From: Olsenella uli DSM 7084
Lineage (GTDB): Bacteria; Actinomycetota; Coriobacteriia; Coriobacteriales; Atopobiaceae
Assembly (NCBI RefSeq): GCF_000143845.1
Contig: NC_014363.1
Coordinates: 1,473,186 to 1,537,185 of the forward strand
DNA: 64,000 nt
Reading direction: 5' to 3'
In this document: positions 1 to 64,000 of the stretch, piece after piece
Layout: the number at the start of each line of letters is the position of its first letter
How positions within the stretch are numbered: the stretch's first letter is position 1
Made by a program: the position numbers and the translations under genes
The notes under the pieces: generated by a model
What the model was told of the DNA's origin: nothing
Seen by the model: only the letters and a program-made list of their open reading frames with translations
Databases searched by the model: none

Positions 1-166
1 TCTCGTCGCCCTCGAGGCACCTCCTCAGCTGAGGGTCCTCGATCTCACGCCTGTTGGAGGCGATCTCCTCGACGCGAGGGTTGCCTGACGGAGCCGGTCG
101 CCTGCGCGCCACGCGCATGCGACGGATGCTCCTGAGGGCGGATATGCCTACGATGCAGGTTTCCAT
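1..166 (-). CDS. Partial N-terminus of a Vsr/DUF559-like family protein (runs off left edge)
   Basis: An open minus-strand frame starts at ATG 166 and stays open to the window edge, giving about 55 residues. The start reads METCIVGISALRSIRR and the frame later contains QLRRCLE. The intact gene at 25180-26277 begins MELLLTHSTALEAYR and contains QLRRYLE at the same distance, so the two look like paralogues. In this family the N-terminus carries the SAL-x-x-x-R motif and the C-terminus, outside the window here, carries a Vsr-like nuclease fold. The ribosome site is weak (GGAAAAC about 7 nt upstream). Family assignment is inferred from a short stretch, so confidence is moderate. Confidence 0.5.
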   Translation of the reverse strand, partial: METCIVGISALRSIRRMRVARRRPAPSGNPRVEEIASNRREIEDPQLRRCLEGDE

Positions 167-399
167 GGGTCTGTTTTCCGCCAAAACAGGTAACGGGTCA
201 ACGGCTACGGGGACCCTTTCGACAGAACGTCGGCACCACGCAGCAAGTCTGCTGCAAGTAAGCTTGGACAGTGACATCGCTGCAGGTGAGCATAGGGAAG
301 GGCAGCACGGCACACCGTCAAGGGTCACCAGCCGAAAATCGACGAACGGCAGGGGTCAGCGTGTCGCGCGCATGTGTCCCCAGTTACCCGATGCACATC

Positions 400-469
400 A
401 TTAGGCTGCTGGTTCATTAGGCTGCTGGTTCACAACAGCTCCTAAGGCTCACAACAGCGCCTAATTCAC
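400..469. repeat. Two adjacent perfect or near-perfect short tandem duplications
   Basis: ATTAGGCTGCTGGTTC (16 bp) occurs twice head to tail at 400-415 and 416-431. It is followed by a 19-bp unit starting ACAACAGC at 432-450 and 451-469. They sit in the leader of the partial gene at the left edge. The rest of 167-399 shows no convincing gene or signal. Confidence 0.85.
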
Positions 470-692
470 ACTACTTGCTGTGCCGTCCACTTTTGAAGGG
501 CGGATGGATGGCTAGAGAACTTCTGTGAGTGTCGCGAGGAGGAATTTCACAATAACTCGCCACGCATCCCATCATGTGCGCCAGAACGCACCTCAGAGGA
601 ACTATTGTGAGCGTACGCCCAAGTCACACTCACAATAGTTCTCCTCCCATCCAGAGGACCCCGAAAAACGGACGCGTGAGCAACTATTGTGA
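466..692. repeat. Hairpin cassette, copy A (three tandem 63-64 bp hairpins)
   Basis: Three successive inverted repeats lie at 466-528 (63 bp), 547-610 (64 bp) and 630-692 (63 bp), separated by 18-19 bp. Each has roughly 23-nt arms that begin TCACA and end near a CC(A/G)TCC core, a loop of about 17 nt, and a complementary arm ending TGTGA. Hairpin 3 has a perfect outer 11-bp stem, TCACAATAGTT against AACTATTGTGA. A degenerate fourth start (TCACAGAAAG) follows near 710. The array lies downstream of hisF. Copies with the same order of hairpins are at 13877-14114 and 35601-35837. Confidence 0.85.
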
Positions 693-781
693 AAACGGAT
701 GCCGCTAGACTCACAGAAAGTCCCCTGCGATCCAAGTGAAGCCTGCTGCCATGGCGCGCGTTCATGCGGCCCCACGCGGAC

Positions 782-1552
782 CTAAAAGTCCAGTCTCACG
801 GGAATGCCCTGTGAGGCCATGTACTCCTTCACCTGGCGAATCGAGAAGGTGCCGAAGTGGAAGACGCCGGCCGCCAGCACGGCATCCGCCTCTCCCTCGA
901 TGATGCCCTCGGCGAAGTGCTCGAGCGTGCCCACGCCACCGGAAGCGATGACGGGTATGGGGACCGCGCGCGCGACGGTCCGTGTCAGCGCGAGGTCGAA
1001 GCCGACCTTGGTGCCATCACGATCCATGCTGGTGAGGAGGATCTCGCCGGCGCCACGACGTGCTACCTCCTCGGCCCACGCCACGGCATCGATTCCCGTT
1101 GCCGTGCGTCCGCCAGCGACGTAGACCTCCCAGCGGTCACGAGGCCCCTCGACGCGTCGGGCGTCAATCGCGCACACCACGGCCTGGCTGCCAAAGGCAG
1201 AAGCCGCAGCACTCACGAGCATCGGGTCGCGTACGGCGGCGGAGTTCACCGAGACCTTGTCGGCACCGACCGAGATCATCTGGCGCATGCCGTCGACGTC
1301 ACGGAGTCCACCGCCCACGGTGTAGGGGATGTGCAGCTCCTCTGCCGCACGGCTAGCCAACTCGACAGTGGTCCCACGATCGTCGGAGGTAGCCGTGATG
1401 TCCAGGAAGACAACCTCGTCGGCACCCTCACGGTCATACGCGGAGGCGAGCTCCACGGGGTCGCCCGCGTCTCGCAGCCCGACGAAGTTCACGCCCTTCA
1501 CGACACGTCCGTCCTTCACGTCCAGGCAGGGTATGACGCGCTTGGTAAGCAT
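782..1552 (-). CDS. hisF: Imidazole glycerol phosphate synthase, cyclase subunit HisF
   Basis: This 256-aa subunit closes the imidazole ring. It combines PRFAR with ammonia from HisH to give imidazole glycerol phosphate and AICAR in the cytoplasm. The N-terminus [17 protein letters not shown] holds the catalytic Asp11, and CAIDARR holds the second catalytic Asp of the (beta-alpha)8 barrel. The length matches the family. AGAGGAG lies just upstream of ATG 1552. It is the last gene of the his operon in this window, 63 bp after hisA. No hisI or hisE follows; the next leftward gene is unrelated. Confidence 0.97.
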
Positions 1553-1615
1553 CGGTGAATCTCCTCTCGCTACGGCTCGCCCCTCAGTTCAATCCCCTCC
1601 GGAACCGGCACGCCC

Positions 1616-2359
1616 TCAGCTCGACCGCCATGCGGCCGCAAGCGCCTCCTCCAGCGTGAAGCTCCCCTCGTAGAGGGCGCGGCCCGTGATGGCGCCCTCG
1701 ATCACGTCAGGGCCGGCGGCGGCGAGCGTGCGGATGTCGTCGAGCGTGGCGATACCGCCGGAGGCCACCACCGGGAACCCCGCGATGCCGGCGATGTGGC
1801 GGTACGCATCCGCATCGATGCCCGTCTGCATGCCGTCGCGCTCGACGTCCGTGAAGACCAGGTGACGGAAGCCCATGTCAGCCAGGCGTGCGACCAGGTC
1901 GTCGGCGCGCATGCCCTCACCCTCGCACCATCCGCTCACGCGGACCTCGCCGGCACGGGCGGCCACGTCAGCCACGAGGAGCTCGCCAAACTCGCGCGCG
2001 GCATCACACGCGAAGCTGGGGTCGCGCACGAGCGCAGTGCCCACGGCGATGCGCCGGACGCCACAGCCCAGGAGGCGTTCGATGGTCGCAAGGTCGCGTA
2101 CGCCGCCTCCCATGTCGACCGCGATGCCGTCCACACCGCAGATCCCACGTACCGCACGCCGGTTCCGCTCGAGGGAGGACGCGTCCTCGCCGAAGGCCGC
2201 AGAGAGGTCGACCACATGGACCCAGGTCGCGCCACGGGCAGCGAAGTCGCGAGCCACGGCGCTCGCGTCTGCGGAGTAGACGTCCACCCGCGAGCGCTCA
2301 CCGCGCCTCAGGCGGACGACGCGTCCGTCGAGCAGGTCGATGGCGGGAAAGAGGATCAC
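1616..2359 (-). CDS. hisA: ProFAR isomerase HisA
   Basis: This 247-aa protein is 1-(5-phosphoribosyl)-5-[(5-phosphoribosylamino)methylideneamino]imidazole-4-carboxamide isomerase, which makes PRFAR for HisHF. The start FPAIDLLDGRVVRL places catalytic Asp8 as in other HisA barrels, and the phosphate-binding GG motifs (VASGGI) are present. The start is GTG at 2359 behind GGGGGTAGCAG, 3 bp after the hisH stop, which points to translational coupling. I see nothing that suggests PriA-type dual function, but that cannot be settled by eye. Confidence 0.95.
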   Translation of the reverse strand: MILFPAIDLLDGRVVRLRRGERSRVDVYSADASAVARDFAARGATWVHVVDLSAAFGEDASSLERNRRAVRGICGVDGIAVDMGGGVRDLATIERLLGCGVRRIAVGTALVRDPSFACDAAREFGELLVADVAARAGEVRVSGWCEGEGMRADDLVARLADMGFRHLVFTDVERDGMQTGIDADAYRHIAGIAGFPVVASGGIATLDDIRTLAAAGPDVIEGAITGRALYEGSFTLEEALAAAWRSS

Positions 2360-2362
2360 CTG

Positions 2363-3019
2363 CTACCCCCTCGCCACGTTCACGAAGTTGGAGAGGATCC
2401 GCATGCCGGCGTGCGACGACTTCTCGGGATGGAACTGCACGCCGAAGACGTTGTCCTTCCACACGCCGGAGGCAAAGCTGCATGCGTAGTGCGTGGTGGC
2501 CGCCACGATGCCGCCGTCGATGTCATCCGTCGTGGCATAGGAGTGCGTGAAGTAGACGTTCGCCCCCTCAGGGACGTCCACGAAAAGCGGGCACCTGCGG
2601 CCATGCTCGGTAAGGTGCGCCTGGTCCCAGCCCACATGTGGGACCTTGAGCCGCGAGGACTCCAGGCGTGCGACCGAACCCTCGAGCACGCCAAGACCAC
2701 CCACCCACTCGCCGTTGCCACGGTGGCCCGCCGAACGTTCGGCACCTCGCTGGAACAGCAGGTGGAGACCCAGGCAGATGCCCAGAAAGGGCACGCCCGC
2801 ACCGATGCGGCCCACGATGGCGTCGGCCTGGCCGCTTTGCCGCATGTAGGCCATCGCATCCTCGAACGCGCCCACACCCGGCAGGATCACGGCGGCGGCG
2901 CGGTCGATGTCGGCAGGCTCGTCGCTGGCGAACGCATGGCCCCCTGCGGCGTTGACGCCGCGCACCACGCTCTGTAGGTTTCCCTTGTGGTAGTTAACCA
3001 CCACGATGTCGCCGCGCAT
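2363..3019 (-). CDS. hisH: Imidazole glycerol phosphate synthase, glutaminase subunit HisH
   Basis: This 218-aa class I glutamine amidotransferase supplies ammonia to HisF. FLGICLGLHLLFQ holds the nucleophilic Cys, and GVQFHPEKS holds the His and Glu of the triad. The reading frame extends upstream into hisB, but the start MRGDIVVVNYHKGNLQ fits the family. Its ATG at 3019 overlaps the hisB stop in the ATGA arrangement, so this start is chosen. Confidence 0.96.
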   Translation of the reverse strand: MRGDIVVVNYHKGNLQSVVRGVNAAGGHAFASDEPADIDRAAAVILPGVGAFEDAMAYMRQSGQADAIVGRIGAGVPFLGICLGLHLLFQRGAERSAGHRGNGEWVGGLGVLEGSVARLESSRLKVPHVGWDQAHLTEHGRRCPLFVDVPEGANVYFTHSYATTDDIDGGIVAATTHYACSFASGVWKDNVFGVQFHPEKSSHAGMRILSNFVNVARG

Positions 3020-3609
3020 CACGACAGGCTCCCCTTCGTCGAGGGGACGCCGCTCACGCGCGGGTCCGGCCCGCACGCCAGGCGCAGCGCGCGTGCCGCC
3101 GCCTTGAAGGTGCATTCCAACACGTGATGGGCGTTCTCACCGGCCATCCTGCGCAGGTGCAGGGTGATGCCAGCGTCACGGGCGAGGCCCGCGAAGAACT
3201 CGTGGCCCAGCTCGGTGTCGAAGCTGCCGACCTTCTCGGCCGCTATGGGCACGTCCCAGAACAGCTCACCACGACCGGAGATGTCGACGGCCGCGAGGAC
3301 GAGCGCCTCGTCCATGGGAACGCAGGCGTCCGAGAAGCGCGTGATGCCGCTCCTGTCGCCCAGCGCCTGCGCGATGGCCCGCCCCATGACGATGCCCACG
3401 TCCTCCACGGTGTGGTGATCATCCACCCAGGTGTCGCCCTTCGCGCGGACCGTGAGGTCCACGAGCGCGTGGCGGCCGAAGGCATTCAGCATGTGGTCGA
3501 AGAATCCGACTCCCGTCTCGACATCCACCTTCCCCGACCCATCGAGGTCGAGCGTGACCATGACGTCGGTCTCGCCCGTCTTTCGCGTGATCGTCGCACG
3601 CCTGTTCAT
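3019..3609 (-). CDS. hisB: Imidazoleglycerol-phosphate dehydratase HisB
   Basis: This 196-aa monofunctional dehydratase converts imidazole glycerol phosphate to imidazole acetol phosphate. The metal-binding signatures GVGFFDHML and DDHHTVEDVGI are both present, as is a second HxxH-type motif near the C-terminus (ENAHHVLE). There is no phosphatase domain, so histidinol phosphatase must be encoded elsewhere. The start overlaps the hisC stop by 4 nt (ATGA), and the end overlaps the hisH start. Confidence 0.96.
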   Translation of the reverse strand: MNRRATITRKTGETDVMVTLDLDGSGKVDVETGVGFFDHMLNAFGRHALVDLTVRAKGDTWVDDHHTVEDVGIVMGRAIAQALGDRSGITRFSDACVPMDEALVLAAVDISGRGELFWDVPIAAEKVGSFDTELGHEFFAGLARDAGITLHLRRMAGENAHHVLECTFKAAARALRLACGPDPRVSGVPSTKGSLS

Positions 3610-4709
3610 CGTGACCCTCCCTTGAGGATTTCCGCGAGTGCGGAGAGGACAGCGTCGTTCTCCTGGGGCGTCCCCACGGTCATGCGCAGGCAGCCATCGA
3701 GCCCCGGCGTGGCCGAGAAGTCACGCACCAGTATGGAGCGCTCGTCGCGCAGTTGACGGTGGACCTCGTGTGCGCCTGGCACGCGCACCAGCAGGAAGTT
3801 TGCCGCGCTAGGCCACACGCGGACCCCCAGGCCCACAAGCTGCCGAAGGCCTCCCGCAAGCCGCTCGCGCTCGGCCTCGATCTCCTCGATGGTGGCCGAG
3901 AAGGACATGCGGTCCCTGACCACCTCCAGCGCCGCTGCCTGGGAGAGCACATTGACCGAATAGGGCTGGCGCACCGTCGCGAGCGCGCTCACGACCGAGG
4001 GAGAGCCCAGAACGTAGCCTATGCGTGCGCCCGCCAGGCAGAACGCCTTCGAGAGCGTGTGCAGGATGGCAAGGTTCTCGAACTCGGGGAGCAGCGGCGC
4101 CGCAGTCGAACCCTCGGGCGCAAACTCCACGTACGCCTCATCCAAAAGGACGATGCCCGGGCACGCCTCGCAGAGCCTGCGGGTGTCCCCTATGGGGAAC
4201 AGGTCCCCCGTGGGGTTGTTGGGCGACGTGACGATCACGAGGCTCGCGGCGCGCGCGGCCGTCACGAGCGCGTCGACATCGACCGCGAAGCTGTCGGGAT
4301 CGCGCGGGACGTCCACGACCGCGGTCTCGAGGAGCTGCGCGTACAGGCGATACATGGAGAAGGTGGGAGGCAGGTTCACGAGCGCATGGTCACGGCCACC
4401 GAACGCCAAAAGCAGGTTGAACAGCAGCTCATCGCCACCGTTTCCCACCATGACCTGGTCGGGGTCCACGCCATGCCACGCGGCGAGCTCCGAGCGCAGG
4501 GCATCCGAGAGCGGCTGGGGGTAGCGGTTGGCCACGACCTTGGCCAAGGCTGCCTCCACATGGGCCTGGACGTCATCCGGCATGCCGTAGCCGTTCTCGT
4601 TTGCCGAGAGGTTGATGCTGGCCGGCAGGAACGCGGGGTCGTAGGGTTCGAGGTCTGCCGCGGAGGGCCGCATGGCGGCCCGCACCGCGTCGTTGATGCC
4701 TGGGGACAT
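3606..4709 (-). CDS. hisC: Histidinol-phosphate aminotransferase HisC
   Basis: This 367-aa fold type I PLP enzyme transaminates imidazole acetol phosphate. The protein shows NLSANEN near the N-terminus (substrate loop), GNGGDELLF, the PLP-contact segment SPNNPTGD, and HTLSKAFCLAG with the Schiff-base lysine. The open frame continues upstream through antisense-like sequence, but MSPGINDAVR at 4709 gives normal family length. It lies 76 bp after hisD. Confidence 0.94.
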   Translation of the reverse strand: MSPGINDAVRAAMRPSAADLEPYDPAFLPASINLSANENGYGMPDDVQAHVEAALAKVVANRYPQPLSDALRSELAAWHGVDPDQVMVGNGGDELLFNLLLAFGGRDHALVNLPPTFSMYRLYAQLLETAVVDVPRDPDSFAVDVDALVTAARAASLVIVTSPNNPTGDLFPIGDTRRLCEACPGIVLLDEAYVEFAPEGSTAAPLLPEFENLAILHTLSKAFCLAGARIGYVLGSPSVVSALATVRQPYSVNVLSQAAALEVVRDRMSFSATIEEIEAERERLAGGLRQLVGLGVRVWPSAANFLLVRVPGAHEVHRQLRDERSILVRDFSATPGLDGCLRMTVGTPQENDAVLSALAEILKGGSR

Positions 4710-4785
4710 TGGCGCGAGGCTCCTTCCGGTGTCGAGGGGACGTGGCGTCCGTGGAGAGGCCGGGACGGGGAACGGACCGGCGCGA

Positions 4786-6186
4786 CTATGCGGGGCCACC
4801 GGAGGGCCTGGGCACGCCAGGCTCGCTGAGCCTGCGTGGCCAGGCGGTCGCCATGGCATCAGCGCATGCTGCGGCAGGATCGGCGAACTTCTCGCCCCCC
4901 TCCGCCAGCAGCTTGCGGCGCATGCCCACGGAGAGGGCATGCGCCCATAGGCCCTCGGCCTGCGCCATGGCCTGAACGGCGGGACCGTCGACGGCCAGGC
5001 CCTCGGGACTGTAGCCGATGACGCTCGAGCGCTTGGTGAAGTCGTAGACGCCCAGGGGGTTCGAGAAGCGTGCGGTTCCGCCGGTCGGAAGCGTGTGGTT
5101 GGGACCGGCAACATAGTCGCCCAGGGGCTCGGAGCTCCAGGCCCCCACGAAGATGGCGCCAGCATTCCTGACCCTGCCCAAAAGCGAGAACGCGTCTTGG
5201 CAGTGAAGCTCGAGGTGCTCCGGGGCAATCACGTTGACCGCATCGATGGCATCGCCCAGGGTGGCGCAGCAGACCACCAGGCCCCTCTCCGCAAGCGAGG
5301 TGCGCGTGATCCCCTCGCGCGGGGACTGGGCGACCAGGAGCCCCACGGCGTCGAGAACGCGCTGGGGCAGGTCGGCATCGCAGGTCACCAGGTAGCAGGT
5401 GGCCATGGGGTCGTGCTCGGCCTGGGCCATGAGGTCCGCCGCGACGATTGCGGGGTCTGCGCTGGCATCCGCGAGGACGCACACCTCGGAGGGTCCGGCG
5501 ACCATGTCGATGCCCACGTCACCCGACACGCATCGCTTGGCTGCCGCGACGTAGGCGTTGCCGGGGCCCACGATCTTCTCGACGGGAGGGATGGACTGCG
5601 TGCCATAGGCGACCGCAGCGATTGCCTGGGCACCCCCGACGGCGTAGACCTCATCGACGCCGGCGACTGCGGCGGCGGCGAGGGTGTAGGCGGAAAGCGA
5701 GCCGTCGCGCTGGGGTGGCGTGACCATGATCACGCGCTCGACGCCGGCGACCTTCGCGGGGATTGAGCCCATGAGGACCGTGGAGGGATACTGTGCGCGC
5801 CCACCGGGCACGTAGAGCGCCGCAGACGTCACGGGCGTCACCTTGACGCCCAGGACGGTGCCGTCCGCGCGGGTGGTGAACCAGGACTGCTCGCGCTCCC
5901 TCTCGTGGAACTCGCGAATCTGGGCGGCCGCCCTGCGCAGGGCCTCCCGGAACTCCGGGTCGACCATGCCCAGCGCATCGGTGATGACAGACCCGTCCAC
6001 GCGGAAGCTGTCAGGGCACGCGCCGTCGAACTTCAGGCAGAAGTCGCGCACGGCCCGGTCGCCACCCTCGCGGACGGCGCGCACGATCCCCTCGGCCGCT
6101 TCCATGACCTCGCGGGGAAGCGCACCCTCGCGGCGCAGGTCGTCGCGGGTGAGCTGCTGTCCGGTGGAAAGGCTCACGAACCTCAT
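4786..6186 (-). CDS. hisD: Histidinol dehydrogenase HisD
   Basis: This 466-aa zinc and NAD enzyme oxidises histidinol to histidine in two steps. Diagnostic stretches are KIVGPGNAYVAAAKR, VAGPSEVCV, MAQAEHDP with zinc and catalytic residues, and AGPNHTLPTGGTARF. The ribosome site is GAGGAG before ATG 6186, and the stop of hisZG lies 3 bp upstream. The C-terminal 25 residues are Pro/Ala-rich and probably disordered. Confidence 0.96.
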   Translation of the reverse strand: MRFVSLSTGQQLTRDDLRREGALPREVMEAAEGIVRAVREGGDRAVRDFCLKFDGACPDSFRVDGSVITDALGMVDPEFREALRRAAAQIREFHEREREQSWFTTRADGTVLGVKVTPVTSAALYVPGGRAQYPSTVLMGSIPAKVAGVERVIMVTPPQRDGSLSAYTLAAAAVAGVDEVYAVGGAQAIAAVAYGTQSIPPVEKIVGPGNAYVAAAKRCVSGDVGIDMVAGPSEVCVLADASADPAIVAADLMAQAEHDPMATCYLVTCDADLPQRVLDAVGLLVAQSPREGITRTSLAERGLVVCCATLGDAIDAVNVIAPEHLELHCQDAFSLLGRVRNAGAIFVGAWSSEPLGDYVAGPNHTLPTGGTARFSNPLGVYDFTKRSSVIGYSPEGLAVDGPAVQAMAQAEGLWAHALSVGMRRKLLAEGGEKFADPAAACADAMATAWPRRLSEPGVPRPSGGPA

Positions 6187-6189
6187 GGG

Positions 6190-7875
6190 TCACTCCTCAC
6201 CCTCGGCACCCAGACGGGCGCAGGCGCAGGCACGCGCAAGGCGCCCCGCGAGGTCGCGAATGCGCTCGTCGGAGCGATAGGCGGCCGGGCTGGCAAAGAA
6301 GCGCGCCGTGCACTCCATGACCTCGTCGACGATCACGAGGTCGTTCTCGCGCAGCGTGGTTCCCGTCGCGGCGATGTCGACCAGGCGGTCGGTCATGCCG
6401 ACGAGGGGGCCCAGCTCTATGTTGCCGTGCAGGGAGACGATGTCGACCTGTTGCCCGATGGAGTCGTAGTAGCCCTGCGTGATCCGCGGGTACTTGGTGG
6501 CGACGCGCACCGTGCCGCGCCAGGCATAGGCGCCCTCGGCGGCACCCGCCTTCGAGCGGGGCTCTGCCACCACAAAGCGGCAGGCGCCGAAGCCCAGGTC
6601 CACCAGCTGCAACACGTCGATGCCGGCCTCGATGATCGAGTCGTTCCCGCAGATGCCGCAGTCCGCGCCGCCATGGCCGACGAAGGCCGGCGCGTCCTGC
6701 GCGCGCACGATGACGTACTCCACGCCGCCTGCGGGGATGACGAGGCGGCGGCCAGGTTCGCGGAGCTCGGCCACGGGAAGGCCCGCCTCCTCGAGAAGAC
6801 GGATGGCATCCTTGAGGAGGCCGCCCTTCGGGACGGCAATCCTCAGGGGCCGCTCGGCGTTGCCGGCACGCGCCGAGACGACGCCGGACTCCCCCTGCTC
6901 GCCCAAGACCTCCTGGGTGCGCTCGAGCGAGAGGGCAAAGCCGCAGGAGGCCACGCCAGGCCTGCCGAGATTGGCGAGCACCGCGTCATAGCGGCCACCC
7001 GAGGCGATGGAGGCCGTCGTGGCCTCGGAGTAGGCCTTGAAGACGATGCCCGTGTAGTAGTCGAACGAGTTGATGATCGAGAAGTCGAAGGACAGGCGCC
7101 CGTCAGCAACCAGCCCCGGCAGGCCGCAGGCGAGCTCGCGAAGCTGTGCCGTGCCGCGATGGCCCCTTGCGATGCCGGCCTCCGCCAGAAGGGCGTCGAC
7201 CTCGTCGATGACCTGGACGCCCCCGGCAAGGCGGCAGATCCTGTGGAGGGCACGGGCGGCGGCGCGAGGAAGGCCCTCCGCCGCGGCCACCAGCTCGTCG
7301 AGGCCCACGAGGTCCGAGCCGTGAACAAGACGCAACACCTCCTCGCAGAACGCCTTGCTCGGGGCGCAGGCGTCCAGGAGGGCAGTCAGGGGCGACACGG
7401 ACCCGCAGGAGATGCGCCACGCGGGGACGCCCAGGGCATCGAGGGACTCCGCGAGCAGGGACATGACCTCCACCTCGGGGCTCGCGTCCGTATCACCGAA
7501 GAGCTCGACGCCCATCTGGGTGAACTGGCGCGGCTGGCCCCCCAGTGCGGACCCCTCGCGCACGACGGGCGCCTCGTAGCGCAGGCGCACGGGCAGGTCG
7601 GCGTCCGAGAAGCGGGCCGACACCATGCGCGCGATGGGAAGCGTGAGGTCGGGACGCAGGACCAGCAGGCTGCCGTCGGCATCGAACAGCTGGAACGGGG
7701 AGTCCTGCATGCGACCGCCTTGCTCGAGGGAGCTGCGGTCCTCGATGAGCGGAGGCTCGACGGGCAGGTAGCCATGTCCCGCAAAGCATGCGCGCGCCTG
7801 TGCGCGGATGCGCTCGCGGGCGAGCGCCTCGGTAGGCAGGATGTCACGAAAGCCCCTTGGCGTCCGTACGGTCAA
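6190..7875 (-). CDS. hisZG: HisZ-HisG fusion: ATP phosphoribosyltransferase regulatory and catalytic subunits in one chain
   Basis: One uninterrupted frame of 561 aa carries two enzymes of the first histidine step. Residues 1 to about 330 are HisZ, a histidyl-tRNA-synthetase-like regulatory domain (TPRGFRDILP, LRPDLTLPIAR, DYYTGIVFKAYSE, ASGGRYDAVLANLG). Residues 344-561 are short-form HisG (LRIAVPKGGLL, GGADCGICGNDSI, the PRPP-loop stretch DIAATGTTLREND). No stop, internal Met or ribosome site separates them. I chose the TTG start at 7875 because GAGGGGGG lies 6 nt upstream and TPRGFRD is the usual HisZ N-terminus; an ATG at 7923 without a ribosome site is the alternative. It is the first gene of the operon. 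Confidence 0.92.
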   Translation of the reverse strand: MTVRTPRGFRDILPTEALARERIRAQARACFAGHGYLPVEPPLIEDRSSLEQGGRMQDSPFQLFDADGSLLVLRPDLTLPIARMVSARFSDADLPVRLRYEAPVVREGSALGGQPRQFTQMGVELFGDTDASPEVEVMSLLAESLDALGVPAWRISCGSVSPLTALLDACAPSKAFCEEVLRLVHGSDLVGLDELVAAAEGLPRAAARALHRICRLAGGVQVIDEVDALLAEAGIARGHRGTAQLRELACGLPGLVADGRLSFDFSIINSFDYYTGIVFKAYSEATTASIASGGRYDAVLANLGRPGVASCGFALSLERTQEVLGEQGESGVVSARAGNAERPLRIAVPKGGLLKDAIRLLEEAGLPVAELREPGRRLVIPAGGVEYVIVRAQDAPAFVGHGGADCGICGNDSIIEAGIDVLQLVDLGFGACRFVVAEPRSKAGAAEGAYAWRGTVRVATKYPRITQGYYDSIGQQVDIVSLHGNIELGPLVGMTDRLVDIAATGTTLRENDLVIVDEVMECTARFFASPAAYRSDERIRDLAGRLARACACARLGAEGEE

Positions 7876-8090
7876 GCGAGACCCCCCTCGTTGGCACCGC
7901 GCCTCCTGGAGGCGTCGAAGCATCGGCGCTTTAGTACGCCGCAGTGACTCTGGAGGGTACAGTAGCACGCTAAAGTGGGAAGCCCCTCCCTCATGAGAAG
8001 AATAAACGAGCGCGAAACATGGGGCGGCGCGGACGGGCCCGGAAGCCATCTGCATCCCCACCCCTCCGCCAGGGTCCGCGCTCTCTGCCA

Positions 8091-8277
8091 GAAGTGAGCG
8101 CCTGGCCGCCGGAAGTGAGTACTTTTTGGGTCTCTCCGAGGGTACGCGGCTTCCAGATGCCATGTCCATCTCGACGTTTTCGCAGTTGAATAGGTTATTC
8201 AGACTATCTTCAGCGGAGGTCGGGCACTCACATTCGAGAAGTGAGTACTCACTTCCGGGATGTGAGCACACACTTCC
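8091..8277. promoter_or_regulatory. Cluster of GGAAGTGAGTAC-type motifs with two palindromes 21 bp apart
   Basis: The gene-free spacer 7876-8338 holds at least five copies of a GGAAGTGAG-like motif in both orientations (near 8091, 8111, 8238, 8250, 8270). AAGTGAGTACTCACTT at 8239-8254 is a perfect 16-bp palindrome, and an imperfect one spans 8258-8277. Their centres are 21 bp apart, two helical turns. The cluster lies about 375 bp upstream of hisZG and just after the murJ stop. It could be an operator pair for the his operon or a dispersed repeat. No protein is assigned. Confidence 0.45.
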
Positions 8278-8338
8278 GGGCACAGGCACCCGCTTTCGGC
8301 GAGCAGGCACCCACCTCCGTCGCCTGCGAGCGCCCAGG

Positions 8339-10153
8339 CTAGCGGCGGAGGAGGCGCCCGAAGATGCGGCGCGCGACGTCCATCTCGGGCGCGTGGGTGA
8401 GCGCTGCCAAGCCATAGGTCACGACGAGCGCGGGGACGCCGCCACAGACGATGTAGAGCAGCGCGCCGGAGACGGAAAGGCGCTCGACGTAGTTGCCGAG
8501 GGTCGTAAGGTTCAGCAGCACGGCAGAGGCCGCTACGCCCGCCACGCCGAACGCCAGCGCGCGGAGCGCGGAGCCGACGATCCCCACGAGCCCGACGTGG
8601 CCCAGGTGGCGCTTGAGCATCGCAAAGGTCACGACGTCGACCGCCGCGAAGTACAGGAAGGACGAGAAGGCCACCATCCAGAGCCCGACGACAGGCGTGA
8701 GGAAGATGCAGGCGGCGACTTGGATGAGGGCTGCGATGACGTTGGAGGTCGCGTACAGCCTCATCTTCCGCAGTGACGAGCAGACCTTCTGGAGGTACAT
8801 GCAGACCGCATACACGGGCAGCCCGACGGCGAGCGCCGAGAGGTAGTTCGCCGTCATGCCGATCTGGTCGGACGTGAAGTTGCCTGCGGCGAGCAGGGTG
8901 ATGAGCGGGAACGAGAACTGGACGAGGTACATGCCGAACGGAATCATGAAGAACAGGATCTTGCTGGTCCCCGACGAGACGCCCCGTCGGTAGGAGTCCA
9001 TGTCGCCCCGTGCGACGTCGTCGGAGAGCTCGGTGAACATGGCCGTGGTGATGGGCACCGCGAGTATGGCGTAGGGCAGCGTGTACCAGAGGCGCGCGTA
9101 GTACGAGACGGACGCCCCCTCGGCCGCGACGAAGAGCGCTGAGCTGGTCTGGACCGACACGGTCACGAACGAGCAGAGCATGACCACGAGCGACGGTATG
9201 CCGATGGAGAGCGTGTCCTTGATGGCGGGGTCATGAAGGTCGACGTGGAAGCGCAGCCGGATGCCGTGCCTCCTCAGCGAGGGCATCTGCATGACGACCT
9301 GGACCGCGACGCCCAGGGGGTTGCCAAGTGCCAGCAGCAGGAGCGCGAGCTGGGGGTTCTCGCCAACCAGGAAGGCATAGGCAAAGAACGACGCCGTGGT
9401 GACGAAGTTGTTGAAGATGGGGGCCGCACTGCTCCAGAAGTAGTCGCGCTCGGCGTTGAGGACACCCGAGAAGATGGAGCTCAGCGAGTAGAGGACGACC
9501 TCGATCACGAAGAAGCGGAAGAAGTAGACCGCAAGGTCGCTGTCGAACGCATCGCTGGCCGAGAAGGACTGGGTGAACACCACCTGGTAGGCAAAGACCA
9601 GGCCCAGGACCGTGACGGCGCCCATGAGTATGCACACGAGCGACACGAGGTTCGAGGTGTAGGCACTCGCCCCCTCGCGACCGTACCTCTTCTTGACTGA
9701 GAGGTAGACCGGCAGGAAGGCCGTGACGAGCATGCCGCCGACGACGAGCTCGTAGAGCTGGTTGGGTAGGTTGTTGGCGACCGAGTAGCACGACGCCGTG
9801 ACGGTGACGCCCAGGGCGTACGCCTGTCCCCAGGTGCGCAGGAAGCCCGTGAGGCGGCTGATGACGACGAGGACGCTCATGAGGGCCGTGTTGCGTCCCA
9901 CCTGGGCCGAACGGTCCGCCTCACGGTCCCTCTCGGCCGATCCCCCGTCGGCAGGGCTCCCCCCATCCCCGCGCACGGAGGCAGGCGCGTCGGACGCCGG
10001 CATCGCCTGGGACGTATCCCCTCGCGAGACCTGGTCGGCAAGCCTGACGTAGAGCATCGTCTCCTCGGGGGACGCCCCGCCCCATGCGCCCTGCTGGGTG
10101 CGTGCGCGGGACGGCTCGCCCTTCGGTGCCATGTGCCTGGGGCTCCGGGCCAC
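8339..10153 (-). CDS. murJ: Lipid II flippase MurJ (MviN)
   Basis: This is a 604-aa polytopic membrane protein of the MOP exporter superfamily that flips lipid II for peptidoglycan synthesis. After a polar N-terminal extension of about 90 residues come the MurJ hallmarks: SVLVVISRLTGFLRTWGQA, NNLPNQLYELVVGGML, then about 13 further hydrophobic segments. The GTG start at 10153 has AGGAGGT six nt upstream, supporting the long N-terminus. It follows ybaK by 59 bp, probably in one transcript with uvrA and ybaK. Confidence 0.9.
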   Translation of the reverse strand: MARSPRHMAPKGEPSRARTQQGAWGGASPEETMLYVRLADQVSRGDTSQAMPASDAPASVRGDGGSPADGGSAERDREADRSAQVGRNTALMSVLVVISRLTGFLRTWGQAYALGVTVTASCYSVANNLPNQLYELVVGGMLVTAFLPVYLSVKKRYGREGASAYTSNLVSLVCILMGAVTVLGLVFAYQVVFTQSFSASDAFDSDLAVYFFRFFVIEVVLYSLSSIFSGVLNAERDYFWSSAAPIFNNFVTTASFFAYAFLVGENPQLALLLLALGNPLGVAVQVVMQMPSLRRHGIRLRFHVDLHDPAIKDTLSIGIPSLVVMLCSFVTVSVQTSSALFVAAEGASVSYYARLWYTLPYAILAVPITTAMFTELSDDVARGDMDSYRRGVSSGTSKILFFMIPFGMYLVQFSFPLITLLAAGNFTSDQIGMTANYLSALAVGLPVYAVCMYLQKVCSSLRKMRLYATSNVIAALIQVAACIFLTPVVGLWMVAFSSFLYFAAVDVVTFAMLKRHLGHVGLVGIVGSALRALAFGVAGVAASAVLLNLTTLGNYVERLSVSGALLYIVCGGVPALVVTYGLAALTHAPEMDVARRIFGRLLRR

Positions 10154-10212
10154 CTTCTACCTCCTGGTCGAATCGTGCCGGGCAGCCGGAGCCACCGCAG
10201 CCTTGCTGGGCG

Positions 10213-10710
10213 CTACCGGCAGATGTCGGCGAACGTCGCCCCGATGAAGCGGGCGAGCGCCTCGGGATCGAGGCGCAGCGACAGGCCCCGCCGCCCACCC
10301 GAGATGCCGATCTCCTCGAAGAGCTGGGCCGTCTCGTCGATCAGCGTGGGAAGGCGCCTCCTCATGCCCACGGGAGTACAGCCGCCGCGGACGTAGCCCG
10401 TCGTGGGCTCGAGGTCCCTGACGTGCAGCATCGCGAGCGACTTCTCCCCTGCCGCAGCAGCGGCCTTCTTGAGGTCGAGCTCCGCCGCCACAGGGACGCA
10501 GCAGACCACATGCCCGCCCGCAGGCGTCGTGGTCACGAGCGTCTTGAACGCGCTGTCGGGGTCCTCCCCCAACATTCGAGAGATGCGTACGCCCACGCCC
10601 GTGGAGAGGTCCTCGCCGTCGACATCGTAACTCCGCACGGAGTACGGGACACCTCCCCGCTCGAGCTCGCGCATGGCGTTGGTCTTCTGGACCTTGTCGC
10701 GGCGCGCCAT
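10213..10710 (-). CDS. ybaK: Cys-tRNA(Pro) deacylase, YbaK/EbsC family
   Basis: This 165-aa protein has the YbaK fold throughout: an N-terminal Thr/Asn-Ala helix, FKTLVTTTPAGGHVVCCVPV, the catalytic-lysine region DLKKAAAAAGEKS, and YVRGGCTPVGMRR with the GG-x-x-P motif. The family hydrolyses mischarged Cys-tRNA(Pro). ATG 10710 abuts the uvrA stop codon at 10711, so the two genes are tightly coupled. Confidence 0.93.
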   Translation of the reverse strand: MARRDKVQKTNAMRELERGGVPYSVRSYDVDGEDLSTGVGVRISRMLGEDPDSAFKTLVTTTPAGGHVVCCVPVAAELDLKKAAAAAGEKSLAMLHVRDLEPTTGYVRGGCTPVGMRRRLPTLIDETAQLFEEIGISGGRRGLSLRLDPEALARFIGATFADICR

Positions 10711-13611
<2,901 letters not shown>

Positions 13612-13876
13612 GGGTACCTCTCGATGCATGGTCGTGCGTATACCTCGTGCAGCGTACCCGTTATGGGGGAGCAGGGACGGCTTTCGGAGAAGGTCACATG
13701 CCAAAAGCACGAACCAGAACAAATATTCGGTTGCGTTCGGTTGCCGTGTGCCGGTGCCACGGGCGTTCGGCTGCCGCAGCTGACACCACGCAGGGTCCAA
13801 CATATGTCGGCACGCGTGGACCCGACGCGCAGGGAGGTGCGCAGGGCAACTTCTGTGAGCGGGTGGCAACCAAGAC

Positions 13877-14114
13877 TCACAGTTCTTCTCCAGCCGTCCA
13901 TTTCAAGGACCTGGGTGGACGGCAGAGCAACTTCTGTGAAGACACCGCACGTCATCACTCACACTATCTCTCCTGGCAACCAACAATCTCCTTGCCGTCC
14001 GTGAGCATCGGACGTGAGGAGAGCTATTGTGAGTCTATCCACTTCCGCCGCTCACAATAGTTCACCTGCCATCCGTCACGTTACGAAAAGTGGACGCCAA
14101 GCGAACTATTGTGA
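13877..14114. repeat. Hairpin cassette, copy B (three tandem hairpins)
   Basis: Hairpins lie at 13877-13939 (63 bp), 13959-14032 (74 bp) and 14052-14114 (63 bp). A half unit ending CAACTTCTGTGA lies just before, at about 13847-13858. Hairpin 1 pairs an arm ending AGCCGTCC with one starting GGACGGC. Hairpin 3 pairs TCACAATAGTT with AACTATTGTGA. The order and lengths match copies A and C, except that hairpin 2 is about 10 bp longer. The array lies between uvrA and the DUF4173 gene. The remaining bases 13612-13845 form the uvrA leader; I see no gene there. Confidence 0.85.
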
Positions 14115-14291
14115 TTTATTTATTAAACTATATTTTGATAATGCAACCAAGGGGCGTGCCACCCCGCAGCATGCACTCTCATGTGGAAGCGTGCACTCTC
14201 ATGCGAAACGATCTCTCCGGGTGACGTTTCGTCCTCCTCTGGTCCAAGTCACCCCGCAGGTCGGATGAAAGCAGAGCGCCACGAAGCTGGA

Positions 14292-14497
14292 TGTAACATT
14301 TTTGTCAGATATGTGTGGTTTTTTGCTACCTGTAGCCCCTCTGCTGCAGCAGACGGATCTTGGCCGCCGTCCGATGATGTTTTTGAAATTGATATACACA
14401 GGTAGATGAAGTGGCAAGGCTCCTACCTAGGTGCGTTTAACTCAACAACATAAAATATGTAATCATATAAACACACATAACCCCTTATTTTGTTACA
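14292..14497. mobile_element. MITE-like element, copy 1 (206 bp, inverted ends)
   Basis: The element opens TGTAACATTTTTGTCAG...ATGTGTG and closes CACACATAAC...TTGTTACA, giving imperfect terminal inverted repeats of about 26 bp. The interior is AT-rich and very unlike the surrounding genes. It shares the ends, a TATACA-CAGGTAGATG-like block and its length with the copy at 22008-22214. No transposase frame is present. No clear target-site duplication is seen, but both copies are preceded by CTGGA and followed by AGC. Confidence 0.7.
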
Positions 14498-15026
14498 AGC
14501 GACCTTTGCGGACAGCTTCTCGGTACGTATGTCTCGTCCGTTTCGTCGAACGAGCCTACCCCACCGCGCGGCCCGCTCTTGCCGCACGGCCTATCTCCAC
14601 TGCACGACCGCCATCGTCGCCTGCCCACCTGCGTCTAACTGTCGGATGCGACGTGACAGCCGCGGCAACGTGACGAAGTTGCCCAGATCGACCCCGGTGA
14701 GCCCGATGGGCTCCTTCGACGCACCATCAAGGTCGACCTGCGGCACCTGCGGCGCGAGCAGATTAGTGCCGCATATCATCCTCGCACCAAGTCATCCTCG
14801 CGCCAACCAAGTCATCCTCGCGCCAATAGTGCACGCGAGCACAGCCTGGCCACCCTTGAGGACGAACGAGTCATTGCCGTCGGTAAACACGTGACAGAGG
14901 GGCCTGTGGGGATAGAAGGGCGATATGAAAGGGCGGTGCGACGCATCCGGTGTCGAGGGGCGATGCGGGAGCGGCGACCTTGGCCGCCATCTCGAGCAGG
15001 CCTCACGTCCCGGCAGGCCCCACGCG
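14498..15026. other. Gene-free stretch with an imperfect tandem repeat at 14777-14826
   Basis: No gene with a ribosome site is convincing here. A unit of about 20 bp, AGTCATCCTCGCGCCAACCA, repeats two and a half times at 14777-14826. On the minus strand a 62-aa frame (14591-14779) and a neighbouring out-of-phase frame (about 14800-14960) have protein-like composition on either side of the repeat. This could be a decayed gene broken by the repeat, but I recognise no family. Confidence 0.35.
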
Positions 15027-16679
15027 TCAGCGGGTCCAGCCCCTCAGTATGATCGGCACGGATGCCTGCCACCATTCGACCCGACGGTAGCCCAACTCGG
15101 ACCCAAAGGACCCGAACAGACCCTCGCCTGCAAAGCCATAGCCACTGCGGGCCAGGACCTCGTCGATCCTGCGCGCCAGAACGGAATCGGAACCCACGGG
15201 CCCACGGGAAAGGTTCTCCAGCTCGTCCGCTGCATCGGGCGATATGTCCACCAGGTAGTCGAGATCTATCTCGTGGACGGATCCCGACGCATACCCCTCG
15301 ACGTTGTAGCGAACCACCCAGCGATCGACCCCCGAGAGCGCGAAGGCGCACCAGAGCGCGAACAGCGTGACCATAGCCGAGCGATACAGGGGAAAGACGG
15401 GACGCAGCACGCGCACGACCACCAGCAGCGCGAGCGCGGCGATGGCGACCATGCCCAGATAGGTGAACGCGCGCAACTCGCTCAGGCCGTAGTGCGACAC
15501 GTACAGGCCCATGCGCCACGCGGCAGAGGCGTCCACCACGAGCGTCTCACCGAGAAGGACGACCTGTGCCAGCTGGACAACGATGCTCCTCGGCGCATCG
15601 CGGCGAGCCCAAAGCGTCACGACGACGATCGTGAGGTTTATCGCCGCGACCTCGACCAGCTGGAAGAAGCCCGACCGTGCGTACTCGGCGTAGCCCCCGT
15701 GCATGGTGGGAGCGCTTGCCCCGCCAAAGAGATAGGCAAATTGTATGACCGCGAACAGGAGGTAGACCAGGTCGAGCACCACGAGCAGGGGCGCAACGGC
15801 CGCAGGGTCAGCGGCGCGGACCACCCTTGGGGGCAGCTTCCGGGTACTGGCGTCGGAGCGCATGAGCGAGAGCAGCAGAGACGTCGCGGCAAGGGCGACG
15901 AATGCGTAGCGGACCACCCGCAAGACATTCATGCCCAGGGAGTCCTCCAGCCAGGAGAGGGCGTCGCCGAGCACGCTGCCGAAGACGGCATCGGCACTCG
16001 CGAGGAGCGGAAGCACCACCAGGAGCACCGCGACGGTGACCAGGAGTGAGAGGAGGACCGAACCAGTCCTGCGAGTCGACCCCCCTCTGTCAGACGTGAT
16101 GGTGCGGATGGGATCGAGCATGTGGGCAAACTGGGACCGCACGAAGAATGCCAAGGCGTCGACGCCGCCACGGGCACTTGTGGCCACATCGACGGGACAG
16201 CCGGAGAGCAGCAGGTACTCGAGCATGCAGGCGGCGGCGAGCACGAACGCGTTGGCGCAGCGCACGGCCGGGTCCATGGTCACGGCAGGCACGCAGGCAA
16301 GCACGACCACCAGAACCAGGAGCATGGCAGACTCGCGCGAGAGATGCGCCCGACGTCCCCCCAGCGCGATTGCAGCGGCAAAGAACCCCAGGATGGAGAT
16401 GGTGAGTGTCACGCCACCAGCCAAGACGAGGATCCCGCTGAGGAACCAGGGATCGGCAAAGACGCACCAGAGCAGGGCGAGAAGGGCCCCGCATCCGGTC
16501 GCCGCCCAATCCCGCGACCCGAAGGGAGCCACAGACGTCGACCTTAGCTCCGGAGTAGACGCGGGGGGCGGCAGGGGTGGCGATGCTGGCACGGAAGACG
16601 GCATGGGTGGCGCCCCAGGAACGGACGAGGGTGAGCCACCCGTGGTCACGACGTCGGGACTTGTGTACGCAGAGTCCAT
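15027..16679 (-). CDS. DUF4173/DUF4153-like polytopic membrane protein
   Basis: This 550-aa protein has a Pro/Ser-rich cytoplasmic N-terminus (about residues 1-50), then roughly 11 hydrophobic segments, and an extracytoplasmic C-terminal tail of about 90 residues. The segment LVYLLFAVIQFAYLFGG followed by YAEYARSGFFQLVEVAAINL is the DUF4173 signature. Function is unknown. It is the last gene of a three-gene operon behind a DUF2975 protein and an XRE regulator, 53 bp after the regulator stop. Confidence 0.8.
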   Translation of the reverse strand: MDSAYTSPDVVTTGGSPSSVPGAPPMPSSVPASPPLPPPASTPELRSTSVAPFGSRDWAATGCGALLALLWCVFADPWFLSGILVLAGGVTLTISILGFFAAAIALGGRRAHLSRESAMLLVLVVVLACVPAVTMDPAVRCANAFVLAAACMLEYLLLSGCPVDVATSARGGVDALAFFVRSQFAHMLDPIRTITSDRGGSTRRTGSVLLSLLVTVAVLLVVLPLLASADAVFGSVLGDALSWLEDSLGMNVLRVVRYAFVALAATSLLLSLMRSDASTRKLPPRVVRAADPAAVAPLLVVLDLVYLLFAVIQFAYLFGGASAPTMHGGYAEYARSGFFQLVEVAAINLTIVVVTLWARRDAPRSIVVQLAQVVLLGETLVVDASAAWRMGLYVSHYGLSELRAFTYLGMVAIAALALLVVVRVLRPVFPLYRSAMVTLFALWCAFALSGVDRWVVRYNVEGYASGSVHEIDLDYLVDISPDAADELENLSRGPVGSDSVLARRIDEVLARSGYGFAGEGLFGSFGSELGYRRVEWWQASVPIILRGWTR

Positions 16680-16732
16680 GGGAGCGGAACGCTCCCCCTT
16701 GCCGTCGAGCTGATCCGTGTGTCCTTCTCCCC

Positions 16733-16954
16733 CTAGTCTCTCTCGTTGCTGGGCAGGTACTCCAGGATGTCACCGGGCTGGCAGTCCAGCTCCCTGCAGA
16801 TTGCGGCAAGCGTGGTGAAGCGGACGGCTTTGGCCTTGCCGTTCTTGAGGATCGAGAGGTTTGCCATGGTGACGCCCACGCGCTCCGAGAGCTCGGTCAG
16901 GCTCATCTTGCGGCGTGCCAGCATGACGTCCAGGCTTACGACGATGCGCCCCAT
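16733..16954 (-). CDS. Small XRE/YozG-like helix-turn-helix regulator
   Basis: This 73-aa protein is entirely a Cro/C1-type DNA-binding domain: MLARRKMSLTELSERVGVTMANLSILKNGK contains the helix-turn-helix, and AICRELDCQPGDILEY is the typical C-terminal helix of the HTH_26 group. Its ATG abuts the DUF2975 stop. DUF2975 proteins and these small regulators are often paired. It may act at the repeats at 17475-17512, but that is inference. Confidence 0.88.
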   Translation of the reverse strand: MGRIVVSLDVMLARRKMSLTELSERVGVTMANLSILKNGKAKAVRFTTLAAICRELDCQPGDILEYLPSNERD

Positions 16955-17413
16955 CTAGACCACCAGGTCATTCTCGTCCTTGAGGCTGGCGGCACTGGAC
17001 GTGAGGTGCGAGAGCGCAACGCACACCACCGCCAACGAGACGGCGAATATCAGAGCCACGCTGAGTGACGCGACCACCGAGAACCACAGACGGGATGCGA
17101 CGAGCGCATATGCGACGAGGAGCGCGAGCCACACGACGGCGTCTGCGGCGGCGAGATAGCCCATGGTGCGAAGGCGGTGTGCGTTCGACTGCACGAACGT
17201 CTCGCCACGGCCGATGGCGGAGAAGAGTCCCCAGGAGACGGCACCGAGAGCCAGGAGCGGCGCGATGCCCACGGCAAAGCACGGCACGGAGCCAGCGGGG
17301 ACCGAGCCTTCGGATTCGACCCCGGGGATCACAAGCGCACAGACGAACACGCATGCCGCACAGGCAAGCGCGTCGAGCGCCTTGAGGACGGCTTCCATCT
17401 CGCGCTGCGACAT
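16955..17413 (-). CDS. DUF2975 membrane protein
   Basis: This 152-aa protein has four hydrophobic segments (about residues 10-28, 45-65, 85-105 and 112-135) and short polar ends. The pattern matches DUF2975 proteins, which are normally encoded beside a YozG-like regulator, as here. Function is unknown. It is the first gene of the DUF2975-XRE-DUF4173 operon. Confidence 0.75.
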   Translation of the reverse strand: MSQREMEAVLKALDALACAACVFVCALVIPGVESEGSVPAGSVPCFAVGIAPLLALGAVSWGLFSAIGRGETFVQSNAHRLRTMGYLAAADAVVWLALLVAYALVASRLWFSVVASLSVALIFAVSLAVVCVALSHLTSSAASLKDENDLVV

Positions 17414-17474
17414 CTCTTCTCCCTCGGTCGGCTCTCTCCCTGCTCGGTCGGCTGACTGTAGGATAGCAGAAACA

Positions 17475-17512
17475 TATCGTAATTCAATGTGTATTTATCG
17501 ATATTCAATATG
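17475..17512 (-). promoter_or_regulatory. Putative operator: two 17-bp direct repeats 21 bp apart
   Basis: TATCGTAATTCAATGTG at 17475-17491 and TATCGATATTCAATATG at 17496-17512 differ at three positions and are offset by 21 bp, two helical turns. They sit in an AT-rich island 60-100 bp upstream of the DUF2975-XRE operon. TATCGATA-like palindromes are plausible targets for small XRE proteins. The remainder of 17414-17726 shows no gene; it contains TAGAAT near 17650, a possible -10 for mrp. Confidence 0.5.
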
Positions 17513-17726
17513 TTTGTACAAGAGTATAGCAAGCACATGCCAAACACATGCAAATCTCGCGCCAAAACACGGTCCGACTTCACACCAGGCGCATGCCCAC
17601 ACGCAAGCCCGAATCGCGACGCCCCGACGCACGAACGTGCACCCTTGGGTAGAATCGGCTCCATACAAGATGACAAACCAGCCTTCCCCCGTGGGGGCTG
17701 GGAAGGGGCGCTCGGAAGGAAGCGGC

Positions 17727-18590
17727 ATGTCAGCAGACATCGACAGAGAGGCCCTGCGCCGCGAGGTCGACGCGGCCTTGGGGCACCACAGGCCGGAGCA
17801 GGACCAAGGCCCGCAGAAGTTTCAGGTCAATGGCTCGTCGAGCATCAGGCACGTCGTGGGCGTGATCTCCGGCAAGGGCGGCGTCGGCAAGTCGCTGGTC
17901 TGCGGCATCCTCGCGAACGGGCTCAGGCGCAGGGGCCACAGGGTCGCCATCCTCGATGCCGACATCACGGGACCCTCCATCCCCAAGATGTTCGGACTCT
18001 CCGGCGCGCATGCGCTGAGCTCTGACGGCACTCACATCGACGCGGTCGAGTCGCCGGGCGGCGTCAAGGTCATGAGCACCAACCTCGTCGTCGAGAACGA
18101 GACCGACCCCGTCCTGTGGCGCGGCCCCATGCTCATGGGGGCCCTCAAGCAGTTCTTCGAGGACACCCTCTGGGGAGAGGTCGATTACCTGCTGGTCGAC
18201 ATGCCCCCGGGAACCGGCGACGTGGCGCTGACCGTCTTCCAGTCGCTGCCCATCGAGGGCGTCGTAATCGTCAGCTCGCCGCAGGACCTGGTCCGGATGG
18301 TCGTCGGCAAGGCCGTCAACATGGCCAGCATGATGGGGGTGCCCGTCCTGGGCGTCGTCGAGAACATGAGCTACGTCAAGTGCCCGGGCTGCGGCCGCAG
18401 GATCGAGCTCTACGGGCCCAGCCATCTGTCCGCAACCACGGAGGCCTTTGGCATCAAGGCCCTGGGCCAGCTGCCCGTCGACCCCGCGATTGCCGCAAGC
18501 TGTGATGCCGGCGACTTCGAGGAGAGGCTCCCCGAGGGGCTCATCCCCGACGCCCTTGCCGCCGTCGAGGCCCTGGACTCCAGAGCGTAG
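17727..18590 (+). CDS. mrp: Mrp/NBP35-family iron-sulfur carrier ATPase
   Basis: This 287-aa deviant Walker A ATPase loads Fe-S clusters on apo-proteins. The P-loop is GVISGKGGVGKSLV, switch motifs are LDADITGPSIPKMFG and DMPPGTGDVALT, and YVKCPGCGRR supplies the CxxC that bridges a cluster between protomers. ATG 17727 is chosen for AGGAAG seven nt upstream; an in-frame ATG at 17670 would add 19 residues and lacks a clear ribosome site. It is followed 5 bp later by a flavoprotein gene. Confidence 0.92.
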   Translation: MSADIDREALRREVDAALGHHRPEQDQGPQKFQVNGSSSIRHVVGVISGKGGVGKSLVCGILANGLRRRGHRVAILDADITGPSIPKMFGLSGAHALSSDGTHIDAVESPGGVKVMSTNLVVENETDPVLWRGPMLMGALKQFFEDTLWGEVDYLLVDMPPGTGDVALTVFQSLPIEGVVIVSSPQDLVRMVVGKAVNMASMMGVPVLGVVENMSYVKCPGCGRRIELYGPSHLSATTEAFGIKALGQLPVDPAIAASCDAGDFEERLPEGLIPDALAAVEALDSRA

Positions 18591-18595
18591 CCCCC

Positions 18596-20149
18596 ATGCA
18601 GAAAAGCCCCCACGGTACGTCGCAGGCCCGCCACGGTACGTCGCGGACCCCCCATGGCAAGCAGCCCCACAGGTCCTCGCGTGCCGAGCTGCGCGAGGGT
18701 CAGTTGCTCGCCGCAGCGCAGGTGGACGTCGCGGGTTGCTATGACGTCGCCGTCATCGGCGGGGGTGCAGCGGGCCTCGTGGCCGCCACCGCCGCAGCCG
18801 AGGGGGGCGCCCGCGTCGTGGTCCTGGACCGCAGCCTGGAATGCGGCAGGACCATACTCGCCACGGGCAATGGGCGCTGCAACTTCTCCAACGTGGGACT
18901 CGAGGCCAGTCGCTACAACGACCCCGACTTCGTCGCAGCCGTCTTCGGAGCGGACCCGCTCGCCGACATCCTGGGCTTCTTCGGCGACTGCGGGTTGCGC
19001 TGGGACCTCGAGGGGGACCGCCTCTACCCCCTCTCGCGCCAGGCCAGCTCCGTGAGGAGCGTCCTGATCGCACGGGCGAGGGCTGCCGGGGTCACGCTCG
19101 CCGCGGCGCGCGAGGTCGAGCGCGTGGAGCGTTCCGTAGGCCCCGCCGGCCCCTCTGCGCGCTGCGGTTTCACGGTCGCGTACCGCGAGCTCTTCTCAGC
19201 CGAGAGCGACATGTCGGGTGGGGGGGCCGCGTCGCTTCATGCGACCTGCGTGATCGTGGCGACCGGCGGGGGCACATGTCGGGCGCTCGACGCCCTGGGG
19301 CTCGCGAGCACCCCCACGCGCCCCGTCCTCTGCCCCGTGGCCTGCGAGGACTCGCCGCTCGCGGCGCTCGACGGCAGGCGTGCCCACGTGCGCGTCCAGC
19401 TCAGCAAGGGAGGGCCTCCCGTCTGGCAGGAACGGGGCGAGGTGCTCCTGCGCTCCTATGGGCTCTCGGGCATCGTGAGCTTCGACCTCTCGCGACACGC
19501 AGGCGCAGGCGACCTCGTCGAGATCGACCTCGTGCCCGACCTCGCGGAGGCCGAGCTGCGTGCCATGATCGACCCCACGGCCTGCGGAGACTTCGTCGAG
19601 GGTCACCTCGACGGCACCCTCGACCCCGTCATCGCCCACACGCTGGAGGTCCTCGCCCGCGAGCGCTGGACTCTCCCCGGCAGCTCACGGCACGCTGGCG
19701 ATTCGCGTGGTGATGATGGGCCGCACCGCGACGGCAGTTTGCGGCACGACGCTGGCCTGGCTGGTCCGAGGCCCAACGCCCCGCAGTCTGACGCCGACGC
19801 CCTTCTCGCCCTCGTGAAGGCACTTCCCTTCCGGGTCGTCGGCAACTGCGAGGAGCGCGGCGCCCAGGTCACGCGCGGCGGTCTGCAAAACGACCAGTTC
19901 TCTGCCGAGAGCATGGAAAGCGCACAGGTCCCAGGCCTGTTCGCCTGTGGCGAGGCACTCGACGTCGATGCGGGCTGCGGCGGCTTCAACCTCTCGTGGG
20001 CCTGGAAGAGCGGCCTTGTCGCCGGCGCTGCCGCAGGGATGGCAGCCAGTAGGGCAACCGCCATGTCTGGCACCGCCGCAGACGACGCGGACGTCGCGGC
20101 CGCACCCGCGCCCAACCCCGACGCCACCCCGTCCCACCCGCAAGGATAG
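18596..20149 (+). CDS. HI0933/BaiN-like NAD(P)/FAD-dependent oxidoreductase
   Basis: This protein of up to 517 aa has the Rossmann start YDVAVIGGGAAGLVAATAAAE, the family motif GRTILATGNGRCNFSN, and the C-terminal FAD motif CGEALDVDAGCGGFNLSWAW. Family members are flavoproteins of poorly defined substrate, and BaiN acts on bile acids. The start is uncertain. ATG 18596 lacks a ribosome site, and its first 35 residues come partly from a duplicated 14-bp block (18610 and 18631). TTG 18704 has GAGGG four nt upstream and would give about 481 aa. Confidence 0.85.
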   Translation: MQKSPHGTSQARHGTSRTPHGKQPHRSSRAELREGQLLAAAQVDVAGCYDVAVIGGGAAGLVAATAAAEGGARVVVLDRSLECGRTILATGNGRCNFSNVGLEASRYNDPDFVAAVFGADPLADILGFFGDCGLRWDLEGDRLYPLSRQASSVRSVLIARARAAGVTLAAAREVERVERSVGPAGPSARCGFTVAYRELFSAESDMSGGGAASLHATCVIVATGGGTCRALDALGLASTPTRPVLCPVACEDSPLAALDGRRAHVRVQLSKGGPPVWQERGEVLLRSYGLSGIVSFDLSRHAGAGDLVEIDLVPDLAEAELRAMIDPTACGDFVEGHLDGTLDPVIAHTLEVLARERWTLPGSSRHAGDSRGDDGPHRDGSLRHDAGLAGPRPNAPQSDADALLALVKALPFRVVGNCEERGAQVTRGGLQNDQFSAESMESAQVPGLFACGEALDVDAGCGGFNLSWAWKSGLVAGAAAGMAASRATAMSGTAADDADVAAAPAPNPDATPSHPQG

Positions 20150-20160
20150 CGAGGAGCAGC

Positions 20161-21831
20161 ATGCTCGACATCTCCAACATCCGCGTCCCTCTCGACCAGC
20201 TCGACGGCACCGCGGCCACCGAGGATCGCGCCCTGCGGGCAGCCGTGCTGCGCCGTCTGCGCATCACGCCTGACGACCTCGCGGCGGTCGAGCCCCGCAA
20301 GCGCTCGATCGACGCCCGCAAGAAGGGCGACGTCCATCTCACCTACACCGTCCGCATCCAGCTGCGCGGGGCGGCCAATGCCGAGAGGTCCCTGCTCGAG
20401 CGCCTGAGGCGTCGCCACGCCGAGAGAGGCGTGTCCGTTGTGGACGATGTGGCTGACATGGCCTTCCGTGCCCCCGTCCACCTGGGGACCAAGCGCGTCG
20501 GACGACCCGTGGTCGTCGGCGCCGGCTGTGCGGGGCTCTTCTGCGCGCTGGCGCTGGCCGAGGCGGGGCTCGAGCCCCTGCTGGTGGAGCGTGGGCAGGA
20601 CAGCGGGTATCGCAGCTCCTCCATCGAGCGCTTCAACAGGACCGGCAAGCTCGACGTAGAGTCGAACATTCAGTTTGGCCTGGGTGGTGCGGGCACCTTC
20701 TCCGACGGCAAGCTCGCCACCGGCACCAAGAGCCCCCTGCACCGCCACATACTCAAGACCTTCGTCGCCTGCGGTGCCCAGCGCGAGATACTCTACGACG
20801 CCAAGCCGCACGTGGGTTCGGACGTGCTACCCACCGTCGTGACCAACATGTGCAGGCGCATAGGGGAGTTGGGGGGCGAGGTTCGCTTCTCCACCCGCAT
20901 GGTCGACCTCGACACGCAGGGAGGTTGCGTCCGCTCCATCACCCTACGGCAGAAGGGATCCGACTCCGGTTTCGTCGTCGAGGAGCGCCTGCCCGCCGCA
21001 AACGTCGTCGTCGCCTGCGGGCACTCGGCCCGCGACGTGTTCGAGCTGCTGCGCAGACGGGGCGTCTCCCTGGAGCGCAAGACCTTCGCCATGGGCGTGC
21101 GCATCGAGCACCTGCAGAGGGATGTCGACCGCGCGCAGTACGGGCCCTTCGCGGGGCATCCGGCACTCGGTGCCGCACCCTACAAGCTCGTCACGCACCT
21201 CGGCAACGGGCGCAGCGCCTTCTCGTTCTGCATGTGCCCCGGTGGCTACGTGGTCGCTGCGGCAAGCGAGGAGGGGGGAGTGGTCACCAACGGCATGAGC
21301 CTCTCGGACCGCAAGGGCGAGAACGCCAACTCCGGGCTCCTAGCCAACGTCTTTCCCGATGACCTTCCCGGCGATGACGTGCTTGCCGGCGTCGAGCTCC
21401 AGCGCCGCTGCGAGCGCAGCGCCTACGAGGCGGGTGGCGGCGACTACCTGGCACCCGCCCAGCTGGTGGGGGACTTCCTGCAGGGAGTCCCCTCCTCGGG
21501 CCAAGGCAGCGTCACGCCCACGTACCCGCGAGGCGTCTCCTGGGGCGATGTGGCGACCTGCCTGCCAGGCTACGTGAGCGAGACCCTACGCGCCGCCATA
21601 CCCCGCATGGACAGGCGGCTGCATGGCTTCTCGGAGGCGAGTGCGGTCCTCACGGGCGTCGAGACGCGTTCGAGCTCACCTGTGAGGGTGACCCGCGGCG
21701 AGGGGCTGCAGTCCCTCTCCACGGCGGGCCTCTGGCCCTGCGGCGAGGGGGCAGGCTACGCGGGTGGCATCATGAGTGCCGCAACCGATGGTCTGCGCGT
21801 GGCACGGACCCTGGTCGAAAGCCTCGAGTAG
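20161..21831 (+). CDS. FAD-dependent dehydrogenase (COG2509 type)
   Basis: This 556-aa protein has an N-terminal domain of about 110 residues, then a dinucleotide-binding motif RPVVVGAGCAGLFCALALAEAG, the family segment GGAGTFSDGKLATGTKS, and a C-terminal GLWPCGEGAGYAGGIMSAATDG FAD motif. This matches the COG2509 family of uncharacterised flavin dehydrogenases. GAGGAG precedes ATG 20161. It lies 11 bp after the previous flavoprotein gene, so mrp and both flavoproteins probably form one operon. Confidence 0.85.
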   Translation: MLDISNIRVPLDQLDGTAATEDRALRAAVLRRLRITPDDLAAVEPRKRSIDARKKGDVHLTYTVRIQLRGAANAERSLLERLRRRHAERGVSVVDDVADMAFRAPVHLGTKRVGRPVVVGAGCAGLFCALALAEAGLEPLLVERGQDSGYRSSSIERFNRTGKLDVESNIQFGLGGAGTFSDGKLATGTKSPLHRHILKTFVACGAQREILYDAKPHVGSDVLPTVVTNMCRRIGELGGEVRFSTRMVDLDTQGGCVRSITLRQKGSDSGFVVEERLPAANVVVACGHSARDVFELLRRRGVSLERKTFAMGVRIEHLQRDVDRAQYGPFAGHPALGAAPYKLVTHLGNGRSAFSFCMCPGGYVVAAASEEGGVVTNGMSLSDRKGENANSGLLANVFPDDLPGDDVLAGVELQRRCERSAYEAGGGDYLAPAQLVGDFLQGVPSSGQGSVTPTYPRGVSWGDVATCLPGYVSETLRAAIPRMDRRLHGFSEASAVLTGVETRSSSPVRVTRGEGLQSLSTAGLWPCGEGAGYAGGIMSAATDGLRVARTLVESLE

Positions 21832-22007
21832 CGCGAGCGACATGTGCGGAAAGTCCACGTACTCCCAAACCGCCCGCATCCCCGACTCGTCCACGCTCTC
21901 TCCCCGTTCGCACCCTCTATTCGTTCGCACCCTCTATTTATTCACTTGCGCCCTCGACCCACCCGCGTCTGCCGATTCAAGAACTGGATGTAACATTTAA
22001 AACTGGA

Positions 22008-22214
22008 TGTAACATTTTTGGCAGTTATGTGTGGATTTTTACCACTTATAACCCCTCTGCCATGGCAGGGCGCGACAGGTTTGTTAGCCGTAAGTACTTT
22101 AAAAAATAATATATACAGGTAGATGGTGTGACTAGTTCTCCATTAATACACGTTTTTCCTAATGACATAATATATGCAACTACATAGGCACACATAACCG
22201 CTCATTTTGTTACA
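22008..22214. mobile_element. MITE-like element, copy 2 (207 bp), with a duplicated left end
   Basis: The left end TGTAACATTTTTGGCAG...TATGTGTG and right end CACACATAACCGC...TTGTTACA form inverted repeats like those of the copy at 14292-14497. Just outside, AACTGGATGTAACATTTA at 21982-21999 duplicates the first bases of the element with its flank, offset by 19 bp. The spacer 21832-22514 holds this element and the terminator at 22436. Nothing else was recognised. Confidence 0.7.
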
Positions 22215-22435
22215 AGCAGCTTCCGAAAGCGGGCTCCGCTCTGATGAGACGGCCGAGAGCGGCCGCCTTAGGTGCGCAGCCGCGAGGAGGAAGAGGCCAC
22301 GGACGCCAGAAGGGCTTACCCACGGGGTCGCCGAAAAAATAGGATGGACCGACTGCCCAGTCACAGCCAATCCGCCCGGGAGCAAGTCCCGTAAGGCCAT
22401 CGCATTAGTTCCGTATCAGTTCCGCTCGCAGTGCC

Positions 22436-22469
22436 AGGCCCCGCCTCGCGCTCGGGCGAGACGGGGCCT
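22436..22469 (-). terminator. GC-rich hairpin downstream of the C69 peptidase gene
   Basis: AGGCCCCGCCTCGC pairs with GCGAGACGGGGCCT around a short loop, with one mismatch, 46-79 bp after the peptidase stop. There is no U-tract, as is usual in GC-rich genomes, so it may stabilise the 3' end rather than terminate. Confidence 0.5.
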
Positions 22470-22514
22470 TGTGCCTCACGCTGTCAGACGCTTGGGATGA
22501 CTACCTTGGGGTGA

Positions 22515-24740
22515 CTACCTGCCACTCCTCTTCGTGCGGAGGACTGCTGCCGCCACGACGAGCGCCGCGCCCGCCGCGCCCAGGGCAAACGATGGAAGGA
22601 CGCTGATGGGGTCGGAGGTCTGAGGAAGCCTGCCCGTACCCCTCTTGCCCGTCGGGGTGACCGTATTGCCAGGAGTGGGATCCGGCTTCGGTTCTGTGAC
22701 CTCGACAGTGGCGGTCTGCGAGGTGGCCTTCTGGCCGGAGGTGCCGTTGGTGGCCACGCAGTAGTAGCTGAAGGAGCCGACTTCCGAAGTGCCGACGGTA
22801 AGGGTGTCTCCCGTACCGGCGGAGCTGTCGGCACTGCTGCCTGCTGCGGGAACACGCAGGGCGGCCGACGGCATGATCCGCTTCGCACCGGCGTTCGCGC
22901 CGTTGGAGTCGGAGGATTTCGCCACCTTGAACCACTCGTAGGTCAGCTTGGAGTCGCTGCCCTCGACGCCATCGGGGATGCTCGCCTTGGCGCTGAGCGT
23001 GACAGGCTTGCCTTTCTCGACAGTCACATTTGAGGGCTCTGTGGTGAAGGTCGGGGCAAAGACGGAGGTGGCGTAGCAGATGGGGGTCTTCGCGAGGCCG
23101 GTCTCCTCATCAAAGTCGCTGGGGACGAAGGGCGTGGACTGGTCACCATGAAGATAGGCGCGCATCTCGTCGAGAAGGGCCTTGGTCTTTGCGTACACCT
23201 CGGTGCTGGCCTGCTTGTGGAGCCTGTTGGCAAGGTCCGTGCGCTCGGAGGCGGGCGTCTCCTGCATGACCTTGTCGACCGTCGCCTGTTGGGCAATGAG
23301 CTGCCTCTGCAGGGCGTCGAGATAGGCACGGGTGCCGCTGGCAAGCTTGTCGCGCCTGTTGTAGGCAAGCGTGTTGATGTCCATCAGGACGTAGTCGAGC
23401 GAGCCGTTGTCGGTCGTGGCGTCCATGGCGGCGTCGACGCTGTCTTCCCTCTCGGCGGTGCCCGTGTGCGCCTCGCTCCATCCATCGACGGCAGGGTAGA
23501 CGTCCTTGTCGACCTCGGTGAGCAGGGCAGAGTAGCTGGGAATGGCGATGCCGAACTCGGAGCGCGAGAGGTTCTCCCACTGTATGGTGGCGACGTCCGC
23601 ACTCATTCCCTGGCGGATCTGGTACAGGTGAGTCTCGACCGTGCGGTTGTTGCCGATGGCATAGAGACCCGCATTGGTGTTGGCGTTGAGGCTGCTGTCC
23701 TGCTCGCCGCGTGCCGCGAAGGAGCGCAGCGCCTGGAACAGGTCCACCTTGTCGTTGCCGGGGGTGAAGAGGAGCTGGGGATCGCTCACGGAGGTCACGC
23801 CCGACGCGCCCATCGTGTAGCTGCCCTCCTCGAGCGGGGAGCCAAAGTACACGCGGCCCTGCGCAAGGCGCGTGTACTGTCCGGAACCGGCACTGGCTGC
23901 GCCGTACGAGGTGGCGACATCGAGGGATCCGTCCGCAAAGTAGGTGGCGCTCCCCGCGTCCACGGCAGTCTCCTTCAGCCTCTCGGAGTGCAGGCAGAGG
24001 TTCTCGTCGTCGAGGTCGGCCTGATACTTGAGCTGTCCGATGTTGGGGTTGACCGAAGCCTTGTCGGGGTAGGCGGCCGTCAGGTTGAGCGCGATCCACT
24101 GATGCCCCGAGAGCTGCGCAAAGAGCCAGGTCTCGTTGTTGTCCGAGACGATGATCTGGTTGCAGTCGTAGCTGCCATGCTCGTCGATGATCCTTCCCAG
24201 GAGCTTGACGCCGTCACGCGCCGTGGGACTGCAGGCCAGCACGACGTCAGCGATGGTGTACTCGCCCAGACCGCTCGGGTTGTCCCTGTCCTCGTTGCCA
24301 CAGGGGTCGACGGCCTTGACCTGGTCGTTGTAGTCCGTGGTGAGTGTCGCGGAGACGCTCACGCCCCTCTCGTTGGTGCCCGCCTCGGAATAGGCATCGG
24401 TGCGGTTGTCCCAACCCGAGGGGAGGTCGCGCACATAGGTGTAGCGATACGTCGTCCCCGTGTACGTCCACTGGAAGTCGGACTCGTCGGATGAGAACGT
24501 GGGGTTGGTCCGAGGCTCCTGGATGCCGAATGCCTTGGGATGGCGGGGTGCGTAGTCCTCCGCGCGGCCAACGTAGACGTTACCTGTGTCCGTGAGTCCG
24601 GGACCGACGTAGACCTGCGTGCATGCGAGCGCATCCTTTGGCAGCGCCATGGAGAGCGACAGCGCCATGGCGACCGCCATGCCAACAGCCCCTCCAAAAC
24701 GCCTCTTGTCCCACTTTCCTGTCATGTGCATAGAGCGCAT
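22515..24740 (-). CDS. Secreted C69-family dipeptidase with Ig-like domain and LPxTG-like anchor
   Basis: The protein is 741 aa. Residues 1-39 form a signal peptide ending ALA. The next residue, Cys40 in ACTQVYVG, fits the self-exposed N-terminal nucleophile of C69 dipeptidases. The catalytic domain spans to about residue 555 (NERGVSVSATLT, WENLSRSEFG are family motifs). An Ig-like domain follows at about 565-690, then a Pro-rich linker, LPQTSD, a hydrophobic helix and RTKRSGR, a sortase-type sorting signal. Start choice is ambiguous: GGGAGG lies 3 nt before ATG 24740 and 12 nt before ATG 24731. Confidence 0.9.
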   Translation of the reverse strand: MRSMHMTGKWDKRRFGGAVGMAVAMALSLSMALPKDALACTQVYVGPGLTDTGNVYVGRAEDYAPRHPKAFGIQEPRTNPTFSSDESDFQWTYTGTTYRYTYVRDLPSGWDNRTDAYSEAGTNERGVSVSATLTTDYNDQVKAVDPCGNEDRDNPSGLGEYTIADVVLACSPTARDGVKLLGRIIDEHGSYDCNQIIVSDNNETWLFAQLSGHQWIALNLTAAYPDKASVNPNIGQLKYQADLDDENLCLHSERLKETAVDAGSATYFADGSLDVATSYGAASAGSGQYTRLAQGRVYFGSPLEEGSYTMGASGVTSVSDPQLLFTPGNDKVDLFQALRSFAARGEQDSSLNANTNAGLYAIGNNRTVETHLYQIRQGMSADVATIQWENLSRSEFGIAIPSYSALLTEVDKDVYPAVDGWSEAHTGTAEREDSVDAAMDATTDNGSLDYVLMDINTLAYNRRDKLASGTRAYLDALQRQLIAQQATVDKVMQETPASERTDLANRLHKQASTEVYAKTKALLDEMRAYLHGDQSTPFVPSDFDEETGLAKTPICYATSVFAPTFTTEPSNVTVEKGKPVTLSAKASIPDGVEGSDSKLTYEWFKVAKSSDSNGANAGAKRIMPSAALRVPAAGSSADSSAGTGDTLTVGTSEVGSFSYYCVATNGTSGQKATSQTATVEVTEPKPDPTPGNTVTPTGKRGTGRLPQTSDPISVLPSFALGAAGAALVVAAAVLRTKRSGR

Positions 24741-24804
24741 CAACCTCCCAAGGGTGATTGGATAACTTCCAGGGACCCCTAACAGACCTGGACATCAGCT
24801 TGGG

Positions 24805-24810
24805 ATTATA
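24805..24810 (-). promoter_or_regulatory. -10 box for the C69 peptidase gene
   Basis: On the minus strand this is a perfect TATAAT, 65 bp upstream of the ATG, in otherwise GC-rich sequence. No good -35 is seen 17 bp upstream. The rest of 24741-24950 shows no gene, but contains the palindrome GGGGGCGCCCCC near 24826. Confidence 0.5.
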
Positions 24811-24950
24811 TAGGCCTGATACCTGGGGGCGCCCCCTTAAAGAGGGAGAGGTGCCGGATGGACGGCGAGCGGAAGACCTTGGTGGCGTTGGCGAGACGAT
24901 CGTCGCCAAGGTTAAGGAGGCCCTCGGGCCCAGGGCGCGCTGCAGATAAC

Positions 24951-25060
24951 GGCGCTGTGGCGGGCCACGTGGCCAAACCGTGACAAATTGTGGCGCCGTG
25001 GCACGGATTCTGCGCCACAGCGCCATTTTTTGTTACACGCAGCCCCATAGTGCCACGGCA
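24951..25060. repeat. Palindrome-rich repeat, copy 1, flanking the nuclease-family gene
   Basis: About 110 bp that align with 26570-26681 in the same orientation. Shared blocks are GGCGCTGTGGC, GCCAC(G/A)TGGCCA, CCGTGACAAAT, a GGCGC(C/T)GTGGCAC / GCGCCAC(A/G)GCGCCA inverted repeat that can fold into a strong hairpin, and GTGCCACGGC at the end. A further perfect hairpin, GCCACGGCAT-CTA-ATGCCGTGGC, overlaps its right end at 25053-25075. Confidence 0.75.
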
Positions 25061-25179
25061 TCTAATGCCGTGGCGTCGTCTCTACGACAACCCCCCTCTG
25101 CAGCGGCTTCTCTTTCCGCAAACCCCCTCTGTAACGACCCTTCTTTTCGCGACACCACCGTCTGCGACATCCTTCGCCG

Positions 25180-26277
25180 CTACACCCCATACGCATCAAC
25201 CGGCACGAGTTCGACGGCATCGAGCGGCTCTTCCGTGGCAACCTTACGGTAATCGCCACGCTTCCTGCCACCCCAAGTCACCCCATCAATGCGGTCAAGC
25301 TCCTCCTTGAGCGCAAGCCGCAAGGCCCGACGCTTTCGCTTTCTCTCCTCCGTCATCCGATAGCATGGATGACCGATATCGTCGGCAATCGTCCTCATAA
25401 GGGCATCCATGTATTCAAGATCGTCGTACAGCTCTTTGTTGAGCTGATACTCGATGCCGCCGTACGCCAGGATCTCGTTGGTTCTGCGCTCGTCCTCTGC
25501 CTGCCGCTCGCGCGTGAGGTGGTCATTGCCGTTGTACTCCAGCGCGACGAAGCGCGCCTTGGCCCTCGAGCCGGGAAGGGCCCCAAAGACGAAGTCTGGC
25601 TTTCGGACCTTCCGTGAGCCCCTCTTGCCGACGGCGTCGACGTCGAGAGGTCGATTCGCGGCATCGATCTCCATGCCGTATCCCCCGTAGCACGGCGAGA
25701 GCACCGTCCGTAGACACAGTCGTGTCTCCATCGGGGATGCCAGGCCCTCTACGGTCGCCGGGAGCGCCTGCCGCACGAGATCGATCCCGTCGATGCGATC
25801 GAGCCTGTCAATATGACGCTCGATCGACTCCTTGGCCATGAGCGGAGAGTTTCTCTGCAGCATCCCATCGGAGATCGACGGCACAATCGCATAGACGCCG
25901 AGCAGCTCGCAAAGAAGCACCTGCAGCTCGAGCTTGGTGAGCAGAGGGGCCATTTGAACCGCAAGATGCTCGGGCATGACGCAGGCGACACCCTCCCCGA
26001 TCACCATGATGCTTCCCGTCGGCAGCGGTCTCCCACAGACCCTGGTCCGCAAGCTAGAAGACCTGCGACGGCTCCCGACCCCGCTGACTAAGGCCTCCAT
26101 CACCTTTGGGCAGAAGCCGTAGAACTCGAGGTAACGGCGAAGTTGCGACAGACGTTCCGGTGCCGGCAGGCAGGAAGGAATGGCATCGGGACAGACTTCC
26201 CCCTTCGCCAGGAGTGCACGCAATCCGGTGGATCGGTACGCCTCGAGCGCAGTCGAATGTGTGAGTAGCAGTTCCAT
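25180..26277 (-). CDS. Uncharacterised Vsr/DUF559-like PD-(D/E)XK family protein
   Basis: This is a 365-aa protein of a family common in gut coriobacteria and clostridia, function unknown. The N-terminus has the SAL-x-x-x-R element (STALEAYR). The middle has the PEHLAVQMA region and LLCELLGVYAIVP. From residue 180 come SPMETRLCL, GGYGM, KPDFVFG with Asp228, FVALEYNGNDH with Glu247 and His253, and ERQAEDERRTNEIL with a D-x-x-R. This layout resembles the Vsr/DUF559 endonuclease fold and the C-terminal part of AbiEi-like proteins. The last 50 residues are highly basic. It is flanked by two copies of a 110-bp repeat. Nuclease activity and defence role are inferences. Confidence 0.7.
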   Translation of the reverse strand: MELLLTHSTALEAYRSTGLRALLAKGEVCPDAIPSCLPAPERLSQLRRYLEFYGFCPKVMEALVSGVGSRRRSSSLRTRVCGRPLPTGSIMVIGEGVACVMPEHLAVQMAPLLTKLELQVLLCELLGVYAIVPSISDGMLQRNSPLMAKESIERHIDRLDRIDGIDLVRQALPATVEGLASPMETRLCLRTVLSPCYGGYGMEIDAANRPLDVDAVGKRGSRKVRKPDFVFGALPGSRAKARFVALEYNGNDHLTRERQAEDERRTNEILAYGGIEYQLNKELYDDLEYMDALMRTIADDIGHPCYRMTEERKRKRRALRLALKEELDRIDGVTWGGRKRGDYRKVATEEPLDAVELVPVDAYGV

Positions 26278-26352
26278 GTATCAAGGCTATACGTCACGCC
26301 TCTCTTGGCAGGCGCCATTCGAAGGTTGGGTAAAAATGTCTTTCTGAATTCT

Positions 26353-26388
26353 TGCGGATAGCTGGCAGAATGCGGATAGCTGGCAGAA
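26353..26388. repeat. Perfect 18-bp tandem duplication upstream of the nuclease-family gene
   Basis: TGCGGATAGCTGGCAGAA occurs twice in direct contact, 26353-26370 and 26371-26388, some 75-110 bp upstream of the gene start at 26277. It may duplicate a promoter or operator. Apart from this and the repeat at 26570-26681, nothing was recognised in 26278-26826. Confidence 0.8.
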
Positions 26389-26569
26389 TTACCCTGTCTT
26401 GCCGCATATATATAGGTCAAGCCATCGCCCGATGCGCTGGACAGAAGACGCACGCCCTGCTGTGGGCAGGGAGCAGGCACACCGGCCCAATGTTCAACGT
26501 TGATTTCTCGCCACCTGCCACATAAGTTCGTGCGGCGAGTGAACGCCGCTCGCACACGTTACAGAAATC

Positions 26570-26681
26570 AGCGCTGTGGCACGCCACATGGCCACTCCGT
26601 GACAAATATCGGCGCTGTGGCACAAAATCCGCGCCACGGCGCCAATATTCTCAACACTCGAACTCTCGCCAGTGCCACGGC
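26570..26681. repeat. Palindrome-rich repeat, copy 2, flanking the nuclease-family gene
   Basis: This is the direct-orientation partner of 24951-25060, about 75-80% alike by eye over the first 75 bp. It opens CAGCGCTGTGGC, contains GCCACATGGCCA and CCGTGACAAAT, then a GGCGCTGTGGC / GCGCCACGGCGCC inverted repeat, and ends GTGCCACGGC. It lies between the uvrB stop and the start region of the nuclease-family gene. Confidence 0.75.
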
Positions 26682-26826
26682 GACCTTTTTCGCAACGCCC
26701 ATGCTGCATGCCCACTCGGCGAGAGGCGCAGCTTGCCAAGACCGTGCCCTCGACCACCCGGTCGAACGGGTCGTGCTGCAGGATGCCTGCGGCAGCCACC
26801 GCCTCCGGCGGCACGTTGGCGCCACG

Positions 26827-29148
<2,322 letters not shown>

Positions 29149-29226
29149 GTCTCCCCTCTCGTGAGCCTACACCGGCGCCGACCCCCGCACCGCCAACCCT
29201 ACGCTGCCGCAACGTCGCCGCCAACC

Positions 29227-29814
29227 CTACGCTGCCGCAATGCCGTTGGGATAGAACTGCGCGTAGCGTTCGTACGCCTCGTTCACGCGGACCAGGTAGG
29301 TCGCCGTCTCGGCATACCGTATCTGGTTCGAGATGTCCTCGCCCTGGGAGAGCCATCCGGAGACGGCTCCCAGCCCCGCGTTGTAGGCCGCGACGACCTG
29401 GTCCCTGCTCGAGAGGTTGCTCTGCAGGTAGGCCAGGTAGGCGGTGCCGTACTCGATGTTGGTTGCCGGGTCGGTGAGGTTGTCTGGGTCGTACGCCGAA
29501 GCGCTGACCAGCCCCAGGCGTGCCACCTCCTGCGAGGTGGACGGTATCAGCTGCATGAGCCCGACGGCGCCGGCCGACGAGGTGGCCTTGCTGTCCCAGT
29601 CCGACTCGCACTTGATGACGGCGCAGATGAGGTACTCGTCCACGCCATAGCGCTCGGACGCGCTCTCGATGAGGTCCGCGTACTTCACGGGAAAGAGCAT
29701 CTGTCGCACCAGCGCGTCCGGGGCCACGCTCACCAGCGCCGTCAGGACGCACAGGACGCCCATCGCCATGAGGGGAAGCGTCCGGAACCAGCGCCAGAAG
29801 CGCATCTCACGCAT
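29227..29814 (-). CDS. Membrane-anchored soluble-lytic-transglycosylase-like protein
   Basis: This 195-aa protein has one N-terminal hydrophobic segment (about residues 10-30) that anchors an SLT domain outside the membrane. The catalytic region is CESDWDSKATSSAGAVGLMQL with the glutamate after Cys, then AAYNAGLGAVSGWL. The family cleaves peptidoglycan glycan strands. The start at ATG 29814 overlaps the end of coaE by 8 bp and has GGGAGAG four nt upstream. The longer open frame upstream is out of phase with coaE and not used. Confidence 0.88.
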   Translation of the reverse strand: MREMRFWRWFRTLPLMAMGVLCVLTALVSVAPDALVRQMLFPVKYADLIESASERYGVDEYLICAVIKCESDWDSKATSSAGAVGLMQLIPSTSQEVARLGLVSASAYDPDNLTDPATNIEYGTAYLAYLQSNLSSRDQVVAAYNAGLGAVSGWLSQGEDISNQIRYAETATYLVRVNEAYERYAQFYPNGIAAA

Positions 29815-30445
29815 GTGTCTCTCCCATCGCATCGGCCGCACCGCAAGACCAGCCCCTCCGGGCATGGGCATCCCACCAGAGGGCGACCTGATCCAGCAGC
29901 TCGCCCTCATCCCCGTCGTTCGCGAACTCAACGTCGCTGTGGGCGCGCAGCCAGTCGTCGGTGGGCTGCCTGGCCGCACGCGCATCGAAGTCCCCCGGGT
30001 CCATGCCGCGCCCCCGTGCACGCAGGCGGCGCAGGGGAAGGGGACAGGTCACACAGACGACCTCGTCCGCCAGGCCCCGCACGTCACCCATGCGGTCCAG
30101 GAGGGGGACCTCGACGACGCAACAGCAGGGATGCGTGTCCCGTGCGAGCTCGCGGGCAAGCTCGGCACGTATGTGGGGCAGCTCGATAGACTCAAGCCGT
30201 CGGGCCGCCTCCGACGAGGAGAACGCCCGCCGTGCCAGGAGGCCACGATCCAGCTCGCCCGTCTCCCCCTCGACGAGATCCGTGCCGAAGGCCGCGACGA
30301 TCTCGCGTAGGCAGGCGCCCCCCGGCACGAGGACGCGTCGCGAAAGCTGGTCGAGGTCGATGCGACGCGCACCGCGCAACGAAAGCTCGCGGGCAACCGT
30401 CGACTTTCCGGAGGCGATGCCCCCGGCCAGGAAGACCGTGTACAC
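29807..30445 (-). CDS. coaE: Dephospho-CoA kinase CoaE
   Basis: This 212-aa enzyme catalyses the last step of coenzyme A synthesis. The P-loop is FLAGGIASGKSTVA. The segment RRIDLDQLSRRVLVPG carries the family Asp, and VVEVPLLDRMG is the LFE-like motif. The start is GTG 30445 behind AAGGAGG at ideal spacing. Its stop overlaps the transglycosylase start. Confidence 0.94.
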   Translation of the reverse strand: MYTVFLAGGIASGKSTVARELSLRGARRIDLDQLSRRVLVPGGACLREIVAAFGTDLVEGETGELDRGLLARRAFSSSEAARRLESIELPHIRAELARELARDTHPCCCVVEVPLLDRMGDVRGLADEVVCVTCPLPLRRLRARGRGMDPGDFDARAARQPTDDWLRAHSDVEFANDGDEGELLDQVALWWDAHARRGWSCGAADAMGETHA

Positions 30446-30497
30446 GCGCGCCTCCTTGCCGTGAGGACGCAGGGTCCTGCGGACGCCGACTCCCCTG

Positions 30498-30908
30498 CTA
30501 GGAGCGAACCTCGAACTTCTCCTTGCAGGTGGGACAGGTGACCCTCAGGAGCCCCTTGCCACGCGGGACGCGCACGTGCTGGTGGCACTGCGGGCAGCTG
30601 GCGTGCTTGTAGGCCCTGTTCTCCTCGAACGCCTTCCGGGGGTTGGTGATCCAGGGGCGTACCGGACCCAGCTTGGAGACGACCCCATAGCTCTCCTTGC
30701 GGCGTTGGCCCACGTTGGTGGAGACCACGCGGAACACGGCGTAGGCCAGAAGGGCGACCACGACGACGCCCAGCCACAGCTGACGGGCGAAGGCGTTGAC
30801 GATGCCCAGGATGAGGGCCACCTCGACCGTAAGCATGCCGAGCTCGTCGGCGCCGTTGCGGCCGCGCATGAACTGGGCCACCTTACTTTGAATGTCACCG
30901 TTCGCCAT
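30498..30908 (-). CDS. Small membrane protein with C-terminal zinc ribbon
   Basis: This 136-aa protein has a short polar N-terminus, two closely spaced hydrophobic segments (about residues 25-58), a basic stretch, and a C-terminal zinc ribbon CPQCHQH...CPTCKEKFEV with two CxxC pairs. No named family recognised. It is the likely first gene of the coaE-transglycosylase-uvrB run, 52 bp upstream of coaE. Confidence 0.8.
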   Translation of the reverse strand: MANGDIQSKVAQFMRGRNGADELGMLTVEVALILGIVNAFARQLWLGVVVVALLAYAVFRVVSTNVGQRRKESYGVVSKLGPVRPWITNPRKAFEENRAYKHASCPQCHQHVRVPRGKGLLRVTCPTCKEKFEVRS

Positions 30909-31123
30909 CTTGGAGCGCCTCTTTTCTCACACGGGCAGACGCAAGGGCTGCCACCACCGGCCTTGGCCGAAATGCCCGTCTCTGGTATGCAACAGTCTTC
31001 CCATTATCGTCCAAGGCATACCCCGGCGCCATCCTTCAGGAGGAGGGTGCCGCAAATCCACAGGACGGTTCGATGCCGTCGGGGCGCGGTCCGCCAAATC
31101 TTCTTCCCGCTCCCACCCGGCGC

Positions 31124-32182
31124 CTACCCCCTGCCCTCGCCCATCACATAGGCGCGACAGAGCTTCTCGGTCTCGACGATGGCGTCCACATGGCAGCGCT
31201 CGCGCCCATGGGTGTTGAGGCAGGCCATGCCGAAGGCGGCGCTGCGCAGGTTGGCGCCCAGCGTGTAGGCCGCGTTGGCGTCGGTCGAGTAACGGAAGCA
31301 GACTTGGGTGTTCCACTTGTCCGCGTCGCAGGCGACCTCCGCGCAACGGATGAGCCGGTTGGTGAGCTCCCAGTCGTAGGGACCCTTGTGGTCCGAGGCG
31401 ATGATGCCCACGTGATGCTCGTTGGCATCGTAGTCCGGACCGATCAGGGTGATGTCAAGCGCCACGTACTCCCCGACCTCAGCTGGGACGTAGGAGCCGC
31501 CGTGGCCGATCTCCTCGTAGATGGGAAAGGCGAAGAGCGTGTCGGCCGCCGGCCTCTCGCCCGTCTCCCCGAGCCACCGCAGCGTGTCGATGAGCACTGC
31601 AACGGCGGCCTTGTCATCGATGTGGCGGCTGACGATGTAGCCGTTGTCGAAGGCCTCGAACTGCGGGTCTATGGAGACGATCGCACCCTCGGTCACACCC
31701 AGGGCGCGGGCGTCGGCCGGGCAGCAGACATCCGCGACGAGCGAGACGGACATGGTGTTCTCGTCACGCGGAGCGCTCTTGCAGTCCTCGAAGACGTGGA
31801 CGGAGTGCTTGTTGCAGATGACCTGGCCGACCACGACGCGGCCGTCACGGCAGTGGACGCGACAGGTCTCCCCCTCGATGGAGTGGTAGTTGATGCCGCC
31901 CAACTGGCGCACGCGAAGGGTCCCGTCATCGTTGAAGCCGCGCACGATCAGGCCGATGGTGTCCAGGTGGGCGCCCACGCACACGGCGGGGGCCTGGGAA
32001 TCCCTGCCCCGCACGCGGACGTAGGCCGTGGCCTTGTTGTCGACCTCCATCTCATAGCCCAGCTCGGCAAACTTGCCACGCAGGTAGTCGTGTATGTCGT
32101 TGTAGTAGCCCACGGGGCTGTCGACCTCGACGAGCTCCTTCAGGGTGTCGGTGAGGTAGCGGGCGTCGATCTTGGGGGTCAT
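31124..32182 (-). CDS. M42-family metallo-aminopeptidase
   Basis: This 352-aa co-catalytic zinc peptidase probably trims peptides in the cytoplasm. Metal and catalytic motifs are VGAHLDTIGLIV, SRHIDDKAAVAV, FPIYEEIGHGGS and ALDITLIGPDY. A later His (NTHGRERCHVD) could complete the metal site. The longer open frame upstream is not used: AAGGAG lies 7 nt before ATG 32182. It follows pepT by 155 bp in the same direction. Confidence 0.9.
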   Translation of the reverse strand: MTPKIDARYLTDTLKELVEVDSPVGYYNDIHDYLRGKFAELGYEMEVDNKATAYVRVRGRDSQAPAVCVGAHLDTIGLIVRGFNDDGTLRVRQLGGINYHSIEGETCRVHCRDGRVVVGQVICNKHSVHVFEDCKSAPRDENTMSVSLVADVCCPADARALGVTEGAIVSIDPQFEAFDNGYIVSRHIDDKAAVAVLIDTLRWLGETGERPAADTLFAFPIYEEIGHGGSYVPAEVGEYVALDITLIGPDYDANEHHVGIIASDHKGPYDWELTNRLIRCAEVACDADKWNTQVCFRYSTDANAAYTLGANLRSAAFGMACLNTHGRERCHVDAIVETEKLCRAYVMGEGRG

Positions 32183-32337
32183 GCTCTTCTCCTTCGAATG
32201 GCCACCGTCGCACGGGCGAGATGGACGGACATGATTGGCGTGGATGCCATCAGCGGGGGTGCCATCGGCGGAGACCGCACGCGCCGCGAGGGCTCCTGCG
32301 CCAGCGGGCGCGGCGCATGACGCCAGGCGGGGGTGCC

Positions 32338-33606
32338 CTACCCCACCGCAGGCTGGGGCACGGCGTAGAGGGCGACGAGCTCCTGGAGCATGTCGACCAT
32401 CGCCTCGAGCTCGGGTACGGGGACGAACTCGCGCACGCCGTGGGCGTTGTAGTAGCACGCGGAGAGGTTCGCGCAGGCGAAGCCGCGGAAGCTCAGCTGG
32501 CTGCCATCGGTGCCGCCGCGCATGGGGATGCAGGTCATCTCCTGGCCGATCTTGGCATACGCCGCACGGGCGTTGTCGATGAGGTGGCGGTGCTCGGGAA
32601 GGGCCACGACATCGGCCAGGTTGTGGTACTGGTCGCGAATCTCGATGGTCAGGACCTCCTGGCCGAAGGCCTGGTTCACGAAGGCGACGGCCTGGCGCAT
32701 GAGCTCCTTGCGGGCCTCCACCTTGTCCTGGTCGTGGTCGCGGATGATGTAGTCGGCCAGGGCCTCCTCGCAGTTGCCCTCGACGCGCTCGAGATAGTAG
32801 AAGCCGTCGTGGCCCTCGGTGTACTCCGGCCTCTCCTGGGGAGGCACGAGGGCATGGAAGCGCATGATGGCCTCCGAGGCGTTGATCATGATGCCCTTGG
32901 CGGTGCCCGTGTGGACCGAGAGGCCCTTGGCCCGGACCTTGGCCTCGGCCGCATTGAAGGTCTCGTAGCAGAACTCTCCCAAGGGACCGCCATCGATGGT
33001 GTAGCCGAAGGCCGCACCAAACTCGTCGAGGTCGAGCAGCGCCGCGCCGTGGCCGATCTCCTCGTCGGGCACGAAGCTCACGGCAAGGCGCGGGTGCGGC
33101 AGTGACGGGTCGGCCTTGAGGCGGGACAGGAGCGAGACGACCATGGCGTCACCGGCCTTGTCGTCGCCACCCAGGAGCGAAGTGCCATCCGAGGTGACGA
33201 GGTCCCAGCCCACCATGCGATCGAGGCAGGGATTGGTCTTGGGGTCGAGTGCGACCTCCTTGCCGTCACGCCCGCTTCCGATGACCAGGCGACCTCCCTC
33301 GTAGCGCAGGACCTGGGGATGCACGGGGTCGCCATAGGACTGCCAGGCGGTGTCGATGTGGCAGCAGAAGCCCAAGGTCGGCAGGGCCTCGCAGCCTGCG
33401 CTTGCGGGCCAGTGGGCGGTGACGTAGGCGCTTTCGGTGACGCTGACGTTCTCTGCCCCCAGCTTGCGCAGGTCATCGGCGATCACGTTCGCCATGTCGA
33501 ACTGGCAGGCGGTCGAGGGGACCTTGTCCGCGCTCAGCGGGTCGGACTGCGAGGCCACCGAGCAGTACCTGACAAGGCGGTCGACGACGTCACTCATCTC
33601 ACTCAT
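32338..33606 (-). CDS. pepT: Tripeptidase T (PepT)
   Basis: This 422-aa M20-family zinc peptidase removes N-terminal residues from tripeptides. Motifs are GFCCHIDTAW, SLLGGDDKAGDAM, SFVPDEEIGHG and PMRGGTDGSQLSFRG, with an internal dimerisation domain between them. AAAGGA precedes ATG 33606. It sits between a binding-protein gene and an M42 peptidase, consistent with use of imported oligopeptides. Confidence 0.95.
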   Translation of the reverse strand: MSEMSDVVDRLVRYCSVASQSDPLSADKVPSTACQFDMANVIADDLRKLGAENVSVTESAYVTAHWPASAGCEALPTLGFCCHIDTAWQSYGDPVHPQVLRYEGGRLVIGSGRDGKEVALDPKTNPCLDRMVGWDLVTSDGTSLLGGDDKAGDAMVVSLLSRLKADPSLPHPRLAVSFVPDEEIGHGAALLDLDEFGAAFGYTIDGGPLGEFCYETFNAAEAKVRAKGLSVHTGTAKGIMINASEAIMRFHALVPPQERPEYTEGHDGFYYLERVEGNCEEALADYIIRDHDQDKVEARKELMRQAVAFVNQAFGQEVLTIEIRDQYHNLADVVALPEHRHLIDNARAAYAKIGQEMTCIPMRGGTDGSQLSFRGFACANLSACYYNAHGVREFVPVPELEAMVDMLQELVALYAVPQPAVG

Positions 33607-33852
33607 GAAAGTCCTTTCGGTTGGCGCAGCGTGCCCTTCTCGCCCACACTCCCTCTGCCTCACACCACCCTATCATCCCCTCGCCCCCTCCGATGGGCCA
33701 CACACGTTTCCCATTGTTTACTTCTCCGTGACCCCCTGCGGCCGCCGTCCACGCGGTCGTCGCTCCGCGACGGATCCTCCTCGGCGGTAGGGTAGAATCC
33801 TGGCATCAAACGACTTTTCGGCACAGCCTCGACCCCGAGCGAAGGGACCACC

Positions 33853-35475
33853 ATGGACACCAACGGCTCCAGCATCACACGGCGCACGTTCATCAGGGGC
33901 GGCCTGGGTGCGGCCCTCTCGGCGGCGGGCGTCGGCCTCACGGCCTGTGGTGGCCCCTCCGACGCAGGGAGGACGGACGTGCCGAGCGACACGGGCGAGC
34001 CCAAGGTGCTGCGCTTCGGCGTCTCCAACCCCAAGGTCACCTTCGACACCCAGAAGACCTCCAACGACGTGGGCGTCTCCGAGGCAGTGGCCGAGGCCCT
34101 GGTGAACATGGACCCCGACACCAAGGAGATCTACCCCGTCCTCCTGACCACGCTGCCCAGCGTCTCGAGCGACGGGCTCACCTACAGCTTCACCCTGAAG
34201 GACGACGTCAAGTTCCACAACGGGGAGACCCTCAAGTCCAGTGACGTCAAGTACACGCTGACGCGCATGTTCCTGCCCGAGACCAAGGCCACCTCGATCG
34301 ACTCCTTCGTCTACATCAAGGGCTCGCAGGACATCATCGACGGCGTGGCCACCGAGCTCTCGGGCGTCCAGGTGCAGGACGACACGCACTTCACCATCGA
34401 GCTGACCCAGCCCTACTCCACCTTCCTCGCCATGATGTCCGAGTTCTATGCGATCATCTACCCCGAGAAGGCCTGCACGGAGGCGGGCGAGGCCTGGGGC
34501 TCCGGCACCACCTTCATCGGCACCGGCCCGTTCAGGCTCGAGTCCAACGACGACAGCACCGAGGTGGTCCTCAAGGCCTTCGAGGACTACCACGAGGGCA
34601 AGGTCGACCTGGACGAGGTCGACTTCGTCTACATCGATGACGCCAACACGCGCATGCTCAGCTACAAGAACGCTGACATCGACCTGGCGTTCATCGACCG
34701 CAGCCTCATCAAGACCTATGCTGCGGACGACGACGTCAAGGATGACATCGTCTACTACGCCCCGGCGTCCACGCAGTTCGTGAACCTCAACCTCAAGGAC
34801 GAGAAGCTCGCAGACGTTCGCGTGCGCCAGGCGCTCTCGCTCGCCATCAACCGCAGGGAGATCTGCGACACCGTGCTCTCCGGCGCCGCCGAACCCGCCA
34901 GCTGCTTCTGCCCCTCCTCGGAGTCAGGCCATGACGGCAGCTACGACGTGCTGGACTATGACGTCGAAAAGGCCAAGTCGCTGCTCGCCGAGGCCGGTGC
35001 CGATGGCCTTGCGCTGAGCGCCCAGGTGCGCTCACAGGACCAGGACCTCATGGTCGCCCTGCAGGACGCCTGGTCCAAGATTGGCGTCAGCTGCGACGTC
35101 CAGGTCATCGACAACGGCGTCTGGTCCGAGTCGCGCAAGAACGGCACGCTCCAGGTGACGCTGGTCACCTGGTCGACCCTCTGCTTCCAGGGCATCGAGC
35201 ACATGGGCTCCTACTTCAGGAGCGACCGTGCGGCTGCCAAGAGCTCGTTCTACGAGAGCACCGTCTTCGACGCGCTCGTAGACGAGGCGCGCCAGACCAC
35301 CGACGGCGACAGCGCCATCGCCAACCTCGCCAAGCAGGCCGACAAGCAGCTTGTCCGCATCGACTATGCCTGCCTGCCCGTCTGCTGGCCGCAGATGCCC
35401 TATGCCCTCAAGAGCGACTTCAAGGGCCTGCAGGTCCTGGTGAACCCCCTGTTCAGGAAGGTCACCAAGGGCTGA
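33853..35475 (+). CDS. oppA: Oligopeptide ABC transporter substrate-binding lipoprotein (family 5), OppA1
   Basis: This 540-aa protein has a twin-arginine-like N-terminus (RRTFIRGGLG) and lipobox LTAC with Cys32, so it is a lipid-anchored periplasm-side protein. The family 5 signature FHNGETLKSSDVKYTLTRM and FVNLNLKDEKLADVRVRQALSLAINR are present. It resembles the second binding protein at 40219-41844 and may feed the same OppBCDF. GAAGGGA precedes ATG 33853, and TAGAAT near 33792 may be its -10. Confidence 0.92.
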   Translation: MDTNGSSITRRTFIRGGLGAALSAAGVGLTACGGPSDAGRTDVPSDTGEPKVLRFGVSNPKVTFDTQKTSNDVGVSEAVAEALVNMDPDTKEIYPVLLTTLPSVSSDGLTYSFTLKDDVKFHNGETLKSSDVKYTLTRMFLPETKATSIDSFVYIKGSQDIIDGVATELSGVQVQDDTHFTIELTQPYSTFLAMMSEFYAIIYPEKACTEAGEAWGSGTTFIGTGPFRLESNDDSTEVVLKAFEDYHEGKVDLDEVDFVYIDDANTRMLSYKNADIDLAFIDRSLIKTYAADDDVKDDIVYYAPASTQFVNLNLKDEKLADVRVRQALSLAINRREICDTVLSGAAEPASCFCPSSESGHDGSYDVLDYDVEKAKSLLAEAGADGLALSAQVRSQDQDLMVALQDAWSKIGVSCDVQVIDNGVWSESRKNGTLQVTLVTWSTLCFQGIEHMGSYFRSDRAAAKSSFYESTVFDALVDEARQTTDGDSAIANLAKQADKQLVRIDYACLPVCWPQMPYALKSDFKGLQVLVNPLFRKVTKG

Positions 35476-35528
35476 GGGGGGCTGTAGGCGAGCAAGACAG
35501 GAGCGGGCAGGCTGGCATACGGCGCTGC

Positions 35529-35547
35529 CCCGCTGCCCCTCAGCGGG
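35529..35547 (+). terminator. Hairpin downstream of oppA1
   Basis: CCCGCTG-CCCCT-CAGCGGG forms a 7-bp GC stem 54-72 bp after the oppA1 stop, with no U-tract. A weak candidate terminator or the edge of the hairpin cassette. Confidence 0.35.
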
Positions 35548-35600
35548 CATCGATAACATGGACGGCAGGGAAGTTACTGTGAGCCTTGGCCGAGAGAACT

Positions 35601-35837
35601 TCACAGTTCTTCGCTAGCCGTCCAGTTTTCTGTCCCTCATGGATGGCTGGATAACTAGTGTGAAAATTTTTGAAACTAACTCTCGGGTGCACTCACAATA
35701 CCTCGCCACGCATCCGCAAAGTGACCCTATCCGGGATGTCTGGCGAAGTATTGTGAATCTGTCCCCATCGCAACTCACGATAGTTGTCCTGCCGTCCCCG
35801 GGGCCTCTAAAAATGGACGCGTGAGAAACTATTGTGA
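35601..35837. repeat. Hairpin cassette, copy C (three tandem 63-64 bp hairpins)
   Basis: Hairpins lie at 35601-35663 (63 bp), 35693-35756 (64 bp) and 35775-35837 (63 bp), with a half unit GGACGGCAGGGAAGTTACTGTGA-like block ending at 35582. Hairpin 2 begins TCACAATACCTCGCCACGCA, one base different from hairpin 2 of copy A. The right arm of hairpin 3 also matches copy A closely. The array lies between convergent oppA1 and oppF. The rest of 35838-36012 shows no gene. Confidence 0.85.
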
Positions 35838-36012
35838 ATGAGGTTGTAGGGCAAGGATGCGAGGACAGCGCATCGCGGCCTGGCGGAGCGCGAAAGCCGC
35901 TGCGAACCGATACGGTGACATCCCATCCCCGACCGCCACGCGCTCATTGATGCGCCCGTAACGCCGCCATCCAACTTTCTGCCGAACCCTGCCGCAGCGT
36001 ACGTCCTTCACC

Positions 36013-37065
36013 CTACGCCTGTGTCTTGGCCTCGGGCGCAATGCCCACGAGCTCTCGCTCCGCTTCTGAGAGCGCCTCGTCGAAGAGGTGGCAGGCGCAG
36101 AGGTGCCCGGGCTCGACCTCACGCAGCTCGGGCGCGACCTCGGTGCAGACCCTCATGCACCGGCTGCAGCGCGTGTGGAACACGCAGCCCTCGGGCGGGT
36201 TGGTGGGACTGGGGACGTCGCCCTGCAGGATGCGCTTGTCCTGGATGCGCTCGTGACGGATGCGCGGGATGACGTCGAGAAGGGCCTGGGTGTAGGGGTG
36301 CAGTGGCCTCTCGAACAGCGCGTCCTTCTCCGCCAGCTCCATCTCGTGACCCAGGTACATGACCATGACCGTGTCGGAGATGTGCTTGACGACGGAAAGG
36401 TCGTGGCTGATGAAGACGTAGGACAGGCCCAGGTCGTCCTGGAGCCGCTCCAGCAGGTTGATGACCTTGGCCTGCACCGACACGTCAAGCGCGGAGACCG
36501 GCTCGTCGCACACCACGACCTCGGGCTCGAGCACGATGGCGCGGGCGATGCCGATGCGCTGGCGCTGCCCTCCGGAGAACTCGTGCGGATAGCGGTACTT
36601 GTAGGAGAGGTCCAGGCCCACGGCGCCCATGACCTCCTCGACGCGGGCGTCGCGCTCGGCCTTGGTCTTGTAGGTGCCGGCGATGTCGATGGGCTCGGCA
36701 ATGATGTCGGCCACGGTCATGCGCGGGTTGAGCGAGCTGTACGGATCCTGGAAGATGAGCTTCATCTTCTGGCGCGCCCGTACCAGCGCGTCACCCGAGA
36801 GCGCGGTGAAGTCCTCTCCGTCCAGCGTGACCGTGCCCTCGGTGGGCTCCGTCAGACGCAGGACGCACTTGCCCGTGGTGGACTTGCCGCAGCCCGACTC
36901 GCCGACGATGGCGAAGGTCTCGCCCCTGTGCAGCTCGAAGGACACGTCCTCGAGGGCATGGACGAACTGCCGGGACTTGCCGAAGAGGCCCTTCTTGATG
37001 GGATAGCGCTTGGTGAGGTGCTCCGCCTTGAGCACGACGTCGTTCATGTCCCTGTTCCTGCCCAT
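36013..37065 (-). CDS. oppF: Oligopeptide ABC transporter ATP-binding protein OppF
   Basis: This 350-aa ABC ATPase has Walker [14 protein letters not shown]-loop LIFQDPYSSLNPRMT, signature FSGGQRQRIGIARA, Walker B VVVCDEPVSALDVS and the C-terminal oligopeptide-transporter extension with four cysteines (CVFHTRCSRCMRVC), which in this family can hold an Fe-S cluster. It pairs with OppD. Start ATG 37065 follows the oppD stop by 3 bp. Last gene of the opp operon. Confidence 0.95.
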   Translation of the reverse strand: MGRNRDMNDVVLKAEHLTKRYPIKKGLFGKSRQFVHALEDVSFELHRGETFAIVGESGCGKSTTGKCVLRLTEPTEGTVTLDGEDFTALSGDALVRARQKMKLIFQDPYSSLNPRMTVADIIAEPIDIAGTYKTKAERDARVEEVMGAVGLDLSYKYRYPHEFSGGQRQRIGIARAIVLEPEVVVCDEPVSALDVSVQAKVINLLERLQDDLGLSYVFISHDLSVVKHISDTVMVMYLGHEMELAEKDALFERPLHPYTQALLDVIPRIRHERIQDKRILQGDVPSPTNPPEGCVFHTRCSRCMRVCTEVAPELREVEPGHLCACHLFDEALSEAERELVGIAPEAKTQA

Positions 37066-37068
37066 CGG

Positions 37069-38163
37069 CTACTCTCCCCAGCTCTTCGTGTACTTCCAGC
37101 ATGCCACGAGGTGGTTCTCGTCGCCCTCGACGGGCAGCATCCCGGGCGCGTGCTTGCGGCAGATGTCCTTGGCGAACGGGCAGCGCGGATGGAACGGGCA
37201 GCCGACCGGCATCTCGTTCAGCATCGGGACGTTGCCGGGAATGGCGTAGAGCGTGTCGACCGACGAGTCGAGCGACGGGATGGAGTCGATGAGGCCCCTG
37301 GAATAGGGGTGTAGGGGGTTGGTGAAGAGCTCTGGCGCCAGGGTGTACTCGACCTTGTGGCCGGCGTACATGACCAGGACCCAGTCGGCCATCTCCGAGA
37401 CGACGCCCATGTCGTGGGTGATGAGCATGACCGCCGTTCCCAGCTCCTCGCGCATGCGGTCGATGAGCTGCAGGATCTGAGCCTGGATGGTGACGTCGAG
37501 GGCGGTGGTGGGCTCGTCGCAGATCAGAAGCGACGGACGCGAGGCCAGGGCCATGGCGATCATGATGCGCTGGCGCATGCCGCCCGAGAGCTCGTGCGGG
37601 TAGCTCTTGAAGACCTTCTCGGGCGCCGGGATGCCCACGAGGCGGATCATCTCGAGGGCACGTTCGTCGGCCTGCCTCTTGCCCATCTTGGGATTGTGGA
37701 CCAGAAGGCCCTCGCGGATCTGCCTGCCTGCGGTCATGACCGGGTTGAGCGAGGTCATGGGCTCCTGGAAGATCATGCCGATCTTGCTGCCGCGGTACTG
37801 GCGCATCTCCTCGGCCGTGAGCTTGACCATGTCGACGCCGCCCAGCTCTATCGAGCCGTCCGTGACCTTGGCGGGCGGCTGGGGCAAAAGCCCCATGATG
37901 GAGAGCGCGCACATGGACTTGCCGCAGCCCGACTCGCCCACGACGGCCAGGGTCTCCCCCTTGCGCATGACGAAGGAGAGGTCGGTGATGGCCGGGAGGT
38001 GCCCGTCCTCGGTGAAGAGGGTGACGCTCAGGTTGTTGACGCGGAGAAGGACCTCGCGGGCCCGGTCCTCGTCGAGCCGCTCCTGAGCGAGCTCCCTGGC
38101 CTCGCCGCGATACTCCTCGGCAACGACCTCGGAGGTGGTGCGGTGCTTGCCTGCTGTGGTCAT
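37069..38163 (-). CDS. oppD: Oligopeptide ABC transporter ATP-binding protein OppD
   Basis: This 364-aa ABC ATPase has Walker [15 protein letters not shown]-loop [15 protein letters not shown], signature [14 protein letters not shown], Walker [15 protein letters not shown] and the C-terminal [14 protein letters not shown] cysteine cluster. The N-terminal 35 residues are polar and extra to the usual domain. It lies 12 bp after oppC. Confidence 0.95.
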
Positions 38164-38175
38164 GTTCCCCCTCCC

Positions 38176-39132
38176 CTACGAGCGCATCTTGGGGTCGAGC
38201 GCATCACGCAGGGCATCGCCGAGCAGGTTGAACGCCATGACGGTGACGATGATGGCGATGCCGGGCACGACGCTGTAGTTGGTGTTCGACTGGATGTAGG
38301 GCTGGGAGGCCGAGATCATCTGGCCCCAGCTGGACATGGGCGGCTGGACGCCGAGGCCCAGAAACGAGAGCGAGGCCTCCGAGAGGATGGCGTTGGGGAT
38401 GCCCAGCGTCGAGACGACGATCAGCGTCGATATGCAGTTGGGCAGCAGGTGCTTCATGATGATGCGCCAGCTCTTGCCACCCGAGAGGATGCAGGACTGG
38501 ATGTACTCGGAGCCCTTGAGGCGCATGACGTCGCCGCGGACGAGACGCGCCGTGGACGTCCACATCAGAAGGCCGAGCGCCACGTAGAGGTTCACGAGGC
38601 CCGGCCCCATGACGAACATGACGACGATGGCAAAGAGCAGGAACGGGAAGCTCGAGAAGACCTGGATGGCGAACGAGACGACCGCATCTACCCTACCTCC
38701 GAAGTAGCCCGCGAAGACGCCGGCAAGGAAGCCTATGACCAAGGCGATGAGCTGGGACACGACGCCGACGGAGAGCGAGATGCGGCAACCGTAGATGACG
38801 CGCGAGAGTATGTCGCGGCCGAACTCGTCGGTGCCGAAGACGTGGGCCGACGAGGGTGCTGCCAGCATGTTGGAGAGCTCTTGGGCGTCGGGGTCATAGG
38901 GCGCCAGCATAGGTGCCAGCAGCGCCACAAGAACGAGCAGGGCGACCACGACAAGGCAGGCCACACCGAGCCTGTTGCGCTTGAAGATGTTCCAGCTGAC
39001 CGCCCAGTAGCTCGAGGCACGCCGCCCGCCCGCCTGGGGCCCCTCGGCCTCCTGGGCCCGGACGGCGTCTTTCGCGATGCGCTCGGCCTCCTGGACCCTG
39101 CCATCGCTCTTGTCGCTTGAAAGCAGTGCCAT
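38176..39132 (-). CDS. oppC: Oligopeptide ABC transporter permease OppC
   Basis: This 318-aa inner-membrane permease has one N-terminal helix (about residues 55-77), the DEFGRDILSRVIYGCRISL motif and five further helices, with the EAA loop near GSEYIQSCILSGGKSWRIIMKHLLPN. The N-terminal 45 residues are charged and cytoplasmic. Its ATG overlaps the oppB stop by one base. Confidence 0.94.
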   Translation of the reverse strand: MALLSSDKSDGRVQEAERIAKDAVRAQEAEGPQAGGRRASSYWAVSWNIFKRNRLGVACLVVVALLVLVALLAPMLAPYDPDAQELSNMLAAPSSAHVFGTDEFGRDILSRVIYGCRISLSVGVVSQLIALVIGFLAGVFAGYFGGRVDAVVSFAIQVFSSFPFLLFAIVVMFVMGPGLVNLYVALGLLMWTSTARLVRGDVMRLKGSEYIQSCILSGGKSWRIIMKHLLPNCISTLIVVSTLGIPNAILSEASLSFLGLGVQPPMSSWGQMISASQPYIQSNTNYSVVPGIAIIVTVMAFNLLGDALRDALDPKMRS

Positions 39133-40067
39133 TACTCCGCCGCCTCCCCTCCGAGTCGGATGCGTGGGTCCACGACGGCATACAGGATGTCGACGAGAAG
39201 GTAGACCACGACGCAGATGATTGCGATGTACATGACCCCGCCCTCGATCAGGGGCAGGTCGCGGGCGTTGATGGCGTCAAGCAGGAGCTTGCCCATGCCC
39301 GGCATGGCGAAGACGGACTCGATGAGGATGGAGCCGGTGAAGATGTCGCCCAGCTGCGTGCCCGCGATGGTGATGATGGGGATGAGGGCGTTGCGCAGGC
39401 CGTGGACCATGACGATGGACCACTTCCTGAGGCCCTTGGCCTCGGCCGTGCGCATGTAGTCCTGGTTCAGCACGTCCAGCATGGAGGTGCGCGTCACGCG
39501 CGCGATGGATGCCGCGTAGCGCGTGCCCAAGGCGATGACCGGCAGCACGAAGGCCGCTGCGGTCTTGACGCCCGAGAGCGGGAACCATCTGAGGTTGAGC
39601 GCGAAGATGATCTGGATGATGATGGCCACCCAGAACGACGGCGCCGATATGCCGAAGATGGAGAGGGCCATGAGGATGCGGTCCGCCGCCCTACCATGGC
39701 AGACGGCCGACACGATGCCAACCGCCAGGCCCAGGGCCAGGGCGAAGAGATAGGCGAAGCCCGCCAGCCGCACGGTGACCGCGAACGCGTTGCCCATCAG
39801 CAGGGCGACGCTCTTGTTCTGGGTGTACGACGTGCCGAAGTCTCCCCTGACCATGTTGGAGAACCAGGTGGCATACTGCTCGGGGACGGGCCTGTCCAGG
39901 CCCATCGTGTGCCTGACCTGCTCGATCGTCTGCTCGTCGGCCATGTCGCCCATCATGGTGCGGACGGGATCGCCCGGCACGATGTTGAGGACGAAGAACG
40001 TGATGGCGGAGATGCAGATCACCACGCCTACCGCCTGCAGGATTCTCTTTACGAGAAAGTCCCTCAT
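39132..40067 (-). CDS. oppB: Oligopeptide ABC transporter permease OppB
   Basis: This 311-aa permease has the typical start FLVKRILQAVGVVICISAITFF, VPGDPVR in the first loop, GLDRPVPEQYATWF, and the EAA-loop region MRTAEAKGLRKWSIVMVHGLRNALIP. ATG 40067 is chosen over an upstream in-frame GTG (40100) because GAGAGG lies just upstream and the protein then starts like other OppB. It lies 151 bp after oppA2, with a strong hairpin between. Confidence 0.94.
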   Translation of the reverse strand: MRDFLVKRILQAVGVVICISAITFFVLNIVPGDPVRTMMGDMADEQTIEQVRHTMGLDRPVPEQYATWFSNMVRGDFGTSYTQNKSVALLMGNAFAVTVRLAGFAYLFALALGLAVGIVSAVCHGRAADRILMALSIFGISAPSFWVAIIIQIIFALNLRWFPLSGVKTAAAFVLPVIALGTRYAASIARVTRTSMLDVLNQDYMRTAEAKGLRKWSIVMVHGLRNALIPIITIAGTQLGDIFTGSILIESVFAMPGMGKLLLDAINARDLPLIEGGVMYIAIICVVVYLLVDILYAVVDPRIRLGGEAAE

Positions 40068-40132
40068 TCGGCCTCTCCCCTCCTCTTGGTCGCGGGCCAC
40101 GCGCAGGATTCCTCCCTAGGCCCCTTGCGCAC

Positions 40133-40166
40133 GGCGGGGCGCCGCAGGCACGTGCGGCGCCCCGCC
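40133..40166 (-). promoter_or_regulatory. Perfect 14-bp-stem hairpin between oppA2 and oppB
   Basis: GGCGGGGCGCCGCA pairs perfectly with TGCGGCGCCCCGCC around a 6-base loop. It sits 53-86 bp after the oppA2 stop and 65 bp before the oppB start, on the operon message, without a U-tract. In other bacteria such hairpins protect the binding-protein message and limit read-through to the permease genes. Confidence 0.65.
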
Positions 40167-40218
40167 TGGCTAGCTTGCGTCGGCAGCTGCGTCTGGACGC
40201 AGGCGAACGGCGCGCAGG

Positions 40219-41844
40219 CTAGGCCGAGTAGTCATCCTTTGTGGTGTCGATGTCGACGTCGATCATGTGGTAGATCAGGTTGCCGACCTTGGCCCCCTTG
40301 ACGTAGTCCTTGGCGACGAACTGGTTCTTGGGCCAGTAGAGCGGCAGGGTGGCGAAGTCGGTGCGGGTCAGGATGTTGTCGGCCTGCTTGTAGAGGTCGG
40401 CACGCTTGTCCTTGTCCTGCTCGATGCGGGCCTCTGCTACGAGACGGTCGAACTCGGCATTGTTGTAGAAGGAGGACTTCTTGGCGGCGTTCTCGCTGTA
40501 GAAGTAGGTGTACATGTGGTTGTCGGCGTCGGCATAGAGCGGGAACCAGCCCAGCGCGGTGACCTGGAGGCTGCCGTCGGCCCAGTCCTGGGCCCAGACG
40601 CCGTTGTCCTCGACCTGGACGTCGAGGGTGACGCCGATCTCATTCCAGTAGCCCTGGATGGCGACGAGCTGCTTCTGGCTGATGCCGTTACGGACCTTGG
40701 CGGAGAGCGTCAGGCCCGAGACGCCGGCCTCGGCGAGGAGGGACTTGGCCTTCTCGGGGTCGTACTCGAACGCCGCGGCGCTCTTGTCGAAGCCCGGGGT
40801 CTGGGGGGCCAGCCAGCCGGAGCATGCGATGCCCGCGCCACCGACGATGGAGTCGATGAGCTCCTGGCGGTTGATGGCGAGCGAGAGCGCCTGACGCACG
40901 CGGACGTCCTGGAGTGCGGCATCGCTCAGGTTGAGGTTCACGAACTGGGTGCCCAGAGTCTCGTACTGGGTGATGAGGTCCTTGACGTCCGGGTCGTTCT
41001 GGTACTGCTGGAGCAGGGAGGCGTCGAGGTCGGTGTAGTCGATGTCGCCGTTCTTGAATGCCATCATCTTGGTGTTGAGGTCGTCATAGAAGACGTAGCG
41101 CAGCTCGTCCAGGGCAGGCTCGCCATCGTGGTAGTCAGCGAACTTCTCCAGGACGACCTCGGTGGTGTCGTCGTTGGACTGGACCTTGTACTTGCCGGAG
41201 CCCACGCAGCTGGTACCGGAGCCCCAGGAGTCGCCGGCGGCCTCGCAGGCGGCCTTCGGGAAGATGTGGGCGTAGGAGATGCCCAGGTTGTTGACGAAGG
41301 TGACCATGGGATCGGTGAGGACGAAGGTGAAGTGGGTGTCGTCCTCGACCGTGAGGCCCTCGAGCTCGGTAGCGGTACCGGCAAGCATCTCCTTGGCACC
41401 CTTGATCTTGTCGTACATGTAGGTCGACTTGGCACCGGTGGCCGGCGTGAACATGCGCTCGAAGCTGTACTTGACGTCATTGGCGGTCAACGTCGAACCG
41501 TCATGGCACTTGATGCCGTCCTTGAGCTCGCAGTGCAGGGTGACGCCGTCTGCCTCGAAGCTGGGGATCTCGGTCAGCAGGCAGGTGACGAGCTCGTTGT
41601 CCTCGGTCCAGCGCAGGGGTGACTCGAAGATGGAGTCGGCGATGGAGGAGGAGGCGGAGTTGGTGGACTTCTGCATGTCCAGACCCTGCTTGGCGTTGGC
41701 CTGACCGAACTTCAGGACCTTCTTGGCGGACTCGGGGGAAGCCGTGTTGCCACCGCAGGCGGCGAGTGCCGCCGTGGCAGCCGTACCGCCGGCAGTGAGC
41801 GCGGACGCCTTCAGGAAGCTACGGCGTGTGAGGTTCTCCATCAT
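40219..41844 (-). CDS. oppA: Oligopeptide ABC transporter substrate-binding lipoprotein (family 5), OppA2
   Basis: This 541-aa lipoprotein has N-terminus TRRSFLKASALTAGG and lipobox LAAC (Cys30), a twin-arginine-like signal. Family 5 motifs are CHDGSTLTANDVKYSFERM and FVNLNLSDAALQDVRVRQALSLAINRQEL. It is first in the operon with oppBCDF. ATG 41844 (MMENL) has AAAGG 9 nt upstream; ATG 41841 is one codon later. It is clearly related in sequence to the product of 33853-35475. Confidence 0.93.
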   Translation of the reverse strand: MMENLTRRSFLKASALTAGGTAATAALAACGGNTASPESAKKVLKFGQANAKQGLDMQKSTNSASSSIADSIFESPLRWTEDNELVTCLLTEIPSFEADGVTLHCELKDGIKCHDGSTLTANDVKYSFERMFTPATGAKSTYMYDKIKGAKEMLAGTATELEGLTVEDDTHFTFVLTDPMVTFVNNLGISYAHIFPKAACEAAGDSWGSGTSCVGSGKYKVQSNDDTTEVVLEKFADYHDGEPALDELRYVFYDDLNTKMMAFKNGDIDYTDLDASLLQQYQNDPDVKDLITQYETLGTQFVNLNLSDAALQDVRVRQALSLAINRQELIDSIVGGAGIACSGWLAPQTPGFDKSAAAFEYDPEKAKSLLAEAGVSGLTLSAKVRNGISQKQLVAIQGYWNEIGVTLDVQVEDNGVWAQDWADGSLQVTALGWFPLYADADNHMYTYFYSENAAKKSSFYNNAEFDRLVAEARIEQDKDKRADLYKQADNILTRTDFATLPLYWPKNQFVAKDYVKGAKVGNLIYHMIDVDIDTTKDDYSA

Positions 41845-42123
41845 GGATCGCACCTTTCTCAAGACAGGCAGATGTGCCAATGCAACGCTATGCCCTCGAT
41901 ACTATGAGGCATCAATAGTTGCTTGAAGTGCCGCAGTCGGCAGGTGGAAACGTTTGCTTAACATTGCTATTCGGGGCAACCGGTTATCGGTCGGCAGATA
42001 CCTCGGCCGACCATCGAGGCCGGCGTACGCACGGGGCGCGACCGGTCGTCGGGGCAGACAGGGCTGCCCGCCTGCGCACTAGCCTGTCGCAAATCGGATG
42101 ACCGCCAGTCCGCAGCGGGCCGG
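41845..42123. other. Leader of the opp operon
   Basis: No gene is seen. The stretch includes an imperfect inverted repeat GGTCGGC/GCCGACC near 41990-42015 and direct repeats GGATGACCGCCAG / GGATGACCGCTAA at about 42098 and 42122. It must hold the opp promoter, but I cannot identify a clear -35/-10 pair. Confidence 0.4.
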
Positions 42124-42184
42124 ATGACCGCTAACCTCGCATACTTGGGCCTTGAGAACGATTTCATACGAGGTTAGCGGTCAT
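42124..42184. repeat. Long inverted repeat (16-bp perfect arms, 29-base spacer)
   Basis: ATGACCGCTAACCTCG at 42124-42139 is repeated inverted and perfectly at 42169-42184, and weaker pairing continues inward (CATA/CATA). It lies between the rpsA 3' hairpin and the opp leader. The long spacer is atypical for a terminator; it could be an operator pair or remnant of a mobile repeat. Confidence 0.7.
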
Positions 42185-42236
42185 GCGCTCAAGAGATCGA
42201 AGGCCCTGTGTTGCACACCCTGTACTGCACACAGAG

Positions 42237-42266
42237 AGGCGGGGTCGCCTTAGGGCGGCCCCGCCT
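42237..42266 (-). terminator. Hairpin terminator candidate after rpsA
   Basis: AGGCGGGG and CCCCGCCT form an 8-bp stem, extended by TCGCC/GGGCG with a slight bulge, starting 53 bp after the rpsA stop. It is followed on the minus strand by CTCTCTGTG rather than a U-tract. Confidence 0.55.
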
Positions 42267-42318
42267 GCACATGACATGCCATAGGCGGGCGCGTGGAGCG
42301 CCGGAAGCCGAGACGAGG

Positions 42319-43497
42319 CTACTCCTCGACGGGTGCCTCCTCGGACTCCTCGTCCTCCTCGGGCTTGTCCAGAGGCTTGACTTCGACCTCGACGCCCAGC
42401 GTCTCGGCAGCAGCCTTCATGGACAGGGAGATGCGACGACGGTCGAGATCGATCTCCATGACCTTCACCTGAACGGTGTCGCCCACAGCGCAGACCTGCG
42501 CGGGAGCGTCGACGTGCTGCTTGGCCATCTCGGAGATGTGTACCAGGCCCTCGACCCCGTCACCAAGGTCGACGAAGGCGCCGAAGGTGACGAGCTTGGT
42601 GACAGAACCCTCGACGATGGCGCCGACCGGGTACTTCTTGACGAGGGTACGCCAGGGATCCTCGGTGGTCTGCTTGAGGCCGAGGGAGATGCGCTCGCGG
42701 TTGAGATCGACATCGAGGACCTGGACCTCGACCTCCTGGCCGACCTTGACGACCTCGGAGGGATGGTTGACGTGGTTCCAGGAGAGCTCGGAGATGTGGA
42801 TGAGGCCGTCGATGCCACCAAGGTCGACGAAGGCGCCGAAGTCGACGATCGAGGAGACGGTGCCCTTGAGGCGCATGCCCGGCTGAAGCTTCGAGAGGAT
42901 CTCGGAGCGCTCGGCCTTGCGGGCCTCCTCGAGGACGACGCGACGGGAGAGGACGACGTTGTTGCGGTTGCGATCCATCTCGATGACGCGGGCCTCGATG
43001 CGGGTGCCCATGTAGGCGTTGAGGTCCTTGACGCGACGGAGGTCGACGAGGGATGCGGGCAGAAAACCGCGCAGGCCGATGTCGAGGATGAGACCACCCT
43101 TGACGACCTCGATGACCTCGCCCTCGACGTTCTCGCCGGCGTTGAACTTCTCCTCGACGCGGTTCCAGGCGCGCTCGTACTCGGCACGCTTCTTGGAGAG
43201 GATCAGGCGACCCTCCTTGTCCTCCTTCTGGAGGACAAGCGCCTCGATGGTGTCACCAAGGGCGACGACCTCCTCGGGGTTGACGTCCTTGCGGATGGAG
43301 AGCTCGCGGGAGGGAATGACGCCCTCGGACTTGAAGCCGATGTCCAGCAGAACCTCATCGTGCTCGATCTTGACGACGGTACCCGTCACCAGATCGCCCT
43401 CATCGAAGTCGGTGATGGTACCGTCGATGAGGCTGTTCATCTCCTCGTCGGACATGTCATCCAGAGAGAAGATGGACGAGTTCTGAATCTCACTCAA
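42319..43497 (-). CDS. rpsA: 30S ribosomal protein S1
   Basis: This 392-aa protein has four S1 RNA-binding domains (about residues 36-105, 120-190, 205-275 and 290-360), the number usual in actinobacteria, and an acidic C-terminus rich in Glu. Repeated GTV...DFGAFVDLGG-GIDGLIHISELS-type blocks mark the domains. The start is TTG 43497 (MSEIQNSSIFSLDDMS) with AAGGGG seven nt upstream. It binds mRNA leaders at the 30S platform. Confidence 0.93.
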   Translation of the reverse strand: MSEIQNSSIFSLDDMSDEEMNSLIDGTITDFDEGDLVTGTVVKIEHDEVLLDIGFKSEGVIPSRELSIRKDVNPEEVVALGDTIEALVLQKEDKEGRLILSKKRAEYERAWNRVEEKFNAGENVEGEVIEVVKGGLILDIGLRGFLPASLVDLRRVKDLNAYMGTRIEARVIEMDRNRNNVVLSRRVVLEEARKAERSEILSKLQPGMRLKGTVSSIVDFGAFVDLGGIDGLIHISELSWNHVNHPSEVVKVGQEVEVQVLDVDLNRERISLGLKQTTEDPWRTLVKKYPVGAIVEGSVTKLVTFGAFVDLGDGVEGLVHISEMAKQHVDAPAQVCAVGDTVQVKVMEIDLDRRRISLSMKAAAETLGVEVEVKPLDKPEEDEESEEAPVEE

Positions 43498-43639
43498 AGG
43501 TGGACCCCTTTCGAAAAACGGGGCCCCGATCAACATGATCGCTGCCGGGCGCGCGACGGATGCCTTGCGCAGTTGGAAACTTACATGCTCTCGGGGGCCT
43601 ACAGATACAGGTGCACGGACGCGCTGCCCATGCACAGGA

Positions 43640-43669
43640 CAGGATACCTTTACAGACGCGTGGTTTTCA
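43640..43669 (-). promoter_or_regulatory. Candidate rpsA promoter
   Basis: On the minus strand TTGAAA (43664-43669) and TATCCT (43640-43645) are separated by 18 bp, about 145 bp upstream of the rpsA start. This gives a long leader. The rest of the divergent spacer 43498-43885 shows no gene. Confidence 0.5.
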
Positions 43670-43885
43670 AGCTGCGGAGAGGCAAATTACGTCGTTGATG
43701 GGCGATTTTCACGCCCAGACCAAATTTTCCTCTCGCCTTGGACACAATGGAGACGGACGTCTGGGCACACTTGCCCATAGCGCCCGGGACGGCCATGGCG
43801 CCCGGGACGGCAGGGCTGGTCTCGGCATGTCGCCCGGCGCGGGGCCTGCCACGGGACCCGACAAACGGAGGAGGGAGGCAACGCG

Positions 43886-44632
43886 GTGATCAAGGCAGTG
43901 CTCTTTGACCTGGATGACACGCTGCTCGACATCAACCTGTCGGCATTCATGGCACGCTACCTCTCGGGCCGCTGCCGGCTGCTGGCGTATGCCACGCGGA
44001 CTCCCCTTCCCAAGGTGGTCTGGGCACAGGGACGTTCCTACCTGGACGTCGACAGGGGCGACCGCCAGGATGCCCTCACGAACGAGCAGTTCATGGCGGC
44101 TCGGATGGCCGAGCTCTGCGGCATTCCCCTGGGCGAGCCCGCCCTCGCGGACGCGCTTTCCTTCTTCGACGCCATCTACATCGAGCGCCTCAGGGGCGGC
44201 CTGGTGCAGGCTCGTCCCCGCGCGGGCGCCCGACGCACGATCGAGATCGCGCAATCCCTCGGCCTCGCCGTCGCATTGGCGACGCAGCCCGTGTTCTCGC
44301 TGGAGACGGACCTCGTGCGCATGCGTTGGGCAGAGGTCGATGACATCGACTTCAGGCTCGTCTCACATGCGGGAAACTCCACGCGCACCAAACCGAACGC
44401 CCACTATTACCAGGAGTTCTGCTGCACCTTGGGTCTCACGCCACAGGAGTGCCTCATGGTCGGAAACGACGCGGGACGCGACTTCGCGCGTCCCGACTGC
44501 GGGTTGCGCACCGCCTACGTGGGACACGGGCTGCCTGGCAAGGGGGTGTTCCGCGGAAGCATCCGCGAGCTGGGGGACCATCTGCCTGAACTGGTGGCGA
44601 AGCTGAATGCCGAGGACGCCGCAGGGACATAG
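43886..44632 (+). CDS. HAD-superfamily hydrolase
   Basis: This 248-aa phosphatase-like protein has motif I VLFDLDDTLLDIN, a cap of about 90 residues, and motif IV CLMVGNDAGRDFARPDCG. Motif III lysine is likely in RTKPNAHYY. Substrate unknown. The start is GTG 43886 behind a long purine-rich GGAGGAGGGAGG. It diverges from rpsA and precedes a cysteine-desulfidase-like gene by 129 bp. Confidence 0.87.
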   Translation: MIKAVLFDLDDTLLDINLSAFMARYLSGRCRLLAYATRTPLPKVVWAQGRSYLDVDRGDRQDALTNEQFMAARMAELCGIPLGEPALADALSFFDAIYIERLRGGLVQARPRAGARRTIEIAQSLGLAVALATQPVFSLETDLVRMRWAEVDDIDFRLVSHAGNSTRTKPNAHYYQEFCCTLGLTPQECLMVGNDAGRDFARPDCGLRTAYVGHGLPGKGVFRGSIRELGDHLPELVAKLNAEDAAGT

Positions 44633-44761
44633 GTGGGGCCCGTGACATGGGCCATGCGTGATGCGATACTGTCCGGAGGCGTCGTACCCCGGCGTACCGC
44701 GCCCTGGCCTCGTCCGACCGATCGCACGCATTCCAGCGTCCCACCCATACCAGGAGCACCC

Positions 44762-46078
44762 ATGGAAGCATCCGCCTATCGCAACCACGTCGCCATCCTC
44801 GAGGAGGAGCTCGTCTGCGCCCTGGGCTGCACGGAGCCCATCGCCGTCGCGCTCGCCGCCGCGCTCGCGCGCGCCGCGCTGCGCGAGCGTCCCGAGCACC
44901 TGGAGGTCGCCTGCTCGGGCAACATCATCAAGAACGTGAAGAGCGTGACCGTGCCCAACTCGGGCGGCATGCGCGGCATAGAGGCCGCCGCGACGCTCGG
45001 GGCCCTGGGCGGCGATCCCACCGCATCGCTCGAGGTGCTGCAGGCTGTTCGGCCCGAGGACGTGGAGCGCACGAAGGACCTGCTCGAGGACCCTGGCTAC
45101 TGCATCGTCGAGCTGGCGGAGGGCGTGCCCAACCTGTACGTGCGCGTCAGTGCGGCGGCGGGCGGCCACACGGCCGTCGCCTGCATCGAGGAGCGCCACA
45201 CCAACGTCACCGAGCTCAGCTACGACGGCAGGCCCACCGTCGCCGCCGGCATCACGGCGACGGCCGCAGGCGCACCGGGGACGGACGCAAATGCGGACTC
45301 CGCCGACCGCGGGGCCATCACCCTGGCCTCCATCTGGGAGTTCGCGCATGAGTTCCGGCTGGGGGACGTGGACGCCCTCATCAGTCACCAGATCGGGATG
45401 AACCAGGCCATCTCGAGCGAGGGCCTCTCGGGACGCTGGGGTGCCAACATCGGTTCGACCCTGCTCAAGAGCCGGCCTAACGACATCAGCACCAAGGCCC
45501 GCGCGGCCGCGGCGGCGGGTTCCGACGCGCGCATGAGCGGCTGCCCCCTGCCCGTGATGATCTGTTGCGGCAGCGGAAACCAGGGCATCACCTGCTCGCA
45601 GCCCGTCCTCGAATACGCGCACGACCTGTGGGCGGACCACGAGACGCTCGTGCGCGCCGTGGTCCTCAGCGATCTCACCGCCGTGCATGTGAAGTACTTC
45701 ATCGGCGAGCTGTCCGCGTTCTGCGGGGCGGTCTCCGCCGGCTGCGGCGCAGGCGGCGGCATCTGCTACCTGCGGGGTGGATCGTTTGCCCAGTTCGAGG
45801 CGACCATCGTGAACACCCTGGCAAACGTGGGCGGCATCGTGTGCGACGGGGCCAAGCCCAGCTGCGCGGCCAAGATCTGCGCAGCGGTGGACGCGGCCAT
45901 CCTAGGCTGCGACATGGCCCTGGCCGACGACAACTTCCTCGCGGGCGACGGGCTGGTGGGCAAGAACGCCGAGGAGACCATCCGCTCCATGGGCTATGTG
46001 GGACGCGTGGGAATGCACCCCACCGACGTAGAGATTCTCAACATCATGATCGGCAAGACGGACCTCACGGGCGCATGA
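44762..46078 (+). CDS. UPF0597/CyuA-like L-cysteine desulfidase family protein
   Basis: This 438-aa protein of the YhaM/CyuA family is related to serine dehydratase alpha subunits. It has ELVCALGCTEPIAVALA with the catalytic Cys, SGNIIKNVKSVTVPN, GMNQAISSEGL, CCGSGNQGITCS and CGAVSAGCGAGGGICYL, whose cysteines probably ligate an Fe-S cluster. It likely degrades L-cysteine to pyruvate, ammonia and sulfide. AGGAG lies five nt before ATG 44762. The open frame upstream (44633) has no ribosome site. Confidence 0.88.
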   Translation: MEASAYRNHVAILEEELVCALGCTEPIAVALAAALARAALRERPEHLEVACSGNIIKNVKSVTVPNSGGMRGIEAAATLGALGGDPTASLEVLQAVRPEDVERTKDLLEDPGYCIVELAEGVPNLYVRVSAAAGGHTAVACIEERHTNVTELSYDGRPTVAAGITATAAGAPGTDANADSADRGAITLASIWEFAHEFRLGDVDALISHQIGMNQAISSEGLSGRWGANIGSTLLKSRPNDISTKARAAAAAGSDARMSGCPLPVMICCGSGNQGITCSQPVLEYAHDLWADHETLVRAVVLSDLTAVHVKYFIGELSAFCGAVSAGCGAGGGICYLRGGSFAQFEATIVNTLANVGGIVCDGAKPSCAAKICAAVDAAILGCDMALADDNFLAGDGLVGKNAEETIRSMGYVGRVGMHPTDVEILNIMIGKTDLTGA

Positions 46079-46110
46079 CACGGGAGCGGGACGGCAAGGG
46101 ACACCCAGCC

Positions 46111-46488
46111 TCACGCGATGATGCGATAGCCGGCCTCGCTCACGACGTCCCTGTAGGAGTCGACATCGATAGGGTTCTTGGAGAGGACATGGGCTTGACG
46201 GCTTTCCAGGTCGACCGTCGCCCAGGTGCCGGCGATGGAGTCAAGCGCGGCGGTGACGTTGCGCGCGCAGTGGTCGCAGGTCATGCCCGCCACCGTGAAG
46301 TCAGCCTTATAGGGATAGTGGCTCTCATCGGTATCCACGATCTTGACGTCCCTGAAGCGCCTGGCCGAGCTCTTGGCATCGCCCGAGCAGCAGCTCCGCC
46401 TGCCGGTGGCCGTTTCGATGATCCTGCGCGCACCCAGAGCGACGACTGCGAGAACGATCGCGATGATGATGAGATCGGCTGGATTCAT
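46111..46488 (-). CDS. Membrane-anchored heavy-metal-associated (HMA) domain protein
   Basis: This 125-aa protein has an N-terminal transmembrane helix (residues 5-22) and basic, Cys-containing stretch (RRSCCSG), like FeoB-associated membrane proteins. An HMA fold follows (about 58-125) with metal site GMTCDHCARN. It probably handles copper or another soft metal at the membrane. GAGGGGG precedes ATG 46488. It is convergent with the desulfidase gene. Confidence 0.85.
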   Translation of the reverse strand: MNPADLIIIAIVLAVVALGARRIIETATGRRSCCSGDAKSSARRFRDVKIVDTDESHYPYKADFTVAGMTCDHCARNVTAALDSIAGTWATVDLESRQAHVLSKNPIDVDSYRDVVSEAGYRIIA

Positions 46489-46583
46489 GGAGGCCCCCTC
46501 TGGATATTTGTTTACCAGAGAGAACTATACCCGTTCTTCTCCGCACACGTCTCCGGCCTTCCCGAGCGACGTCCGTCCCGGCC

Positions 46584-47198
46584 CTAGTCCGTGAAGCCGC
46601 GATCGTCCAGCAGAGGTCCTGACGCGCCATCGGCCGCAGAGGTCGCCAGCTGGTCGCAGCGCTCGTTGAGCTCGGTGCCCGCATGGCCCTTGACCCAGAC
46701 GAAGCTCACCTGGTGGGGCTCCTTGGCCGCAAGCAGGCGCTTCCACAGGTCCACGTTCTTCACCGGTTGCTTCTGTGCGTTCCTCCAGCCGCGCCTGAGC
46801 CACCCCGTCACCCAGTTCTTGTTGAACGCGTTGCAAACGTACTGCGAATCGGAATGGACCTCCACCTCGCAGGGACGCCTGAGCGCCTCGAGCGCGACGA
46901 TCACGCCCAGCAGCTCCATGCGGTTGTTGGTCGTACGGCGGTATCCCTGGCTGAACTCACGGCGATGCACGACTCCCGCAGGGTCGCGGTAGAGGAGGAC
47001 CGCCCCGTAGCCCCCGGGGCCGGGATTGCCGCGCGAGGAGCCATCGGTCCACGCCACGACGCGCATCGGCCCCGCGGCGACGCGTGGGCGAGGGGGGGCC
47101 GCCACCCCCTCTGCGCCAGGAGCCCGGCCCACATCCACCGACTCGCCCGCGGCAACGGGGCGACGCCGCTCTCGCATGAACTCGTCGAAGCTCGGCAT
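46584..47198 (-). CDS. rnhA: Ribonuclease HI
   Basis: This 204-aa enzyme degrades RNA in RNA-DNA hybrids. The catalytic carboxylates appear as WTDGSSRGNPGPGG, NRMELLGVI, HSDSQYV and NERCDQLA. A Pro/Ala-rich N-terminal extension of about 45 residues precedes the domain. ATG 47198 overlaps the polA stop (ATGA) with GGAGG seven nt upstream; a GTG one codon earlier is possible. Confidence 0.95.
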   Translation of the reverse strand: MPSFDEFMRERRRPVAAGESVDVGRAPGAEGVAAPPRPRVAAGPMRVVAWTDGSSRGNPGPGGYGAVLLYRDPAGVVHRREFSQGYRRTTNNRMELLGVIVALEALRRPCEVEVHSDSQYVCNAFNKNWVTGWLRRGWRNAQKQPVKNVDLWKRLLAAKEPHQVSFVWVKGHAGTELNERCDQLATSAADGASGPLLDDRGFTD

Positions 47199-49966
47199 CA
47201 CTTGGCCTCCGCCCAGTTGGCGCCGTAGGAGACGTCGGCCAGGAGGGGCACGCGCAACTCGCAGACGCCCTCCATGGTCTCCTTCACCAGCTTAGAGAGG
47301 ACCTCGATCTCGTCCTTGGGTACCTCGAAGTCCAACTCGTCGTGGATCTGCAGCACGAGCTTGGACCTAAGGCCCTCCTGCCGCAGGCGCTCGGCCACGC
47401 GCACCATCGCAAGCTTGATGATGTCGGCGGCCGTGCCCTGCATGGGGTGGTTCATGGCCGTTCGCTCGGCGAAGGAGCGCAGCTGGAAGTTGCGGGCGTT
47501 GATGTCCCTGATGTGACGCTTGCGACCATACATGGTGACGGCATAGCCCCGCTTGCGCGCGAAGTCGACGCTCTGGTCCAGGTACGCACGGACGCCGGGG
47601 TAGGCCTCGAAGTAGCGGTCGATCATCTCCTGGGCCTCCGCACGGCCGATCCTGAGCGAGGATGCCAGGCCAAAGGCCTGCTGTCCGTACACGATGCCAA
47701 AGTTGACGGCCTTCGCCCGACTGCGCAGCTGCGGCGTGACCTCCTCCACCGGCACCCCAAAGACGCGCGCGGCGGTCGCCGCATGGAAGTCTGCGCCCGA
47801 GTTGAAGGCGCCCACCAGGTGCCCGTCCGCCGAGAGGTGCGCCAGGAGGCGCAGCTCGATCTGGGAGTAGTCACACGCCAGGAAGACCGAGCCCTCCGGC
47901 ACGGTGAAGGCGGTCCGCACGCGATGGCCCAGTTCGGAACGTGTGGGGATGTTCTGCAGGTTGGGCGCGGAGCTCGAGAGGCGACCCGTCGCGGCCACGG
48001 TCTGGTTGAGAGTGGTGTGGATGCGCCCGTCGCGACGGATGTCGGCCGGCAGCGCGTCGAGGTAGGTGCTCTTGATCTTGGCACGCTCGCGGTAGTCCAG
48101 GATCATGCGCACGCGCCCGTCCTGCTGGGCAAGGTCCTCGAGGGTCTTGGCGTTGGTCGAATAGAAGCCCTTCTTGGTCCTCTTGAGCCCGAAGGTCGGC
48201 AGGCCCCACACGTCAAACAGCACGTGGGAGAGCTGCTGCGGCGAGTCCATGTTGAAGTCCTCGTCCGCGTCGGCCTTGATCGTGGCGACCATGCAATCGA
48301 TCTCGGAACCAAGCTCCCGCGACTGCTCGGCCAGCCTGCCCGCGTCGGCATGCAGCCCAGTGCGCTCCATCTGCAGCAGCACACGCAGAAGCGGCATCTC
48401 CAGGTCGCAGAACAACCCCTTCGAGCCATCCTCCTCGAGGCGCCTTGCCAGAAGCGGGCACAGGGCCCAAGCCCCCACGGCGTCGAGGGCGGCCTGGGGA
48501 AGCTCGTCGGTGGGCTCGGGCAGGGACATGTCCATCTCGCGCGACACGAGGTCGGCCACCGAGAAGGACGCGGCATCCGAGTCGAGGAGGTAGCCCGCCA
48601 CCGCGACGTCGAAGACGCGGCGGTGGTCGACGTCCGTGACGTCGAGGGCGGCCCTCTCAGCCGAATCGGACGGGTAGACCTGGTGGACGAGGGCCTTGAC
48701 ATCGTCTGAGGCGACCTTGCCCTCACGCACCAGGCGCACGATGGCAAGGGGGAGGTCGTCCCCGTCGAGGTGCGCGAGGCCCTTCTCGGACGCCAGCCAA
48801 AGAACGGGTCGCGGCTCCTCATCGAAGAGCGAGGCCTGGCCACGCTTCCGCTGCGGCAGCTCGATGGCGGCACCCACCCACTCCCCGGACGCAAGGGCGT
48901 CCTCGAGGAGGGCGCGGGCGTCGGCACCGCCGACTGGCTCGGAAACGGGGAGCGAGGGCTCGCTGGCAGCCATGGGGGCACTCCCCTCCCCCGCCCCCAT
49001 GCGAACCAGGCGCCTGATCATGCCCGTGAAGCCCAACGCCGAGAAGGCCGCGCTCACCTCGGCCGCATCGAAGGTCGGGAAGCGCGCGTCGTCGAAGTCG
49101 AACTCGATCGGCGCGTCGGTGCGGATGGTGGCCACCTTGCGGCTGAGCAGGGCGTCGTCCACATGGGCCCGCAGGCTCTCGCCCATCTTGCCCCTGACCT
49201 CGTCTGCGTGGGCGATGACCTCGTCGAGGCTGCCGTACTGCACGATGAGGGCGGCCGCCTTCTTGGGGCCGATGCCCGGCACGCCGGGGATGTTGTCCGA
49301 GCCGTCGCCCTTGAGGCCGTAGAAGTCGGGCACGAGGTCGGGTGTGATGCCGTGGTAGAGGTCGTCGACGGACTCCGGCGTCATGATGGCGACGTCGGAG
49401 ACGCCCTTCTTGGTGGAGACGATCTTCACGTTCTCGGTCGCGAGCTGGTACATGTCACGGTCACCCGTGAAGAGCAGCATCTCGTAGCCGGCGGCCTCCC
49501 CGCGGCGCGCGAGGGTGCCCAGGATGTCGTCGCCCTCCCAGCCGGCCAGCTCGACCACGGGCACGTCGAGCGCCCGCAGCAGGTCCTTGACCATGGGGAA
49601 CTGCTCGTGGAGGCTCTCGTCCATGGGCGGGCGCTGGGCCTTGTACTGGGGCAGCATGTCGATGCGAACCTGAGGCTTGCCCTTGTCGAAGGCACAGATG
49701 ACGCCATCGGGCGAGAACGAGTCGACGAGCTTGACGAGCATGTTGAAGAAGCCGAAGAGCGCATTGGTCGCCCGGCCGTCGGGCGCGCTCATGGGCTGGC
49801 GGATGGCGTGGAACGCGCGGTGCATCAGCGAGTTGCCGTCGATGACGGCGATGGTGCGGCGCGTCGGGGCAGCGGCTGACGCGGAGGCGCTGGGTGGTGC
49901 GGGCTCGCCGATCGGCATGCTGGCGGACACGGCGCTGGCGGATTCGGGCGTTGGCAGGTCTGGCAT
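47198..49966 (-). CDS. polA: DNA polymerase I
   Basis: This 922-aa repair and Okazaki-fragment polymerase has an N-terminal 5'-3' exonuclease domain (IAVIDGNSLMHRAFHA, GDRDMYQLATE, GLKGDGSDNIPGVPGIGPKKA). The central 3'-5' exonuclease fold lacks recognisable DxE catalytic residues, so proofreading is probably absent. The polymerase domain shows LACDYSQIELRLLAHLS, RAKAVNFGIVYGQ and LQIHDELDFEV. A low-complexity N-terminal stretch of about 40 residues precedes it. AAGGAG lies 9 nt before ATG 49966. Confidence 0.96.
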   Translation of the reverse strand: MPDLPTPESASAVSASMPIGEPAPPSASASAAAPTRRTIAVIDGNSLMHRAFHAIRQPMSAPDGRATNALFGFFNMLVKLVDSFSPDGVICAFDKGKPQVRIDMLPQYKAQRPPMDESLHEQFPMVKDLLRALDVPVVELAGWEGDDILGTLARRGEAAGYEMLLFTGDRDMYQLATENVKIVSTKKGVSDVAIMTPESVDDLYHGITPDLVPDFYGLKGDGSDNIPGVPGIGPKKAAALIVQYGSLDEVIAHADEVRGKMGESLRAHVDDALLSRKVATIRTDAPIEFDFDDARFPTFDAAEVSAAFSALGFTGMIRRLVRMGAGEGSAPMAASEPSLPVSEPVGGADARALLEDALASGEWVGAAIELPQRKRGQASLFDEEPRPVLWLASEKGLAHLDGDDLPLAIVRLVREGKVASDDVKALVHQVYPSDSAERAALDVTDVDHRRVFDVAVAGYLLDSDAASFSVADLVSREMDMSLPEPTDELPQAALDAVGAWALCPLLARRLEEDGSKGLFCDLEMPLLRVLLQMERTGLHADAGRLAEQSRELGSEIDCMVATIKADADEDFNMDSPQQLSHVLFDVWGLPTFGLKRTKKGFYSTNAKTLEDLAQQDGRVRMILDYRERAKIKSTYLDALPADIRRDGRIHTTLNQTVAATGRLSSSAPNLQNIPTRSELGHRVRTAFTVPEGSVFLACDYSQIELRLLAHLSADGHLVGAFNSGADFHAATAARVFGVPVEEVTPQLRSRAKAVNFGIVYGQQAFGLASSLRIGRAEAQEMIDRYFEAYPGVRAYLDQSVDFARKRGYAVTMYGRKRHIRDINARNFQLRSFAERTAMNHPMQGTAADIIKLAMVRVAERLRQEGLRSKLVLQIHDELDFEVPKDEIEVLSKLVKETMEGVCELRVPLLADVSYGANWAEAK

Positions 49967-50151
49967 GGGTGATGCTCCTTGTGAGGTCGCGTCCCGGCGA
50001 GGGATGCCCCCCGCATGTACGGTGCACCCCATTGTAGCGGGCGGGGGCGACGCGCGGCATCAGCCGCGCATTGCCCCAGGACGGACGTGCCGGGCACGAC
50101 CCCGGTGCCGTGGCATCCCTCCCCACCCGATCGATGCCGCTCTGGCGGCTG

Positions 50152-51660
50152 CTACCCCTCGGCCACCGCCTGCATGGCGACGGCGCCCAGGTAGTTGACT
50201 GGCTGGCAGAAGTTGGGCTGGAAGAGGAAGTCGAAGGCGGCCAGGTCGTCGATGGTGTTGTGGTTGTGGATGGCGATGGAGACGGCATTGGCGGCCTGGG
50301 AGACGTCGTGGGGACAGGCGAACTGCGCACCCTTGACCTCGCGCGTCGCGGGATCCCAGGTCAGGATACAGGTCACCGGCTCGGTGGTGAGCATGAAATC
50401 CGGGCGGTAGTCCTGCACGAGGGTGGTTGAGCGCAGGCGCATGCCCAGGGCCTCGGCGTGGCCCGCGGTCAGACCCGTTGCGGCAAGCGAGAGGCCATAG
50501 AGCTGCACGGCCGAGGTGGACTGGGTACCCCGATACGCCTGGGTGGGCGCTGCTATGTTGGCGCCGACAAGCAGGCCCTGGCGCACGGCGTTGGTTGCCA
50601 GCGGGATGTAGTCGGGCTTGCCCGTGGGGTTGTAGAGCACCGTCGCGCTGTCGCCCGCAGCAAGGACGTCTGGGCTCGACTCCGCCTCGGGCGTGCCGTC
50701 GGCAGCGAGGGGCGTGGCGCGCATGTACTCGTCCACCTTGATGGCGCCGTTTGGCAGCATGTCGAGCATGCCGGAGAAGAGGTCGGTGCGCGGGAGGAAG
50801 CCCGCCGCCATGATCAGGTAGTCCACGCGGCGCTCGCGTCCGCCCGAGACCACGGTGACACCGTCCGCATCGGCCGAGACGCGCTCGACCACCTGGCCCA
50901 GTGCCAGCTCGACGCCATGGGCCGCATAGGCCTCCTCGACGAGTTTGGTCACGTCGGCATCGAAGTTCTTGGCCAAGACGCGGCCGAGGCCATCGATGAG
51001 CGTGACCCTCGCCCCCATGAGGGAGATCTGCTCGGCCAGTTCGGCTCCGATGTAGCCGGCGCCCACCACGGCCACGGAGGCGGCCACGGCGACCTTTTCC
51101 TTGATGGCCCTGCCGTCGTCCCAGTTCTTGCAGCGCAGGACGCGTCCGATCCCGAGGCCTTCGGCCAAACCGGGGATGGGCGGAAGGACCGGCTTTGACC
51201 CCGTGGCCGCCACGATCTTGTCGAATGCCAGGGTGCCCGTCTCGCCCGAGTCGATGCCGCGCCAGGCGAGCGTCTTTGCGGCAAGATCGACGGACGTGAC
51301 ATCGCAGCGCATGTGCATGGTCGCGCCGAGCGAGGCCAGGGCCTCGGGGGACGAGTAGAACATGCGCCTGGGGTCGGAGACGTTGTTGCCCACCCAGAGC
51401 GCGATGCCGCAGGAGAGGAAGGAGAGGGTGTCATTGCGCTCGAACACATGGACCTGCCAGCTGGGATGCTGGGCCAGGATGGACTGGGTCGCGAAGGTGC
51501 CGGCATGGGTGCATCCCACGACCGCAACGACCTTCTGGTCGCATGCGGCGCGAGCGGACGAGGCGGCGGCGAGCGCGTCAGGGCTGGGGGCAGCGCCAGG
51601 CCCAAAGGCGGGCCTTGGGGTGGGACGGTCTGCGCGGATGTGGTCGGTGTGGTCGAACAT
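50152..51660 (-). CDS. nox: NADH oxidase / CoA-disulfide-reductase-like flavoprotein
   Basis: This 502-aa protein has FAD-binding VVAVVGCTHAGTFATQ, redox cysteine region TLSFLSCGIALWVGNN, NAD-binding VAVVGAGYIGAELAEQ, and a C-terminal FAD motif DVLAAGDSATV. The single redox Cys fits water-forming NADH oxidases, which remove oxygen and regenerate NAD in anaerobes. An N-terminal extension of about 40 residues is unusual. AGGAGGG precedes ATG 51660. Confidence 0.88.
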   Translation of the reverse strand: MFDHTDHIRADRPTPRPAFGPGAAPSPDALAAASSARAACDQKVVAVVGCTHAGTFATQSILAQHPSWQVHVFERNDTLSFLSCGIALWVGNNVSDPRRMFYSSPEALASLGATMHMRCDVTSVDLAAKTLAWRGIDSGETGTLAFDKIVAATGSKPVLPPIPGLAEGLGIGRVLRCKNWDDGRAIKEKVAVAASVAVVGAGYIGAELAEQISLMGARVTLIDGLGRVLAKNFDADVTKLVEEAYAAHGVELALGQVVERVSADADGVTVVSGGRERRVDYLIMAAGFLPRTDLFSGMLDMLPNGAIKVDEYMRATPLAADGTPEAESSPDVLAAGDSATVLYNPTGKPDYIPLATNAVRQGLLVGANIAAPTQAYRGTQSTSAVQLYGLSLAATGLTAGHAEALGMRLRSTTLVQDYRPDFMLTTEPVTCILTWDPATREVKGAQFACPHDVSQAANAVSIAIHNHNTIDDLAAFDFLFQPNFCQPVNYLGAVAMQAVAEG

Positions 51661-52115
51661 GGTGGGTTCCCTCCTGCTTGATGGCTGCGTGCTCTTGCTC
51701 GTGCCGCCGCCCGGCGACGGCGCGGCGTCGGCGGCGACGATGCTTCGCGCACGACGCCTGGGGTTCGGGGCCCGATTCACGAGCCGCAGTACCCCTCGCG
51801 GTCTTCGGCGCCAATTATGTTATTAAATCTATAGCAATTATGGAAGAGGGGACATGGGGAACGGGTGCGAGAGGAGCGCGAAGAGCGGCGCGACAGGCGC
51901 GTTGCTGGACATGCAGCCAGGTCAGGGGCTCATACGCCCTTCTCCGCAATCCAACGAACGGGATCCGTTGGTGCTGGGCCATGCGGTAGGCTGCCCGAGG
52001 GGCTACGTGAGGCGATGTGCGCGAAGGCCCCATGCGAGTCTCAATGCCTGGCCAAGTGTGCACAAGATGGCGAGCACCTCGAAATACCACGAGTCCAGAG
52101 ACAAGAGGGTGCGAT
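51661..52115. other. Divergent spacer between nox and glnN
   Basis: No gene is convincing. A strongly AT-rich block at about 51817-51845 (with TATAGCAATTATGG) is the best promoter candidate, probably for nox on the minus strand, but spacing of the hexamers is poor. Confidence 0.4.
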
Positions 52116-52211
52116 TGTGGCAGCATGGACTCGGTAGTGTGGCAGCATGGTCCCGGTATGCCGACTCAACGTTTTCTGTACTCAACGCCCTTTGCACTCA
52201 ACGCTTCTGTA
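52116..52211 (+). repeat. Tandem iteron-like repeats in the glnN leader
   Basis: TGTGGCAGCATGG(A/T)C followed by CGGTA forms a 22-bp unit twice in contact (52116-52137, 52138-52159). After four bases come three units of exactly 16 bp starting ACTCAACG (52164, 52180, 52196). They end 32 bp before the glnN start, between any promoter and the ribosome site or overlapping the promoter. Confidence 0.8.
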
Positions 52212-52243
52212 GTCTGGACACCCGGTAAGGAGAGAAAGCCCTC

Positions 52244-54334
52244 ATGGCAACAGACAAGGTATCCGAGGAATACGGCAGCCTGGTATTCACCGATGCGGAC
52301 ATGCAGCAGCGTCTGCCCAAGCCCACCTACAAGGAGCTGCGGCGCGTCATAGACGAGGGCAAGGACATCGACCTCGACATCGCCAACGAGGTCGCCCACG
52401 CCATGAAGGAGTGGGCGCTCGAGAAGGGCGCGACGCACTTCACCCACTGGTTCCAGCCCCTGACGGGCATCACCTCCGAGAAGCACGACAGCTTCATCAA
52501 CCCCAAGTCCGACGGCACCGTTCTCATGGCGTTCTCGGGCAAGGAGCTGGTGCAGGGGGAGCCCGATGCCTCCAGCTTCCCCAACGGCGGCCTGCGCGCC
52601 ACGTTCGAGGCCCGCGGCTACACCGTCTGGGACCCCATGAGCCCCGCCTTCATCAAGGACGAGGTGCTCTGCATCCCCACCGCCTTCATCAGCTACACGG
52701 GAGAGGCCCTGGACAAGAAGACCCCGCTCCTGCGTTCCGAGGTCGCCCTCGAGGAGCAGACGAAGCGTGTGCTGGCGCTCTTTGGCAAGGAGCCCCGTCG
52801 CGTCGTCACCACCTGCGGCCCCGAGCAGGAGTACTTTCTGATCCAGGAGGACGACTACAAGGCCCGCCCCGACCTCATCCTCTGCGGCCGCACGCTCTTT
52901 GGTTGCGAGCCCGCCAAGGGCCAGGAGCTTGAGGAGCACTACTTCGGCGCCATCCGACCCTCGGTCAACGCCTTCATGAAGGAGGTCGACGACGAACTCT
53001 GGAAGCTTGGCATTCCCGTGCGCACCAAGCACAACGAGGTGGCCCCCTGCCAGCACGAGCTTGCGCCCATCTTCGAGCAGGGGCCTCTCGCGATCGATGA
53101 CAACCTGCTCACCATGGAAAAGCTCAAGCTCCTGGCAACCCACTACGGCCTGGCCTGCCTGGAGCACGAGAAGCCCTTCGAGTACGTGAACGGGTCTGGC
53201 AAGCACGACAACTGGTCCTTGTCCGCCGACGGCGAGAACCTCCTCGAGCCAGGAGACGACCCCGAGGACAACCTGCAGTTCCTGGTGTTCCTCGCCTTCC
53301 TGGTCGCTGCCGTCGACGACCATGCCGACCTGCTGCGCGCAAGCGTCGCCTCGGCGGGGAACGACCATCGCCTGGGCGCCAACGAGGCGCCCCCCGCCAT
53401 CATCTCTGTCTTCCTGGGCGACGCCCTCACGCCGGTCGTCGAGGCGCTCATCAAGAAGGAGCACGCAGAGTCCCACGACCGCGAGCGCGTCGACCTGGGC
53501 GTCCCCGCGCTGCCCGACATCCTGCGAGACAACACCGACCGCAACCGCACGAGCCCCTTCGCCTTCACCGGCAACAAGTTCGAGTTCCGCATGTGTGGCA
53601 GCCAGCAGAACCTCTCGGACCCCAACATCATCCTCAACACCGCCGTGGCCGAGCAGTGCGACCGCTTCTGCAGCTACGTCGAGACCCACGGCGATCTCGA
53701 GTTCATGGCGGCGGCCCTGCAGTTCGTGCGCCACACCTTCCGCGACCACCAGCGCATCCTCTTCGACGGCAACGGCTACTCGCAGGCATGGGAGCAGGAG
53801 GCCGAGGGGCGTGGCCTGCTCAACAACAAGACCACTCCAGACGCGCTGCCTTGCATGGTCGATCCCAAGAACATCGCCTTCCTCGAGAGGTACGGCGTCC
53901 TGACCGAGACCGAGACGCGCGCCCGCTACGTGGCTCAGGCCGAACAGTACGCCAAGCTCATCAACATCGAGGCCAACACCATGGTGTACATGGTGCGCCA
54001 TATGTACCTGCCGGCGCTCTTCGACTACTCGGGCGACATCGCGACCTCCGTCGCCACCAAGGCCGAGATCGGCATCGAGAGCAGGGCCGAGAGGGAGGTC
54101 GTCACCACGCTCACGGGCGGCATCAACGAGATCTACTCCGCCGTGGCCGCCCTCGACGAGGACAACAGGCATGCGCAGTCCATCGAGGACTGTCGCGAGC
54201 AGGACGACTACTATCGTGACAGCGTCATCCCCAAGATGGTGACCCTGCGGGCGGCCGTCGATGCGATGGAGATGATCTGTGGCACCGACTACTGGCCCGT
54301 CCCCAGCTACAACAAGATGCTCTTCTACGTGTAG
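52244..54334 (+). CDS. glnN: Glutamine synthetase type III (GlnN)
   Basis: This 696-aa enzyme makes glutamine from glutamate, ammonia and ATP. Its length and the type III blocks [85 protein letters not shown] and [14 protein letters not shown] are clear. AAGGAG precedes ATG 52244. Short iteron-like repeats in the leader may mediate nitrogen control. Confidence 0.96.
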
Positions 54335-54415
54335 GGGAGGCGCAGGGGCACCGTACGGCGCGAATGGGCTACCCTAGGGGGAGCATCCGCATAGACAAGG
54401 ACGTCTGGGGGGATC

Positions 54416-55345
54416 ATGCCCGCTCTCATCACGCACCACCTGTTTGGCGAGGAGGCAGTCTCGCTCCTGCCCGAGGGCATCGTCTCGAACCAGGAGGAGA
54501 TGCTCTCGTTCCTATTGGGGAACCAGGGCCCCGACCCGCTCTTTGCGTGCTTCTCCACACGACCGGATGTGGCACGCGCCTGCCACCAGCTGGCGCACGC
54601 CATGCATAGGTCCCAGGTAACCGAGGCCCTCCTGGCGTTGCGCGACGCGGTGAGTCACCTGCCCGAACGGGACAAGACCATCGGTCGCGCCTTCGCCCTG
54701 GGCATGCTGGGCCACTACCTGTTGGACAGCACGGCCCACCCGTTCGTCTACGCGCAGCAGAATGCCATCTGCGAGGCGGGCGTAGGGCTGGAGGATGCGG
54801 GTGGCGACGTTCATGCCGTGATCGAGAGCGACATCGACTCCTGGCTCCTGTGGGCCTACCGTCACCAGACCGTCTCCGAACACCCCGTCTCGCTCAACCT
54901 CGCACGCACCGGTCGCATCGAGCGCGTGGCCGGTGCGATGGTCGCCCAGGTCGCCTGGCAGGTCTTCGACCTCTCGATCCCCGCCAACGCCTACGGCGGG
55001 GCCGTAGGCGACTACGAGCTCGTCTACCGGGTCATCGATGACGGCAGCGGACTGAGGACGGATGCCATCGCGCTGGTCGAGCGCATCTTCCGCTCGCACT
55101 CGCGCGCACAGGCGCTGGCTCACCACGACACCACGAGCGACGCTTGCGCCGCAGCAAACCTCTCGCACCACGAGTGGCATGACCCCTACACGGGCGCCCC
55201 GAGCAGCGAGAGCTTCCCTGACCTGTTCTTCTCGGCCCTGGACCGCTGGGAGGCCATGGCCGAGAGCTACGTGAAGGGCGACGCCCGCGCGCTGCGTGCC
55301 GTCACGGGCAAGCGCAATTACGACGGGGAGCCCACGAGCGAGTAG
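54416..55345 (+). CDS. Zinc-dependent phospholipase C-like protein
   Basis: This 309-aa protein has the PF00882-type layout: ALITHHLFGEEA at the N-terminus, NQGPDPLFA, ALGMLGHYLLDSTAHPFVY, and VIESDIDSWLL, with His and Asp residues positioned as zinc ligands. No signal peptide is visible, so it is probably intracellular, unlike classical secreted enzymes. Substrate unknown. Start ATG 54416, with GGGGGG just upstream. Confidence 0.8.
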   Translation: MPALITHHLFGEEAVSLLPEGIVSNQEEMLSFLLGNQGPDPLFACFSTRPDVARACHQLAHAMHRSQVTEALLALRDAVSHLPERDKTIGRAFALGMLGHYLLDSTAHPFVYAQQNAICEAGVGLEDAGGDVHAVIESDIDSWLLWAYRHQTVSEHPVSLNLARTGRIERVAGAMVAQVAWQVFDLSIPANAYGGAVGDYELVYRVIDDGSGLRTDAIALVERIFRSHSRAQALAHHDTTSDACAAANLSHHEWHDPYTGAPSSESFPDLFFSALDRWEAMAESYVKGDARALRAVTGKRNYDGEPTSE

Positions 55346-55367
55346 CCCGGCCTCCGTCGCCGGGAGA

Positions 55368-55610
55368 CTAGTCCTCCCATGGCTCCATCTCGTCTTCCAT
55401 CTCTTCGACCATCCGACGGACGCGAGCGAGGTAGTCTGTCGTGGTGAAGGCCTCACCACACTCCTGGGCCGCCTCGGCCGGCGCGGCCTCGCGCACCACA
55501 CGCACGAGCGACGTGATCAGCGGGATGAGCACGACCGTGAGCGCCGACGACGCACGTGAGGTCCCTGCGCACCATACGTAACACTCGGCTATCATGCGAG
55601 GGGAGCCCAT
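55368..55610 (-). CDS. Hypothetical 80-aa single-pass membrane protein
   Basis: The frame has strong third-position GC and a ribosome site GGAAGGGG directly before ATG 55610. It encodes one hydrophobic segment (about residues 23-40, LTVVLIPLITSLVRVV) and an acidic C-terminus (VEEMEDEMEPWED). No family recognised. It diverges from the next gene by 39 bp. The start could lie further in. Confidence 0.5.
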   Translation of the reverse strand: MGSPRMIAECYVWCAGTSRASSALTVVLIPLITSLVRVVREAAPAEAAQECGEAFTTTDYLARVRRMVEEMEDEMEPWED

Positions 55611-55649
55611 CCCCTTCCCCGAAGCAACGTCCCGACCGAGGGAGACCCG

Positions 55650-56615
55650 ATGTCACACGCGCTCCAGAGGGTGCGCCGCACCCAGACCCAAGTCATCCTC
55701 CACGTCGTCTCGATCGTCCTCACCATACTCAGCCTCATCGTCGGCCTGATCGGGATCGGCGTCGTGGGGGCCTGGTTCGCCGGCGGGGCAGGCCTCGTCG
55801 ACACCGACCAGTCGACGCTCACCGGCGGGCTGCTCACCTTCGCCGCCGCCGTGCTGGTGCTGGTCACGGGCGTGCTCGGCATCATCTCCAGCGAGGACTA
55901 CTCCAAGGTGGGTCCGTATCGCGGCCTCTGCTACTCCGTGAGCCTGCTGATACTGCTCGTGCTGATCTATGGTTGGGCAAACGGAACGTTTTTGCTGTTC
56001 AACCCCCTGGTCCTGATGGCAACTACCATCTATGTGCTCATATGCTCGACCCTGGCCGACAGGGTGCAGAGCGAGTACGACCTGGGCATCAAAGGCAAGC
56101 TCATCACCCGCGACGCCACGCAACGCACGCTGCACTTCCTCGCAAGCATCATCACCATCGAGGGCGTCATGTACCTCGTCGCGGGAGGCGTCGCCTACTA
56201 TGTCCTCGATCAGCACCTCCTTGGTCCCGATGCGCAAGGGGGCGCCGTCGGCCTGCTGGGGCTGGTCAATCCTGGTGGCACGCTCACGCTCGAGACGCCT
56301 ACCGCGATAGCCCTGGCCATCGTCGCGCTGGGCATCCTTCGCCTGATGGTGGGCCTCTTGGGCATCCGAGGATCCAACCATCCCCAGAGGGTCGCCCCCT
56401 TCCTGGCGGTGTGCCTGGCCGTCTCCGCCATACAGGTGTTGTCGTTCGTGGCTTCCGTGGCCCGTGCGGGACTGGGGGGCGCCAACTACGCCGAGACCCT
56501 GCTGTCGCTGCTGCTGTACGGCACCTGCGCCCGCCTGTCCCTGCGCATACGCCAGGGCAGGGGCGCGTCCGGGGCGTCTCCCGCACGGCAGGGCTTCCCG
56601 ACGCACCAGGCGTGA
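55650..56615 (+). CDS. Polytopic membrane protein of unknown function
   Basis: This 321-aa protein has about eight hydrophobic segments, in two blocks separated by a polar loop near residues 140-165 (VQSEYDLGIKGKLITRDAT), and a basic C-terminal tail. No family recognised; possibly a coriobacterial conserved membrane protein. GAGGGAG precedes ATG 55650. Confidence 0.75.
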   Translation: MSHALQRVRRTQTQVILHVVSIVLTILSLIVGLIGIGVVGAWFAGGAGLVDTDQSTLTGGLLTFAAAVLVLVTGVLGIISSEDYSKVGPYRGLCYSVSLLILLVLIYGWANGTFLLFNPLVLMATTIYVLICSTLADRVQSEYDLGIKGKLITRDATQRTLHFLASIITIEGVMYLVAGGVAYYVLDQHLLGPDAQGGAVGLLGLVNPGGTLTLETPTAIALAIVALGILRLMVGLLGIRGSNHPQRVAPFLAVCLAVSAIQVLSFVASVARAGLGGANYAETLLSLLLYGTCARLSLRIRQGRGASGASPARQGFPTHQA

Positions 56616-56668
56616 CCCACACGCCCGCGTGCCCCGTCGTCGGCGTCCATGCGACTCCCCGACGCGCG

Positions 56669-57607
56669 CTAGCTGCGGTTCCCGTCAAACTCGTCCCGCT
56701 CGTCCAGCCAGGCTCGCAGGAGGGAGACGTAGCGTTCGTGATCATCGGCGTAGCACATATGCCGACAACCCTCGAGGAGCTCCCAGCGAGCGTTGGGCAG
56801 CGCGTCGAACATGGTCTTGGCGATGAGCGGGGTGCAGAGGTCGTCCGTTCCGCTGATGATGAGCGCGGGCGTCTGTATGTCAGGGAGCCGATCCGTCACG
56901 TCCCATTGTGAAAGGGTGCCCGTGGGCATGAGCTCGTTGGGGCCCCAGGCCACCGCATAGGACTCGGCTCCCGAGCGCTTGGGCCTGCGCAGGCACTCGG
57001 GCGCGTCGGGCCCGTAGCTGAGGTCGGCGCAGTGGAGCCCCATGTAGTGGTCGATGGCACGCTGGTAGGCTGCACCGGAGAAGTCGCCCGTCCCCTCGGC
57101 CTCCCTCAGGGCGGCCCACTCGTCCGCAGGAAGCTGGCGTGCCATGCGATGCTGCTCGCGGCCCCAGAGCTGTGAGGACGGCAACGTGCTCGACAGGACG
57201 ACCGAGCACGCGCCACGGTCCGCCCCCACCGTGGCGACGTGGCGCGTGAGGTAGGTCAGGGCGAGCATGCCTCCCCACGACTGGCCCAGCAGATGAAAGC
57301 GCCTGAGATTCAGCCATGCCACCAGGGCCTCGAGCTCCCCCAGCCAGGTCTCGACATCCCAGAGTTCCGGATGGCCCTCCAAGTAGGACTTGCCGCAGCC
57401 AATCTGGTCGTAGGAGACGATCGCCCGGCCGTCGTCGGCGACGCAATCGAGCAGCTCCATGTAGTTATGTGTGGAGCCCGGTCCCCCGTGGAGGGTGACG
57501 AGCGGCACCCTGCCTGACGCGAGCGACTCCTCGAGGTCGCCCACCACACGGTAGTACGTCCTGTGTCCCAGGTATGGCAGATACCCCTCGAACACCGCTG
57601 GCATCAT
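56669..57607 (-). CDS. pip: Proline iminopeptidase (alpha/beta hydrolase)
   Basis: This 312-aa S33 peptidase releases N-terminal proline. Oxyanion motif LHGGPGSTHNYMELL, nucleophile GQSWGGMLAL, acid region LIISGTDDLCTP and a final His (GCRHMCYADDHE) form the triad. The start is ATG 57607 (or the next codon) behind AAGGGA. It ends convergently with the membrane gene before it. Confidence 0.92.
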   Translation of the reverse strand: MMPAVFEGYLPYLGHRTYYRVVGDLEESLASGRVPLVTLHGGPGSTHNYMELLDCVADDGRAIVSYDQIGCGKSYLEGHPELWDVETWLGELEALVAWLNLRRFHLLGQSWGGMLALTYLTRHVATVGADRGACSVVLSSTLPSSQLWGREQHRMARQLPADEWAALREAEGTGDFSGAAYQRAIDHYMGLHCADLSYGPDAPECLRRPKRSGAESYAVAWGPNELMPTGTLSQWDVTDRLPDIQTPALIISGTDDLCTPLIAKTMFDALPNARWELLEGCRHMCYADDHERYVSLLRAWLDERDEFDGNRS

Positions 57608-57634
57608 GGGATCCCTTCCTCCGGGCCCCTGCGG

Positions 57635-58978
57635 CTAGCGCGACTTCGTGGGCTTGCGCGCGGCTGGCTTCGCCGTGGTCCTGCGCCCCGTCGCCTTGGC
57701 CGTCGCATCGCGCTTCGTCTTCGTCGTCGCACCACGCCCCGCCTTGGCCCCACCCCTCACGTCATCCAGGGCCTTTGCGGCGGCGGCACACGCGAGCTCG
57801 GCGTCCTTCAGGCCGGCCTCGGCTCGCTCCACACGCTCGTGGGCGCTCCTCTCGTTGGCGACCGCCTGCTCGACCGCCTCCTTGGCCTCTCCCGCAATCC
57901 ACTCGGCGGACGACTGGATCCCTGCGGCCTCGTCGGCAGCCGCCTGGGCCTCGTCGGCCCTTCGGGTAAGCGCCGCAAGCTCTTCCAGCGCCCGATCGCG
58001 CTCGGACCAGGCGTCCCGCGCAGCCGCAGCAAGCTCGTCGGCACGGGCGACATGGCGAGCCACCGACCTGCCCTCGGCCTCGAGGCGCTTCGAGGTGCCC
58101 TTCACGGCCTCCACGGCGACGCTCAGCGCGTCGCGCGCTGCCGACAGCTCGTCCCTCTGCTGTGCAAGCAGGTCCTCGGCATGCTTGACGTCTGCCTGAG
58201 CGGAAGAGATGCGGGCGATCTGGCTACGCTCGGCAAGGCCCGAGCCCTCCAGCAGGCAAGGGAGCAGTTGACGGGCCTCCTCCTGCCACCAGCTCCAGTC
58301 ATGGCTCACGTCATAGCCCCAGTACTCGAACGTGGCACCCAGGTTCTTCTCGGCAAAGAGGGCGTCGAGGGCACGCTGGGTCTCGATACCGCTCTCGCTC
58401 TCGTGGCGACCACAGACGAAGGCCATGGGCCTCTTGCGCAGGAGACCGGCGCACTTGCCTCGCGGGGAAAGGCTCCGCACCAGATCGACCGGCGAGAGGG
58501 ACAGCCACTCCTCGGTGACGTCATCCGTGAAGGCACGCACGTCATAGGTGCCAGAGAGCGCCAGGAGCCCCCCGAAGAGCTCCGGATGGCGCAGCATCAC
58601 AAGCGCCGCGTTCAGCGCGCCGATGCCGACTCCCGCCACGAGCGGCAGGTCCTGTGACGCAGCATGGGCCGACACGAAGGGCAGGAGGCCGCTGCGGACG
58701 TAGTCGAGATAGGGCATGAGGCTGCCCAGTCGATAGGAATTCCGGGCACCATGGGCGTACCAGCCCTCACTATCCACCGAATCGAAGCAGAACAGCTGAA
58801 TCCGCCCGTCCTCGACGAACTCGGACAGGGCCTCGACCATGCCGCCGTTCTCCCAGCTCGTGCACGAGGCGTCGCCCTCGGGGAAGACGACGGTGGGCCG
58901 GCCGGCCTCGCCATAGACGATGACGTCGAAGTCCTTGTCCATCTCGTCGCAGTGCAGGGTGCATTCCTTCAGCTCCAT
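57635..58978 (-). CDS. Catalytically incomplete esterase-like protein with coiled coil and basic tail
   Basis: This 447-aa protein has an alpha/beta-hydrolase domain (about 1-245) like COG4947 esterases: VVFPEGDASCTSWENGGM, RIQLFCFDSVDSEGW, LLALSGTYDVRAF, and the catalytic-His region WGYDVSHDWSWWQEE (His226). The nucleophile elbow reads AGVGIGAL, with Gly118 where the family has Ser, so hydrolysis is unlikely. Residues about 250-405 form an Ala/Glu-rich coiled coil, and the last 38 residues are Lys/Ala/Thr-rich, histone-H1-like. GGGAGG lies 8 nt before ATG 58978. It may bind DNA or the envelope; that is inference. Confidence 0.8.
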   Translation of the reverse strand: MELKECTLHCDEMDKDFDVIVYGEAGRPTVVFPEGDASCTSWENGGMVEALSEFVEDGRIQLFCFDSVDSEGWYAHGARNSYRLGSLMPYLDYVRSGLLPFVSAHAASQDLPLVAGVGIGALNAALVMLRHPELFGGLLALSGTYDVRAFTDDVTEEWLSLSPVDLVRSLSPRGKCAGLLRKRPMAFVCGRHESESGIETQRALDALFAEKNLGATFEYWGYDVSHDWSWWQEEARQLLPCLLEGSGLAERSQIARISSAQADVKHAEDLLAQQRDELSAARDALSVAVEAVKGTSKRLEAEGRSVARHVARADELAAAARDAWSERDRALEELAALTRRADEAQAAADEAAGIQSSAEWIAGEAKEAVEQAVANERSAHERVERAEAGLKDAELACAAAAKALDDVRGGAKAGRGATTKTKRDATAKATGRRTTAKPAARKPTKSR

Positions 58979-59132
58979 GAGGCGTCCTCCCTCTCGCAGC
59001 GTAAACATCGCGATAGCGCTCGCGGCATGCGCTCGCGGCATGCGCTCGCGGTCTCCATCCATTGTGCGACAAGACGCGTGACGCAACCACAGGATTTGTC
59101 CCGCGCCAACAAAAGTGCGCCCGTCCGTCTCG

Positions 59133-61573
<2,441 letters not shown>

Positions 61574-61656
61574 GAGGCATCGACTAGGTGCAAGCCCTCG
61601 CCCCCGCCCCGCCGCTCGACCCGCCGCCCGACCTTCCATCACACAACGGAGGAGCC

Positions 61657-62442
61657 ATGGACCTTCTGTTCGGCACCGACCCCCTGCCCGATGGCAGCCC
61701 TTTGCCCAATACGGGATCCCTGCTCAGCATCAGCCCCCGACTTGCGGACGACCACCTGGACGCATGGCTCGACCTTCTCCCCCCAGAGACGATCGAGCGG
61801 ATGGAGCGCATCGACAAGAGCCCAGAGCTAGCCGATGGCACGTCGTTCCTCCCGCCACGCGAGGACGTGCTCAACGCGCTGCGACTGACCGACCCCGACG
61901 CCGTACGCGTAATCATCCTGGGGCAGGATCCGTACCACGAGCCTGGACAGGCCATGGGGCTGGCGTTCAGCGTACGCGCGGGGACCACGTACCCACCGTC
62001 GCTGAGAAACATCCTGAAGGAGCTTCGGGCGGACCTGGGCCACGAGGCCCGAGGCGGTGACCTCACCCCCTGGGCCCGGCAGGGCGTCCTGCTCCTGAAC
62101 ACGGTGCTGACCGTCCCGTGCGGCAAGGCCAACGGCCACGCCAGGCTCGGCTGGCTGGACGTGACCTCGGCCATACTGGATTGCGCGCTGACGAGGACGA
62201 GCCGGCTGGGGCACCATGTCGTGCTGCTGTGCTGGGGAAAGCAGGCCCTGGCCTATGCCCAGGGCTCGCCCGCCGCCACGCTGCCCAGCACGCATATCGT
62301 CGCGTCCACGCATCCCTCCCCGCTCTCCGCCAGACGCGGCACCAGGGACCTTCCCGCCTTCATGGGAAGCAGGCCGTTCTCCACCACCAACGCGATCCTC
62401 GCGGACCATGGCGAGGAGCCGGTGGATTGGTGCACGGTGTAG
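61657..62442 (+). CDS. ung: Uracil-DNA glycosylase
   Basis: This 261-aa family 1 enzyme removes uracil from DNA. ILGQDPYHEPGQAMGLAFSV holds catalytic Asp91. GVLLLNTVLTV and STHPSPLSARRG (catalytic His) complete the active site. ATG 61657 is chosen for GGAGGA three nt upstream; an in-frame ATG at 61588 would add 23 Pro-rich residues. Confidence 0.95.
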   Translation: MDLLFGTDPLPDGSPLPNTGSLLSISPRLADDHLDAWLDLLPPETIERMERIDKSPELADGTSFLPPREDVLNALRLTDPDAVRVIILGQDPYHEPGQAMGLAFSVRAGTTYPPSLRNILKELRADLGHEARGGDLTPWARQGVLLLNTVLTVPCGKANGHARLGWLDVTSAILDCALTRTSRLGHHVVLLCWGKQALAYAQGSPAATLPSTHIVASTHPSPLSARRGTRDLPAFMGSRPFSTTNAILADHGEEPVDWCTV

Positions 62443-62575
62443 GCCATCCGACAACGGACCAGACGAGCCTCCTCATACCACTGTGCCTGCGGGAGGGCTC
62501 GGCCCCGGATGTCGCGCTCGTGGTCTCGCTCCGCGAGAGCGGCAACTACCGGGGGGACCATCCTCACGACGCACA

Positions 62576-62613
62576 AGGCGTACCTCGACGCACCAGGCGT
62601 ACCTCGACGCACG
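62576..62613. repeat. 19-bp tandem duplication downstream of ung
   Basis: AGGCGTACCTCGACGCACC (62576-62594) is repeated with one change at 62595-62613, in the spacer between convergent ung and copA. Confidence 0.8.
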
Positions 62614-62643
62614 CCTGATCTGTCGTCCGGGGGAGGACTGGCT

Positions 62644-62666
62644 CACGGCGCGGTTACCGCGCCGTG
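62644..62666. terminator. Perfect hairpin between convergent ung and copA
   Basis: CACGGCGCGG-TTA-CCGCGCCGTG is a perfect 10-bp stem with a three-base loop. Its position between convergent genes suggests a bidirectional terminator, though no U-tract follows. Confidence 0.6.
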
Positions 62667-62721
62667 GCGCACGCCCTCACCATCCGGCCCGGCAGTCACG
62701 GCCTCGCTCGATGCCCTTGGC

Positions 62722-64000
62722 TCACTCGATGCCCCTGACCTTGTAGCCGGCGCCCTCGACGGCCCTCTCGAGCGCTGCGTCCTTGACGAGCAGGCCGGCA
62801 TCCAGCCTGGCGGTGCCGGAATCGAGGTCGACGACGACGTTCTCGACGCCCCTGACGGCCTCGAGCGCCTCGGTCACATGGGCCGCGCAGTGCTCGCACA
62901 TCATGCCTTCGATGCTCAGGGTCCTTGCCTTCATGTGGGTCTCCTTCTCCTTGCCGTCATTGCCTTTGTCGCCATTGCCACCATAACCGGCCTGCGCGGC
63001 CTCCACGGAGCTCGCGCCACCAGAGCGGTCGGTAGTGGGGATGGGGGAAGTGGGGGCGCTCGCAGGGACCGCCGCACTCCCACGCGGCTCCCAGCGGAAG
63101 AGGCGCAGCGCGTTGCTGACCACGAACACCGAGCTGAAGCCCATGGCAGCCGCACCGACCATCGGGTTCAGCGTGATGCCGAGGGGCGAGAGCACGCCCA
63201 TGGCCACGGGAATGCAGACGGCGTTGTAGAACAGCGCCCAGAACAGGTTCTGCTTGATGTTTCGCATGGTCGAGAGGGACAGCTCGATGGCGGTTGCGAC
63301 GTCGGCCGGGTCGCTGTGCATGAGCACGATGTCGGCACTGCCGATCGCGACGTCCGTGCCAGCACCAATGGCAATGCCAACATCGGCTCGGGCCAATGCC
63401 GGGGCATCATTGATGCCGTCGCCGACCATGGCGACACGATCGCCTCCCCGCTGCAGCTCGCGGATCTTCTGCTCCTTCTGGCCGGGCAGCACGCCAGCGA
63501 CGACCTCGTCCACACCCACCCGGGCGCCAATCACGCGGGCCGTCGCCGCCTGGTCGCCCGTGAGCATGACGGTCCTCACGCCCAGGGCGCGCAGCCGTGA
63601 CACCGCATCGGCCGAGCTGGGCTTCACGACGTCCGTCACGCCAAAAAGGCCCAGCACGTCGCCGTCGGCGGCGGCGAAGAGAGGGGTCTCGGCGGAAGCG
63701 GCCATCTCGTCCGCGCGGACGGCCAAGCCGGACGCGCCGACGCCCACCCCACGGTCCGCCATCAGGCGGGCATTGCCCACCAGCACGTGATGGCCCGCGA
63801 CGTCGGCCTCGAGGCCCCCGCCGGCAACCTGTACGAAGTTGTGCACGTCAGCCTCGGAAGCGATGTTCCTCTCATCCGCATAGCTGACTATGGCCGCAGC
63901 CAGCGGGTGCTCGCTCATGCGCTCGACGGCCGCAGTCAGACCGATGAGCTCGTCTTCCGACACGCCGTCAGCCAAGACCGCATCGCTCACGCGAGGCGCG
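62722..64000 (-). CDS. copA: Copper-translocating P-type ATPase, C-terminal part, with C-terminal HMA domain
   Basis: This partial frame runs off the right edge and gives 425 visible residues. The frame opens after the phosphorylation site region: SEHPLAAAIVSYA (N-domain), MLTGDQAATARVIGARVGVDEV (P-domain), MVGDGINDAPALARADVGIAIG, SADIVLMHSD, then two final helices with NLFWALFYNAVCIPVAMGVL. A charged and Gly/Ser-rich linker leads to an HMA domain with GMMCEHCAAH. Copper specificity is inferred from HP-locus motifs and this domain. The HMA domain may also be made separately (see 62932-62946). Confidence 0.93.
   Translation of the reverse strand, partial: APRVSDAVLADGVSEDELIGLTAAVERMSEHPLAAAIVSYADERNIASEADVHNFVQVAGGGLEADVAGHHVLVGNARLMADRGVGVGASGLAVRADEMAASAETPLFAAADGDVLGLFGVTDVVKPSSADAVSRLRALGVRTVMLTGDQAATARVIGARVGVDEVVAGVLPGQKEQKIRELQRGGDRVAMVGDGINDAPALARADVGIAIGAGTDVAIGSADIVLMHSDPADVATAIELSLSTMRNIKQNLFWALFYNAVCIPVAMGVLSPLGITLNPMVGAAAMGFSSVFVVSNALRLFRWEPRGSAAVPASAPTSPIPTTDRSGGASSVEAAQAGYGGNGDKGNDGKEKETHMKARTLSIEGMMCEHCAAHVTEALEAVRGVENVVVDLDSGTARLDAGLLVKDAALERAVEGAGYKVRGIE
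62932..62946 (-). promoter_or_regulatory. Internal ribosome site before the HMA domain of copA
   Basis: AAGGAG lies six nt before an in-frame ATG (62934) within the linker. It would start a 70-aa free HMA protein, MKARTLSIEGMMCEHC..., ending at 62722, like a CopZ copper chaperone. Confidence 0.55.

Follow-up and report, generated by a model that had tools for sequence, protein, structure and literature searches.

The three-hairpin cassettes of a 64,000-bp window (the whole stretch of DNA analysed, bases 1473186-1537185 of the single-contig, 2,051,896-bp genome of the oral bacterium Olsenella uli DSM 7084) are probably, with a likelihood that we put at about 0.75, dispersed and lineage-specific DNA assembly sites for a putative cooperative DNA-binding protein, and not RNA structures. 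In each array, an asymmetric 23-bp site is repeated 6-8 times in strict alternation, one per ~41 bp. Because this distance equals four helical turns, bound subunits would all face the same side of the double helix, and they could join, aided by A/T-tracts in the outer loops, into a single rigid complex with two-fold symmetry that spans ~230-310 bp. Selection appears to have preserved the sites and their spacing, whereas the intervening DNA has drifted. We infer that the binding protein is sequence-specific, cooperative and extant and that the half-sites are under selection; since the site carries 31 bits, the protein is probably multi-domain. Geometry this exact, with a constant 164-bp frame and changes of one helical turn, can seldom be read from the bare sequence, and it predicts that a defined higher-order nucleoprotein forms. 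Identification of the protein would show either a lineage-private particle that organises the chromosome or how BIME-like arrays arise without RAYT.

A family of intergenic arrays

We found that the pattern TCACAATAGTT, with up to 2 mismatches, matched 19 times in the window, compared with 2.55 +/- 1.40 times in shuffled sequences, all of which stayed below 19. Genome-wide, the pair pattern gave 73 matches and its reversed-pattern control 0, the half-site pattern, with one mismatch allowed, gave at least 158 (control, 0), and a sequence-only profile built from 54 pairs gave 165 (both strands counted). These matches group into ~28 loci, all intergenic, across the genome, each array being a row of 6-8 half-sites in alternating orientation. 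The arrays noticed in the initial sequence-only reading are therefore real and far above chance, with pair coordinates and lengths correctly given, and the genome-wide search that it had called for did reveal further copies. Complete three-pair arrays numbered 21 among those first extracted, plus one more at 1589.7 kb, and partial or decayed loci were located at 90.7, 467, 734, 1155, 1307 and 1818 kb. Among the half-site matches listed, all lay inside arrays except at one place, 467 kb, where a second site adjoins; this solitary divergent pair is intergenic (4980-5070 of the extracted stretch) and possibly represents an array remnant. The published genome of the type strain VPI D76D-27C, with 1,795 protein-coding genes, has a single CRISPR entry as its only mention of repeats (PMC3035265). 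As the earlier reading had supposed, no named family for the element was found in Rfam or in the literature searched.

A PWM scan located seven half-sites in each of the three arrays of the window, to which no strand was assigned. Array A (466-733), on the 3' side of hisF (782-1552, minus), consists of half-sites at 466-488 (+), 506-528 (-), 547-569 (+), 588-610 (-), 630-652 (+), 670-692 (-) and 711-733 (+), with start spacings of 40, 41, 41, 42, 40 and 41 bp and TCACA...TGTGA pairs at 466-528, 547-610 and 630-692. Array B (13836-14114), 207 bp upstream of uvrA (10711-13629, minus), has half-sites at 13836-13858 (-, weak), 13877-13899 (+), 13917-13939 (-), 13959-13981 (+), 14010-14032 (-), 14052-14074 (+) and 14092-14114 (-), spaced by 41, 40, 42, 51, 42 and 40 bp, and its TCACA...TGTGA pairs lie at 13877-13939, 13959-14032 (74 bp) and 14052-14114. 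Array C (35560-35837), on which two genes converge, one for an SBP_bac_5 protein (33853-35475, plus) and one for an oligopeptide ABC ATPase (36013-37065, minus), has half-sites at 35560-35582 (-), 35601-35623 (+), 35641-35663 (-), 35693-35715 (+), 35734-35756 (-), 35775-35797 (+) and 35815-35837 (-), spaced by 41, 40, 52, 41, 41 and 40 bp, and pairs at 35601-35663, 35693-35756 and 35775-35837, the third of which begins with TCACG. The view that each array comprises three pairs thus holds for the pairs themselves, but each array extends further, with a seventh half-site on the same lattice (711-733 in A, 13836-13858, weak, in B and 35560-35582 in C). Left of array A, at window positions 401-465, two tandem copies of the 16-bp unit TTAGGCTGCTGGTTCA precede two TCACAACAGC words that lie 19 bp apart; these repeats are a scrambled or rearranged array end.

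Each supposed hairpin arm is one copy of the asymmetric 23-bp site TCACAnWAnYTCnCCWGCCRTCC, which contains 31.2 bits of information over 23 bp, with most flanking columns near background. Its degenerate positions are mainly two-letter (W7, W16, Y10, Y14 and R20), a degeneracy that would be as in readout by a protein. Half-sites and spacing have been retained, whereas loops and linkers now lie close to background, and this contrast suggests purifying selection and a putative binding protein that still exists; some of the conservation of the half-sites may stem from the shared ancestry of the copies. Several loci have decayed (90.7, 734, 1155, 1307 and 1818 kb), and strong selection therefore does not act on all arrays. 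DnaA boxes were considered, given that TCACA is similar to their CACA end, and were rejected because the conservation extends over 23 bp.

Helical phasing and two-fold symmetry

The half-sites alternate in orientation and are spaced every 40-42 bp, and nearly all exceptions are longer or shorter by one helical turn. Among 130 successive half-sites, the convergent spacings were 40 bp (54 times), 41 bp (11 times) and 51 bp (3 times), and the divergent spacings were 42 bp (30 times), 41 bp (27 times) and 52 bp (3 times), with only two of the 130 spacings, 31 and 35 bp, once each, falling outside these values. The 31-bp spacing is offset by a neighbouring 51-bp spacing, such that 42+51+31 = 124 bp, equal to 42+41+41. 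First and third pairs lie a constant 164 bp (a few 163 bp) or 174-175 bp apart, even where the middle pair is shifted. Such a frame would be a requirement of a rigid complex with its subunits on one face of the helix, and independent RNA hairpins would not need it. Conservation of the sites above their flanks and spacing in whole helical turns, the two properties looked for in a protein-bound array, were thus both found.

In the outer 17-bp loops, a T-tract lies on the outer side in the left pair and a mirrored A-tract in the right pair. For example, the left outer loops of array A (489-505, ACTTTTGAAGGGCGGAT) and array C (35624-35640, AGTTTTCTGTCCCTCAT) carry the T-tract toward the outer side, and the right outer loops of array A (653-669, AGAGGACCCCGAAAAAC), array B (14075-14091, GTCACGTTACGAAAAGT) and array C (35798-35814, CCGGGGCCTCTAAAAAT) carry the mirrored A-tract; the left outer loop of array B is ATTTCAAGGACCTGGGT (13900-13916), and none of these loops has an assigned strand. 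Over 42 outer loops from 21 arrays, T occupies loop positions 3-5 in 76-95% of cases, mirrored between left and right. Similarity between arrays was equal either way (0.357 forward and 0.360 reverse), and each array is a two-fold symmetric unit of ~230-310 bp. The impression that the arrays share one orientation is not meaningful, since each is statistically equal to its own reverse complement. R20 is G in 30/42 outer sites and 15/42 inner sites of pairs (Fisher p = 0.002), and because the two differ at this position, the pair itself is not simply symmetric.

Occurrence, gene context and descent

Neither 59 relatives nor 395 other class genomes contained the same element, in searches whose stricter filters lose weak matches, and no copy was found by exact pattern in IMG/VR or GTDB r220 contigs, a search that may omit the genome itself and those near to it. 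A motif-free lattice scan of ~840 kb, parts of the genomes of relatives, was made for the same layout with another motif and none stood out, with scores of at most 45 in relatives, 53-59 at the best 14 O. uli places and maxima of 39-45 in shuffles. Among the genomes sampled, which include no second genome of the genus Olsenella, the element is restricted to the O. uli lineage, and its absence from relatives means that any function is at best lineage-specific. In the uvrA neighbourhood, where array B adjoins the gene in O. uli, one relative has an unlike tandem repeat a few kb away from uvrA, made of ACGTCCAACGCGTC units in direct orientation (~9187-9340 of the stretch examined).

Based on the codon-usage ORF calls made in this analysis, no array overlapped a predicted gene. 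The neighbouring genes were in tandem on the minus strand at 12 arrays, convergent at 6, in tandem on the plus strand at 3 and divergent at 3; often the 3' end of one neighbour is closer to the array than the start of the other, and several arrays lie hundreds of bp from any gene end, so the location downstream of genes initially noted for the three arrays is a tendency but only that. The neighbours are ordinary and unrelated, including genes for EF-G, pyruvate kinase, the valyl- and methionyl-tRNA synthetases, UvrA, HisF and others, and no regulon is therefore apparent; that the flanking gene families share no function speaks against the assembly-site proposal. No common family that might represent a cognate gene beside the arrays was found among ~45 neighbours tested. 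The 373 kb array lies between a gene for a Cro/C1-type regulator and a gene for a 752-aa protein without Pfam/NCBIfam match (2496-3503 and 4486-6744 of the extracted stretch).

Two pairs of arrays, in different gene contexts, are diverged paralogues with 61.6% and 59.3% identity at non-motif positions, above a chance maximum of 54.7% (99% level) that was taken over one orientation per pair and is slightly lenient. In the clearest pair, the array at 55.1 kb and the reverse complement of that at 1706 kb, homology in the alignment extends as far as the outermost half-sites and ends there, and in the second pair one outer site is truncated. Dispersed homologous copies with sharp ends and unrelated flanks, as looked for in a mobile element, are therefore present, clearly so for 55.1 kb versus 1706 kb, and the arrays appear to be related by descent at least in part.

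Alternative explanations and possible role

A structured RNA of three hairpins, one of the options initially considered, is very improbable. Taken one at a time, the pairs fold better than shuffled sequences (z -1.7 to -6.3), but this is because two inverted copies of one site stand side by side. When arms were re-paired between arrays as a control, we found no compensatory changes beyond chance: complementarity at variable positions was 508 compared with 514.6 +/- 13.2 after re-pairing, standard pairs occupied 78.1% of cells compared with 77.8 +/- 0.7%, and double-changed cells were fewer than expected (49 versus 65 +/- 9). The arms are thus not base-paired partners in the evolutionary sense, and an RNA hairpin family is rejected because they do not covary, a test that the sequence-only reading had itself proposed. 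In addition, divergent neighbouring sites match as well as convergent ones, linker lengths vary by whole helical turns, the arrays are symmetric with no preferred strand, and no Rfam family reached its gathering score in the window.

A BIME-like non-autonomous mobile repeat, in which a transposase or recombinase once recognised the sites and multiplied the element, leaving arrays that today are mostly relics, is possible but rather doubtful. BIMEs are regularly spaced, alternating, extragenic and species-specific units, for which, as for REPs, protein binding and chromosome organisation have been suggested as roles, and the REP unit is a short palindrome starting with GTAG/GTGG or similar (PMC2817692). 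The O. uli arrays are likewise extragenic, dispersed and species-specific with regular alternating units, and the paralogous pairs, the halt of homology at the outermost half-sites and the existence of truncated and decayed arrays all favour a mobile origin. However, REPs go with a RAYT Y1 transposase, and Y1_Tnp/RAYT (PF01797) had no match in the O. uli genome although 5/14 control genomes were positive; moreover, the O. uli unit is an asymmetric 23-bp site, neither a short palindrome nor one with a GTAG/GTGG-type start, and its ~28 arrays have degenerate sites and a spacing phased to the helix. The element is BIME-like in layout but is not a REP/BIME, because Y1 transposase and REP-type palindrome, two defining features, are both absent, and a RAYT-driven BIME was rejected for want of a Y1_Tnp match. 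Movers of the DDE (rve) and serine-recombinase types were likewise rejected, neither being detected in the genome, and the five tyrosine-recombinase matches all lie away from the arrays. No near-identical or recent copies were seen in the genome, and evidence of target-site duplication is not convincing: in two arrays whose flanks were inspected by eye, a 4-bp GCGT stands on both sides of the 55.1 kb array and none was seen at 1706 kb. Spacing and sites are also far better conserved than the rest, which is unexpected of relics. The suggested non-autonomous mobile cassette is thus supported in part, by two diverged paralogous pairs with sharp homology ends in the clearest, but neither a mover nor recent copies were found.

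Other known systems share parts of the design. The iterons of plasmid and chromosomal replication initiators are asymmetric and long (~20 bp) and, as in O. uli, are arrayed in phase with the helix, but they are direct repeats at one or few replication loci, whereas the O. uli sites alternate and occupy ~28 dispersed loci. At transposon ends, the MuA and TnsB sites (~22 bp) are similarly long, asymmetric and several together; however, the O. uli arrays have no transposon body between them and alternate strictly within one array, and no rve transposase was detected. Like MITEs, the O. uli elements are short, non-coding and dispersed with an inverted-repeat character, but they lack a common terminal sequence outside the sites and a convincing target-site duplication, and an autonomous relative was not found.

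For the proposed nucleoprotein array, the most likely role, itself only tentatively inferred, would be in chromosome architecture or anchoring; next come a lineage-specific repeat that a once-active mover dispersed and then a transcription roadblock at gene ends. A role in chromosome organisation, which had been among the first suggestions, would accord with the helical phasing and with how strongly the sites are constrained. More specifically, and more speculatively, the arrays might carry a chromatin-like particle, formed by a lineage-specific protein on two-fold symmetric, helically phased 6-8-site arrays at ~28 loci and structuring the chromosome, which would be an undescribed class of bacterial chromosomal element. 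That a protein-covered array serves in transcription control, as a roadblock stopping read-through or an insulator of neighbouring units, is unlikely. In its favour, the arrays are intergenic and often nearer to a gene's 3' end than to a gene start, 6 of them are flanked by convergent genes, a scan of one locus (35300-36100, around array C) revealed no intrinsic terminator, and the symmetric architecture suits a bidirectional block. Against it, three arrays lie between divergent genes, several are hundreds of bp from any gene end, the flanking genes are functionally unrelated, and just ~28 loci have an array in a genome with 1,795 protein-coding genes.

Along the chromosome, the arrays crowd at 575-900 and 1307-1730 kb and thin out near 100-570 and 900-1300 kb. 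This weak bimodal distribution (two-cluster Rayleigh p ~0.011, post hoc) is only suggestive as support for an anchoring role. The dnaA gene lies at 2046 kb and one ParB gene at 1 kb, near the presumed origin.

Follow-up and report, generated by a model that had tools for sequence, protein, structure and literature searches.

Genes of a predicted nuclease family in Olsenella uli and its relatives are bracketed by arrays of short repeat units, and this pairing of gene and array is well supported. We analyzed it around one such gene in a stretch of 64,000 nucleotides from O. uli DSM 7084 (hereafter the window) and in related genomes. The bracketing, the clade-specific units and their phasing, the dispersal of cognate units only, the descent of the copies, the exchange, inversion, and loss of cassettes, and the conserved nuclease residues were all observed. 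The reading that we prefer, and that the evidence favors without a wide margin, is that the cassette is a unit of an enzyme and its cognate repeats, resembling a REPtron but built on an unrelated nuclease. Against this reading, neither binding nor cleavage nor movement has been observed; binding, cutting, and nuclease-driven copying are inferred. Also counting against it are the weaker link in the wider family, the arrays that persist without the gene, the weak relation of unit similarity to protein identity, the lack of a PDB match by Foldseek alone, and the building of the motif models from the flanks in which they were then found.

A search of open-access full text found no description of this nuclease-array pairing (subscription papers and preprints outside that set were not covered). 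We call the pairing a new kind because, for each known kind considered, at least one defining feature is either missing or untested, and the REPtron serves as the working analogue. Bacterial dispersed palindromic repeats have one well-described partner enzyme class, the RAYTs, and some REP families are without a known partner (PMC3733652). If the preferred reading is true, the cassettes would be an independently evolved counterpart of the transposase-repeat pairs and a new kind of self-spreading DNA. With a second, unrelated class of enzyme and its dozens of natural pairs of enzyme and site, the spread and domestication of repeats and changes of specificity would become open to direct testing, and the family could yield many new long-site DNA-binding nucleases whose sites are readable from the genome.

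The window cassette and the predicted fold of its protein

The cassette and its parts are listed in Table 1. The preliminary description had claimed one gene between two repeats of the same orientation, and this held, while the identity of the repeats had to be corrected, as the copies are 77-80% identical to one another and not exact. The window repeats consist of ~24-bp units arranged as (+)n(-)m arrays, in which consecutive same-strand units lie 41 bp apart, and a + unit and a - unit that face each other make up the GGCGC...GCGCC hairpin. The right array matches the left one at 80% over 83 bp (E 1.3e-14, genome-scale BLAST).

Table 1. Features of the cassette and its neighbors, in window positions
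Feature	Position	Strand	Description
Family gene, 365 aa	25180..26277	-	AbiEi-CTD-like N domain, Vsr/EDxHD-like nuclease and C-terminal helices (predicted)
Residues 1-177, AbiEi-antitoxin-like domain (6y8q)	25747..26277	-	Structure comparison of the model
Residues 181-303, Vsr/EDxHD-like PD-(D/E)XK nuclease core	25369..25737	-	E184, D228, E247, H253, D262; fold
Array downstream of gene	24939..25036		Units + 24939-24962, + 24980-25003, - 25013-25036
Array upstream of gene	26558..26696		Units + 26558-26581, + 26599-26622, - 26632-26655, - 26673-26696
Complete cassette, array - gene - array	24939..26696		Between uvrB and the peptidase-like gene
uvrB	26827-29148	-	Cassette neighbor; name read from translation, no search
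Peptidase-like gene	22515-24743	-	Cassette neighbor; name read from translation, no search

The unit pattern of the window, GTNACARAAWNNGGCGCYGTGGCRC, occurs nine times in the 2.05-Mb genome with up to 3 mismatches, at three places only, and its reversed-pattern control gave 0. The two further O. uli places with window-type units are L009, which carries a 99-bp copy of 100% identity, and L012, with a 72% copy. The L009 copy matches the left array of the window, and the homology runs ~45 bp beyond it on one side, whereas on the opposite side it stops precisely at the edge of a unit. A short 13-bp unit pattern with 2 mismatches was uninformative (882 genome matches vs 715 in the control) and showed no excess over shuffles in the window. 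Rfam detected no array-linked family in L154, L158, L143, L155, or L166 (two tRNAs only), and gave sub-threshold matches only at the window arrays.

Other features of the window were noted in passing. The stretch shared by the window (~24893-24950) and L009 (~1430-1500) past the identical arrays resembles the 3' end of a gene that has been lost, and a degenerate 31-bp tandem repeat lies at 25088-25149, between the left array and the 3' end of the gene. Furthermore, a repeat of two L007-type units, whose cognate gene is a different O. uli family member at 1,327 kb, lies at positions 61486-61573, and positions 1-166 (minus strand) hold the 5' end of the paralog L003, another family gene, which has no shared flank repeat.

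We then turn to the protein. The AlphaFold models had a pLDDT of 87.5 for the window protein and 88.9 for its relative L154, and Foldseek candidates were compared a second time to give the Z scores reported here. Residues 181-303 of the window model thus matched the solved structure of the EDxHD homing endonuclease I-Bth0305I with Z 11.1 (rmsd 2.6 Å, 95 aa), and the L154 model matched I-Bth0305I with Z 9.4 and E. coli Vsr with Z 8.5. The N domain matched the AbiEi antitoxin 6y8q with Z 7.4 (rmsd 3.7 Å, 120 aa), and that of L154 with Z 7.9. The alignment of model residues 1-176 reaches AbiEi residues 67-195 only and leaves the winged-helix N domain unmatched, although a missing match does not prove absence. 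With Foldseek alone, the window model had no match at E <= 0.001 in the PDB, nor was there one at E <= 0.001 among predicted viral structures.

The residues E184, D228, and H253 are kept in 36/36 family members, E247 in 33/36 (2 D, 1 N), and D262 in 32/36; we take these residues to be the letters of the EDxHD catalytic set, an assignment of our own. Fold and conserved residues together fit a Vsr/EDxHD nuclease, as predicted by the model, and DNA cleavage is inferred. A Vsr-like active site of D228, E247, and H253 had been proposed from the sequence alone, and it held as conserved residues within the nuclease core of the predicted fold. It had also been allowed that the fold might contain no nuclease active site; instead, the core matched I-Bth0305I and Vsr.

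Sequence-based searches were less telling. Pfam, NCBIfam, and PADLOC yielded nothing above threshold for the window protein (PADLOC 0 hits), and a PDB sequence search gave chance-like matches only. When the 36 members were searched, Pfam assigned REase_MTES_1575 to 16 and DUF559 to 8, with other hits minor and no Y1_Tnp or HUH domain, NCBIfam gave 0, and PADLOC gave AbiEi (E 0.0011) and PDC-S69 in 1/36 each. Since no HUH/Y1 domain was found and the fold is PD-(D/E)XK, the family protein is not a RAYT. No AbiEii nucleotidyltransferase toxin adjoins the gene in the window or appears among the neighbors at sites A, A2, B, and C described below (names read from translations), and no methyltransferase gene was seen beside the window gene.

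Bracketing, phasing and specificity of the arrays

With a profile of seven O. uli paralogs, the family was detected in 132 of 140 genomes, representing 32 of the 35 genera of one bacterial family. The number of family genes per genome is at least that counted, because only 15 candidates per genome were scored. No relative came up in an initial contig scan that used the window protein alone. Some family genes carry one in-frame stop (hits G064:C28, G126:C11, G100:C6, G006:C2, and G056:C1), and decayed copies therefore exist.

The left and right flanks of the same gene shared a repeat in 20/32 loci, compared with 17/992 pairs taken from different loci (800-bp flanks, shared repeat at >=40 bits; L066, a duplicate of L003, and L068, L071, L072, and L095, with a flank under 300 bp, were left out). 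A second set comprised 38 named loci from Olsenella, Thermophilibacter, and uncultured relatives (Atopobiaceae) and overlaps the first in part, several loci being the same place. In this set, 24/27 genes were bracketed vs 0/58 length-matched control genes of the same loci. That count rests on ORF calls that lost 10/38 loci to antisense ORFs; when gene positions were taken from match coordinates, 31/36 genes shared flank repeats, two of the 38 loci being left out for short flanks. Within O. uli, 3/7 family genes share a flank repeat and 4/7 have none at >=40 bits, and hence the link is strong in the subfamily of the window gene, weaker outside it, and not universal.

It had been conceded at the outset that the repeats might be random with respect to the family genes, and a tight association was found instead. 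The random-repeat explanation is ruled out by the cross-pair (17/992) and control-gene (0/58) comparisons.

Arrays of (+)n(-)m layout lie on both sides of most genes, and more arrays occur up to 10 kb off, as located by motif models from the flanks of each gene; the units were thus found in the same flanks from which the models had been built. Of 326 same-strand spacings, 319 were 30-31, 40-42, 52-53, 62-63, 73, or 82-83 bp, which are multiples of ~10.4 bp, the helical repeat (Rayleigh R 0.933). Spacings inside one array are not independent; nevertheless, different genes have settled on 31, 41, 52, or 62 bp. L125 and L138, whose motif models are of low complexity, were left out of the phasing and motif-by-locus scans.

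Unit sequence and spacing are particular to each protein clade. The unit sequences vary by gene (...CCTTGTC, ...GTTGGAG, and ...GTGGCAC on the reading strand) with constant length and layout, and a GTAG head is not common to the unit consensus sequences. When every motif model was run against every locus, at least four hits were obtained in 77/78 same-clade pairs vs 28/1280 unrelated pairs, and in 14/85 of the cross-clade pairs in which the clade of the model's gene is known elsewhere in that genome. The specificity extends to entire genomes: the L154-type pattern was matched 211, 137, 166, and 99 times in the four genomes that carry a gene >=77% identical to L162, and 0-24 times in each of the remaining 18. 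For the L158-type pattern, its three genomes gave 40, 34, and 61 matches, one further genome gave 3, and 18 gave none. Similarly, O. uli had 31 matches to the unit pattern of its paralog L007 (some of them counted on both strands), two genomes had a single match each, and 137 had none. The reversed-pattern controls of the L154, L158, and L007 searches matched at most once per strand and genome. Among distant clades, unit similarity follows protein identity only weakly (Spearman 0.15, Mantel p 0.023; L125, L134, L138, and L161 left out), with a weak lean by domain toward residues 1-100 (Spearman 0.27, vs 0.01 for the nuclease).

These data bear on the explanation that another enzyme, such as a RAYT or an IS transposase, spreads the arrays and that the nuclease gene merely lies in repeat-rich gaps. 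No positive evidence supports it. Each nuclease clade has one unit type, found only in genomes with that clade save for orphan arrays, and none of the 58 control genes was bracketed. We thus regard this explanation as very unlikely, although it is not excluded.

Dispersed copies, cassette exchange and loss

Thirteen two-unit L007-type copies align across the inter-unit spacer, and most share ~AAAGCCCAGTTCAG. These shared spacers and the identical 99-bp copy at L009 argue that the dispersed copies were duplicated and not each selected from scratch. Of 11 L007-type copies, nine lie outside coding-like ORFs.

The 38 loci fall mostly at four sites with conserved neighbors (A, A2, B, and C; neighbor gene names were read from translations). 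Site A, the mfd/amylase gap, holds the cassette in 13 loci, with the gene in one orientation in six and in the other in seven. When the site A loci L139 and L149 were compared, the neighbors were 96-98% identical, with only 55-58% at the array and 65-80% in the gene; the edges are sharp, identity being back at 98% within 200 bp past the cassette gene. Furthermore, divergence at 4-fold sites was greater for the cassette gene than for mfd in 55/55 pairs from 11 loci (e.g. identity 56.7 vs 88.7; two of the 13 site A loci, L136 and L146, were left out), which points to exchange of older cassettes and not only to fast protein change. Cassettes were thus swapped between species while the adjoining genes stayed alike.

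Pure positive selection was considered separately as the cause of the protein divergence and is ruled out, since the 4-fold synonymous sites are far more diverged than those of mfd.

In the tree, the site B genes form one supported clade and the site C genes another, sister to a site A group, and the site A genes are split over several clades. Site A of O. uli is without a cassette, and its 302-bp gap contains an L007-type array. The mazG-mfd gap holds various genes and arrays across genomes, and a pre-insertion comparison is uninformative there. No array insertion with a clean pre-insertion site was dated.

Loss was seen in Thermophilibacter gallinarum, sister to the L143 genome (97% neighbors), which has no L143 cassette at site B. 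The join runs from L143 position 9690 to 11358, with two + units remaining and a short shared GGAAGGTCCC, and the best L162-like protein of this genome is 48-49% identical vs 67% for the L143 type. L143-type arrays nevertheless occur at 16 of the 17 places retrieved, 110 units in total, with no family gene in them. T. gallinarum thus deleted the cassette and kept the dispersed arrays, and its gene-less site B allele with half an array looks like a deletion. Since the 16 places are retained without an L143-type gene, arrays persist without the gene. Likewise, P2912T has no close cognate gene for its two L154-type arrays (L163 3390-3587 and 10211-10470), which are separated by 6.8 kb of sequence without a family gene. 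Alleles with and without the cassette both exist, and the direction and mechanism of copying are not evident from them.

As an alternative, the family protein could be a host regulator or chromosome-organizing protein acting on phased arrays at many intergenic sites, where it would govern the expression of its own and other genes or shape the DNA, with immobile sites kept by selection and the nuclease fold used for binding only. The helical phasing, the 9/11 copies outside coding-like ORFs, the arrays in the same inter-operon gaps in several species, and the report of AbiEi as an autoregulator acting on inverted repeats (PMC7319586) are in its favor, and we consider it possible. Against it, however, stand the conserved nuclease residues, the spacer shared among copies together with the identical copies, the swapping and deletion of entire cassettes, and the difference in specificity between species with 97%-identical neighbors.

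The cassette could also be a conflict system, in which a nuclease toxin or anti-phage enzyme is accompanied by arrays serving as decoy, antidote DNA, or self mark, and an arms race drives the diversification. This would accord with the AbiEi-like domain and with fast exchange at fixed sites, as in defense hotspots. The cassette, however, has a single gene with no AbiEii partner adjoining in the window; PADLOC gave 0 hits for the window protein, and AbiEi and PDC-S69 in only one member each. Decoy DNA would also leave unexplained the dispersed (+)n(-)m arrays at many sites and their persistence after loss of the gene. We therefore judge it unlikely.

Known systems and the proposed mechanism

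REPtrons, in which a RAYT (TnpA-REP) is paired with REPs or REPINs, have a single enzyme for each repeat type, with repeats beside its gene and inverted repeats dispersed in the genome, and the enzyme can be lost while repeats remain (PMC6006769, PMC8049555, PMC3733652, PMC8266576). The cassettes resemble them in that the enzyme gene is flanked by its own repeat type, which is dispersed in the genome, with several types per genome, intergenic inverted pairs, and enzyme loss leaving repeats. They differ in the enzyme, which is AbiEi-like plus Vsr/EDxHD in the cassettes but HUH-Y1 in REPtrons, and in the units, which form helically phased (+)n(-)m arrays of ~24-bp words and not the single hairpin of a REP, a GTAG-tagged imperfect palindrome of 20-40 bp (PMC3733652). 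Complete cassettes are, moreover, exchanged and inverted at fixed sites. The preliminary description had suggested that the unit is mobile or maintains itself, for instance as a REP/RAYT-like pair or as a relocated cassette; the pairing is supported, with cassette exchange and loss seen and the binding, cutting, and moving of repeats inferred, while the RAYT identity itself failed for want of an HUH/Y1 domain.

The closest solved nuclease fold is that of I-Bth0305I, in which the nuclease is likewise tied to a separate DNA-binding region and a long DNA target (PMC3943268). Unlike a homing endonuclease of this kind, the family gene is not in an intron or intein, and its sites are multiplied over the host genome instead of being one empty allele. 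AbiEi, of the type IV toxin-antitoxin systems, is resembled by the N domain over residues 67-195, but the aligned part excludes its N-terminal winged-helix domain, and the family has a fused nuclease, with no toxin partner seen beside the gene. The Vsr, REase_MTES_1575, and DUF559 group shares the PD-(D/E)XK fold, the Vsr match, and the Pfam assignments given above; it differs in that the cassette is repeat-linked, with no methyltransferase gene seen adjoining in the window.

Under the preferred reading of an enzyme with cognate repeats, the AbiEi-like N domain would bind one ~24-bp unit, and several molecules would line one face of the helix along a phased (+)n(-)m array. Such recognition is plausible in view of the report that AbiEi binds two inverted repeats of 23 bp (PMC7319586). 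Cutting by the Vsr/EDxHD nuclease, at or near the array, would be confined to certain conditions, such as extrusion of the palindromic array or its single-stranded state during replication. As such breaks are repaired, arrays would be copied into other intergenic sites, and whole cassettes of array, gene, and array would be exchanged among strains through recombination in the neighbors that they have in common.

A bolder reading, to which we would give slightly less than even credence, is that of a convergent REPtron: the nuclease would recognize and copy its own phased arrays and drive the cassette between strains at fixed sites, and a new specificity would replace gene and local arrays together, so that protein and DNA word would co-diversify. 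PRDM9 and its hotspots offer a likeness for such co-diversification.

Two minor observations concern the surroundings of the arrays. A tandem ~30-bp repeat (CGACGTAGTGCCGCACGCGTTGC and variants) abuts a solo window-type array in the O. uli mazG-mfd gap (L165 ~2700-2910). Finally, the short motif GGTTCTTCTCGCC is common beside arrays and genes in the intergenic DNA of L125-L162, from Olsenella/Thermophilibacter-type genera.
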